Origin: Elusimicrobiota bacterium
GTDB taxonomy: Bacteria > Elusimicrobiota > UBA8919
Length of the DNA: 36,215 bases
Assembly: GCA_028718185.1 (NCBI GenBank)
Contig: JAQUMH010000017.1
Location: 1-36,215, forward strand
Direction: 5' to 3'
The position numbers and the translations under genes were made by a program. The notes below the pieces were generated by a model. That model saw only the letters and a list, made by a program, of their open reading frames with translations. It did no database searches and was not told the origin of the DNA. Numbering within the stretch: position 1 is the first letter of the stretch; every line of letters starts with the position of its first letter. Below are positions 1-36,215 of the stretch, piece by piece.

Positions 1-135
1 CTGATAGAAAAAATTGGGATAGAACGAGTTGAAGCATTAGAGAATAACAATGTATCAAAAAGATGGACAGTAGAAGAACTGAAGCAAATAGAAGAGAAGT
101 ATAAGAAAATGCTGAAAATATTGAAAAATGACTGA
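1..135 (+). CDS. ninG: NinG-like protein, C-terminal fragment (first allele)
   Basis: The window opens inside a reading frame that matches the last 44 codons of the complete NinG-like gene at 35118-35687. The only difference within this coding stretch is AGA versus CGA (base 61 versus 35613), a silent arginine change. It is partial because the window starts here. It is followed by the same zinc-type small gene in both copies, with an 8-base overlap. NinG (Rap) proteins in lambda-like phages act in recombination; nothing about function can be read from this tail alone. Confidence 0.85.
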   Translation: MIEKIGIERVEALENNNVSKRWTVEELKQIEEKYKKMLKILKND

Positions 136-370
136 TGATATTAAGATTAATTACAATTGTTGCCAAAATCCAGCAATAGCTATTTTTGATTATAAATGGC
201 CGCTATGGTCAAATATTGGGAGTCAAGAACTACGCATCAATCGAGTCTGCACCAGATGTTATGCACATTGGACTGGCCCCGTAAATTCAATTAAGAAATA
301 TACAAAGGCCGAGTGGTCGGAACAAATGGATAAAATATTCGATATTAATAAGGAAATTTCAAATGGATAA
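128..370 (+). CDS. Small cysteine-rich (zinc-type) hypothetical protein, allele 1
   Basis: An 80-residue protein overlapping the end of ninG. It has a CC pair near residue 11 and a CTRC (CxxC) motif near residue 41, which suggests a small zinc-binding fold. A diverged allele lies at 35680-35910 (76 residues). The first 25 residues and the TRCY...TKAEW core are shared, but the centre and C-terminus differ. The position after ninG is where lambdoid phages carry nin-region genes and the Q antiterminator, so a regulatory role is possible, but no Q-like feature is visible. The downstream ORF at 363 overlaps its stop. Confidence 0.7.
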   Translation: MTDDIKINYNCCQNPAIAIFDYKWPLWSNIGSQELRINRVCTRCYAHWTGPVNSIKKYTKAEWSEQMDKIFDINKEISNG

Positions 371-530
371 CGGATTACCCTCAATAGATGAGCTAATGTC
401 TGGAGAATATTTAAATAAGCGAGAAATAACTATTCCTGAAGGTAATTTGTTGACGCTTGAACAAATCACTCAGTATTCATTATCTCGCTTAAAAGAAAAT
501 CTCAATACCGACCAACCGAGAAATGCTTAA
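363..530 (+). CDS. Hypothetical 55-residue protein, present only in the first allele
   Basis: It starts at ATG 363, overlapping the stop of the preceding gene, and reads 55 codons to TAA 528-530. The protein (MDNGLPSIDELMSGEYLNKR...) is acidic and probably helical, with no family I recognise. Most of this DNA is missing from the second copy at the right end of the window, where the zinc-type gene ends and the leftward gene follows almost at once. Its 3' end overlaps the convergent gene at 502-657. It is short, so it could be chance, but the coupling favours a gene. Confidence 0.5.
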   Translation: MDNGLPSIDELMSGEYLNKREITIPEGNLLTLEQITQYSLSRLKENLNTDQPRNA

Positions 531-657
531 TAATGGCTTTATTGGAGTTCCAGCAGATTCTACCCATTGGCTGAACCCTAGACCATTTTAGATGGCGAAC
601 TGCACGTTTAATAAAGCGGAAGAAAAGGCAAGTTGACCCACATTTGCGGTATGTCAT
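502..657 (-). CDS. Conserved basic 51-residue micro-protein
   Basis: It starts at ATG 657-655 on the minus strand, preceded by AAGGGGATAAATC, a good ribosome binding site. The protein (MTYRKCGSTCLFFRF...) is basic, with two cysteines near the N-terminus and no known family. The diverged allele at 35900-36052 differs at several codons within the shared 46 residues. All the changes I could align are silent (for example CGC/CGT, CTA/CTT, TGC/TGT, AAC/AAT, AAA/AAG), so selection is acting on the protein. Only the last few residues differ. It is the second gene of a leftward pair after the 669-785 gene. Confidence 0.7.
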   Translation of the reverse strand: MTYRKCGSTCLFFRFIKRAVRHLKWSRVQPMGRICWNSNKAIIKHFSVGRY

Positions 658-668
658 GATTTATCCCC

Positions 669-785
669 TTATAAAACAAACAGCATGATGATATAAAAAT
701 AACCAACCAGCAGAAACAAACTAGCACAAACAAACTCCATGAGCAATTGCACCCAATCAATTTTACTGAAATCAATTCCAAACAT
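669..785 (-). CDS. Single-span membrane micro-protein
   Basis: A 38-residue ORF on the minus strand starting at ATG 785-783 with a consensus GGAGG six bases upstream. After a short polar N-terminus it is one continuous hydrophobic segment (about residues 15-38), so it is predicted to be an inner-membrane peptide. It is the first gene after the leftward promoter at 828-857. The second allele (36064-36180) shows one change, TAT/TAC, which is silent. Too short for similarity searches to be decisive, but the promoter, the binding site and the silent substitution support it. Confidence 0.65.
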   Translation of the reverse strand: MFGIDFSKIDWVQLLMEFVCASLFLLVGYFYIIMLFVL

Positions 786-800
786 ATAGCCTCCGATAAG

Positions 801-829
801 TTGACAGGTCAATCTGACCTTGATAGAAT
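801..829 (+). promoter_or_regulatory. Rightward sigma70-type promoter for the packaging/late operon
   Basis: TTGACA (801-806), a 17-base spacer, then TAGAAT (824-829): a perfect -35, ideal spacing and a good -10. Transcription would start near 836 and run into the 892-22671 gene block. An inverted repeat fills the spacer. The -10 overlaps that of the opposing promoter. Confidence 0.75.
806..820. promoter_or_regulatory. Operator-like inverted repeat 1
   Basis: AGGTCA-ATC-TGACCT is a perfect 6-base dyad placed between the -35 and -10 of the rightward promoter, an ideal position for a repressor. The second copy of the region stops exactly at the end of this dyad (36215). Confidence 0.6.
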
Positions 830-857
830 CATAAACAAGTTAAAGATAACTTGTCAA
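828..857 (-). promoter_or_regulatory. Leftward sigma70-type promoter overlapping the rightward one
   Basis: On the minus strand TTGACA (857-852), an 18-base spacer and TATGAT (833-828). It would drive the two leftward micro-genes at 785-502. Each start point lies within the other promoter, so the two should be mutually exclusive. Confidence 0.65.
835..854. promoter_or_regulatory. Operator-like inverted repeat 2
   Basis: ACAAGTTA-AAGA-TAACTTGT is a perfect 8-base dyad inside the spacer of the leftward promoter and over the predicted start of the rightward one. Its sequence is unrelated to operator 1, so two different proteins may act here. Confidence 0.55.
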
Positions 858-891
858 GCAATAAATGATAATTTTATAAGGATGTGATATA

Positions 892-990
892 ATGGACTTA
901 AATCAAATGGTATTTATTACGACCATAACTGTAGGAATAGTGTGGTTTATTATTTTAATAATCAAAGCAGGTTATAACGCTAGGAGATAA
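892..990 (+). CDS. Small single-span membrane protein
   Basis: A 32-residue ORF that is first behind the rightward promoter, with an AAGGA element nine bases upstream. Residues 6-25 are hydrophobic and followed by a basic tail (NARR), giving an N-out/C-in single-span topology. Two bases separate it from the next start, and its last codons supply the AGGAGAT binding site of that gene. No family recognised. Confidence 0.5.
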   Translation: MDLNQMVFITTITVGIVWFIILIIKAGYNARR

Positions 991-992
991 TC

Positions 993-1196
993 ATGGCAGG
1001 ATGGAACGCATTGGCAAACTTAATAGCAAGACCTAATCCAATTAGGCCCAATCAAATGGGGTCTGGTTTGCTTGGTCAAGCCGCTAAATCAATGTCCTCT
1101 GATGCTGATTATCAGGCATATGTTATTGACGCAAACGAGAAGGGGCAAGATGTTATGCCAAGAGAACAATGGATGAAATTACAAGGCAATGGGTGA
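993..1196 (+). CDS. Hypothetical 67-residue late-operon protein
   Basis: It starts at ATG 993, with AGGAGAT upstream lying in the end of the previous gene. The protein (MAGWNALANLIARPNPIRPN...) has a hydrophobic N-terminal stretch and a polar C-terminus with MPREQWMKLQG, and no family I can name. It lies upstream of terminase and is co-oriented and tightly packed. Confidence 0.65.
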   Translation: MAGWNALANLIARPNPIRPNQMGSGLLGQAAKSMSSDADYQAYVIDANEKGQDVMPREQWMKLQGNG

Positions 1197-1199
1197 CCT

Positions 1200-1376
1200 A
1201 TGCCAAACTATGACGTTTTAGAATCGACAGATAGCTATCACGGCACAAGAATACGGTCACAAGCCCCAACTGAGAAGTACAAAAGCAATTGGGAGCTAAT
1301 CTGGGGGAATAAAGAGAACCTAGAATATGACAAAGTGTCTCAAAAAAGAGACAGTAAAGAAACAGAAACGGACTAG
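1200..1376 (+). CDS. Hypothetical 58-residue protein
   Basis: It starts at ATG 1200, three bases after the previous stop, and ends at TAG 1376. It is charged and hydrophilic (MPNYDVLESTDSYHGTRIRS...) with a lysine/glutamate-rich end. No strong ribosome binding site is visible, so translation is probably coupled to the upstream gene. Function unknown. Confidence 0.55.
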   Translation: MPNYDVLESTDSYHGTRIRSQAPTEKYKSNWELIWGNKENLEYDKVSQKRDSKETETD

Positions 1377-1427
1377 AACGAATCTAGGCTTTGATTATTA
1401 TAATCAAAATAGTAAGGATTAAATCAA

Positions 1428-1718
1428 ATGGCAGCACCTCTAGGTAATTCCAACGCTAAGAAAGGTAAGCTAGTAGAAGATTTGCTAAGGAAGATCAGCG
1501 TACAAGAAGATCATGCCCGTATCCGCACTGGTCTTAATGCTCTACTAACTAAAGCAGCAGAAGGTGACCAGAAAGCTATGGACTTCGTAAGAGATACCTT
1601 TGACGGAAAGCCCTCTCAATCAGTCCAATTGTCAGGTGATGAAGAAAGCCCACTCTTTACCGTAATCCAGCGAGTAATCATCGACAAGAATGACAGCACT
1701 CCAGATTCAAACTCCTAG
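1428..1718 (+). CDS. Terminase small subunit (putative)
   Basis: A 96-residue protein directly before the large terminase, overlapping it by 29 bases. The N-terminal GNSNAKKGK stretch followed by a helical region (VRDTFDGKPSQSVQL) is typical of short phage small-terminase or terminase-accessory proteins. The role is inferred: recognising the packaging site and feeding DNA to TerL. An AAGGATTAAATC element precedes the start; nearly the same binding-site sequence precedes the genes at 7857 and 8275. The assignment rests on position and general resemblance, since no diagnostic helix-turn-helix is obvious. Confidence 0.65.
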   Translation: MAAPLGNSNAKKGKLVEDLLRKISVQEDHARIRTGLNALLTKAAEGDQKAMDFVRDTFDGKPSQSVQLSGDEESPLFTVIQRVIIDKNDSTPDSNS

Positions 1719-2928
1719 AGTATTCATCCCCGCTTTACAGCCTGCAAGGTATAAGGGGATACATGGAGGCAGGGGAAGCGGAAAAAGTCACTTCTTCGGT
1801 GACTTGTGGCTAGAAGAGAACGTACAAAGCAAATATGACTTTGTATGCCTGCGGGAAACTCTTAAATCCCTTGAATTCTCAGTCAAGAAACTCTTGGAAG
1901 GTAAGATCATCCAATATAACGCTGGAGCATACTTCGAAGTCCAGGATAGGCGCATTCTATCTAAACACGGCGGAGTGACGATATTTGAGGGGATGCAGAA
2001 TCATACTGCTGACTCAATCAAGTCATTGGAAGGATTTGATCGTGCATGGTTTGAAGAAGCCCAGAACGCCAGTGACAAGAGCTTGACTTTACTCCGTCCT
2101 ACAATCCGCAAGGAAGGCAGTCAGTTATGGTTTAGTTGGAACCCGAATAAAGATACTGACCCGATTGACCTCTTGTTAAGGGTAGAAAAGCCACGAAGCG
2201 CAATAGTAATAGAAGCTAACTACATGGATAACCCACTTTTCCCTGATGTATTAAGAGAGGAAATGGAATACGACAAACGCCGTGACCTAGACAAGTATGC
2301 CCATGTATGGCTGGGCGGGTATCAAAGGAATTCGGAATCTAGGGTATTCAAGAACTGGAAGGTAGAAGAGTTTGAAAGGCCAGAGGGTACTATATTCAGG
2401 CTTGGTGCAGACTGGGGGTTTAGTGTTGACCCTTCCGTATTGATTAGAGCAAGCATAGACGGTAACAGGATTTATATAGACTATGAAGCCTATTCAGTAG
2501 GCTGTGAGATAGTCAACCTGCCAGAGCTATTTATGGGTGTTCCAGAGGCCGAGAAGTGGCCTATTACAGCAGATAGCGCAAGACCTGAGACTATCAGCCA
2601 TATGCAAAAAAATGGCTTCCCTAAGATACGGGCAGCGATTAAGGGAGCAAAGTCATTGGAAGAGGGCGTTGAGTTCCTCAAGAGCTTTGACATTGTCGTG
2701 CATCCTAGGTGTTTGCATACAATTGACGAACTAACTCTGTATAGCTACAAAGTAGATGAGCTAACCGGAACTGTGCTACCTATCCTTGCTGATAAGGACA
2801 ACCACATGATAGATGCGCTCAGGTATGCTTGTGAAGGCGCAAGAAGAGCAATTAAAACGAAACGAGAGAAAGTAAGCCAGAATTCTGGGGAAATGTATCT
2901 TGAATCTAACACATGGATGGGAACATGA
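1690..2928 (+). CDS. terL: Terminase large subunit (packaging ATPase/nuclease)
   Basis: A 412-residue DNA-packaging motor. Walker A is GGRGSGKS at residues 26-33. The Walker B and catalytic glutamate region is RAWFEEA near 118-124. Motif III (SWNP) is near 149-152. The C-terminal RNase H-like nuclease carries candidate metal ligands D241 (GADWGFS), D295 (TADSA) and D375 (HMIDALR). Length and motif order fit the Terminase_3 (PBSX-type) family. It starts inside terS and its TGA overlaps the next ATG. It cuts concatemers and drives DNA into the prohead through the portal encoded at 3447. Confidence 0.95.
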   Translation: MTALQIQTPRVFIPALQPARYKGIHGGRGSGKSHFFGDLWLEENVQSKYDFVCLRETLKSLEFSVKKLLEGKIIQYNAGAYFEVQDRRILSKHGGVTIFEGMQNHTADSIKSLEGFDRAWFEEAQNASDKSLTLLRPTIRKEGSQLWFSWNPNKDTDPIDLLLRVEKPRSAIVIEANYMDNPLFPDVLREEMEYDKRRDLDKYAHVWLGGYQRNSESRVFKNWKVEEFERPEGTIFRLGADWGFSVDPSVLIRASIDGNRIYIDYEAYSVGCEIVNLPELFMGVPEAEKWPITADSARPETISHMQKNGFPKIRAAIKGAKSLEEGVEFLKSFDIVVHPRCLHTIDELTLYSYKVDELTGTVLPILADKDNHMIDALRYACEGARRAIKTKREKVSQNSGEMYLESNTWMGT

Positions 2929-3125
2929 TTAAATGCGCAGAATGCAGTCACTTTCACGACCAAATCACTCGATTACTCTGTGATGCTGGGATAATGGATG
3001 TGCAAATAGTAGGTGGTGCTAAAGTTGTTGCAGAAATGACACGCTGTGATATGGTTGACATAAAACAGCCAGCAGAGGAAATAATTGTAAAGACTCCCAA
3101 ACGAGGTAGGCCATCTAAATTATGA
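2925..3125 (+). CDS. Small CxxC protein with AT-hook-like tail
   Basis: I take ATG 2925, which forms an ATGA overlap with the terL stop, rather than ATG 2913. This gives 66 residues. The N-terminus has KCAECSHFH, a possible zinc knuckle, and the C-terminus has KRGRPSK, which resembles an AT-hook (GRP core flanked by basic residues). A DNA-binding accessory to packaging is a guess only. It overlaps the following acetyltransferase start by four bases. Confidence 0.6.
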   Translation: MIKCAECSHFHDQITRLLCDAGIMDVQIVGGAKVVAEMTRCDMVDIKQPAEEIIVKTPKRGRPSKL

Positions 3126-3472
3126 ATGACATGCTGGGAAAACGTAAATACGACTCAGCCAAGTGTGAGTTGAGATATTCTATGGCGCTACCTGTAGAAT
3201 TAAGGCAATTGGTTAGGGAAGTATTTAACGTTATAACAGAGCCAGGCATGAGAGGCAAAGGGCATGGTTCTAAACTTATGCAAGCAATTGCTGATGAGGC
3301 TGACAAATGCGGCAAAACCTTGATTTTAATACCCGATAATGAAAAGCTAGAATTGTGGTATAATAAATTTGGATTTATTAAGGTTCAGCAAGAACCGAAG
3401 CCTTTAATGCTGAGAAAGCCTGTCGAGATGACAACGCGAGGTAATAATGGAAAACGATCAGCCGGAAGTTGA
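3122..3472 (+). CDS. GNAT-family N-acetyltransferase
   Basis: A 116-residue protein with the acetyl-CoA binding signature EPGMRGKGHGSKLMQ (R/QxxGxG/A at residues 44-49), followed by the helix AIADEADKCG and a strand TLILIP. WYNKFGF near 79-85 is the usual GNAT motif B/C region. It is short for the family and lacks much of the N-terminal half, but it fits small phage GNATs. It sits between terL and the portal in overlapping reading frames. The substrate is unknown: a virion protein, a host factor or a small molecule are all possible. Confidence 0.8.
   Translation: MNDMLGKRKYDSAKCELRYSMALPVELRQLVREVFNVITEPGMRGKGHGSKLMQAIADEADKCGKTLILIPDNEKLELWYNKFGFIKVQQEPKPLMLRKPVEMTTRGNNGKRSAGS
3420..3433 (+). 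promoter_or_regulatory. Conserved hairpin element before the portal start (copy 1)
   Basis: CTGTCGAGATGACA: TGTC and GACA pair around a GAGAT loop. It ends 13 bases before the portal ATG and just before the GAGGT binding site. An identical 14-mer lies before 13278 and a partial copy lies before 5758. Confidence 0.45.
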
Positions 3473-5633
3473 AACGTCCGAAGAAGAAGCGAAAGACAGC
3501 ATTGTAGTTGAAGCGAAAGAACGCTACGAAATAGCTAAGGTTGCTTATTCACAGACAAAAACTCAAGCCGTTGAGGATACAAAGTTCTATCTGGCTGATT
3601 CGGATAATGGCTGGCAATGGCCTCAAAATATCGCCCTACAACGCTCAACAATCGAGCGCAGACCCTGCTTAACAATCAATGTAACAGCCCAGCACGTTAA
3701 CCAAATTGTTAACGCTATCCGAGAAAACCCTCCCACAGGTAAAGTTACTCCTGTTGATGACTTCGCAGACAAGAAGACGGCAGAGATACTAGGCGATGTA
3801 ATTCGTAATATTCAATCATCCTCAAACGCAGAGGACATTCACAATATAGCAACTGAACACGCTATCGCTGGCGGTGAAGGTTATTGGCGTATTGTTACAG
3901 ATTATGAAGACTCAAGCTCATTTAATCAATCTATCCAGATTAAGCCAATTCTAGACCCTGGTATGGTTTACCTTGATCCTTTCTACAAAGAACTGGACAA
4001 GTCAGACCGTGAATGGGGGTTCGTCTTTGAAGACATAACAAAGGATGAATGCAAGCGCCTATGGCCTGATATTGATGTTACGAGCTGGACTGAGGATAAA
4101 GTACGCGGATGGGTAAAAGAAGACACCGTCAGGGTTGCCGATTACTATTGTGTGGAGTTTATAGATGATATTCTCTATCAACTTCCAGATGGCACCGCTG
4201 AGTATGGCAGTCAAATACCTCCAGAAGTATTGGCACAACTAAAACAGATGGTTGAAGGTGGAGAGCTTAAAACTCGCCCTTGCAAGCGCAAACAATGGAA
4301 AATCCATAAGCTAGTAGGTAATAGCGATGATCCTGTATCTTCTGTCGATTGGGTAGGGTCAATACTTCCTGTGATTGAAGTCGTTGGCAAGGAAATGATG
4401 GTTAATGGCGAAGTGGTCAAGAAAGGTCTAGTTCGCGACCTAAAAGACCCAGCTAGAATGGTTAACTATGCTTATTCGGCAACTGTAGAATCCATTGCCT
4501 TGCAGAACAAAATCCCTTACATGGCTCCTGCTGATGCAGTGGAAGGCTACGAACAGATATGGGAGAAGGCTAACCTTGAGAATAGGTCATATCTACCATA
4601 TAACCACGTAGACGACTCTGGGAACCCTATCCCTAAGCCAGAGCGCCAAATGCCTGCCGTGCTACCGTCTGCACAGATTCAACTGCTACAACTCTCTGTA
4701 GAACAAATGCGCGCAGCGTCAGGCCAGCAGCAAGCTAACTTCGGGCAGAAGTCAGAAGCCTCTAGTGGTATTGGTATCCAGCGTCTCAAGATGCAAGGCG
4801 AGATAGCTACTTATCACTTCATGGATGCGCTTAACCGTGCATTGAAGTACGAGATTCGCGTTATCCTTGAATTAATCTGCTCCGGCAAGATTCTGGACAC
4901 TAAGCGAGTAGTAAGATTGATGGGAATTGATGGTGAGCAGAAACACGCCACACTTGACCCTAATCATTCACAGGCATACACCGAAATTGGGGTGGATGAC
5001 GTAACCAAGATATTCAATCCGACTATTGGGTCATATGATGTGGCGATTGATACTGGCCCATCCTACATGACCAAACGGATTGAAGGTGCTGCCCAATTAA
5101 CCCAGATTGCTCAGCAAAACCCCCAAATGATGCAGGTGGCAGGGGATATTGTAATGAAGTCCTTGGATGTGCCTTATGCTGACAAGATAGCTGAACGTAT
5201 GGCTAAAATGCTGCCACCTCAATTGCAGGACGAAAAGCCAGGCGATATTCCACCACAAGTTAAGCAAGCTATGGACATGGCCTCACAACATATCCAGCAG
5301 CAAGACCAAGTAATAGGACAGATGCAGCAAGAACTGCAAAAGTACAAGGAAGAAGACGAACACAAGGACTTAGAACTACAGATTAAAGCCTATCAAGCTG
5401 AAACCGACCGCATGGCTAAGATGGCAGTAGCTGCGACTCCTGAGCAGATTCAGGCAGTAGTAATGCAGACTCTACAGCAAATGCTGGCACAGCCTCCTAT
5501 CTATGAGACTGCCACATCCGAAGCACAAGAACAGCCACAAATGCAATTAATGCCTCAAGATATACCACAGCCTATGCCGCAAGATCAAGGAATGCCGCAA
5601 GGTGGAATGACCCCGCAACCACCTGTAAGTTAA
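3447..5633 (+). CDS. Portal protein, P22 type
   Basis: A 728-residue protein, matching the length of P22 gp1 (725). It forms the dodecameric head vertex ring through which TerL packages DNA. Features in keeping with the family are an N-terminal helical wing, the RRPCLTINVTAQHVNQIVN region near residues 72-90, and a long Q/M-rich coiled C-terminus from about residue 590, likely the barrel. The C-terminal 60 residues are rich in PQ and MPQ. It starts inside the acetyltransferase gene with GAGGT upstream. Confidence 0.9.
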   Translation: MENDQPEVETSEEEAKDSIVVEAKERYEIAKVAYSQTKTQAVEDTKFYLADSDNGWQWPQNIALQRSTIERRPCLTINVTAQHVNQIVNAIRENPPTGKVTPVDDFADKKTAEILGDVIRNIQSSSNAEDIHNIATEHAIAGGEGYWRIVTDYEDSSSFNQSIQIKPILDPGMVYLDPFYKELDKSDREWGFVFEDITKDECKRLWPDIDVTSWTEDKVRGWVKEDTVRVADYYCVEFIDDILYQLPDGTAEYGSQIPPEVLAQLKQMVEGGELKTRPCKRKQWKIHKLVGNSDDPVSSVDWVGSILPVIEVVGKEMMVNGEVVKKGLVRDLKDPARMVNYAYSATVESIALQNKIPYMAPADAVEGYEQIWEKANLENRSYLPYNHVDDSGNPIPKPERQMPAVLPSAQIQLLQLSVEQMRAASGQQQANFGQKSEASSGIGIQRLKMQGEIATYHFMDALNRALKYEIRVILELICSGKILDTKRVVRLMGIDGEQKHATLDPNHSQAYTEIGVDDVTKIFNPTIGSYDVAIDTGPSYMTKRIEGAAQLTQIAQQNPQMMQVAGDIVMKSLDVPYADKIAERMAKMLPPQLQDEKPGDIPPQVKQAMDMASQHIQQQDQVIGQMQQELQKYKEEDEHKDLELQIKAYQAETDRMAKMAVAATPEQIQAVVMQTLQQMLAQPPIYETATSEAQEQPQMQLMPQDIPQPMPQDQGMPQGGMTPQPPVS

Positions 5634-5757
5634 AGGTTGTTGCAAAAATGTCACAGTAGTGATACAGTGAGCGCACTGACCGCAAGTCAGGTTTGGAATG
5701 TACTGTCGAGAAGATAGAACAGTCCCATAGTGCCGAAAGGCCGACGGAGTTTAAAAA
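5634..5757 (+). promoter_or_regulatory. 124-base leader between portal and scaffold genes
   Basis: No ORF of note. It contains a hairpin CTGAC-cgcaa-GTCAG (5676-5690), then a partial copy of the CTGTCGAG element (5703-5710) seen before two other virion genes, and a small GCC/GGC stem just before the CGGAG binding site. No T-run follows the hairpins, so they look like mRNA-stability or translation signals rather than terminators. Confidence 0.4.
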
Positions 5758-6573
5758 ATGTCAGATAATGACCCAGTAGTTGAAGTAACGGAAGCTGCAC
5801 CCGTAGAGGAATCTAAAGAACCAGCGCCAGCCCCTGACGAGACGCCGAAATCAGAGGACGAACAAGCCAAGGCGGAAGTCGAAGAAGAGCGAAAGTTAAC
5901 CCAAAAAGAGGTTGATGAGGCGATTCAGAAACGACTAGCACGAGAATCCCGAAAACTGGAAAGGCAGATACGCGCCGAAATTGAGAACAAGTACCTCAAG
6001 GAACAACTTGAATCTCAACAACAGCGCAGAGAACCTGAACAGTCAAGCGGAGAACCAAAGCCAGAGCATTTTAAGACGTACGAAGAATACATCGACAAGC
6101 TGACTGATTGGAAGGTTGACCAGAAGCTAGCCCAAGCGCAACAAAAGACTGCGCAACAACGGGATGCAGAAGCTCAACAAGAATATGAGGCAACAGCAGG
6201 CGAGAAACTTCGTAAAGGCATAGATAAGTTTGATGACTATGAAGAGGTTGTAGAGAGCATACCTGCGCAATATATCACAGTCCCAATGACACAAGCCATT
6301 GCGGAATCTGATGCAGCAGCAGCAATTGCATATTACCTTGGAAATAATCACAAAGAAGCTGCCGAAATCGCACGAATGACACCTGTTCAACAGGTCAAAG
6401 CGATAGACCGTCTAGAAGCAAAGCTAAAGGCTCCTCCGCAAGTAAGTAAAGCGCCCCCTCCGGCTGATATAACTGGTAAGGGCAGAGCAAAATCAGAACC
6501 TGATTTGTCGAAAATGTCCGTATCTGAATATGCGGAATACCGTGCCAAAAATGGCGCTCGATGGGCTAGGTAA
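5758..6573 (+). CDS. Head scaffolding protein
   Basis: A 271-residue, highly charged protein between portal and coat, the classic scaffold position. The first 45 residues are acidic and proline/glutamate rich. A long coiled coil follows (about 48-95, with RLARESRKLERQIRAEIE), and a Q/A-rich helical middle. The C-terminus is basic and short (SEYAEYRAKNGARWAR), a plausible coat-binding helix as in P22 gp8. It would be a catalyst of prohead assembly that is later removed. The assignment rests on composition and synteny. Confidence 0.85.
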   Translation: MSDNDPVVEVTEAAPVEESKEPAPAPDETPKSEDEQAKAEVEEERKLTQKEVDEAIQKRLARESRKLERQIRAEIENKYLKEQLESQQQRREPEQSSGEPKPEHFKTYEEYIDKLTDWKVDQKLAQAQQKTAQQRDAEAQQEYEATAGEKLRKGIDKFDDYEEVVESIPAQYITVPMTQAIAESDAAAAIAYYLGNNHKEAAEIARMTPVQQVKAIDRLEAKLKAPPQVSKAPPPADITGKGRAKSEPDLSKMSVSEYAEYRAKNGARWAR

Positions 6574-6597
6574 TTTAACTTTTGAAAGGAATTTAGC

Positions 6598-7809
6598 ATG
6601 TCTAATACTCTTGTAACGTGTAGTATCATTTCTCGTGAAGTTTTGGCTATCCTCAAGAACTCCAACAAGTTCATGAAGGGTGTTAATCGTACTTGGGAAG
6701 ATGAATTCGCTGGCAATCAATCTCGTGGTTATTCACCCGGCGCTACCATCAACATCAAAAAGCCTCCTCGTTATACCTATCGCGCTGGTCGTGTGGCAGT
6801 GCCTCAAGCTACTACCGAGACCACTGTACCGTTGACAGTTAGCCAAGGCGGTACTGATTTGAACTTCAACACTGTTGAGCGTAGTTTGTACCTGCAACAA
6901 GTTGAGAAAAAGATTGAAGCCGCTGCCGCTGCTGTAATCAACGAAATCGACCGCCAAGGTATGCAGATGGCTCATGATAACGTGTTCAACCTGATTAACT
7001 CCGCTGGTACTATCCCAGCCACTCAACTGGCACAGACTCAAATCTTCACCGATGCAGGTCGTCGCTTGAATGAAATGGCTGCTCCAGATGATGCTAATCG
7101 TTACATGACTCTTAACCCTGCTATGAACGGCGCAGCTGTTTCTGGCTTGGCTGGCCTGTTTAACCCAGGTTCCAAAATCTCTAGCCAGTATAGCTCTGGT
7201 CAGATGCTGGATGCTTTGGGCTTCAAAATTAGCATGGATCAAAACGCTGTAGGTCATACTAACGGCGCTGCAACTGCTACTAACATTAACGCCGTTGGCA
7301 TTACAGGTTCTAATATCACTGTAGTAGCAGTTGCTGCTGGTACTTTGACAAAGGGTACTATTATTACCCTGCCTGGTGTTTATGCTGTAAACCCACAGAG
7401 CCGCCAGTCAACAGGTGTATTGATGGATTTCGTAGTGACTGCTGATGTTGCTCAAGGTGCCACCACAATCCCTGTAAGCCCAGCTCTGGTAACTTCTGGC
7501 CCATTCCAAAACGTGACTGCTTCTCCAACTAACGGCTCTCCGTATGTTATTCGTGGTGCAGCATCGACTGCTTACGGCACATCGTATGCTTTCCATGAGG
7601 ATGCGTTCACTCTGGCGATGGTTCCAATGTGGACTCCTCCAGGTAACAAGGGAGTGGTTGATGTGTCGCAACTGTCTGAAGATGGCTTCACTGTTAAGTC
7701 TACAACCTTCTACGATGGTGTGAATGATAACTACATCACCCGTCTGGACGTGCTGTACGGTTGGGCTGCTACTTATCCAGAACTGGCCGTGAAGGTATAT
7801 AACGTTTAA
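6598..7809 (+). CDS. Major capsid (coat) protein, P22 gp5 type
   Basis: A 403-residue protein in the coat position, with AAAGGA upstream. The N-terminus (ISREVLAILKNSNKF, RTWEDEF, GYSPGATINIKKPPRY) and the VERSLYLQQVEKKIEAA region match the P22 coat family of HK97-fold proteins. The residue 220-330 region, rich in T, G and V, probably holds the inserted beta domain. Codon use is more optimised than in its neighbours, as expected for the most abundant virion protein. It ends at TAA 7809 and is followed by a stem-loop. Confidence 0.92.
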   Translation: MSNTLVTCSIISREVLAILKNSNKFMKGVNRTWEDEFAGNQSRGYSPGATINIKKPPRYTYRAGRVAVPQATTETTVPLTVSQGGTDLNFNTVERSLYLQQVEKKIEAAAAAVINEIDRQGMQMAHDNVFNLINSAGTIPATQLAQTQIFTDAGRRLNEMAAPDDANRYMTLNPAMNGAAVSGLAGLFNPGSKISSQYSSGQMLDALGFKISMDQNAVGHTNGAATATNINAVGITGSNITVVAVAAGTLTKGTIITLPGVYAVNPQSRQSTGVLMDFVVTADVAQGATTIPVSPALVTSGPFQNVTASPTNGSPYVIRGAASTAYGTSYAFHEDAFTLAMVPMWTPPGNKGVVDVSQLSEDGFTVKSTTFYDGVNDNYITRLDVLYGWAATYPELAVKVYNV

Positions 7810-7816
7810 TGATTAA

Positions 7817-7838
7817 TAGGGAGGGGAAACTCTCCCTA
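7817..7838 (+). other. Stem-loop after the coat gene
   Basis: TAGGGAG and CTCCCTA form a perfect 7-base stem around an 8-base loop, right after the coat stop. No T-run follows, so it is more likely a transcript-stabilising or processing structure than a strong terminator. Confidence 0.5.
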
Positions 7839-7856
7839 ATATCGAAAGGATAAATC

Positions 7857-8258
7857 ATGGCAGTTCTATTAAATAGCAGTCTTGGTTATAAAGGCTATCT
7901 CCCAAGCACGGTAATTAATTTGCCTGTAGCTGAAGAAGCAGCCCTTGTAGCTCAGAATCTTGCCACGGCTTCAACAGTGGCCTCTACAACAACAGGTAAC
8001 GTAGTTGCTAACGTGCCACAAGGTATCTGCGCATTTGCCGCTGGTGCTGGGTCGCTCACAATCACTAATAGTCTTGTAAACGCTTCGTCTATCATCACTG
8101 CTTATATCTCTCAAGCGTCTGCTGATGGTACATTGCTTTATATCGCTCGTATTGTGGCTGCTGCTGGTTCGTTTACGATTTACGGTAACACAACTGCTAC
8201 AGCAACCACTCTGGTTGCGTGGAAAGTTGAGCCACAAGGTCAATCTGGCCCACAATAA
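7857..8258 (+). CDS. Putative capsid decoration/head-fibre-like protein A
   Basis: A 133-residue protein. Its first 38 residues (VINLPVAEEAALVAQNLAT) resemble the next gene's N-terminus (VVTLPSSTESALIAQGLAT), a short head-attachment-type module seen in phage head fibre and decoration proteins. The remainder is S/T/A-rich beta sequence. The binding site AAAGGATAAATC nearly matches that of the next gene. The function is inferred from position and the shared module. Confidence 0.6.
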   Translation: MAVLLNSSLGYKGYLPSTVINLPVAEEAALVAQNLATASTVASTTTGNVVANVPQGICAFAAGAGSLTITNSLVNASSIITAYISQASADGTLLYIARIVAAAGSFTIYGNTTATATTLVAWKVEPQGQSGPQ

Positions 8259-8274
8259 TCGAAAGGATTAAATC

Positions 8275-8982
8275 ATGTCAGTTACACTTCTCCGCCCATA
8301 TGGTAATTTTGCAACTGGTGCCGTAGTAACGCTTCCAAGTTCCACAGAATCGGCGCTTATTGCTCAAGGTCTTGCTACCGCTGCTGGCACAACTTCACAG
8401 CCTTCTATCTACGGTGGGCCTGATCAATTTACAACCCAAGGAGGTAACATCTCATCTCAGCCGAATGCTGGGTATGGTGTTCCTACTTACTATCAAGGCC
8501 CATTGGTATGCGCTAATGCTGCGTTGGGAGTGGTCGCTTTGACCGCACTTGGCACATCATCTGCTCATACTGCTGGAACCATGAACCTATCAGAAATATA
8601 TGTCCCTTACCTCCAGACATGGACTGGTATCGGCGTATTGAACGGTACAACCACAGTCGGTACTGATAATATGTTGGTAGCTCTGTATGGTTCAGATGGT
8701 GCTTTGCTGGCTAACTCTGCTGTAGCTGGTACTTTGTCGGCAACTGTGTCAGTGTTCCAGAATCGTGCATTTACCGCTCCTATTACTCTGGTTCCAGGCC
8801 GTTATTTCCTTGGCGTTCAGTCTAACGGTACTACCGCTACGACTAACAAATTTGTAGTTGCTAATGGTTCCAATGTGATGACTGGTGCTGTTGCTGGTAC
8901 TTTCGGTACAATCCCGGCAACAATTACACCTCCATCGACATTCACAACGGCCCAAGGCTGCGTGGCTCAGTTGTACGTGTAA
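8275..8982 (+). CDS. Putative capsid decoration/head-fibre-like protein B
   Basis: A 235-residue protein sharing the N-terminal module and ribosome binding site (AAAGGATTAAATC) with the preceding gene, so one likely arose by duplication. The C-terminal 170 residues are G/T/A-rich, beta-type and low in charge, typical of an exposed virion domain. No catalytic motif. A stem-loop follows the stop. Confidence 0.6.
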   Translation: MSVTLLRPYGNFATGAVVTLPSSTESALIAQGLATAAGTTSQPSIYGGPDQFTTQGGNISSQPNAGYGVPTYYQGPLVCANAALGVVALTALGTSSAHTAGTMNLSEIYVPYLQTWTGIGVLNGTTTVGTDNMLVALYGSDGALLANSAVAGTLSATVSVFQNRAFTAPITLVPGRYFLGVQSNGTTATTNKFVVANGSNVMTGAVAGTFGTIPATITPPSTFTTAQGCVAQLYV

Positions 8983-8993
8983 TCTGTTTCATC

Positions 8994-9017
8994 ATAGCCC
9001 TTTTAACGAGGGGCTAT
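8994..9017 (+). other. Stem-loop after decoration gene B
   Basis: ATAGCCC pairs with GGGCTAT around a 10-base loop. It is followed by CTTAAAG rather than a T-run, so it is either a weak terminator or an mRNA-stability element. Confidence 0.45.
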
Positions 9018-9043
9018 CTTAAAGCTGATTAAAGGAGCGTCAA

Positions 9044-9967
9044 ATGGCTACAGCACAAGATATTTGTACATTCGCATTAAGCTCAATTCTTAACGATGAC
9101 GCATCATCAACTCCAGCTAGTTCAGATTTGAATCTTGCATTGTCTACTCTGACATACCTGATGGATTATTGGCAGCTTGACCCACAAACCACCATCGGCT
9201 TGAGGGAGTTTGTCTTTACCCCAGCAACAGGTACGCAAAGCTTGACGATAGGTGCTGATATATCGGTTACTCTGACTAGCGCATCTACCGTAGCAACAGC
9301 GACCACAACACAAGAACATGGGCGGATTGTTGGGGATATAGTAATAATCTCAGGCGCTTCTCCGGCAGCATATAACGGCACTTATACTGTTGTGTCAGTT
9401 CCTACCTCAACGACATTTACTTATGCCTTCGCAGGTGGAACTTCCCCTGCTACCGGAACAATATTAGTCAGTGCGGACATAACCACAGCAATGCCCCCAA
9501 GACTTGAGAATGCTTCATTCTGTCGATTGGGTGGAGTGGACTTCTTGATCGGGTTTGCTTCGGCCTTTGATGAGTACAACTCTCAGCCTGTTAAATCTAA
9601 CCAAGGCTACCCGACTAAGTGCTGGTATAACCCTCAAACTACCTCACAGATAGCCAGATTTTATCTATGGCCTGCCAGTAACGGCGCAGAGCTTCATCTG
9701 ATGATTAGGCAAGTTCCTTTGTCTGGATTTGCATCTATGGCGCTGGCAACTACTCTAACCCTCCCAATGGGATTAGAAAAACCTCTTATTGACTGTTTGG
9801 CAGCGGAATTGCTGGATAGTTACAACGTACCCCAGCCAGCTTACTCACAAGTAAAACAGAAAGCCGCTAATAGCCTAAGAAAGTGGAAGCGGAGTAATCT
9901 GGAGATTAACGTATTGCAGATGCCTTCTGCCGTGGCTAACCGTTCAGCTAATAATTACACCGCCTAA
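9044..9967 (+). CDS. Head completion/tail accessory protein, P22 gp4-like, with inserted beta domain
   Basis: A 307-residue protein. The N-terminal 40 and C-terminal 160 residues (ending LRKWKRSNLEINVLQMPS) look like the P22 gp4 family that plugs the portal after packaging. Inserted at about residues 72-148 is a T/A/G-rich module (VIISGASPAAYNGTYTV ... FTYAFAGGTSPATGTI). The same module occurs in the gp10-like protein at 11653, with clear DNA similarity. P22 gp4 is about 166 residues, so the extra length is mostly the insert. The family assignment is from memory of the architecture. Confidence 0.7.
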   Translation: MATAQDICTFALSSILNDDASSTPASSDLNLALSTLTYLMDYWQLDPQTTIGLREFVFTPATGTQSLTIGADISVTLTSASTVATATTTQEHGRIVGDIVIISGASPAAYNGTYTVVSVPTSTTFTYAFAGGTSPATGTILVSADITTAMPPRLENASFCRLGGVDFLIGFASAFDEYNSQPVKSNQGYPTKCWYNPQTTSQIARFYLWPASNGAELHLMIRQVPLSGFASMALATTLTLPMGLEKPLIDCLAAELLDSYNVPQPAYSQVKQKAANSLRKWKRSNLEINVLQMPSAVANRSANNYTA

Positions 9968-9968
9968 T

Positions 9969-10127
9969 ATGCCTTATACAGCCAAACAGAATGCACTCTT
10001 TAGAGCTGCTGCACATGACCCTAAGATAGCTAAATCTAGCGGTATTCCACAGGCTACAGCTAAGAAGATGGCAAGCGAAGGGGTAAAGAAAAACGCTCTT
10101 GTCGGATTGATGAAAAGTAAAAGATGA
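9969..10127 (+). CDS. Conserved small basic phage protein
   Basis: A 52-residue protein (MPYTAKQNALFRAAAHDPKI...) starting one base after the previous stop and ending in an ATGA overlap with the next gene. It is lysine/alanine-rich with a helical pattern. Small proteins starting MPYTAKQ are common in P22-like phages of proteobacteria, but I know of no function. Confidence 0.7.
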   Translation: MPYTAKQNALFRAAAHDPKIAKSSGIPQATAKKMASEGVKKNALVGLMKSKR

Positions 10128-10375
10128 GAATATCCATCGTTTCCGATATTTCGACCCGTGATGGCACTCTAACAAAGGATGCTAAGCTGGTTAATGCGTT
10201 CGTTAACGATGATGCTGTGTTTAAACGTCCTGCGGTTAATTCGGTACTCGCCACCGCCACAGGACAAGCCCAAGGGTCAATCTATGATGTTGACTCACTC
10301 GTGTATGTGATTAACGGTGATGTGATGAAATCATACAACTCCTCATTTGTACTCCAGCAAACGGTGATATTGTGA
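10124..10375 (+). CDS. gp10-like tail accessory protein, N-terminal segment 1
   Basis: An 83-residue ORF. Its start (MRISIVSDISTRDGTLTKDAKLVN...) is homologous to that of the next ORF (MRIPIASDLKTRTG...), and both contain TGQAQG. It ends in GTGA, coupling to the next start. It looks like the original 5' end of a gp10-like (packaged-DNA stabilising) gene. Its last residues would naturally continue into the sequence at 11653, but the reading frame is different and 1.3 kb of another module lies between. Confidence 0.65.
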   Translation: MRISIVSDISTRDGTLTKDAKLVNAFVNDDAVFKRPAVNSVLATATGQAQGSIYDVDSLVYVINGDVMKSYNSSFVLQQTVIL

Positions 10376-11649
10376 GAATACCCATAGCAAGCGACCTGAA
10401 AACCCGCACTGGAGTACCAGCGGGTAAAGATGCGCGCCTAGTCAACTCCTATGTAGAGACAAAAGGCGACCAAAGTGTAGTAAGGAAGCGCCCTATTGCC
10501 CAAGGTGGAATAGCAGTAGGAACTGGACAAGCACAAGGGGGTATCGGGTTTACTATTGGCTCAACTCCGTATTTTATTGGGTTTTGGGCAGATACGATGC
10601 AAGTTTATACGGGGTCAGGGACTAGTTGGAATAGCGGGACAAATTATCTAACTGGCGACCATGTATCTGTAAATTTTGAAGATTATTGGGCTATCAATGA
10701 TAATATAAATAGCCAACCACCGAGCAGCAATTGGAGCAGAGTATATAGGTCTGCAATTGCAACGCAATTATGGACATTGGGAATTATTGTTAATCCGCCA
10801 ATTACTAAATATAACCCAATCGCTTGTAATGGGACTATATTTTGTTATGTTGATGTAACAACTGGAATACCATATACATCTACCAATGGTATTACATGGT
10901 TGTCTCATATTTCAGATCCATTGTTAATGAGTGGTGCTTTTCATTTAATATGGAATGGGACAATTTTCTGCGGTGTTTTTGATTCTGGAACAGGACAATT
11001 AACATCAGCAACATCCACTGATGGAATAACGTGGAATGTATATAATGATAATCAAGGATTAAATGATGGTGGTGATATATCATGGAATGGGACTGTTTTT
11101 TGCAAATCAAATTCTAATGGTGGCATCGCAACATCTACTGATGGAATAACATGGATAAATAGAGGAGTTATTTCTTCTGCTGGTTATGCAACTATAACTT
11201 GGAATGGCACTGTTTTTTGCATGACAGATGGATTAGTAACAAGCAATAAGATTTATACATCTGCTGACGGAATAACATGGTCAACAAAGACGTTGCCAGC
11301 TTCTAGAGCATGGAGAAATGTTAGGGCAAATGGAACAAAAATAGCAGTATTCGATACATCTACAAATGTTGCGGTATCGTTAGATAATGGATTAACTTGG
11401 ACTGCTGGAACCATCCCATCATCCGCATCTGGTGACTTGGGTGTAGATGGAGGTAATGGTATATGGTTGTATGTTAATGGTGATACCGTAGCGACAACAA
11501 ATTATTACATATCCACTGATGGATTAAATTGGACAACAATGTCATTGCCTAGCTCACAAAAATGGGCATATGTAAAATATGGAGTTGGGAAAGGTTTTGT
11601 AATAATGGATAAAACAACACATTGTGTATTTTCCACAACTGGATTTTAA
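10372..11649 (+). CDS. gp10-like N-terminal segment 2 fused to carbohydrate-binding and BNR-repeat domains
   Basis: A 425-residue protein with a GTG start. Residues 1-60 repeat the gp10-like N-terminus. Residues 83-126 (WNSGTNYLTGDHVSVNFEDYW) resemble a small chitinase-type carbohydrate-binding module. Residues 145-425 carry six TSTDGITW-type repeats at about 169, 214, 254, 296, 336 and 380, spaced 40-45 residues, typical of BNR/sialidase-like beta-propellers. The DNA here is visibly more AT-rich than the flanks, suggesting recent acquisition. It stops at TAA 11647-11649, but the next gene is in the same frame only one codon later. Confidence 0.7.
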   Translation: MRIPIASDLKTRTGVPAGKDARLVNSYVETKGDQSVVRKRPIAQGGIAVGTGQAQGGIGFTIGSTPYFIGFWADTMQVYTGSGTSWNSGTNYLTGDHVSVNFEDYWAINDNINSQPPSSNWSRVYRSAIATQLWTLGIIVNPPITKYNPIACNGTIFCYVDVTTGIPYTSTNGITWLSHISDPLLMSGAFHLIWNGTIFCGVFDSGTGQLTSATSTDGITWNVYNDNQGLNDGGDISWNGTVFCKSNSNGGIATSTDGITWINRGVISSAGYATITWNGTVFCMTDGLVTSNKIYTSADGITWSTKTLPASRAWRNVRANGTKIAVFDTSTNVAVSLDNGLTWTAGTIPSSASGDLGVDGGNGIWLYVNGDTVATTNYYISTDGLNWTTMSLPSSQKWAYVKYGVGKGFVIMDKTTHCVFSTTGF

Positions 11650-11652
11650 ATC

Positions 11653-13236
11653 ATGACAGTTACCGTAGCTAATCTCCCTTACAGCTTTTGCCCCACATCA
11701 TCTTCGGCAAGCTCATTAGGCTTCATGTTCAAAAATGGATATGACGCATGGTTTTATGCGAACTCAACCGCTACATCTACACAGATAACGGATGTTAACT
11801 TTCCTGGGTATCACACTTATACAGTCACTTTAACCTCTGTGACTACCACCGCCACAGCGACCACAAGCGTTAATCCACATGGATTAAAAGTTAATGACTC
11901 AGTGACTATATCGGGGGCTACCCCAGCGGCTTATAATGGGACTTATACCGTCTTAACTGTGCCTGCTGCTAACCAATTTACCTATGCCTTCGCTGGCGGA
12001 ACTTCTCCAGCAACGGGGACTATCTCGGCAGTAGGAGGTAGAACTACTGTGCCTGGTATCGTATGGCTAGACTCCACTTTCTACGTGATGGATTCAAACG
12101 CGACCATTTACGGCTCAAATCTTAATGATGCTTTAACTTGGAATGCATTAAACTTTATCACTGCCCAGATTGAACCTGGAGCAGGCAAGGCACTAGCTAA
12201 AACACAGAACTACGTCATAGCCTTTAAAGAATGGTCAACCGAGTTTTTCTACGATGCTGGTAATGCTACAGGCTCACCACTCTCGACCGTAGGAAACGGA
12301 TTTAACCTCATTGGCTGTGCTAATGGTGATTCGGTAGCTAACTTAGACGGGATACTATTCTGGGTATCACAAACCCGCCAAAAGGGGCGTGGTGTTCACA
12401 TGATGCAAGGATTACAAGAGCAAATGGTCTCAACCCCTGATATTGAACGAGTCCTAAACCTTTCAACTTTGGCAACAATTTACAGCTTTGGTGTAAAGAT
12501 TGCCGGTCATACGTTCTATGTTCTTACCCTTGTAGACTTAAACATTACCTTAGTCTTTGACCTAGTAAGTAAGACTTGGACACAGTGGAGTAGTTTAACT
12601 GCTGGCGTTGCGGTGAGCGTGTCGAGCATCACGCTATCAGGAACCACTGCAACAGTGACCACAGCCACAGCTCATGGGTTGAATGATGGCGACCCTGTAA
12701 ATATAGCGGGAGCTGTTCAATCAGCTTATAACAGCATTAAAGTATCATCATATGTAGATGCTACCCACTTCACATTTGAAACGACTGCGGGAACTACTAC
12801 ACCAGCAACAGGCACTATAACTGCCACTCCGTATACTGAGACTTACTTCAAATATACTAAATACGTTAATGCCCTTGGCAGGGATTTAGTTCAACATGAG
12901 ACGAACGGTACTTTGTGTGAATTGGTAGAAACTGCCTATTCAGACGTTGGTAATCCGGTAAATGTGCTCATTCGTACAGGTAAAATTGACGGCGGAACCA
13001 TTAATCTTAAGCGGTATGCAAGTTTGGAAATTATCGGCAATAAAGTAGCTGCAAATGCTTATGTAAGACACTCTGGTGATGATTACACTACTTTCACGAA
13101 ATATCGCCCTGTGAACCTCTTTGCAACCCGTTCCGTAATCCGTAGATTAGGCTCTGATAGGCGCAGGAGTTATGATATACGACACTTAGATTCTACTTCA
13201 TTGCAAATAGGCGCAATTGATGTAGAAGTGGTATAA
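11653..13236 (+). CDS. gp10-like tail accessory (packaged-DNA stabilising) protein, main part
   Basis: A 527-residue protein. The core around residues 150-250 (EFFYDAGNATGSPL, NGDSVANLDGILFWVSQ) and the C-terminus (LFATRSVIRRLGSDRRRSYDIRHLDS) match the P22 gp10 type, which seals the portal with gp4. Two copies of the beta module also found in the gp4-like protein sit at about 57-128 and 312-385. The normal N-terminus is absent and lies on the two upstream ORFs. The start is preceded by GGATTTTAAATC, close to the GGATTAAATC binding site used elsewhere, so independent initiation is possible. Confidence 0.7.
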   Translation: MTVTVANLPYSFCPTSSSASSLGFMFKNGYDAWFYANSTATSTQITDVNFPGYHTYTVTLTSVTTTATATTSVNPHGLKVNDSVTISGATPAAYNGTYTVLTVPAANQFTYAFAGGTSPATGTISAVGGRTTVPGIVWLDSTFYVMDSNATIYGSNLNDALTWNALNFITAQIEPGAGKALAKTQNYVIAFKEWSTEFFYDAGNATGSPLSTVGNGFNLIGCANGDSVANLDGILFWVSQTRQKGRGVHMMQGLQEQMVSTPDIERVLNLSTLATIYSFGVKIAGHTFYVLTLVDLNITLVFDLVSKTWTQWSSLTAGVAVSVSSITLSGTTATVTTATAHGLNDGDPVNIAGAVQSAYNSIKVSSYVDATHFTFETTAGTTTPATGTITATPYTETYFKYTKYVNALGRDLVQHETNGTLCELVETAYSDVGNPVNVLIRTGKIDGGTINLKRYASLEIIGNKVAANAYVRHSGDDYTTFTKYRPVNLFATRSVIRRLGSDRRRSYDIRHLDSTSLQIGAIDVEVV

Positions 13237-13237
13237 T
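13229..13237 (+). promoter_or_regulatory. Extended -10 promoter candidate before the ejection genes
   Basis: TG-G-TATAAT, an extended -10 with a perfect hexamer, spans the stop of the gp10-like gene. No good -35 at 17 bases. It would give a short leader starting with the CTGTC hairpin and reading the 13278 gene. Confidence 0.4.
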
Positions 13238-13249
13238 TCAGTAAAATTA

Positions 13250-13264
13250 CTGTCGAGATGACAG
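13250..13264 (+). promoter_or_regulatory. Conserved hairpin element before the ejection gene (copy 3)
   Basis: CTGTC-GAGAT-GACAG is a perfect 5-base stem with a 5-base loop, immediately before the AAGGAG binding site. The first 14 bases equal the element before the portal gene. Confidence 0.5.
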
Positions 13265-13277
13265 CAAGGAGTAGATT

Positions 13278-13868
13278 ATGAGTATATGGGATGATCTGTA
13301 TGGTGGGCCAAAGGGGGTTAACACTTCTGGATTAGACCCATCATCTTTAAGCACTACTGCCGCAAAGACATGGGGTAGTGGGCCAGTTACATTTTCTAGC
13401 CCAGCAAAAACCACCTATAGCGGAGTTGGTGGCCAATGGGATAATTCAGGGCAAGGCTGGAAAAACTCAACTGGACAAGTTGTAAACGATCTTCCTGGAT
13501 ACCTTAAAATGAAAGGACTGCAACAGACAGGCGCAGACTTTTCAGGTTATCAAAATCAACTCCAAGGTATTCTTTCTGACCCTTCAAAAATACAGCAAAC
13601 TGCTGGTTATCAATTTGCCAAAGATCAAGGAGAGCAAGCGATTAACCGAAGCGCAGCAGCTAAAGGAATGCTTGGCTCTGGTAACGTACTAGCTGAACTA
13701 GCTAAGTACGGTCAAGGGATGGCTTCTCAAGAATACGGTGGACAAGTTAATAGACTATCAGACTTAATGCGTGGTGCTCAACAGTTTGGCGTTTCTACTG
13801 GTTATTATGAACCGCCGGCTACTGGCGGTATGCTTTCGGCACCTTCAACTCGAACACAAGCATGGTAA
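13278..13868 (+). CDS. DNA ejection (internal virion) protein, small, gp7-like
   Basis: A 196-residue protein with AAGGAG upstream. The segment around residues 115-155 (YQFAKDQGEQAINRSAAAKG, GMLGSGNVLAELAKYGQG) is a recurring motif of phage internal/ejection proteins. The N-terminal 75 residues are G/S/W-rich and disordered. It is the first of three consecutive ORFs in the slot held by P22 genes 7, 20 and 16, whose products leave the capsid and form a DNA conduit across the envelope. The individual correspondence is by order only. Confidence 0.65.
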   Translation: MSIWDDLYGGPKGVNTSGLDPSSLSTTAAKTWGSGPVTFSSPAKTTYSGVGGQWDNSGQGWKNSTGQVVNDLPGYLKMKGLQQTGADFSGYQNQLQGILSDPSKIQQTAGYQFAKDQGEQAINRSAAAKGMLGSGNVLAELAKYGQGMASQEYGGQVNRLSDLMRGAQQFGVSTGYYEPPATGGMLSAPSTRTQAW

Positions 13869-13874
13869 CTAATC

Positions 13875-15101
13875 ATGGCTAATGCACTCGTAGATTTAAT
13901 AAAGACAGGCGATAAGGATGCGGTGAACGCCTATTTACTCAATCAACAGATAGGGGGTGATTCATCTGGAGTAAGTTTGAACGGTCAGCCTAACAACGCA
14001 CTGACTGGGCTTGTTCGTGGGCAAATGGCACAACCCCAGATGCAACCACAACAAGCTACACAACCACAAATGCAACCGCGAATTCCTCCAATGGGGATTA
14101 CACGAGCAGATGGCTCTCAAGTTGATATGCGTCAGCCAATGAATACCATACGTGTTGATAGCACAGGTCAATATCTAAGCCCTCAGGGTGGAAGAAGTGA
14201 TGTACCTGTAGAGTTTGGCCCATCTGTCAATCAAGGCCCAAGATTAGATAGAACAAGAACCATGTCTTATGGCGGCGATACTGCAATTGGTGTAAAGGGA
14301 GAGCCTGACCAATATTATATACCCGGTCAAGGTAAGTTAATCACTATGCGCCAAGCTCCGAATATGCAGAATTTGCAAGCTCAGCATTTACAAGCTCAGA
14401 TTGCTGATACTTTGGCTCAAACTAAACAAAGGCAAGCTGCTGTAAGTGGAGAAGGTGTACAAAAACCAGTATTCAATGCAGAGGCTGGTGGTTATGTCTA
14501 TCCCCCAACCCCCGATAATCCTCAAGGAAGATTTGTTCCTATTCAGGGCATGCCAGCTGGAGCTGGTAAACCACCAACAGAAGACCAAGCAAAAGCGGCT
14601 GGATGGTTCAACCAAGCTCAAAATGCTTATGAGAATCTGACTAAATCAATGATTGATCCAAAAACAGGTCAGCTTAGCTATAAAGCTGCTACGCCTTCAC
14701 TTGGTGAGGCATTATTGCCTGCCAGCATGAAAGGGGCGGTACAGAGTCCAGAAAGACAGCGATTCGCGCAAGCATCATCATCAATGTCAGAAGCTTTGTT
14801 AAGGGCGGCAACTGGTGCAGGGGTAAACAAAGAAGAAGCTGCACAAAAAATTGCAGAATTGACACCTAATTATTGGGATGATGAAAGCACAAAGAAACAA
14901 AAACTTGATGCTATTCCAATGTATCTTAATTCATTGAAGACAAGAGCAGGTAGAGCGCAAGTTATAACTCCTCAAATTACTCCTTTGTCATTGCCTTCTG
15001 GCAGGCAATCAGGAAATAGTGTTACGGCCCCTGATGGGTCTATTCATAATTTTCCAAGTCCTGCCGCTGCTGATGCATTCCGTAAAGCCATAGGAATGTA
15101 A
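13875..15101 (+). CDS. Ejection protein, Q/P-rich, gp20-position
   Basis: A 408-residue protein six bases after the previous stop. A low-complexity QPQMQPQQ tract at about 54-72 and long coiled, alanine-rich segments (NAYENLTKSM, SMSEALLRAATGAGVNKEEAAQ) suggest a flexible internal virion protein. A phage motif near the centre (LTPNYWDDESTKKQKLDAIP) resembles regions of other podoviral internal proteins. No enzymatic motif is visible. Two bases separate it from the next ORF. Confidence 0.6.
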   Translation: MANALVDLIKTGDKDAVNAYLLNQQIGGDSSGVSLNGQPNNALTGLVRGQMAQPQMQPQQATQPQMQPRIPPMGITRADGSQVDMRQPMNTIRVDSTGQYLSPQGGRSDVPVEFGPSVNQGPRLDRTRTMSYGGDTAIGVKGEPDQYYIPGQGKLITMRQAPNMQNLQAQHLQAQIADTLAQTKQRQAAVSGEGVQKPVFNAEAGGYVYPPTPDNPQGRFVPIQGMPAGAGKPPTEDQAKAAGWFNQAQNAYENLTKSMIDPKTGQLSYKAATPSLGEALLPASMKGAVQSPERQRFAQASSSMSEALLRAATGAGVNKEEAAQKIAELTPNYWDDESTKKQKLDAIPMYLNSLKTRAGRAQVITPQITPLSLPSGRQSGNSVTAPDGSIHNFPSPAAADAFRKAIGM

Positions 15102-15103
15102 TT

Positions 15104-17098
15104 ATGACAGATTACGCTGCTATTGCTAAACAGTTCGGGGGTGCAAGCCAACCACCTCAAGCCAGCCAATCAGGAGTTGATTATTCATCACTTGCTAAAC
15201 AGTTTGGTGGGGAGACTATACCGCCTCAATCGCAGTCATGGGGTGATGTAGCTACTGGCGCATTAACCTCATTTGTTCCATCTGTAGGGAAGATGGTTGG
15301 TGATGTTGCATCAACGGTAATCCATCCGATTGATACAGCTACAGGACTGGCTAAAACCATTGTAGGAGCAGGCGAGGCAGGAACTGAAAAACTAGCAGGG
15401 ATGGTTAATCCTGAACTTGTTGCATTTAATAGACAGATTAATAAGCCTAGTGAAGAGCAACAAATGGCTGGTCAAATGGGAGACTACTACAAGCAGAAGT
15501 ATGGCTCAATGGAAGGATTTAAGAAAGCCCTAGCAACTGATCCAGCAGGAGTGATGGCTGATGCCGCAACAGTGCTTTCTGGTGGTGGAGCGGCTGTTTC
15601 TAAGCTTCCTTTGTTAGAGAAGGCAGGGATTCAGCTTTCCAAGGCTGGCGCTGCTGTTGATCCTTTGGCAATGACAGCAAAAGCAATAACTGCACCTGTA
15701 GGTTATGTATCTGACAAATTATCGTTTTTTAAGAACCCAGAACAAGCAGCGGTTGAAAAACTTGCAGAACAAGCAGGCGGTAAAGAAGAACTCGCAAAGG
15801 CTATTGATACAGCTCTAAGCGAAGGCGAAACCGTTTCAGGAACCCCTTATACATTAGGACAGGCAGGTAAAAATGCTGGTATCGCAGCGACTGAACGCGC
15901 TAGAAGCGCGGTGGCTCCAGAAGTATATCAGCAGACTTATGAAACCCAAAGAACCGGAAGAGTTAATGCTTTAAATGATCTTGCCAAAGACGAGGAGACT
16001 TTGAGAGCCGCTATCGAGGCTAGAGACGAATCCGCCAAGGCGATGTATGAACCTGCTTTTCAGTCTGATTTGCAAAGACAACAAGCCGAGCAAATGGCGG
16101 CTAATGCTCGTAGGAATTTACAAACTGGCGGCATTGGTGGAGTTGGTCAAGCAGAAATATCGCTTTCGCCCAAACTCGAAAAGTTAAAAACTAATCCTGT
16201 TATTCAGTCAGCAAAACGAGATGCTACAAATCTTGCTGCGACCTATGGTGAAGATATAGGCGATCCAATGCAATCGCTAAAAGGTCTTCATTATATGAAA
16301 TTGGCGATTGATAGCCAATTGAATAGACCCGTAGCTAATACAGCTTTAGGTTCTCATTCTGCTGCTGCTTTGAGTTCTACTAAACGCGCCCTCATGGATG
16401 CGATAGTCGGAACTGAAAATAAACCTGGTATCTCTCCGGCATATGGTAATGCAGTAAAACAATATGCAGAGATGAGCAAGCCTATCAACCAGATGCAAGT
16501 AGGCCAGAAATTACTTTCTACATTGGTAGGCGAGGCGACTAAATATGGAGCAAACCCCGCCCAAGCTAAGGCCGCATTCTTCAGGGCTTTGGAAAACGCT
16601 CCAGCTATGATTAAGCGCGAAACAGGTATGTCCAAGCAATTGGAAGATGTGCTTACCCCTGAACAAATGACTAACGTTAATCGAGTGGCAAGAGAACTCG
16701 CTAAAGAAGTAGATTTGCAAAATTTGGGCAAAGGAGCCGGATCGGATACTGTCCAAAAAGCAGCCCGTAATAATATGCTTTCTGGTATTTCTTCAATGGT
16801 GACTAATAATAGATTGTCGAGAACAGGGCAGGCAGTATCTTTCCTGACTAGACTGATTAAAGAAGGCAAGGATATTAGAAGTAATGCTTACATGGATGCG
16901 ATGATCCAAAACCCAAAACTTGCTAAACAAGCATTGGAAAATGTAAATATTAAAAACCCCGGACGAATTTCGACATTGGCGCAAAAAGGTATAGATGCAA
17001 CAGCTATTGTTCCAGGCGCAAATAGGTTTGCTGAACTAATCAAACAAAACCCACGACTTGCAGCTAATCTAGCTTATCAAGCACAGCCTAAGAGATGA
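15104..17098 (+). CDS. Large ejection/internal virion protein, gp16-position
   Basis: A 664-residue protein. The N-terminus contains a tandem repeat, DYAAIAKQFGG then DYSSLAKQFGG, a short motif common at the start of large phage internal proteins. Two hydrophobic, glycine-rich stretches (about 50-85 and 145-200) could insert into membrane during ejection. The rest is helical and alanine/lysine-rich. It is the third of the ejection set; the following fibre gene starts in its stop (ATGA). Confidence 0.6.
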   Translation: MTDYAAIAKQFGGASQPPQASQSGVDYSSLAKQFGGETIPPQSQSWGDVATGALTSFVPSVGKMVGDVASTVIHPIDTATGLAKTIVGAGEAGTEKLAGMVNPELVAFNRQINKPSEEQQMAGQMGDYYKQKYGSMEGFKKALATDPAGVMADAATVLSGGGAAVSKLPLLEKAGIQLSKAGAAVDPLAMTAKAITAPVGYVSDKLSFFKNPEQAAVEKLAEQAGGKEELAKAIDTALSEGETVSGTPYTLGQAGKNAGIAATERARSAVAPEVYQQTYETQRTGRVNALNDLAKDEETLRAAIEARDESAKAMYEPAFQSDLQRQQAEQMAANARRNLQTGGIGGVGQAEISLSPKLEKLKTNPVIQSAKRDATNLAATYGEDIGDPMQSLKGLHYMKLAIDSQLNRPVANTALGSHSAAALSSTKRALMDAIVGTENKPGISPAYGNAVKQYAEMSKPINQMQVGQKLLSTLVGEATKYGANPAQAKAAFFRALENAPAMIKRETGMSKQLEDVLTPEQMTNVNRVARELAKEVDLQNLGKGAGSDTVQKAARNNMLSGISSMVTNNRLSRTGQAVSFLTRLIKEGKDIRSNAYMDAMIQNPKLAKQALENVNIKNPGRISTLAQKGIDATAIVPGANRFAELIKQNPRLAANLAYQAQPKR

Positions 17099-18768
17099 TT
17101 CCTTTAGCCCAGCCCCCTAAAAAGGATGACCGTTCATTCGATGACTGGATGTATCGGATGTGGAAACGCATATCATCTGCTGCGGGGATAGCTTGGTCAC
17201 TCGTAGATAAAACAGGTGCTAATCTAGCTGATATTCCAACTCGTCATCATGATGATTTGCAGTACATTCCTGCCAATCCAATTCTGCTATCAGAGATAGA
17301 TACTGATGAGCCAATATTTATTCCTCCACCACAGACATATGATTTTGACCATGTAACATTCCCTGCTAAATATTCATTAGGGAATATGGCTCATGTGTAT
17401 TCATTGCAAGAATTAATGAACCATGAATGGTCAGCGGGTGTGGTGGATGGTGCTGTATTAACAGATAATGGAAATGGAACAATATCATTAAGCTCTGCTG
17501 TGGCTGTTTTAAGGGCATCTACTGATCCTCATTTAACTTTATACGGTGTAGTAACTCCAGCGCAGTTAAATATTGCTCTTACTGATAATGCTGCGAATTA
17601 TGTTTATATAGATTGGAATGCAGGAAGTCCTACATTTAATGTGAGTACATCAATTGCATCATTTAACTGTCTTGATAAATGTATTGCTTATGTTGTACAT
17701 AGGAATGGGAATTCTCTTCATTGGATAGATGCGAGAGAACAAAATGTAGATGGGAATAGGAAAACACGTCAATTATTCTTGAAGTATTCCAGATTCATTC
17801 ATGCAGAAGGCGGGACAATTATAGGTTCATCTGGATTAGCTGTTACTCTAACTGCTGGAACTTTTTTCTTTATGCTCCAACAGATTGATCATATTGCATT
17901 TGATACCTCAATAGCAGGAACTGCCAATGCTAATGTTTTTGATATGTGGTATAGAGATGGAGTTGGAGGATGGACTACTGTTCCAAGTTCAAAAGTTATT
18001 GATACTACAGTATATGATAATAATACCGGAACACCTGCAACATTAAGTAATAATAAATATGGGGTTACATGGTTTTATGTAATAAACGATTCTCCTAGTG
18101 AATTACACGCAGTGATGGGGGAATTACAATATGCTAATTTGGCCGAGGCTGCTAATGCAACACCCCCAGCATCTATTCCGTCAATAATATCTGGGTTAGG
18201 GTCATTAGTCGGATTTGTTGCTTATCAGAAAGCGAATACAGTTTTTGATGCGGTTTATTCTGCATTTACACAACTATTTTCATCTTCTTCAGCCACAAAT
18301 CACAATGGACTTGCTGGCTTGCAGGGTGGGACTGTTAATCAATATTACCATCTTACTGCGGCTCAATCCTCACAGGTAAATGATTTTATTAGCCGTGGCG
18401 CAATAGGTATCCCTGGAATGGATGGGGAAGATGGACAAGACGGTATGCCAGTACCAGGCCCACAAGGATTGACCGGCCTACAAGGGCCAGCAGGTATAAA
18501 CGGAATAGTTGGAAGAGATGGATATACTATTCCGGGGATAGATGGCGAGGATGGACAAGACGGCTATCCAGGGCAACAAGGTAATCCAGGTGCTACCGGA
18601 GCAACAGGTGCACAAGGGCCAGCAGGCCCACAAGGAATGGCGGGAATTGGATTAGATGGAGAAGATGGCGAAAGTGGATATATTTATTTACAATCACAGA
18701 CTATTGCTGCTGTAGGGTCTGGTCTAACCCATCCGCAAGTATTAACAAGAGTATCATTTAGAATGTAA
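17095..18768 (+). CDS. Tail fibre/adhesin with collagen-like repeats (fibre 1)
   Basis: A 557-residue protein. The N-terminal 60 residues (RSFDDWMYRMWKRISSAAG) look like the tail-attachment end of podoviral fibres. A beta-rich middle follows. From about residue 440 to 540 it is made of GxY collagen-like triplets (GPQGLTGLQGPAG, GATGATGAQGPAGPQG) broken by four GEDG(Q/E)DG blocks. Such triplets form trimeric stalks in phage fibres. The C-terminus is a short cap. The gene is AT-richer than the capsid genes. Receptor unknown. Confidence 0.8.
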   Translation: MIPLAQPPKKDDRSFDDWMYRMWKRISSAAGIAWSLVDKTGANLADIPTRHHDDLQYIPANPILLSEIDTDEPIFIPPPQTYDFDHVTFPAKYSLGNMAHVYSLQELMNHEWSAGVVDGAVLTDNGNGTISLSSAVAVLRASTDPHLTLYGVVTPAQLNIALTDNAANYVYIDWNAGSPTFNVSTSIASFNCLDKCIAYVVHRNGNSLHWIDAREQNVDGNRKTRQLFLKYSRFIHAEGGTIIGSSGLAVTLTAGTFFFMLQQIDHIAFDTSIAGTANANVFDMWYRDGVGGWTTVPSSKVIDTTVYDNNTGTPATLSNNKYGVTWFYVINDSPSELHAVMGELQYANLAEAANATPPASIPSIISGLGSLVGFVAYQKANTVFDAVYSAFTQLFSSSSATNHNGLAGLQGGTVNQYYHLTAAQSSQVNDFISRGAIGIPGMDGEDGQDGMPVPGPQGLTGLQGPAGINGIVGRDGYTIPGIDGEDGQDGYPGQQGNPGATGATGAQGPAGPQGMAGIGLDGEDGESGYIYLQSQTIAAVGSGLTHPQVLTRVSFRM

Positions 18769-18780
18769 AGGAGAATCATC

Positions 18781-19155
18781 ATGGCTTCAAATAAACTGTT
18801 CAACTTCGGCCCAGTGGCCTTAACTGCTACCCTGACAACCAATATCCTTAATTCGAATATTACGTCATTGGCTGGCCCTGTAGGTTTCACAGCTACTCAA
18901 CCTTATATTATTTTGCGACATATTCGCATAGTAAATAAAACTGCTGGCGCTGTTACATTTTCTCTCTGGAAAGGTGCGACAGGTGGTAATGCTGCTGGTA
19001 CTGAGGTAATTGGCATAGGTCAATCAGTTGCTGCAAACTCGTCTTATGATTGGTATGGAATTATGCGTTTTGATGCTGCTGACTTCTTGGTTGGCGGTGC
19101 TAGTGCAGGTACATCATTGTCGATTCAAGGTGAGGGCGAAATTGGCCTGATATAA
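18781..19155 (+). CDS. Hypothetical virion-associated beta protein
   Basis: A 124-residue protein between two collagen-containing fibre genes, with AAAGGAG upstream. It is S/G/A/T-rich with alternating hydrophobics, probably a single beta-sandwich (ILRHIRIVNKTAGAVTFSLW). It could be a fibre cap or knob subunit or a chaperone; I recognise no family. Confidence 0.6.
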   Translation: MASNKLFNFGPVALTATLTTNILNSNITSLAGPVGFTATQPYIILRHIRIVNKTAGAVTFSLWKGATGGNAAGTEVIGIGQSVAANSSYDWYGIMRFDAADFLVGGASAGTSLSIQGEGEIGLI

Positions 19156-19156
19156 A

Positions 19157-20509
19157 ATGATATTAGATACAACAACCCGAAAGCTGCAAGTTGCGTTAAA
19201 TACCACATTAACAACGGCAAATATGCCTGTCGTTGTTGATTGGATAGATAATACATCAACTACATTTTATCCAGGTGTCACTCCGTCAAATACGAATGGA
19301 ACGACACTTGTTGATATACTTGCGGCTCCTGCTGCATCGACACAGCGTAAGGTTAATGGAATAACAATCCATAACTTAGATACAGCAGTCAAGACTGTAT
19401 TAGTCTATCTAAATGACAACGGGACATCTTATCAATTAGTAGATGCAATCTTGCAAGTCAGTGACACTTTAGGATATACAGATTCTAAAGGCTGGTATGT
19501 CATGGATTCATCCGGAGCTATAAAGGGAGTTGGCCCGACTGGAGCTACTGGTGCCAATGGTGCGAATGGTGTACCTGGTAATATTGGTATGCCAGGACTT
19601 GATGGTGATAATGGAGAAGACAGTTTCCATATACCAGGAGCAACAGGAGCAACAGGCCCACAAGGATTGATAGGGCCACAAGGTATACCGGGTATTGCTT
19701 TGGATGGTGTTGATGGTGAAGAGGCTATGCCTATTCCTGGCCCCCAAGGGCCAACTGGGTCTACTGGAGCGGCTGGAACTGGAGTTGGTGGAATATTCAG
19801 CACTACTTGTACACAGGCATCAGGAGCGCTAACGTTTGGTCTTGATGCTGGGTCAATACAATTTAGACAAACAACTCTAACTACTGGCGTTCCAGTAAGT
19901 CGGTCGTTCTCCGCATTATCTTTAGTCCTTCCCTCTGGCGGTACGTTGGGTGCGGTGACTACGGTTCAGGCTCGTATAGTTTTAGTAGCGATTGATAACG
20001 CTGGAACAGTTGAACTTGCCTGTATCAATATTGCTGGTGGTAATGACCTAAGCGAAACTGGAACAATCAACACCACGGCGATCTCTGCTGCTGCAACTGC
20101 TAACAACGTATTTTACTCAACTACTGCTAGAACAGGTGTCGCTTACAAAATTGTAGGCGTAGTTGATGTAGTAAACACTGCCGGTGCTTGGGGTAACCCA
20201 ACATTGGTACAAGGTGCTGGTGGTAATGCTGTAACAGCGATGAGTTCGCTGGGGTATGGGCAGACTTGGCAGAATGTTACTGGTAGTAGAGTAGTAGGAA
20301 CAACGTACTATAATACAACAGGGAAGCCTATATATGTAATAGCAACATCCACAGCTGCGTTTGGGTTAACATTTTCTGTAGGTGGCTTTGTAGTAGTACC
20401 ACTACTTAATAATGGCATATGGGCATATGTAGTTGTTCCTCCTGGTGTTCCTTATTTGATGCCTAGCACAAACACCCCTATAATAAATACTTGGTATGAA
20501 CTTCGTTAA
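19157..20509 (+). CDS. Second tail fibre with collagen-like repeats (fibre 2)
   Basis: A 450-residue protein starting one base after the previous stop. Residues 1-125 form a beta domain. Residues 127-212 carry collagen-like triplets (GPTGATGANGANG, GPQGLIGPQGIPG) with acidic GDNGED and GVDGEE interruptions like those in fibre 1. The C-terminal 240 residues form a T/A/V-rich beta domain, likely the receptor-binding tip. Two collagen fibres in series suggest a composite appendage or two specificities. Confidence 0.75.
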   Translation: MILDTTTRKLQVALNTTLTTANMPVVVDWIDNTSTTFYPGVTPSNTNGTTLVDILAAPAASTQRKVNGITIHNLDTAVKTVLVYLNDNGTSYQLVDAILQVSDTLGYTDSKGWYVMDSSGAIKGVGPTGATGANGANGVPGNIGMPGLDGDNGEDSFHIPGATGATGPQGLIGPQGIPGIALDGVDGEEAMPIPGPQGPTGSTGAAGTGVGGIFSTTCTQASGALTFGLDAGSIQFRQTTLTTGVPVSRSFSALSLVLPSGGTLGAVTTVQARIVLVAIDNAGTVELACINIAGGNDLSETGTINTTAISAAATANNVFYSTTARTGVAYKIVGVVDVVNTAGAWGNPTLVQGAGGNAVTAMSSLGYGQTWQNVTGSRVVGTTYYNTTGKPIYVIATSTAAFGLTFSVGGFVVVPLLNNGIWAYVVVPPGVPYLMPSTNTPIINTWYELR

Positions 20510-20518
20510 GGATAAAAC

Positions 20519-20884
20519 ATGACCCAATACTTCAACGTAAATAACCAAGTCCACGTCCTTGATGATGGGATAGACCCTGCTGAGTATATCAAGCAGCCAT
20601 ACACTGTAATTACAAAGGCAGAAGCGGATGTAATGCTTACTCCGCCAGCACCTACAGCACAGCAGCAAAGAGACGCAATTCAAGCTCAGATTGATGCACT
20701 AGAGTCAGCTACCCACATGAACCGCTTTGTCCGCGAGGCTATGCTTCTTATCTCGGTTCAACAGGCTCAGGCATTAGGTTTAACCGAACCTCAACTATAC
20801 GCAGCCAATATCGGCTACAAGAAAGTAAAAGACTTGGACACTCAAATCGTCGCACTCCGTACTCAAAAGGATGCCATTGTATGA
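20519..20884 (+). CDS. Putative tail fibre assembly-type or accessory protein
   Basis: A 121-residue protein just after the fibre gene. Residues 35-75 (KAEADVMLTPPAPTAQQQRDAIQAQ) give the P/Q linker plus coiled coil pattern common in small proteins downstream of phage fibres, including fibre chaperones. The role is inferred only from that pattern. It ends in an ATGA overlap with the lysis-region membrane protein. Confidence 0.5.
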   Translation: MTQYFNVNNQVHVLDDGIDPAEYIKQPYTVITKAEADVMLTPPAPTAQQQRDAIQAQIDALESATHMNRFVREAMLLISVQQAQALGLTEPQLYAANIGYKKVKDLDTQIVALRTQKDAIV

Positions 20885-21252
20885 AAACCATCGCCGAATT
20901 GATTTCTCAGCTTAGTCTTGACTATGTATTCCTCACAGTTAAGTGGATGTTCATCACGCTAGTTTACTTCCTTGCGATTATGAAGGTCAGAGAGATTCGC
21001 GATGCTGGCGGATTTACTTGGGCGAATAAGCCTTTCTTCTACGTCATCCTATTCATTGGCCTGATTCGTGATGCGGGATTAAACATCATCATGTCTGTTA
21101 TCTTCTTGCAGGTTCCACGTTATCCTGATGAATACTTGCTAACAGCCAGATTGAAGAACCTAATCAGGAATGACACAGGATGGAGAGGTGATATTGCTTA
21201 CTTCTTATGCAATCACTTCCTAAATCCAGCTGATAAGAATCATTGTGGTTAA
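20881..21252 (+). CDS. Membrane protein at start of lysis region
   Basis: A 123-residue protein with two hydrophobic segments (about 15-36 and 50-80) and a soluble C-terminus with cysteine and histidine (FLCNHFLNPADKNHC). Proteins of this layout, ending LTARLK...G.RG.IA..LCN..L.P.D..H, recur in podoviral lysis regions without a proven role. It could be a holin-related or pinholin-type membrane protein. Start coupled to the previous gene. Confidence 0.6.
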   Translation: MKTIAELISQLSLDYVFLTVKWMFITLVYFLAIMKVREIRDAGGFTWANKPFFYVILFIGLIRDAGLNIIMSVIFLQVPRYPDEYLLTARLKNLIRNDTGWRGDIAYFLCNHFLNPADKNHCG

Positions 21253-21261
21253 TTAAAGGGG

Positions 21262-21543
21262 ATGATGATGGAAGAGTTGTACGACGGATACCGGAGACGA
21301 GTAAGTGACAAACTGGAGAATGATTTTATGGGTTGTCCAAGGTACGACAAGCATGAACTAACTGATGACCAGATAGAAGAAATAGCCGAGAGAGCTGCTG
21401 AGAAAGCAATCAAAAAGGCAAAAGATGACATCTACAAAGATGTGGGCGAAACAGTAGTGGGGAAGTTTAAATGGATGGTAGGGGCAATCGTAGTAGGGGT
21501 ATTTGTGTGGATGGTATCTCACGGACTCATCTCAGTGAAATAA
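21262..21543 (+). CDS. Tail-anchored small membrane protein
   Basis: A 93-residue protein with AAAGGGGATG upstream; the first of the three adjacent ATGs cannot be told apart. Residues 1-68 are charged and helical (EEIAERAAEKAIKKAKDDIY). Residues 70-88 form one transmembrane segment near the C-terminus. This resembles small phage membrane proteins near holins. The function is unproven. Confidence 0.6.
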   Translation: MMMEELYDGYRRRVSDKLENDFMGCPRYDKHELTDDQIEEIAERAAEKAIKKAKDDIYKDVGETVVGKFKWMVGAIVVGVFVWMVSHGLISVK

Positions 21544-21585
21544 GTTTTGAACAAAGAAGCGTAGCACTTTTTAAAAGGCTGACCA

Positions 21586-21984
21586 GTGATAACTCTAGAG
21601 CAATACTTCATCACCCGGACTCACTCAGCAGAGCAAGCGGGGTATGCGATGGACTTACTAACCCGTGTGAATGCACTGCTAGACGAGTACACCGAAGCCA
21701 CTGGGAAGCCTGTGCTAATCAACAGATTTACAGGCAGCCAAATATCGGGTGCAACTGAGGGGGGATTTAGGCTTCCTACCTGCACTCAAGGGGCTACTAA
21801 CTCGTCTCACAAAGAGGCTAAGGCAGTAGACGTATATGACCCTGATGAAGGTTTAGACAACTGGATAACCCGTGCAATATTGGTCAAATATGACCTGTAT
21901 CGCGAGCATCCAGACTATACCCACGGATGGTGTCATTTAACCACTAGACAGCCGAAGTCAGGCACAAGAACATTTATCCCGTAG
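21586..21984 (+). CDS. Endolysin, M15-type zinc peptidase
   Basis: A 132-residue protein that starts at GTG 21586, with AAAAGG eight bases upstream. It matches the D-Ala-D-Ala carboxypeptidase-like (M15) fold: S73-S74-H75 followed by A80-V81-D82 gives the HxxxxxxD zinc motif, and W115-C116-H117 gives the third ligand. It should cut peptide cross-links in peptidoglycan at lysis. It has no signal peptide, so export depends on a holin, and a holin candidate follows directly. Confidence 0.85.
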   Translation: MITLEQYFITRTHSAEQAGYAMDLLTRVNALLDEYTEATGKPVLINRFTGSQISGATEGGFRLPTCTQGATNSSHKEAKAVDVYDPDEGLDNWITRAILVKYDLYREHPDYTHGWCHLTTRQPKSGTRTFIP

Positions 21985-21992
21985 GAGCTTAT

Positions 21993-22187
21993 ATGGTACA
22001 GGGTGCACTTAAATCTAAAACAATGTGGTTCAATGCTATCGTTGCCTCACTAGCAGCATTTGAGGGTGTTTTTAATGTACTTCAGCCCTATGTAGCAGGT
22101 AATGTATATGCTTACATTACAATCGCTCTAGCGGTCGGTAATGCGTTTCTAAGGGTGTTAACTACTCAAGCGCTGGAGGATAAATGA
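21993..22187 (+). CDS. Holin candidate
   Basis: A 64-residue protein with a strong GTAGGAG upstream. Two hydrophobic segments (about 11-28 and 36-58) joined by a short polar loop and a charged C-terminus (EDK) fit a class II holin. It lies between endolysin and spanin-like genes, and overlaps the next start (ATGA). Confidence 0.7.
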   Translation: MVQGALKSKTMWFNAIVASLAAFEGVFNVLQPYVAGNVYAYITIALAVGNAFLRVLTTQALEDK

Positions 22188-22459
22188 GTACACGCTTAAT
22201 AGCCGGGATATGTCTTGTCATCGGATTGCTGTCTGCTGGCTGGTTCGTTCGTGGATGGTATGAAGAAAGCCAAGACGCTAAGATGCTTAAACTAGCTATC
22301 AAAGCTCAAGAATCTGCGGCTGCTGAAATAGCCAAGATTCAAATTAAGAACACCACTATTTACAATAAGGTGGTAGAACATACCTACCACGATCCAGTGT
22401 ACCAAGACTGCAAACACACTCCCGAAGTCTATCAATCTATCTTGGAGCTATTCAAATGA
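22184..22459 (+). CDS. Rz-like inner-membrane spanin subunit candidate
   Basis: A 91-residue protein with an N-terminal anchor (about residues 4-26) and a helical periplasmic part (EESQDAKMLKLAIKAQESAA), ending in a cysteine-containing stretch. Its position after endolysin and holin, the size and the N-in topology match i-spanins, which bridge to the outer membrane in the last step of Gram-negative lysis. It ends in an ATGA overlap. Confidence 0.6.
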   Translation: MSTRLIAGICLVIGLLSAGWFVRGWYEESQDAKMLKLAIKAQESAAAEIAKIQIKNTTIYNKVVEHTYHDPVYQDCKHTPEVYQSILELFK

Positions 22460-22671
22460 TCGAAACTATCGTAGTAATAGCTTTCTTCTTGGGTGGATAT
22501 GAATACGGCAAAGTATCAGTAGATGTTCCTACATGCCCATCAGTGGCATTTTCAACTGTAGAATGCCCTGAGATATATCCTCCAGAGGATTCAAGTTTTG
22601 GATCCACAACCAGAGCGTACACTAGCTTGATTACGACTTACAGGTCATGTAAAAAATCATGCACTAAGTAG
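22456..22671 (+). CDS. Possible second spanin-type protein
   Basis: A 71-residue ORF overlapping the end of the Rz-like gene, as Rz1 genes often do. It has a hydrophobic N-terminus (residues 3-15) and cysteines at about 27, 38, 65 and 69. It lacks a clear lipobox at the signal end, so it is not a convincing o-spanin lipoprotein. Its 3' end overlaps the convergent leftward gene by eight bases. Confidence 0.5.
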   Translation: MIETIVVIAFFLGGYEYGKVSVDVPTCPSVAFSTVECPEIYPPEDSSFGSTTRAYTSLITTYRSCKKSCTK

Positions 22672-22825
22672 GCTTATGAGTAATCCACACACTCAATTTA
22701 AGCAAATCACCCATAATCTTTAGAGTCATGTTTAACGCTTCTGCATAAGCCTTGCGCTCAAGCGTATTAATCAGAATAGTAACTCGCTTATTTAAATCAC
22801 AGGTAATCTCTGAGTAATCATTCAT
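22664..22825 (-). CDS. Hypothetical 53-residue protein at end of leftward operon
   Basis: It starts at ATG 22825-22823, overlapping the stop of the preceding leftward gene as ATGA, and ends at TAG 22664. The protein (MNDYSEITCDLNKRVTILIN...) is helical, with the look of a small dimeric or ribbon-helix type protein, but nothing is recognisable. It is the last leftward gene, colliding with the lysis genes; no terminator is visible between them. Confidence 0.6.
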   Translation of the reverse strand: MNDYSEITCDLNKRVTILINTLERKAYAEALNMTLKIMGDLLKLSVWITHKPT

Positions 22826-22980
22826 CGTGTCACCATCATAAACATCAATACACTCAATGTCCCACAGATACCCCCAAGAGCAGCAGCCATACCGAATATA
22901 AACAGTGCAAGCTTCACCTTCTGCTTCACCATTTCATTATCCTGCTCACAAGCGCACCCTTCGCAAGTATAGTCTTCCAT
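22822..22980 (-). CDS. Small cysteine-rich membrane protein
   Basis: A 52-residue ORF with a strong GGGGG-type binding site. The N-terminus CEGCACEQ offers a metal-binding cluster. Residues 24-50 are hydrophobic, methionine- and glycine-rich, and form one transmembrane helix. Lysines before the helix predict an N-in orientation. Coupled to both neighbours. Function unknown. Confidence 0.6.
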   Translation of the reverse strand: MEDYTCEGCACEQDNEMVKQKVKLALFIFGMAAALGGICGTLSVLMFMMVTR

Positions 22981-23418
22981 TTAAACCCCCTTTTGATATG
23001 CTGATATTTTAAGCTTCCCTTTATGTGGATTCTTAAATAACTCAGGCCACACACCTTGCCATGCATCCTGAAACTTACTCACTGCTACTTTCTTTGCTGC
23101 CTTCGATAAGGTAATTGGCTCTGATGGTTTTTGATTGTGCCTGACCTTTTCTCCGAATGTCTTAAACTCATATACCCTTACCATTGTTTTAGACTGTATC
23201 CACTCAGGTACAAACGATGGCCGAATCTTTTTAGGCTGACCATGCTCCATTATAGGAGCGAGTTCACCATTTTCACAACGGTCACTGATGTAAGAATGTA
23301 TCGCTCTCAGCTCACGATTTGTAGCATGTTTTGAAAGCAAGTCGTAACAGGTGAATGTTTTAACACCACCTTCTTTCATCATGATTAACCGTTCACGGCA
23401 GTCTTTTGCAAAGCTCAT
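22981..23418 (-). CDS. Hypothetical 145-residue early protein
   Basis: It overlaps the previous gene's stop (ATGA at 23418-23415). It is basic, with CRERLIMMKEGGVKTFTCYD, a region reminiscent of a winged-helix start, and a lysine-rich C-terminus (LSKAAKKVAVSK). A DNA-binding role is possible but unproven. Immediately downstream is the cysteine-rich membrane gene. Confidence 0.65.
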   Translation of the reverse strand: MSFAKDCRERLIMMKEGGVKTFTCYDLLSKHATNRELRAIHSYISDRCENGELAPIMEHGQPKKIRPSFVPEWIQSKTMVRVYEFKTFGEKVRHNQKPSEPITLSKAAKKVAVSKFQDAWQGVWPELFKNPHKGKLKISAYQKGV

Positions 23419-23648
23419 TTGTAGTCCTTTATCTTAGCCCATGGTAAGTTATCGAAGCGGGCATCATTCATGTTGTAAATTCCTATATTCATATCTAATT
23501 CGCACACATACCAAAATGAACCGTCTTCATTTGTAACAAATTCGTCTACACTGAATGGTGGTGCATCTTTCCCGCAATCTACGCCACGATAATCCCTTAT
23601 ATACCAGCCAGATTCTTTTGGTTGCTTGTCTTTATGCCATTTCATCAT
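23415..23648 (-). CDS. Hypothetical 77-residue protein downstream of cassette array 1
   Basis: A tryptophan- and aspartate-rich protein (MMKWHKDKQPKESGWY...). The layout, WxxxxxPxxSGWY then an FxVDEF stretch, resembles small phage proteins of the DUF551 kind, but only loosely. The GGAG binding site is formed right at the border with the cassette array's terminal element (ends 23655), so this is the first phage gene after the array. Confidence 0.65.
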   Translation of the reverse strand: MMKWHKDKQPKESGWYIRDYRGVDCGKDAPPFSVDEFVTNEDGSFWYVCELDMNIGIYNMNDARFDNLPWAKIKDYK

Positions 23649-23654
23649 TTACTC

Positions 23655-23710
23655 CATTAGGTGTGTTTATTAGGATATACACCGATTAAGGTGCATATCA
23701 TACGTTAGGC
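23655..23710 (-). repeat. Terminal attC-like element of array 1
   Basis: It begins with R'' GCCTAAC, which contains the stop of the last cassette gene, followed by a stem (ATATGCACC / GGTGTATAT) and a degenerate R' AATAAAC at 23671-23665, then ACACCTAATG. It is 49/56 identical to the element ending array 2 (34205-34260). The two flanks differ completely right after ATG. Confidence 0.75.
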
Positions 23711-23896
23711 AGCATCATCAAACCAATTTGGCGCATATGCAGCTATGAGCAAAAAAATTGGCCATATAATCGGCAGCGGTGGAACATCCCATACAGGATG
23801 ATTCGCAGCTTTAAACACAGCTTTCGTGCCAAATCCGATAGACAACCATATGAACACCAAAATACAGCTAACAATCGTTTCCACATTCTTCTCCAT
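23705..23896 (-). CDS. Cassette gene: two-span membrane protein
   Basis: A 63-residue protein in the last cassette of array 1. The cassette opens GTTAGGC and the gene's TAA stop lies in its closing GCCTAAC. There are two hydrophobic segments (about 7-26 and 40-55) with a proline-rich link (WDVPPLPIIW). The start ATG lies eight bases from the R' box, with no strong binding site. Membrane proteins of unknown role are common in integron cassettes. Confidence 0.7.
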   Translation of the reverse strand: MEKNVETIVSCILVFIWLSIGFGTKAVFKAANHPVWDVPPLPIIWPIFLLIAAYAPNWFDDAA

Positions 23897-23900
23897 TATT

Positions 23901-23960
23901 GCCTAACAGTTACATCAACACGGACTTCGTTACACTCAGCCGGTTATGTTGGCGTTGGAC
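23901..23960 (-). repeat. attC site, 60 bp
   Basis: R'' GTCCAAC (23960-23954) to R' GTTAGGC (23907-23901). R'' is the exact complement of the GTTGGAC that opens the cassette it closes. Confidence 0.75.
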
Positions 23961-24178
23961 ACACCGTAATGCGATTTTATTTTCTCGATAATCTGCTGCA
24001 TTTGTTCAGTGCGTACAGCGTAAATATCTTGTAGTCCGAGGATAGTTAGTTTTGCAGCACCGCACGACATTAAAAGATCGTGTATGTCCAACCCTACATT
24101 CGAGGCCGACTGCCCTGAAGCATCTTCTTTGTCGTATTGTGTTTGTCCTTCTGGCATATCGTTTAGCATTCCATTCAT
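23936..24178 (-). CDS. Cassette gene with start inside the upstream attC site
   Basis: An 80-residue ORF. The first 30 residues, ending SGQSASNVGLDI, are encoded by the preceding attC; the cassette proper opens at GTTGGAC (24092). AAAGGATGA precedes the first ATG. An internal ATG (before SCGAAKLTILG) could be the native cassette start, giving 44 residues. The last residues (SNANITG) come from the closing attC. Helical core; function unknown. Confidence 0.55.
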   Translation of the reverse strand: MNGMLNDMPEGQTQYDKEDASGQSASNVGLDIHDLLMSCGAAKLTILGLQDIYAVRTEQMQQIIEKIKSHYGVSNANITG

Positions 24179-24217
24179 CCTTTCGTGTTGGGCAGCTGCT
24201 CAATTTTTACGTTGGGC
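24086..24217 (-). repeat. attC site, long (132 bp)
   Basis: R'' GCCCAAC (24217-24211) to R' GTTGGAC (24092-24086). Arms TTGAGCAGCTGCCC and GGGCAGTCGGCCTCGA pair. The terminal region between them holds a ribosome binding site and the ATG of the next ORF. R'' complements the GTTGGGC that opens its own cassette. Confidence 0.75.
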
Positions 24218-24450
24218 ACTTCAAATCCACATGCCAGCATCAACCTCCGCATTGCAATCTCGCTGTTGTGGCGCCCCTTCACACGGCACAAATTATGCGC
24301 CGCATCCGAAATTTCAATCAGCTTGGTACTTCCGGTTTCGTGCGCCACAAAATCCCACGCCATGCGCATCCGTTCGCCAACCGTTGTTTCGCCGGTGTAG
24401 TCATCAATCAAAAACCATAAATCGGTCAGTTGTTTATCCGTCGGTTCCAT
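24175..24450 (-). CDS. Cassette gene: hypothetical 91-residue helical protein
   Basis: The start is taken at ATG 24450, with AAGGGAG five bases upstream, rather than at 24465. The soluble helical protein (MEPTDKQLTDLWFLIDDYTG...) has HNLCRVKGRHNSEIAMRRL. Its end, PNVKIEQLPNTKG, is read from the attC. It overlaps the next start by four bases. Cassette boxes GTTGGGC/GCCCAAC are a perfect pair. Unknown function. Confidence 0.7.
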   Translation of the reverse strand: MEPTDKQLTDLWFLIDDYTGETTVGERMRMAWDFVAHETGSTKLIEISDAAHNLCRVKGRHNSEIAMRRLMLACGFEVPNVKIEQLPNTKG

Positions 24451-24470
24451 GTTTCTCCCTTTCATATGCT

Positions 24471-24535
24471 GCCCAACCCGGCGGTCAAGCGGGACTGCCG
24501 CAAAAGCGCGTCAGTCCCTTACCTTGACGTTAGAG
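24471..24535 (-). repeat. attC site, 65 bp
   Basis: R'' CTCTAAC (24535-24529) to R' GTTGGGC (24477-24471). The arms GGGACTGACGCGC and GCGGCAGTCCC pair almost fully around TTTT, the textbook attC fold. Confidence 0.85.
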
Positions 24536-24702
24536 GGCTTATCATCGCTTTCGTATAATTCCCACAAGTTGTCATATAATATCTTTTCCATTTCCGGGGG
24601 GAGTCGCTGCATATCTGGCGGGTAATGTTCGCAGCCAGTGATGTAACCGAGAGGGCTATCTATACACTGTTTCCCGCATTTCTCGCATATAAAATTACTC
24701 AT
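24511..24702 (-). CDS. Cassette gene: zinc-ribbon-like small protein
   Basis: A 63-residue protein. CEKCGKQC near residues 6-13 and a later GCEHYPP give a possible zinc site. The start lies 16 bases inside the cassette. Its GAGGG binding site is created by the R' junction (GTTAGAGGG), so expression would depend on which cassette sits here. The stop is inside the closing attC and the last seven residues (SNVKVRD) are attC-encoded. Boxes GTTAGAG/CTCTAAC match exactly. Confidence 0.7.
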   Translation of the reverse strand: MSNFICEKCGKQCIDSPLGYITGCEHYPPDMQRLPPEMEKILYDNLWELYESDDKPSNVKVRD

Positions 24703-24711
24703 GGTTCAGCC

Positions 24712-24800
24712 CTCTAACCCTACGCTCAACCGGAGCGCGGCCAGCGTGATGTGTTATTTATCGGTCAGGCGCAGCGCGCCCGGTTAGCTCCACGTTATGC
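24712..24800 (-). repeat. attC site, 89 bp
   Basis: R'' GCATAAC (24800-24794) to R' GTTAGAG (24718-24712), with arms AGCTAACCGGGCGCGC and GCGCTCCGGTTGAGC. Confidence 0.75.
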
Positions 24801-24810
24801 CTCTTTGTCA

Positions 24811-24975
24811 TCAGCGCGCCTTGTCGATCACCGTGTCGCGCGAATACAGCGGGATAAGCCACAACAGCCACCACGTCTCGCGCCGATATATCTCAGTCAC
24901 CTTGTCACTGTTGGCCCATCCGCGTTCCCAAACCCTTGCGCGGCGTTTCAAAAACTTGTCGGTCTTGCGAATCAT
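24811..24975 (-). CDS. Cassette gene: small basic Trp-rich protein
   Basis: A 54-residue ORF from ATG 24975, which has AAAGGA seven bases upstream and overlaps the previous stop (ATGA). The N-terminal half is very basic (KTDKFLKRRARVWERGW). Residues 34-44 (WWLLWLIPLY) form a short hydrophobic patch, perhaps membrane-associated. The cassette opens with GTTAGGC (25011-25005) and closes with GCATAAC, 6 of 7 complementary. Unknown function. Confidence 0.6.
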   Translation of the reverse strand: MIRKTDKFLKRRARVWERGWANSDKVTEIYRRETWWLLWLIPLYSRDTVIDKAR

Positions 24976-25196
24976 GTTTTTGTCCTTTCTTCGTTGCCAG
25001 CAGAGCCTAACCCTGCATTCGAGCGGGACAGCCCAGAATGCGGTTTTTCGCAGCACGAGTACAGAACGCTTCCCTTCGTTCCTTCGGCAATAAAGTCTGA
25101 TGGCTTTCCGCATCCTTTAAATTCGCACGGAGGTCTAGAGTAAAAATTTCTTCCGCCTGCCAGACCTCTTGGGTAAAACTTGAATTCTTCTTTCAT
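24972..25196 (-). CDS. Cassette gene fused to a half attC
   Basis: A 74-residue ORF starting at ATG 25196, with AAGGA eight bases upstream; the longer frame to 25235 lies in the attC. The middle has CEFKGCGKP and SCCEKPH, probably a zinc-binding fold. After that the frame runs straight through an L'-R' half site (GLSRSNAGLGSAG). No R'' is found, so the natural 3' end of this gene and the left half of its attC appear deleted. Confidence 0.6.
   Translation of the reverse strand: MKEEFKFYPRGLAGGRNFYSRPPCEFKGCGKPSDFIAEGTKGSVLYSCCEKPHSGLSRSNAGLGSAGNEERTKT
25005..25034 (-). repeat. Half attC (L'-R' only)
   Basis: GGGCTGTCCCGCTCGAATGC followed by AGG and R' GTTAGGC (25011-25005). The expected R''-L'' half upstream is missing, suggesting a deletion between two cassettes. 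Confidence 0.6.
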
Positions 25197-25221
25197 CGTT
25201 CCATTCCTTGTTAAAACCGGC

Positions 25222-25278
25222 GCATAACCCTCCATTCAAGGCGGACTCCTATCGGAGCCGCTTAATTTCACGTTGGGC
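25222..25278 (-). repeat. attC site, 57 bp
   Basis: R'' GCCCAAC (25278-25272) to R' GTTATGC (25228-25222), with arms GCGGCTCC and GGAGTCCGC flanking a short GATA loop. The length is minimal for attC. Confidence 0.8.
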
Positions 25279-25526
25279 ACCCTCTTTGAAAGATGTCGTA
25301 TCAGCGCTTTTGACGGTATGGCCCGAATCTGTGTCCGCGCTTTTCTTCCTCGCTTATGCATCATATTTTTTGCAATTGCATAGAAAATTAATTTCCTTTC
25401 GTTTTCTTGTTTTAAAAATAGACAAGAAAGTAGCAGGTATCTATCAACTTTAGTGCCCAACACATCATTCAAGCGGGACTGCCCTTCTGCGCGGCTTTCA
25501 TTATTCAATTCAGTCTGGTCGTTCAT
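25236..25526 (-). CDS. Cassette gene with attC-encoded start and end
   Basis: A 96-residue ORF. The start codon, with AAAGGATAACAGAGAA upstream, lies in the preceding attC, and the first 24 residues (ending EGQSRLNDVLG) are attC-encoded. The last 15 (PNVKLSGSDRSPP) come from the closing attC. The cassette-specific core is hydrophobic then very basic (KNMMHKRGRKARTQ). No other ATG near the cassette border; GTG or TTG in GTGTTGGGC could serve instead. Boxes GTTGGGC/GCCCAAC are perfect. Confidence 0.5.
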   Translation of the reverse strand: MNDQTELNNESRAEGQSRLNDVLGTKVDRYLLLSCLFLKQENERKLIFYAIAKNMMHKRGRKARTQIRAIPSKALIRHLSKRVPNVKLSGSDRSPP

Positions 25527-25576
25527 TTCTCTGTTATCCTTTCTCTATGGTGCAGCCCCTTAATTTATCGTTATGC
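25455..25576 (-). repeat. attC site, long (122 bp)
   Basis: R'' GCATAAC (25576-25570) to R' GTTGGGC (25461-25455). Arms AATTAAGGGGCTGC and GGGCAGTCCCGCTTGAA. The start of the next ORF lies in its central part. Confidence 0.8.
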
Positions 25577-25732
25577 CTCACTGTGCGCCCTCACTTTGCG
25601 TAGCTTGGCCGCGTACTTCCGCAGCCGATCGGCGTCATCCCGATGTACCCACTCTTGCACCAGCACTAATCCAGCTTCGCGCTTGCGTTCACGTTCTTCG
25701 GCCTTGCGCTGTGCCGCTGGCGCTGCCGTCAT
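25571..25732 (-). CDS. Cassette gene: ribbon-helix-helix-type regulator/antitoxin candidate
   Basis: A 53-residue protein starting in the stop of the 25729-25914 gene (ATGA). A basic helical N-terminus (AQRKAEERERKREAGL) precedes LVLVQEWVHRDDADRLRKYA, a strand-helix pattern like small ribbon-helix-helix repressors. With the promoter and palindrome upstream of this two-gene cassette, autoregulation as in toxin-antitoxin cassettes is likely, though I cannot name a toxin family. The TAA stop is in the R'' box GCATAAC. Confidence 0.6.
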   Translation of the reverse strand: MTAAPAAQRKAEERERKREAGLVLVQEWVHRDDADRLRKYAAKLRKVRAHSEA

Positions 25733-25914
25733 TTGCACTGCTCGCAGTCACACAGTTTCGCTCCGCGCACTTCGGCCATTGCTTCGCGCTTTGTATCAAA
25801 TCCCCGCACATGCTCTCCGCGTTCTTCAAACCGCCACCCCTTTACCAGTGTCACAATCAGGCTGTTGCCGATTGACCGTTCATCGTCCCAATGCTCAATT
25901 TTCTTGTGCTTCAT
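25729..25914 (-). CDS. Cassette gene: small protein, partner of the RHH regulator
   Basis: A 61-residue protein with AAAGGA upstream. It is the first gene behind the cassette's own promoter. The sequence (MKHKKIEHWDDERSIGNSLI...) has a beta-rich middle (IVTLVKGWRF) and a C-terminal CDCEQC. It is translationally coupled to the regulator gene. It could be the toxin of a pair, or a host-acquired small protein; there is no clear family. Confidence 0.6.
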   Translation of the reverse strand: MKHKKIEHWDDERSIGNSLIVTLVKGWRFEERGEHVRGFDTKREAMAEVRGAKLCDCEQCK

Positions 25915-25943
25915 GATCTGTTCCTTTGTTAAGTTACATGGCC

Positions 25944-25972
25944 ATTATAGCATGTGACATGTCACAAGTCAA
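25944..25972 (-). promoter_or_regulatory. Cassette-borne promoter with operator
   Basis: On the minus strand TTGACT (25972-25967), a 17-base spacer and a perfect TATAAT (25949-25944). The spacer contains the 14-base perfect palindrome TGTGACATGTCACA (25953-25966), an obvious repressor site. Most integron cassettes lack promoters; those that have them often carry toxin-antitoxin pairs. Confidence 0.8.
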
Positions 25973-25977
25973 GTACG

Positions 25978-26037
25978 GAATAACCCTACGTTCGAGCGGA
26001 CTGCTGAGAAGTGCAGCCCCTCAACTACACGTTGGGC
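25978..26037 (-). repeat. attC site, 60 bp
   Basis: R'' GCCCAAC (26037-26031) to R' GTTATTC (25984-25978). The arms TTGAGGGGCTGC and GCAGTCCGCTCGAA pair around ACTTCTCA. Confidence 0.8.
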
Positions 26038-26194
26038 GCTTATTATCTATGGCCTCACGCAACGCAAACCAGATCGCAGTCAATGTGTCCATCAACGCTT
26101 TGATGGCGCAAACCCATCCCATCGTGTTAAAATGGAAACCGAAGCTGAGAATGGCAGCGATTATCCAAAGCACGGAAATCACTTCTTCACTCAT
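26021..26194 (-). CDS. Cassette gene: two-span membrane protein
   Basis: From ATG 26194 it gives 57 residues (MSEEVISVLWIIAAILSFGF...), with hydrophobic segments at about 6-21 and 25-45. A longer in-frame version from 26308 (96 residues) starts inside the upstream attC and encodes the GGQSRLTV stretch. The end (RPTCS) and TGA lie in the closing attC. Opening box GTTAGAG and closing GCCCAAC agree poorly, hinting at cassette exchange. Confidence 0.6.
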   Translation of the reverse strand: MSEEVISVLWIIAAILSFGFHFNTMGWVCAIKALMDTLTAIWFALREAIDNKRPTCS

Positions 26195-26224
26195 GCTGCG
26201 CGTCCATGCTTTCTTGCCGAGGCG

Positions 26225-26348
26225 CTCTAACCTTACGGTCAAGCGGGACTGCCCGCCAGCGTCGTCGTTTTCAGTTTGTGACTGTTCCATCTTCATCGCT
26301 CCGTTCATAGTTCATCGGGCGTACAGCCCCTTAACTCATACGTTATAT
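26225..26348 (-). repeat. attC site, long (124 bp), first of array 1
   Basis: A degenerate R'' ATATAAC (26348-26342) right after the HNH gene stop, arm AGTTAAGGGGCTG, then GGGCAGTCCCGCTTGACC and R' GTTAGAG (26231-26225). An ATG with GGAG lies within, in frame with the membrane-protein gene. Confidence 0.7.
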
Positions 26349-26350
26349 GC

Positions 26351-26890
26351 CTATTTTTCTTCCTTCACAGTGGGAATATCAATCCAGTCAGACCAGTCAT
26401 GGGAGGTATACCACCTTGTTCTATGTTGCAACTTTTTCCCTATAAGCTTATGCCCATCAATCGCCGATTTCCTTGCACAAGCAGCATCAAATAATGTCCT
26501 GTAGCTGCCTAGATGTATTTTTTCATTTTTAAAATCTATAGATGCAATCCATCTCAAATCCCTGTTTCTGTAAAAAACACCCTTTATCCCTGATTTATTA
26601 GTTTTTTGTATCCTTGTATTTATAACTTGCTGTGTTTTTGTTGCCCATCTGCAATTTTCTTTTGAATACCCTTTGTCATTATCAATCCGGTCAAGAGAAT
26701 GATTTTTAGATGGCTTAAATCCCATGTCTTTTATAAAAGCCTCAAATGAAGAATTCCATTCATCGGACACAGTGATTCCTCGCCCGCCATAATAAGGATA
26801 TGCTTTATCTGTAACACAATTACATCTATATCGCATTCCCTTCCAATTAAAATATTCACTGTAACTCTCGTATGGTTTTCCGTTTAACAT
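26351..26890 (-). CDS. HNH homing endonuclease with AP2-like domain
   Basis: A 179-residue protein. Residues 18-90 hold the YGGRGITVSDEW ... LDRIDNDKGYSKENCRWAT signature of phage HNH enzymes. Residues 98-150 (KSGIKGVFYRNRDLRWIASI) look like the AP2 DNA-binding domain. It is a relative of the gene at 34547. It sits at the head of cassette array 1. The first codons contain GTTAAAC, a possible R' box. A 14-codon remnant ORF precedes it, so it may have landed in an existing gene. Confidence 0.8.
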   Translation of the reverse strand: MLNGKPYESYSEYFNWKGMRYRCNCVTDKAYPYYGGRGITVSDEWNSSFEAFIKDMGFKPSKNHSLDRIDNDKGYSKENCRWATKTQQVINTRIQKTNKSGIKGVFYRNRDLRWIASIDFKNEKIHLGSYRTLFDAACARKSAIDGHKLIGKKLQHRTRWYTSHDWSDWIDIPTVKEEK

Positions 26891-26894
26891 TTAT

Positions 26895-26939
26895 TTACCC
26901 CTTCGCCAGTTCCAGTGCTGCGTCTTTATTGTCGGTCAT
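26895..26939 (-). pseudogene. 14-residue remnant ORF before the HNH gene
   Basis: MTDNKDAALELAKG followed by TAA, with a full GGAGG six bases upstream of the ATG. Good initiation signals on so short a frame suggest the 5' end of a phage gene cut off when the HNH gene or the cassette array was inserted. Confidence 0.45.
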
Positions 26940-26940
26940 G

Positions 26941-27126
26941 TTAATCCTCCATTTCAATCTCATACGGCAGGGCTACTTTAACAATTCCAAGGTTGCAGCT
27001 TGAATATGGCTTGGTTATTTTCTCTAGCGCTTGCACTGCGTCCTCTCGGCGTAGGTGTAATCCAGACAAAGGATATAAAACCTCCCCTCGTTTCATCATT
27101 ACTACTATGTAAAATTCTAGGGGCAT
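26941..27126 (-). CDS. Hypothetical 61-residue early protein
   Basis: A small mixed alpha/beta protein (MPLEFYIVVMMKRGEVLYPL...) with GGAG eleven bases upstream. It reads like a single compact domain and has the look of short phage proteins modifying host processes, but I cannot place it. It is followed two bases later by the remnant ORF. Confidence 0.6.
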   Translation of the reverse strand: MPLEFYIVVMMKRGEVLYPLSGLHLRREDAVQALEKITKPYSSCNLGIVKVALPYEIEMED

Positions 27127-27164
27127 GCTAAGTCTCCATTTTCCTGTGGTCGTTCTGTGTTCAT
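27117..27164 (-). CDS. Possible 15-residue leader peptide
   Basis: MNTERPQENGDLACP and a stop, with GGAGG five bases before its ATG, overlapping the start of the 61-residue gene downstream. The good initiation site suggests a translational leader or a decayed gene; evidence is limited to signal quality. Confidence 0.3.
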   Translation of the reverse strand: MNTERPQENGDLACP

Positions 27165-27350
27165 TTAATCCTCCACGAAATGTTTACGTCCAGATGGTTT
27201 CTTTTCTTCCCTCAATTTCGAGCAAGTCTCATTGCAAAAACATCTCGAACACTCCAAGTCTTTCATCTCTTTTGGATACGCCTTCCACCATATGATGCAG
27301 GCCGCAAAGAGAATAAAAGCTGCCAATATTGCACCGATTAAGATTTCCAT
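27165..27350 (-). CDS. Membrane-anchored cysteine-rich protein
   Basis: A 61-residue protein with AGGGGGTGAT upstream. Residues 3-22 form an N-terminal transmembrane helix, followed by CSRCFCNETC, a compact metal-binding cluster, and a basic tail (REEKKPSGRKHF). Similar in plan to the protein at 22822 but in reverse order. Function unknown. Confidence 0.6.
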   Translation of the reverse strand: MEILIGAILAAFILFAACIIWWKAYPKEMKDLECSRCFCNETCSKLREEKKPSGRKHFVED

Positions 27351-27386
27351 ATCACCCCCTAATGTGTAAGTATTCTATCAGGGTAA

Positions 27387-27584
27387 TTAAACCTTGTCAA
27401 CCTTTATCAAGAATAATTCCCACATTGACGGGTGCATCCTGGACTTGCCTAATTCGTAAGTCCTCCATGTACGCTCATTGGTATAGACTACAGAAGCCGC
27501 TATACGTTGAGATAGAGCACCCCTAGCACGTTTTATTTCAGTGATTGACGGGACATGGCCGCCAGCAGATCGGTTACGCTCCAT
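27387..27584 (-). CDS. Helix-turn-helix protein, XRE-like
   Basis: A 65-residue protein with AAGGAGATTAAG before the start. From residue 13 it follows the short phage HTH pattern: TEIKRARGALSQRIAASVV (helices 1-2), then YTNERTWRTYELGKSRMHPS and MWELFLIK. A typical member has LTQxQAAxLV at the turn; here the polar residues are altered, so DNA recognition may differ. A candidate early regulator acting on one of the operators in the window. Confidence 0.65.
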   Translation of the reverse strand: MERNRSAGGHVPSITEIKRARGALSQRIAASVVYTNERTWRTYELGKSRMHPSMWELFLIKVDKV

Positions 27585-27596
27585 TCTTAATCTCCT

Positions 27597-28082
27597 TTAT
27601 ATTCCATTTTTTGCAGACCCATTAAGTTTGTGCCATGCACAATGACATTTAGAGCAAAGCCATCTAACATTTAAAGGATAAGCATAATCGTCATGATGAC
27701 CATGAAGCCTATGTGTATTATCACAACATTCGCATTTAGATGATTTAATTAACTTACCATCTCTAACTGCGTTATTTACTAAATTTGATGCATGTCGCTT
27801 AATAACATTATTATCATTCCATTTGTGTTTTGCTCTATTAAAAGCAAGTTTCCCAGCATCAGTTTTTGCATATTCGTCACGTGCTAAAACTCTGTTTGGA
27901 TTAAATGCACGTGCTTTGTCATATTCTCTGTAATAATCAAGTTTCAGAGTCCTGTTTTCTCTAACATCTTTTTTATTACACTCTTTACACTTATTAACTC
28001 TCCCATCTTTCATTTCAGGATGTTTATAAAACATATCTAATGGAAGAGTTTTTAAGCATTTAAAACAAGTTTTTGTAGTCAT
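27597..28082 (-). CDS. HNH endonuclease with zinc fingers
   Basis: I take ATG 28082 (161 residues); a GTG at 28091 is possible. There is an N-terminal CFKCLK ... CKEC zinc finger, a basic linker, then the C-terminal HNH core CECCDNTHRLHGHHDDYAYP ... CSKCHCAWHK. This layout is common for free-standing phage HNH genes, which act as homing endonucleases or helpers of packaging. Its low GC content and location between early genes suggest a mobile gene. Confidence 0.8.
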   Translation of the reverse strand: MTTKTCFKCLKTLPLDMFYKHPEMKDGRVNKCKECNKKDVRENRTLKLDYYREYDKARAFNPNRVLARDEYAKTDAGKLAFNRAKHKWNDNNVIKRHASNLVNNAVRDGKLIKSSKCECCDNTHRLHGHHDDYAYPLNVRWLCSKCHCAWHKLNGSAKNGI

Positions 28083-28135
28083 ATTCGTCACCCTATTTAT
28101 GTACGCCCCGAGTGATATTATAACTTAGAAGGGGC

Positions 28136-28402
28136 TTAATTAAAAGGTATGTCTGATTCAAAAGAATCTAGACTCGATGTAGTGGTCGCAGTCGTCTGCG
28201 GCTTTTTTGATTCAGCAACCTCATCCTTGCGCTGGAAGTTTACTGACATGAATTTACCCTTCTTCCCTTCTTTAATCCAAGCTGCAAACTTGTACTCGAA
28301 TCCGTCAACCATGCCGCTTCCAGTGTAGTCTGGAGCTTTTTCATTGCCTTTTTTGTCGTTTTTGAAAAGTACGCCTGAGTTATCACGCTGTTCGAATGCC
28401 AT
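28136..28402 (-). CDS. Conserved early protein with SSB-like DIPF tail
   Basis: An 88-residue protein, one base after the ERF gene stop. The domain (MAFEQRDNSGVLFKNDKKGN...) recurs beside phage recombination genes. The acidic end LDSFESDIPFN resembles the C-terminal tail of single-strand binding proteins that recruits partners. A role with the annealing protein in recombination or replication is inferred. Confidence 0.7.
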   Translation of the reverse strand: MAFEQRDNSGVLFKNDKKGNEKAPDYTGSGMVDGFEYKFAAWIKEGKKGKFMSVNFQRKDEVAESKKPQTTATTTSSLDSFESDIPFN

Positions 28403-28403
28403 A

Positions 28404-29033
28404 TTATTTACCTTCCTTTTCTTTAAGTTCCTGATTGTATTTTTTAATCCCTGATCGTACTTTGCTGTCTAGCTTGTCCCAAATCCACGTCTTTTCATCT
28501 GCATCTAGGTTATGGCCTGCCAGTAAATCGGCGGCTGCTGCGTAATCATCTTTAAGCCATTTCACTCCTTCCACAATTTCATTCAAGTATTTCAGTTCTT
28601 CTTCATCTGGCTGGAATAATTCATTAGCAGTAGGCTTATGAACTCCTTTGCCTTTGTTCTCACTTCCTGTTGTTGCATCCAAAGAATCGTGTTCTACAAT
28701 TTCCAAAGCATTCACCCATAAGTAACGCCTGATGTACGTCATGGAAGCGCCAAGGTTCTGCACGTCATGGCAACCTTTAAGAGCCGCTGTTGCCATTGGG
28801 CATTCAAAAGTAATATAGCCAGAATCTCCATCTGTAACACAAAGCGTTGCTTTTTCTGCTGAAAAGGAAACAGTCCCACACAATCCAACTTCAGCGAAAA
28901 TCTGCTGAGTCTGCGGCAGGAAGTCTCCCAATTCAAAATAATCATAATTGCTGAATTTGTTAACCCCACTCTTTTTAAGAGGCATATTTTGTAATTTAAT
29001 TCTTGCATCCATCAACTTCTTATGAACAGACAT
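28404..29033 (-). CDS. ERF-family single-strand annealing recombinase
   Basis: A 209-residue protein. The N-terminal half matches ERF proteins (NKFSNYDYFELGDFLPQ, then GASMTYIRRYLW near residues 93-106). It anneals complementary strands during phage recombination. The C-terminal part is helical with a DIPF-less lysine tail. The start region overlaps the end of the GIY-YIG gene, whose last codons contain its AAGGAG. A second, truncated copy of this N-terminus lies on the far side of that gene. Confidence 0.8.
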   Translation of the reverse strand: MSVHKKLMDARIKLQNMPLKKSGVNKFSNYDYFELGDFLPQTQQIFAEVGLCGTVSFSAEKATLCVTDGDSGYITFECPMATAALKGCHDVQNLGASMTYIRRYLWVNALEIVEHDSLDATTGSENKGKGVHKPTANELFQPDEEELKYLNEIVEGVKWLKDDYAAAADLLAGHNLDADEKTWIWDKLDSKVRSGIKKYNQELKEKEGK

Positions 29034-29598
29034 TTTTACTCTCCTTTTTTAACATTCTTGTAGCCCTCATTTTTTCTTTTGTTTCGTTTGTGTGTGGTAT
29101 TCCAAGTCTATTTTTATTACCAATTCTGGAGATAGACATATTCTTTTTTGCTTCCTCGGTAAATGGTTTTCTTTTTTTCCCAATTTTTGATTGAGATATT
29201 TTCTTTTTTGTTTCTTCTGTAACTGGTTTTTTTGGCTTCAACCTACGAGCATCCCATGCTGCCTTCATCTTTGCTTTTGTTTCCTCTGAGTGCTTTCTAC
29301 CATACCAATTACCAGCAGTTGGTAATATGTTGTAACCATTTTTAACGCTATTCTTATAATCAATAATCAACTGCTCATACATCAGCAAGTCTTTTTCCGA
29401 GCAGATCACAATTAACTTAAACTCAAAACAATCAATACCGTGCTTATTGAAAGATTTTTGCAATTTGTCATTTCTATGAGTTCCACTTTGCAAAGTACTT
29501 ATGTGACACCTTTTTCTTTTTACAAAATTGACGGCGCTTCCAATATAGACTTTCCCAGTAACTAAGTTCGTTATTTCATATATTCCAGTATGTTTCAT
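29020..29598 (-). CDS. GIY-YIG homing endonuclease inserted in the ERF gene
   Basis: Taken from ATG 29598 (192 residues). HTGIYEITNLVTGKVYIGSA carries GIY at residues 5-7 and YIG at 18-20. R, E and Y residues follow in the usual order (FVKRKRCH, LLMYEQLII). The C-terminal half has repeated SEETKAKMKAAW- and TEETKKKISQSK-type units (NUMOD3-like DNA-binding repeats). Flanked by a truncated ERF start upstream and the intact ERF gene downstream. Confidence 0.85.
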   Translation of the reverse strand: MKHTGIYEITNLVTGKVYIGSAVNFVKRKRCHISTLQSGTHRNDKLQKSFNKHGIDCFEFKLIVICSEKDLLMYEQLIIDYKNSVKNGYNILPTAGNWYGRKHSEETKAKMKAAWDARRLKPKKPVTEETKKKISQSKIGKKRKPFTEEAKKNMSISRIGNKNRLGIPHTNETKEKMRATRMLKKESKNVCS

Positions 29599-29651
29599 AA
29601 TATCAATACCCGTTATAAGTATTTTGATATTACTATAGAATATAACTACAA

Positions 29652-29738
29652 TCAAGCAAATTTGTTATGACCTGACTTTGTAAGCTTCGTATCCTGTAAT
29701 TTGATACGTGCTTCCATTAGCTTTTTATGCACCGACAT
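29652..29738 (-). pseudogene. Truncated 5' end of the original ERF gene
   Basis: A 28-codon ORF, MSVHKKLMEARIKLQ and onward to NKFA then TGA, with AAGGAG upstream. It matches the start of the intact ERF protein (MSVHKKLMDARIKLQ ... NKFS). The frame ends where the GIY-YIG element begins. It shows the original gene was cut after NKFA and its 5' end replaced by a copy carried on the inserted element. Confidence 0.75.
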
Positions 29739-29877
29739 TTTGTTTCTCCTTATCTACTGATTCAAGTAATGCAAAAAATTCTTCATCTGACATGGCTAAC
29801 AACGATTCAAGTTTATTCTCGAGAAATTCCTGTTGCTCAAGTTGCTGTTGCTGCCACATTGAATTATCGTCTCTCAC
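29725..29877 (-). CDS. Hypothetical 50-residue Q/E-rich early protein
   Basis: It starts at GTG 29877, overlapping the previous stop as GTGA, with AGGAG nine bases upstream. A coiled-coil candidate: QQQQLEQQEFLENKLESLLA followed by MSDEEFFALLESVDKEK. It overlaps the start of the truncated ERF frame. Function unknown. Confidence 0.55.
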   Translation of the reverse strand: MRDDNSMWQQQQLEQQEFLENKLESLLAMSDEEFFALLESVDKEKQNVGA

Positions 29878-30230
29878 AGTGCATCTCTCCTGTCATAGTC
29901 GTCCTCAGCTACTTTTTGCGCTAAATCCTCCCAATAATCTTTAATAACCTTACGGATATATTCAGAAGCATTAACCTGTGCTGAGTTATTATTTGGCAGA
30001 TTTTCAGCAGACTGAATATAAGAACCAAGCATAATTGCTTGATGTGTCACCATCTCAGCAATAGCCTCTTGTACATTCTCTGGCAAGAAAGGATTGTATT
30101 CCGCAGCCAGCAATTCATTTTTACGATCTTCTATCCAGTCGTATCGTTTTTCAGATTCGACTTCTTTAGCCATGTATCTGTCTAAATCTTCATTGAATGC
30201 GATTCGTTCTGAGTTAGTAAAGTTTGGCAT
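29874..30230 (-). CDS. First gene of the leftward early operon, hypothetical
   Basis: A 118-residue acidic helical protein. The start is ATG 30230 with GGAG six bases upstream; a TTG at 30242 is less likely. The sequence (MPNFTNSERIAFNEDLDRYM...) has no recognisable motif. It lies about 27 bases from the predicted transcript start of the leftward promoter, so it is the first early product on this side. Confidence 0.7.
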   Translation of the reverse strand: MPNFTNSERIAFNEDLDRYMAKEVESEKRYDWIEDRKNELLAAEYNPFLPENVQEAIAEMVTHQAIMLGSYIQSAENLPNNNSAQVNASEYIRKVIKDYWEDLAQKVAEDDYDRRDAL

Positions 30231-30245
30231 TTCAGTCTCCAATTA

Positions 30246-30298
30246 AGTTAATCAAGGTAACTCATTATAGGATAACTAATCCTTTAAATCAAGATTTA
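30246..30298. promoter_or_regulatory. Control region with three dyads
   Basis: AGTTA-N7-TAACT (30246-30262), AGGAT-N5-ATCCT (30269-30283) and TAAATC-AA-GATTTA (30285-30298) are consecutive inverted repeats between the divergent early genes. AATCAAG is repeated at 30250 and 30287. They are candidate operators for the Cro-like protein or another HTH protein. Confidence 0.5.
30264..30292 (-). promoter_or_regulatory. Leftward early promoter
   Basis: Minus strand TTGATT (30292-30287), 17-base spacer, perfect TATAAT (30269-30264). Reads the whole leftward operon and cassette array 1. Its spacer contains the dyad AGGAT-N5-ATCCT. Confidence 0.75.
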
Positions 30299-30321
30299 TT
30301 TCATTCTATTTTAAATAATGC

Positions 30322-30327
30322 TATAAT
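30322..30327 (+). promoter_or_regulatory. Rightward -10 element giving a leaderless Cro-like mRNA
   Basis: A perfect TATAAT ends six bases before the ATG at 30334, so transcription would start at or beside the A of the start codon. There is no ribosome binding site, and only a weak -35 (TTTCAT at 30299). Confidence 0.5.
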
Positions 30328-30333
30328 CTTTTC

Positions 30334-30501
30334 ATGGATAAGAAAGAAGCAATCGAAAAATTCGGATCAACCCGTAAACTTGCTGAGGCACTAGGGATTA
30401 GTGTCCAAGCGATTTACCAATGGCCGGATAAACTAACACGATCAATTGCAGATAGGGTAGAGCTTGCCTATCTGAAGCGTTTAACTGTCTCCGATAGTTA
30501 A
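30334..30501 (+). CDS. cro: Cro-like repressor
   Basis: A 55-residue protein (MDKKEAIEKFGSTRKLAEAL...). The helix-turn-helix GSTRKLAEALGISVQAIYQW (11-30) followed by P-x-K-L and a helix RSIADRVELAYLK is the pattern of small lambdoid Cro/YdaS-type proteins. It is divergent from the leftward operon, and probably represses both early promoters through the dyads at 30246-30298. No CI-like partner is present. The gene is followed by a terminator hairpin. Confidence 0.8.
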   Translation: MDKKEAIEKFGSTRKLAEALGISVQAIYQWPDKLTRSIADRVELAYLKRLTVSDS

Positions 30502-30509
30502 TACAGCAG

Positions 30510-30544
30510 GCCGATGCGCTTTAGCGTAGTCTGAATCGGCTTTT
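30510..30544 (+). terminator. Terminator after the Cro-like gene
   Basis: GCCGAT (30510-30515) and ATCGGC (30535-30540), with an inner CGC/GCG pair, followed by TTTT. It is a moderate intrinsic terminator or attenuator and probably needs antitermination for full replication-gene expression. Confidence 0.6.
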
Positions 30545-30556
30545 ACGCTCCACAAG

Positions 30557-30607
30557 CATCAAGAATAAACTACCTTGCAAGTATGTTAGGGTAGTTCCTT
30601 GTTGATG
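30557..30607 (+). ncRNA. Paired RNA element of unknown role
   Basis: CATCAA pairs with TTGATG and, inside it, AACTACC pairs with GGTAGTT around a 15-base loop, giving an extended imperfect stem between two terminators. No T-run follows. It could be an antitermination or processing site, or the end of a small RNA. Confidence 0.4.
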
Positions 30608-30639
30608 TTTTGAAGGTTGGGTAACTGACCAATTTACAG

Positions 30640-30660
30640 CCCCTTAATCGGGGTTTTTTT
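30640..30660 (+). terminator. Strong intrinsic terminator
   Basis: CCCC-TTAATC-GGGG followed by seven T. It isolates the Cro-like unit from the downstream replication genes, which have their own promoter. Confidence 0.75.
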
Positions 30661-30661
30661 A

Positions 30662-30690
30662 TTGCTAAGTTTAGATAAGTTTGTTATAGT
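30662..30690 (+). promoter_or_regulatory. Promoter for the structured leader and replication genes
   Basis: TTGCTA (30662-30667), 17-base spacer, TATAGT (30685-30690). Start near 30697, giving a leader of about 155 bases before the ATG at 30853. Confidence 0.55.
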
Positions 30691-30696
30691 TGCACT

Positions 30697-30852
30697 TGCA
30701 AGCAATTGCCCTGACGTGAGAATCAGGAGAAATAGCTGGGATGGATTCTCTTGCCGCATGGCTTTTATTCTGTCCCGTTTTTAGACCGCAATGGTTGCCC
30801 CAGCTCCGGACTCTCACCGGAATAGAGGCCAGCCGACAGGAGAATCCATTAA
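30697..30852. ncRNA. Highly structured RNA leader, possible phage C4-type antisense RNA
   Basis: A 156-base stretch with no convincing gene. Perfect pairings are CCTGA/TCAGG (30710-30727), AGCTGGG/CCCAGCT (30734-30740 with 30799-30805), ATGGATTCTC/GAGAATCCAT (30741-30750 with 30840-30849) and TCCGG/CCGGA (30805-30821). The second and third interleave, so they form either a pseudoknot or alternative folds. The position in the immunity/replication arm and the sequence look resemble what I remember of phage C4 antisense RNAs, but I could not verify this, or which strand is functional. Confidence 0.5.
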
Positions 30853-30969
30853 ATGTTAAGCCCTCGTTTCGCTCAAGCATACGCAATATCTAAAGCAATA
30901 CCTCACGCAAAAAACAAACGCCTAGCTATCTTGGCATGGTGCAAATCAGTCAAGAAGGCGATTGGCTGA
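30853..30969 (+). CDS. Small basic protein before the replication genes
   Basis: A 38-residue ORF (MLSPRFAQAYAISKAIPHAK...) from ATG 30853, with AGGAG ten bases upstream lying in the 3' arm of the leader hairpin. Its translation could therefore be controlled by the RNA fold. Its TGA is one base before the ATG of the DUF1376 gene. Confidence 0.55.
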   Translation: MLSPRFAQAYAISKAIPHAKNKRLAILAWCKSVKKAIG

Positions 30970-30970
30970 T

Positions 30971-31696
30971 ATGCACTATTTTCAATTTAACATAGGCGAT
31001 TATAAGTCGCATACCAGCCATTTAACCCCTATGGAAGATTTGGCATATAGGCGGTTACTAGATTGGTATTATCTGCATGAGAAACCAATATCATTAAACC
31101 CTTCACAAGCAGCCAGATTAATTATACTTCCAGACAACACAAAGGAAGTTGAGCAGGTATTGCAAGAGTTTTTTACACGCACAGAAGATGGGTGGATAAA
31201 TAAACGCGCAGATAAAGAAATTTCTGTTTATCAAGGGTTTATTAACTCTGGAAAGAAAGGGGCCGCTATAAGGTGGGGTAAGGGTGACAATAGCCCCCCT
31301 ATTACCCCCCCTAATCAGGGGCTAATAGCAAACACTAACCATGAACCACTAACAACTAACCAAGAACCATTAACCAATAGAAAAGCTCTTGTTGCTGACG
31401 CAACGAAAGATTGTCCTCATGAGCAGATTATTTCTGCTTATCACGAAATACTCCCAGAGATGCCGCAAGTAAAAGTTTTAACTGAAAAGCGGAAATCCTC
31501 TTTAAAGGCTAGGTGGCGGGAAGACGAAAAGCGTCAAGATTTAGAATTCTGGAATCGGTTTTTTAATTATGTTAGGACAAGCGATTTTTTAATGGGGAAA
31601 ACTCCAAGCGGATGGCAGGCTGATTTTGAATGGCTGGTAAACAGCTCAAACTTTGTAAAAGTTATAGAGGGAAAATATGACAACCGTAAACCTTGA
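30971..31696 (+). CDS. DUF1376 replication initiation protein
   Basis: From ATG 30971 it gives 241 residues; a TTG at 30962 would add three. The N-terminus MHYFQFNIGDYKSHTSHLTP and MEDLAYRRLLDWYYLHEKPI is the DUF1376 (YdaU-type) domain. The low-complexity linker at about 105-135 (PPNQGLIANTNHEPLTTNQE) joins it to a C-terminal domain like those that contact helicase. Together with DnaB it forms the O/P-like replication pair. It overlaps dnaB by 20 bases. Confidence 0.85.
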   Translation: MHYFQFNIGDYKSHTSHLTPMEDLAYRRLLDWYYLHEKPISLNPSQAARLIILPDNTKEVEQVLQEFFTRTEDGWINKRADKEISVYQGFINSGKKGAAIRWGKGDNSPPITPPNQGLIANTNHEPLTTNQEPLTNRKALVADATKDCPHEQIISAYHEILPEMPQVKVLTEKRKSSLKARWREDEKRQDLEFWNRFFNYVRTSDFLMGKTPSGWQADFEWLVNSSNFVKVIEGKYDNRKP

Positions 31697-33011
31697 AGCG
31701 GAACAAAGTGTATTAGGGGCTTTGCTGATAGATGTAAACGTCTGGGATAGAATTCAGGAAAGCATTGAAGAAAAGGATTTTTGCAATCCTGAGCATCAGT
31801 TGATATTCAGACATATTAAGCGCATGGCTGATACCGCTGGCTCAATTGACGTTCTAACAATCGCTGAGTCAATCGAAAGCACGGGGAAATTAGCTCTAAT
31901 TGGAGGATTGCCTTATCTTGGAAGTTTGGCAACATCAGTAAACTCGACAAAGAACGTAATCTTATATGCTGACATAGTTAGAAAAAACCGCAAAGAGAGA
32001 GACTTTCAATCCGTAATTGCAGAACTGCAAGAATCAAGCGGTAATTTTAGCGAAAAGGTAAAAAATGCAATAGATATTCTAACTTCACTGGCAGACGACA
32101 AGAAGGATACCGTTGTGAGCTTGCGTGAAGCATCACAGAAGGCTTTAACAACTCTAGACAATAGATTCACCAATGGAGGAGATATTCACGGCCTCAAAAC
32201 GCTTCTAAACGGTTTTGATGCTAAAACAGGAGGATTGCAGAAAGGAGATTTAATTATCATCGCTGGACGGCCTTCTATGGGTAAAACTGCATTTGCTACG
32301 AATATCGCTGAAAACGTAGCTGTAACCCAAAATCTGCCCGTTTTAATGTTTAGCCTTGAAATGTCAGACGAGCAATTGGCAACACGGGCAATGGCAAGCG
32401 TAGGAAAAATCAGCTTAAACACAATGCGGAGCGCAAAGATTCAGGATGATGACTGGGAGAAGTTAACTAATGTGACCAATAAATTCTTCGATGCCCCATT
32501 TTTCATAGACCCTAACCCAATGATGACAGCTTCTCAAATGCACTTGCGAGCCAAGAAGATAAAACGCCAGCATGGATTAAGTCTTGTGGTTATTGACTAC
32601 TTGCAACTCATGACCGAAGGCGGAGATACCCGCAATAACGAACTTTCCACAATCACACGAAAGTTAAAGATGATGGCTAAAGATTTGGATTGTCCCGTAA
32701 TTTGCCTTTCCCAACTATCCAGAAAGGTTGAAGAAAGAGCAGACAAGCGCCCGATGATGAGCGACTTGAGGGATTCAGGCGCTATTGAGCAAGATGCAGA
32801 TTTAATTGTGATGATGTATCGAGATGAGTATTACAACAAAGATTCTCCAAACAAAGGAACTGCTGAGGCTATTATTTCAAAACAGCGTATGGGTGAAACA
32901 GGCGCGGTTAGATTAACCTTCCAAGGAGAGTATTCTAGATTTAAAGACTTTGTAGGTGATTGGAGAGATCAACCAAAAAAGCAAACTGGAAGAGGAATGG
33001 GCGATTATTAA
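31677..33011 (+). CDS. dnaB: Replicative DNA helicase, DnaB family
   Basis: 444 residues, the normal DnaB length. The N-terminal collar domain starts EAEQSVLGALLID. Walker A is GRPSMGKT at 197-204, Walker B is VVIDYLQL at 304-311, and the arginine/hexamer region QLSRKVEERADKRPMMSDLRDSG follows as two adjacent blocks, then EQDADLIVMMYRDEYY. It unwinds phage replication forks. The ATG has GAGGG upstream inside the DUF1376 gene. Confidence 0.95.
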   Translation: MTTVNLEAEQSVLGALLIDVNVWDRIQESIEEKDFCNPEHQLIFRHIKRMADTAGSIDVLTIAESIESTGKLALIGGLPYLGSLATSVNSTKNVILYADIVRKNRKERDFQSVIAELQESSGNFSEKVKNAIDILTSLADDKKDTVVSLREASQKALTTLDNRFTNGGDIHGLKTLLNGFDAKTGGLQKGDLIIIAGRPSMGKTAFATNIAENVAVTQNLPVLMFSLEMSDEQLATRAMASVGKISLNTMRSAKIQDDDWEKLTNVTNKFFDAPFFIDPNPMMTASQMHLRAKKIKRQHGLSLVVIDYLQLMTEGGDTRNNELSTITRKLKMMAKDLDCPVICLSQLSRKVEERADKRPMMSDLRDSGAIEQDADLIVMMYRDEYYNKDSPNKGTAEAIISKQRMGETGAVRLTFQGEYSRFKDFVGDWRDQPKKQTGRGMGDY

Positions 33012-33062
33012 AACACCAGAAACTACTTGCTAACTAACCTTGTTTAAAGTAAACTTACAAGC

Positions 33063-33401
33063 ATGGATACTGAAATAGACATTTACCGAGTTTTAGACTA
33101 CCTGCGTGATAATGCAGGCAAGTACGCTCAAGCCAAAGCCAATAGAATCTACCTAGAGGAATATAGGAAGGCTTTAAAGGCTAAGTTAATGGTCAAGTAC
33201 CAGAAACAAGGCGTAACGGCTACAGCAGCCCAAGAACGCGATGCCTATGCAGACGATGAATATGACACTCTCTTGGCTGGATTAAAGGAAGCCGTGGAGC
33301 AGGAGGAGCATCTTAGGTGGTTGTTGATTGCTGCACAGGCTAAAGTAAGCGTATGGCAGAGTTTAGGTGCTAATGCTAGGGCAGAAAGTAAGAATGTATA
33401 A
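33063..33401 (+). CDS. Conserved phage helical protein after DnaB
   Basis: A 112-residue, charged helical protein (KYAQAKANRIYLEEYRKALK, then AQERDAYADDEYDTLLAGLK) of a type often found beside phage replication genes; exact function unknown. Just upstream lies a GTTTA-AAG-TAAAC palindrome (33042-33054). Its TAA stop falls in a GTATAAC box that begins cassette array 2, so it may be the border gene. Confidence 0.75.
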   Translation: MDTEIDIYRVLDYLRDNAGKYAQAKANRIYLEEYRKALKAKLMVKYQKQGVTATAAQERDAYADDEYDTLLAGLKEAVEQEEHLRWLLIAAQAKVSVWQSLGANARAESKNV

Positions 33402-33504
33402 CGTTCAAATTGAGGCGCGGCAACATGGCGGATTTTGACGCACAACGTAAAGATAAGGGGCTGACGCGCTTCTGCGGCAGTCCCTCTTGACCGCCGGGTT
33501 AGCC
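33396..33504 (+). repeat. Composite first attC of array 2
   Basis: GTATAAC (33396-33402) with a left-half sequence, then a full 65-bp site from R'' GCACAAC (33440-33446) to R' GTTAGCC (33498-33504), with arms AAGGGGCTGACGCGC and GCGGCAGTCCC. It may be two fused sites. Confidence 0.75.
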
Positions 33505-33528
33505 AAGCAGAATAAAGGAGATAACTGA

Positions 33529-33681
33529 ATGTCAAAACTTTATGTACGACCACCAAGTATTGAAAATTTAATTTCATATTTTGTAGAGTGGATTGCAAGA
33601 AACATGAGAGCAAGAGTAACTATTAATGTTTATTGGCATGACGGAAAACATTTTACCGAAGAATCAGATGGTAGGGGCTAA
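33529..33681 (+). CDS. Cassette gene: hypothetical 50-residue protein
   Basis: It starts at ATG 33529 with AAAGGAGATAACTG upstream. The protein (MSKLYVRPPSIENLISYFVE...) has a helix then strands (RVTINVYWHDGKHF). AT-rich compared with the other cassettes. The TAA stop sits in the closing box GGCTAAC, exact complement of the opening GTTAGCC. No family known. Confidence 0.7.
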   Translation: MSKLYVRPPSIENLISYFVEWIARNMRARVTINVYWHDGKHFTEESDGRG

Positions 33682-33736
33682 CGTATGAGTTAAGGCCGAT
33701 GCCGGAGGCGGTCGCGCCTTGAACGACGGGTTAGAA
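33676..33736 (+). repeat. attC site, 61 bp
   Basis: R'' GGCTAAC to R' GTTAGAA. Arms GTTAAGGC and GCCTTGAAC enclose a GC-rich stem GCCGGAGGC. Confidence 0.85.
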
Positions 33737-33759
33737 CGCATTTTACAATGGAACGGTAC

Positions 33760-34023
33760 ATGACAACACGAAAAGAATATGAAGCGTGGGCAAAACATGC
33801 GGTGCATAAAACGGTAGGTGATTTACTGTGGGCATGTTGGGAAAAATCTGCATCCTTGGAACGTGAATCTTGCGCTCGGATTTGCGATTTGCAAACAAAA
33901 GAACCTGAATGTCCAGAACGTGCTGCATATTGTGCAGAAGCTATACGCAGGCGTTCTAACAATCAAGTTAAGGCCGACGCCGAAGGCGGTCGCGCCTTGA
34001 ACGCAGGGTTAGACGATGACTGA
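33760..34023 (+). CDS. Cassette gene: cysteine-containing helical protein
   Basis: I take ATG 33760 (87 residues); ATG 33748 is possible. The helical core has MTTRKEYEAWAKHAVHKTVG, then ERESCARICDLQTKEPECPE with four cysteines in the ORF. The last 22 residues (SNNQVKADAEGGRALNAGL and DDD) are translated from the closing attC. The stop overlaps the next gene. The closing box TTCTAAC complements GTTAGAA exactly. Function unknown. Confidence 0.7.
   Translation: MTTRKEYEAWAKHAVHKTVGDLLWACWEKSASLERESCARICDLQTKEPECPERAAYCAEAIRRRSNNQVKADAEGGRALNAGLDDD
33954..34014 (+). repeat. attC site, 61 bp
   Basis: R'' TTCTAAC to R' GTTAGAC. Very similar to the preceding site (AAGTTAAGGCCGACGCCG versus AGTTAAGGCCGATGCCG), as expected for sites from one source integron. 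Confidence 0.87.
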
Positions 34024-34210
34024 ATGGAAAGACCGAAAGATTACGCAGGCATGGGCGATAATCAAGCCGAACGGCGATATTTTGCTTGATAGCGACTTTG
34101 CGAATGAGTCCCACGCTTGGCAGATTGCACTGGGCTGGCCGAGCGATGACGAGATAGCAGAGGCAAAGAATAACGGCTACCGCGCAGTGTTTGCGGCGGT
34201 GGTCGTCTAA
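34016..34210 (+). CDS. Cassette gene: hypothetical 64-residue protein
   Basis: It starts one base after the R' box and overlaps the previous cassette's stop. A compact alpha/beta protein (MTEWKDRKITQAWAIIKPNG...), low in cysteine, ending GYRAVFAAVVV. The TAA lies in the closing GTCTAAC, exact complement of GTTAGAC. It is the last cassette before the terminal element. Confidence 0.7.
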   Translation: MTEWKDRKITQAWAIIKPNGDILLDSDFANESHAWQIALGWPSDDEIAEAKNNGYRAVFAAVVV

Positions 34211-34260
34211 CGTATGATATATACCTAAAAAGGTGTATATCCTGATAAACACACCTAATG
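34205..34260 (+). repeat. Terminal attC-like element of array 2
   Basis: R'' GTCTAAC, then the stem GATATATACCT-AAAA-AGGTGTATATC, a degenerate R' GATAAAC (34244-34250) and ACACCTAATG. Homologous to 23655-23710 at 49 of 56 bases. Confidence 0.75.
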
Positions 34261-34265
34261 AACTT

Positions 34266-34448
34266 ATGACCTGCCAAAACTGTAAACACTGGAAGATTAT
34301 ATCCACAACTGGAAGTGAGCGTGGTGACATCCAGATGGCTAATTTTAATTACAAGAACTGTTCAGTAGATCACTCAAAATGGGCAGCATTCAGGTTTTTA
34401 AACGGAAACACTAAGGGGTGCGACAAGTTTGAAGATAAAAAAGTGTGA
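34266..34448 (+). CDS. Small zinc-binding protein
   Basis: From ATG 34266 (60 residues; an upstream GTG frame would read through the terminal element and is unlikely). MTCQNCKHW at the start, then C32 and GCDKF near the end give four cysteines, probably a zinc site. It is the first phage-type gene after array 2. No good ribosome binding site, perhaps because insertion of the array changed its 5' region. Confidence 0.6.
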   Translation: MTCQNCKHWKIISTTGSERGDIQMANFNYKNCSVDHSKWAAFRFLNGNTKGCDKFEDKKV

Positions 34449-34459
34449 TATTATATAAA

Positions 34460-34516
34460 TATCGGTCGCTGGAGAGCGCGCAAGATGAAAGTGCTTATCT
34501 CACTTGATTGCCGATA
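34460..34516 (+). ncRNA. Structured leader before the HNH gene
   Basis: TATCGG (34460-34465) pairs with CCGATA (34511-34516), enclosing two hairpins, CGCT-ggag-AGCG and AAGTG-cttatct-CACTT: a closed multi-branch fold of 57 bases. Role unknown; it lies 30 bases before the HNH start. Confidence 0.4.
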
Positions 34517-34546
34517 AACTCACTCAATGTTAGATAAGGACACATC

Positions 34547-35164
34547 ATGGGAATTTTCTCAAAAAAAGCAAATTTGCTTGGGATGACATTTGGAATATGG
34601 AATGTAATATCTGAAGCAAAACCAATAAAAAAAATATCAATGTGGACATGCAGATGTGAATGCGGAAAAGAAAAAGATGTTGCCGCATCATCGCTGAAAA
34701 GCGGGACAAGTTCTGGTTGTGGAAGTTGTGGTAGAAAAAAGCATGGTATGTCACATACTGGAGCTTATAAATCATGGTGTGCAATGATGTATCGAACAAG
34801 CAGCTCTAAACATATTGCCTATAACAGGTATGGAGGAAGAGGAATAACTGTTTGTGATAGATGGCATTTATTTGAGAATTTTTATGAAGATATGGGGGAA
34901 AGGCCTAATGGAAAAACATTAGATAGAATTGATTATGATGGTAATTATTCAAAAGAAAATTGTAGATGGGCAACATATATTCAACAATCTAACAATACAT
35001 CATTTAATCATGTTGTTATATTCAATGATACTGAATATACAATAGCTCAACTTTCAAAACATTTGTCAATTAAATATACAACATTAAGACGCAGAATTAT
35101 AACTGGAGGTGTATTAGATGCCCCAATTAAAAGTGGTAAAAAGCAAGAAATGCGCAAATTGTAA
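34547..35164 (+). CDS. HNH homing endonuclease next to ninG
   Basis: A 205-residue protein with AAGGA upstream. An N-terminal zinc finger (CRCECGKEKD ... CGSCGRKK) is followed by the YGGRGITVCDRW ... LDRIDYDGNYSKENCRWAT signature, shared with the gene at 26351. The C-terminus has a short helix-turn-helix (TIAQLSKHLSIKYTTLRRRI). It overlaps ninG by 47 bases, as inserted homing genes often do. Confidence 0.82.
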   Translation: MGIFSKKANLLGMTFGIWNVISEAKPIKKISMWTCRCECGKEKDVAASSLKSGTSSGCGSCGRKKHGMSHTGAYKSWCAMMYRTSSSKHIAYNRYGGRGITVCDRWHLFENFYEDMGERPNGKTLDRIDYDGNYSKENCRWATYIQQSNNTSFNHVVIFNDTEYTIAQLSKHLSIKYTTLRRRIITGGVLDAPIKSGKKQEMRKL

Positions 35165-35687
35165 AAAACAATTCATCCCAGATCGTCCACTCCAGCAAGT
35201 ATGCTCATATAAGTGCGCCATTGTATTTGGTGCCAGAAAGATGGCAAAAGAAGAAACAAAGCGAAAGAATATAGTTAAGAAACAAATTAAAGAGCAAAAA
35301 GAAGCATCACAGCCGCTTAAATACTGGAAGGATAAGGTTCAGGTAGTATTTAATGCTTATATCAGGGCGAGAGATGGAAAGGTTTGTATAAGCTGCGGAA
35401 CTACTAATTCAAACATAGTTTATTGCGCTGGGCATTTCAGGACAAGGAAAGCCGCAGACCAGCTTAGATATAATGAGGACAACGTGCATTCCCAGTGCAA
35501 TTTTCACTGCAACTCACAATTAAGTGGGAATATTGCCAATTATCGCCCCGCACTGATAGAAAAAATTGGGATAGAACGAGTTGAAGCATTAGAGAATAAC
35601 AATGTATCAAAACGATGGACAGTAGAAGAACTGAAGCAAATAGAAGAGAAGTATAAGAAAATGCTGAAAATATTGAAAAATGACTGA
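35118..35687 (+). CDS. ninG: NinG/Rap-like recombination protein
   Basis: A 189-residue protein. CANC at residues 12-15 and CSYKC at 29-33 form a first zinc site. C90-x2-C93, H106, C127, H130 and C131 (CISC ... AGHFRTRK ... SQCNFHCN) form the HNH-like NinG core. In lambda-like phages NinG/Rap cuts recombination junctions and works with annealing proteins, here the ERF protein. Its last 135 bases recur at the left end of the window. Confidence 0.88.
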   Translation: MPQLKVVKSKKCANCKKQFIPDRPLQQVCSYKCAIVFGARKMAKEETKRKNIVKKQIKEQKEASQPLKYWKDKVQVVFNAYIRARDGKVCISCGTTNSNIVYCAGHFRTRKAADQLRYNEDNVHSQCNFHCNSQLSGNIANYRPALIEKIGIERVEALENNNVSKRWTVEELKQIEEKYKKMLKILKND

Positions 35688-35910
35688 TGATATTAAGATT
35701 GATTACAATTGTTGCCAAAATCCAGCAATAGCTATTTTTGATTATAAATGGCCTTTATTTACAGATAAAGGAGATATACGAGAACTGCGCATTAATCGGA
35801 TATGCACCAGGTGTTACACTCATTGGGCTGGCCCTGTAGATTCAATAAATCAATATACAAAGGCCGAGTGGGCTAAATACATAGATGATGTATTTAAGAT
35901 TAATAATTAG
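35680..35910 (+). CDS. Small cysteine-rich hypothetical protein, allele 2
   Basis: A 76-residue homologue of the 128-370 protein with the same CC and CTRC motifs; the centre (TDKGDIRELRINRI) and C-terminus differ. It overlaps ninG by eight bases, and its end overlaps the convergent gene at 35900. Confidence 0.7.
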   Translation: MTDDIKIDYNCCQNPAIAIFDYKWPLFTDKGDIRELRINRICTRCYTHWAGPVDSINQYTKAEWAKYIDDVFKINN

Positions 35911-36052
35911 TTCCGAAGTGTTTAATAATAGCCTTATTGGAATTCCAACAGATTCTACCCATTGGCTGAACCCTTGACCATTTAAGATGACGAACTGCAC
36001 GTTTAATAAAGCGGAAGAAAAGGCAAGTTGACCCACATTTGCGGTATGTCAT
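35900..36052 (-). CDS. Conserved basic micro-protein, allele 2
   Basis: 50 residues. The first 46 are identical to the 502-657 protein despite several base changes; only the tail differs (HFGTNY versus HFSVGRY). Preceded by the same binding site. Confidence 0.7.
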   Translation of the reverse strand: MTYRKCGSTCLFFRFIKRAVRHLKWSRVQPMGRICWNSNKAIIKHFGTNY

Positions 36053-36063
36053 GATTTATCCCC

Positions 36064-36180
36064 TTATAAAACAAACAGCATGATGATGTAAAAATAACCA
36101 ACCAGCAGAAACAAACTAGCACAAACAAACTCCATGAGCAATTGCACCCAATCAATTTTACTGAAATCAATTCCAAACAT
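36064..36180 (-). CDS. Single-span membrane micro-protein, allele 2
   Basis: Same 38-residue product as 669-785, with one silent base change (TAC for TAT) and the same GGAGG. Confidence 0.65.
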   Translation of the reverse strand: MFGIDFSKIDWVQLLMEFVCASLFLLVGYFYIIMLFVL

Positions 36181-36215
36181 ATAGCCTCCGATAAGTTGAC
36201 AGGTCAATCTGACCT

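Follow-up and report, generated by a model that had tools for sequence, protein, structure and literature searches.

Clusters of attC sites and gene cassettes in phage genomes that lack an integrase, known as phage CALINs, have already been published, including one in the phage MW202573, and recombination by IntI1 of attCs from other phages has also been reported (Qi et al., 2023; PMC9892861). The stretch of phage DNA analysed here (36,215 nt in full; hereafter the window) contains two cassette arrays that are integron-like and yet lack two defining features of integrons, namely an integrase of their own and the canonical polarity of cassettes; their activity is predicted. In common with a CALIN, the window has at least two attC sites and no intI gene; however, it is not an orphan cluster devoid of attI, because attI-like sites end both arrays, and thus the arrays are not plain CALINs.

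Structure of the Two Cassette Arrays

Array 2, in the right arm, comprises three cassettes (33440–34211), each bounded by perfectly complementary boxes: GTTAGCC (33498)/GGCTAAC (33676–33682), GTTAGAA (33730)/TTCTAAC (33954–33960), and GTTAGAC (34008)/GTCTAAC (34205–34211). These three cassettes had been named in the original prediction and are confirmed by direct reading and by covariance model matches. The extent first given to them (33396–34260) was too wide: 33440–34211 stands, 34211–34255 is an attI-like site rather than a cassette, and 33396–33439 is the remnant of a fourth, truncated cassette (Table 1). This remnant precedes the first attC of the array and follows the upstream phage gene, whose stop codon is overlapped by the first box of the remnant (GTATAAC). 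The ORFs of exchange units 1 and 3 have a TAA stop exactly at the crossover AA|C; the ORF of exchange unit 2 continues through the box into the following attC.

Array 1 (23.7–26.35 kb) lies ~7 kb away and, as had been proposed, points the other way, with its ORFs on the opposite strand to those of array 2; the cassette genes of both arrays follow local transcription, also as proposed. Array 1 includes eight attC sites at E ≤ 0.05 and one degenerate site, and two of the seven box pairs tested are imperfect. Its DNA gave no match when compared with plasmids, and when compared with phages matched MW202573 only. Read in the direction of the genes, each array has a box without attC at its right end and an attC at its left end, as expected given crossover at AA|C. 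HNH endonuclease genes (26351–26890 and 34547–35164) directly adjoin the two arrays, and could be homing elements or array-associated genes. The two ends of the window (1–830 and 35552–36215) are near-identical diverged copies encompassing the end of ninG, a small paralogous ORF, and intergenic DNA; the contig may represent a circular genome closed across strain variation, or one that bears a duplication.

Table 1. Coordinates of array components and neighbouring genes in the window.
Feature	Position	Strand	Evidence or remark
Array 1 attC sites 1–4	23901–23960, 24086–24217, 24471–24535, 24712–24800	+	CM R1
Array 1 attC sites 5–8	25222–25278, 25455–25576, 25978–26037, 26225–26348	+	CM R1
Array 1 degenerate attC	near 25005–25088	+	CM R1
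Array 1 exchange units	23705–26343	-	ORFs opposite to attC model strand
attI-like docking site, array 1	23660–23704	+	AGGTGTGTTTATTAGGATATACACCGATTAAGGTGCATATCATACG|TTAGGC; host-attI PWM 16.6; blind host-attI HMM match
HNH endonuclease gene upstream of array 1	26351–26890	-	PHROG
Conserved phage gene upstream of array 2	33063–33401	+	TAA stop is left edge of docking site
Truncated cassette remnant with half an attC	33396–33439	+	Sequence
attC site 2a	33440–33504	-	CM R1, E 3.2e-17; boxes GCACAAC/GTTAGCC in gene direction
attC site 2b	33676–33736	-	CM R1, E 1.1e-6; boxes GGCTAAC/GTTAGAA; DNA fold
attC site 2c	33954–34014	-	CM R1, E 1.5e-5; boxes TTCTAAC/GTTAGAC; DNA fold z -2.7
Exchange unit 1	33446–33681	+	attC 2a leader and ORF 33529–33681 (50 aa)
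Exchange unit 2	33682–33959	+	attC 2b leader and ORF, start 33748 or 33760
Exchange unit 3	33960–34210	+	attC 2c leader and ORF 34016–34210 (64 aa)
attI-like docking site, array 2	34211–34255	-	Minus strand AGGTGTGTTTATCAGGATATACACCTTTTTAGGTATATATCATACG|TTAGAC; host-attI PWM 13.9; duplicated element
Conserved phage gene downstream of array 2	34233–34448	+	Homologue in L005 and MW202573

attC Sites

The attC sites were identified with a covariance model (R1) built from 16 bacterial attC sites and the plasmid aadA1 attC, with phage sites excluded; the training set is not fully independent, because the bacterial attCs were reached with a 25-base search pattern that came from phage sites. The attC model search advised in the original prediction matched both arrays. 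With filters off, R1 matches all three attCs of array 2 (best E 3.2e-17, at 33440–33504) and, in array 1, 24471–24535 (7e-16) and the sites beginning at 25222, 25978, 24712, 23901, and 25455; with default filters, the sites at 24086 and 26225 are also found. Beyond the two arrays the window has no match of comparable score, and 848 kb of related phage loci yield zero matches at E ≤ 0.05. The two arrays support each other, in keeping with the view that two of them make a chance resemblance unlikely. In the alignments to the model, the sites have their boxes, the arms pair, and one arm has extrahelical bases; the cassettes between them form attC-bounded arrays with complementary boxes, as in integrons. 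When folded as DNA, two of the three attCs of array 2 form the box and arm pairing, and one is no better than shuffled sequences as naked DNA. A scan of the window against Rfam returned nothing at gathering thresholds, and an early arm-alignment scanner for attC was discarded for excessive noise.

Searches of both strands with patterns that contain no gene sequence located attCs of the same type in 36 bacterial loci, mostly of Gallionella, Sideroxydans, Nitrotoga, Nitrosomonas, and relatives, and in about 25 viral contigs. The viral loci checked for phage genes encode portal, head-tail adaptor, phage DNA polymerase, DnaB, and RecE proteins, as well as terminase in L318. Perfect boxes (7/7) occur in 53 of 80 viral cassettes, against 7.2 expected from shuffled pairs. 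In phage TJE1, a chain search returned no matching boxes.

attI-Like Docking Sites

Both arrays of the window end in one shared 45-bp element, C|GTATGATATRYACC(6)GGTGTATATCCTRATAAACACACC; the junction of this docking site with the array end reads C|GTATGATAT, and the site includes the repeats GGTG/ATATACACC. The ends of other viral arrays have a related form, AAC-N5-WTRKRCACC. For comparison with bacteria, 21 of the 33 genomes to which the bacterial loci belong yielded intI genes, and the host sequence between intI and the first cassette resembles the window end (e.g., GGATATACACCGATTTCGGTGTCTACATTACG|TTAGGC in L202 vs. GGATATACACCGATTAAGGTGCATATCATACG|TTAGGC in the window; 25/32). The docking site had been considered a possible truncated attC, an idea rejected once host attI sites were obtained.

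A blind HMM built from eight host attIs only, and searched against 2 Mb, matches the end of array 1 (E 0.07) as well as the array ends of viral loci L005 (0.046) and L163 (0.053). Using a 24-base PWM derived from twelve host attIs, the ends of array 1 (16.6) and array 2 (13.9) are the top two GTT sites of the window, the next scoring 4.6; the 10,421 other GTT sites in array-bearing viral loci all score lower than the window ends (maximum 11.0). By these measures, attI-type sites are present, and the likeness extends past the GTT/GWT core, contrary to what characterises attG sites. Among 17 viral array ends, 10 have at most one background site that scores equally high; the array ends of L164, L186, L151, and L198 have no attI resemblance, and no attI was found in MW202573 at the threshold used. 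The highest background score (11.0) belongs to position 335 of L181, a contig with cassette arrays of its own, and this site may be a real attI overlooked as an array end. The exact docking-site pattern gave nothing but unrelated chance matches in viral contigs, and a scan with a 19-base attI pattern gave mostly chance matches, from which PWM filtering then retrieved L318. No empty attI was found near terminase in relatives, the sole high scorer being the filled site of L005.

Orientation and Content of the Cassettes

In both window arrays, R1 matches the strand opposite to the ORFs, whereas in known integrons (plasmids L103 and L104, and the Vibrio phage integron L101) it matches the gene strand. 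Canonical cassettes have the ORF oriented as the attC and the attC 3′ of the gene; neither array is organised in this way. According to a codon-based score, 55 viral cassettes are inverted, 2 are canonical, and 26 are unclear, vs. 5 inverted, 38 canonical, and 18 unclear among bacterial cassettes of the same type (Fisher p 1e-19), although this score is wrong on one of four control cassettes, so that single calls are noisy. ORF length alone, which calls all four controls canonical, gives 42 inverted to 6 canonical for viral cassettes and 3 inverted to 45 canonical for bacterial ones. Short ORFs leave about a third of the orientation calls unclear; the counts include a small duplication, in that one viral array is present twice (L155, L176), and cassettes that share an array are non-independent. 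Given attCs opposite to their genes, the phage cassettes are not ordinary captured bacterial cassettes. Because the genes run toward attI, a Pc promoter at the attI side would give antisense transcripts of the cassettes.

Under crossover at AA|C, the exchange unit consists of attC, ORF, and stop, in that order, read toward attI. The 102 ORFs predicted in viral cassettes include 22 whose stop is exactly the TAA of the box and 19 whose start codon falls within the attC, with N-termini that are attC-coded (e.g., MNDQTELNNESRAEGQSRLNDVLG). Extended attC loops with a ribosome-binding site and ATG are present at L141 516–1145, L161 5038–5608, L198 866–1834, and window 25455–25576; the attC arm in such loops encodes a recurrent N-terminal peptide (e.g., GQSRLNVGL).

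Among 19 viral cassette proteins, the families assigned by Pfam are N6/N4 methylase (2), C5 methylase, MT-A70, PAPS reductase-like, and DUF3850; the cassette proteins of the window that were searched belong to no Pfam family. The cargo (small proteins without an assigned role, DNA methyltransferases, and similar genes) plausibly serves in counter-defence. A PAPS reductase-like protein is encoded as a phage cassette in L143 (9912–10853), and is possibly linked to DNA phosphorothioation.

Sister Phages and Natural Variation

Two contigs from one metagenome, L093 and L005, are closely related to the window phage (97% aa identity for the helicase in L093 and 91% for the terminase in L005), and flank an array at the position of array 2, with flanks and attI as in the window and different cassettes. 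L005 has an end box complementary to the first box of the last L093 cassette (GTTGGGGG), which suggests that the two contigs are pieces of one sister-phage genome. An earlier concern, that the arrays might be an assembly chimera with host DNA, is answered by this sister phage, recovered from another metagenome with the same flanks and different cassettes.

Viral contigs L163 and L318 come from different metagenomes and share an identical stretch of 598 bp, after which L318 has exactly one extra cassette at attI, between ...GACGCACAA| and |CGTAATATAGACACC; this cassette has matching boxes (GTTAGGC/GCCTAA). L093 and L163 have a methyltransferase cassette in common (86% DNA identity), with similarity from the attC onward. 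MW202573, which is more distantly related, has an inverted array at the position of array 1. At the array 2 position, MW202573 (L092, 28046–28738) encodes an adenine methyltransferase for which no attC is recognisable; this may be a fossil or may stem from another insertion.

Integrase and Host

A search with TIGR02249 found no integrase on the window contig, only matches below cut-off on assembly contigs C1 and C4, and tblastn with six IntI proteins found none, either in the window or among the other viral array loci searched. Without an intI gene the window is not a complete integron; with two attI-like sites and no integrase found, the phage has two docking sites without an enzyme of its own. 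The genome bin that holds the window belongs to a rare, small class, and is probably not the integrase donor, since two sampled pieces of its contigs are lower in GC than the phage (32–34% vs. 43%), and no other attC and no IntI were found in it. No integron was found in the bin or its class at 1e-80, a level at which control genomes are equally blank. Bacteria of the Gallionellaceae/Nitrosomonadales type are the predicted hosts.

Proposed Mechanism and Alternatives

The reading that we strongly favour is that the phage has two integrase-less "hitchhiker" integrons that depend on host IntI acting in trans and draw on an inverted cassette pool. Under this model, each of the two would consist of an attI of the type found in chromosomal integrons of Gallionellaceae/Nitrosomonadales, located at the 3′ end of a phage segment that is transcribed, and loaded with cassettes. 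In the course of infection, host IntI would recombine the folded strand of a cassette attC with the phage attI, with single-stranded attC supplied by phage replication; crossover at G|TT (AA|C in the gene direction) would lead to one cassette gained or lost per event. Because attI is downstream of the genes, a cassette ORF must be inverted relative to its attC for expression by phage transcription, and selection for expression toward attI would keep the ORFs inverted. The viral exchange unit would then be the mirror image of the bacterial one, having attC as a 5′ leader, followed by the ORF, with the TAA often at the crossover. The original prediction that cassettes are repeatedly acquired where they will be expressed was incomplete: acquisition would be at two copies of a host-type attI, and the attCs are opposite to the genes.

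The alternative that present shuffling is due to homologous recombination between phages, with attC and attI as relics that act as homology islands or translational leaders/terminators, could draw on the Erf-like annealing protein encoded by the phage, the sequence likeness of attC sites, and the truncated cassette within array 2; we nevertheless consider it very unlikely, given that the L163/L318 indel sits at the crossover AA|C and that complementary boxes are kept within cassettes (53/80). Had the phage passively taken up part of a host chromosomal integron array, whether by homologous or by illegitimate recombination, the result would be an ordinary phage CALIN, of which examples are known (PMC9892861), and the attCs are indeed of host type. 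Yet host arrays are canonical and the phage arrays inverted; there are two separate arrays with an attI at the end of each; a different array occupies this point in the sister phage; and the L163/L318 difference is a precise indel of one cassette at attI, all of which make this very unlikely. Alternatively, host IntI might have placed the cassettes at GTT sites of the phage that are not specialised for this, with no true attI involved; non-canonical use of attG sites by IntI is known (PMC12901181), and some viral array ends fail attI scoring. This can hardly be reconciled with window ends that share a duplicated 45-bp element and outscore all other GTT sites under the host-attI matrix, or with the conservation of the docking element in the sister phage. 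As for hairpins arising by chance, regulatory repeats of the phage, or a chimeric assembly, the window is a single metagenomic contig with divergent near-copies at its ends, but the covariance model E-values (down to 3e-17), the lack of matches in related phage DNA, and the same architecture in independent metagenomes leave this with a negligible probability.

Returning to integrase-less integrons served by host IntI, a broader proposal is that unrelated phages of betaproteobacteria maintain a dedicated, mirror-image cassette pool, kept distinct from that of the host through ORF polarity and exchanged via phage attI and host IntI, in which the attC acts as a ribosome-binding leader and codes for the N-terminus, so that N-termini would be swapped; we regard this as evenly poised between right and wrong. 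If the model is true, phages operate gene-collecting platforms of their own with an enzyme borrowed from bacteria, and reversed polarity keeps a separate phage cassette pool; this would account for the rapid replacement of small accessory genes and methyltransferase genes in these phages. The way in which phages sample counter-defence genes becomes testable. CALIN annotation that ignores attI and gene polarity will overlook such arrays.

Comparison with Known Integron-Related Systems

In the literature searched, in which subscription papers and preprints are thinly covered so that a prior report is possible, there is no description of attI-anchored, inverted, integrase-less phage arrays. The array of MW202573 has inverted polarity, as in the window; the portions of PMC9892861 considered here describe neither an attI at the end of that array nor genes inverted relative to attC. 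The same source describes a CALIN in the Shewanella prophage M16-3 in which a second attI opens an attC array without an adjacent intI; this prophage, which is regarded as cryptic, also has a complete integron with intI, and inverted polarity is not reported for it in those portions (PMC9892861).

The sedentary chromosomal integrons of Gallionellaceae/Nitrosomonadales (L202–L224, L105–L140) have the same attC type, attI type, boxes, and crossover as the phage; in these bacteria, however, intI is beside attI and the ORFs run away from attI, whereas the phage has no intI and its ORFs run toward attI. Insertion of cassettes at attG is also IntI-mediated, at G|TT outside an integron, but the window sites match attI well past the GTT core. 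Hitcher elements (as a concept; PMC11389934) likewise function through enzymes supplied in trans by another genome; here, by contrast, the borrowed enzyme would build an array of accessory genes within the phage.
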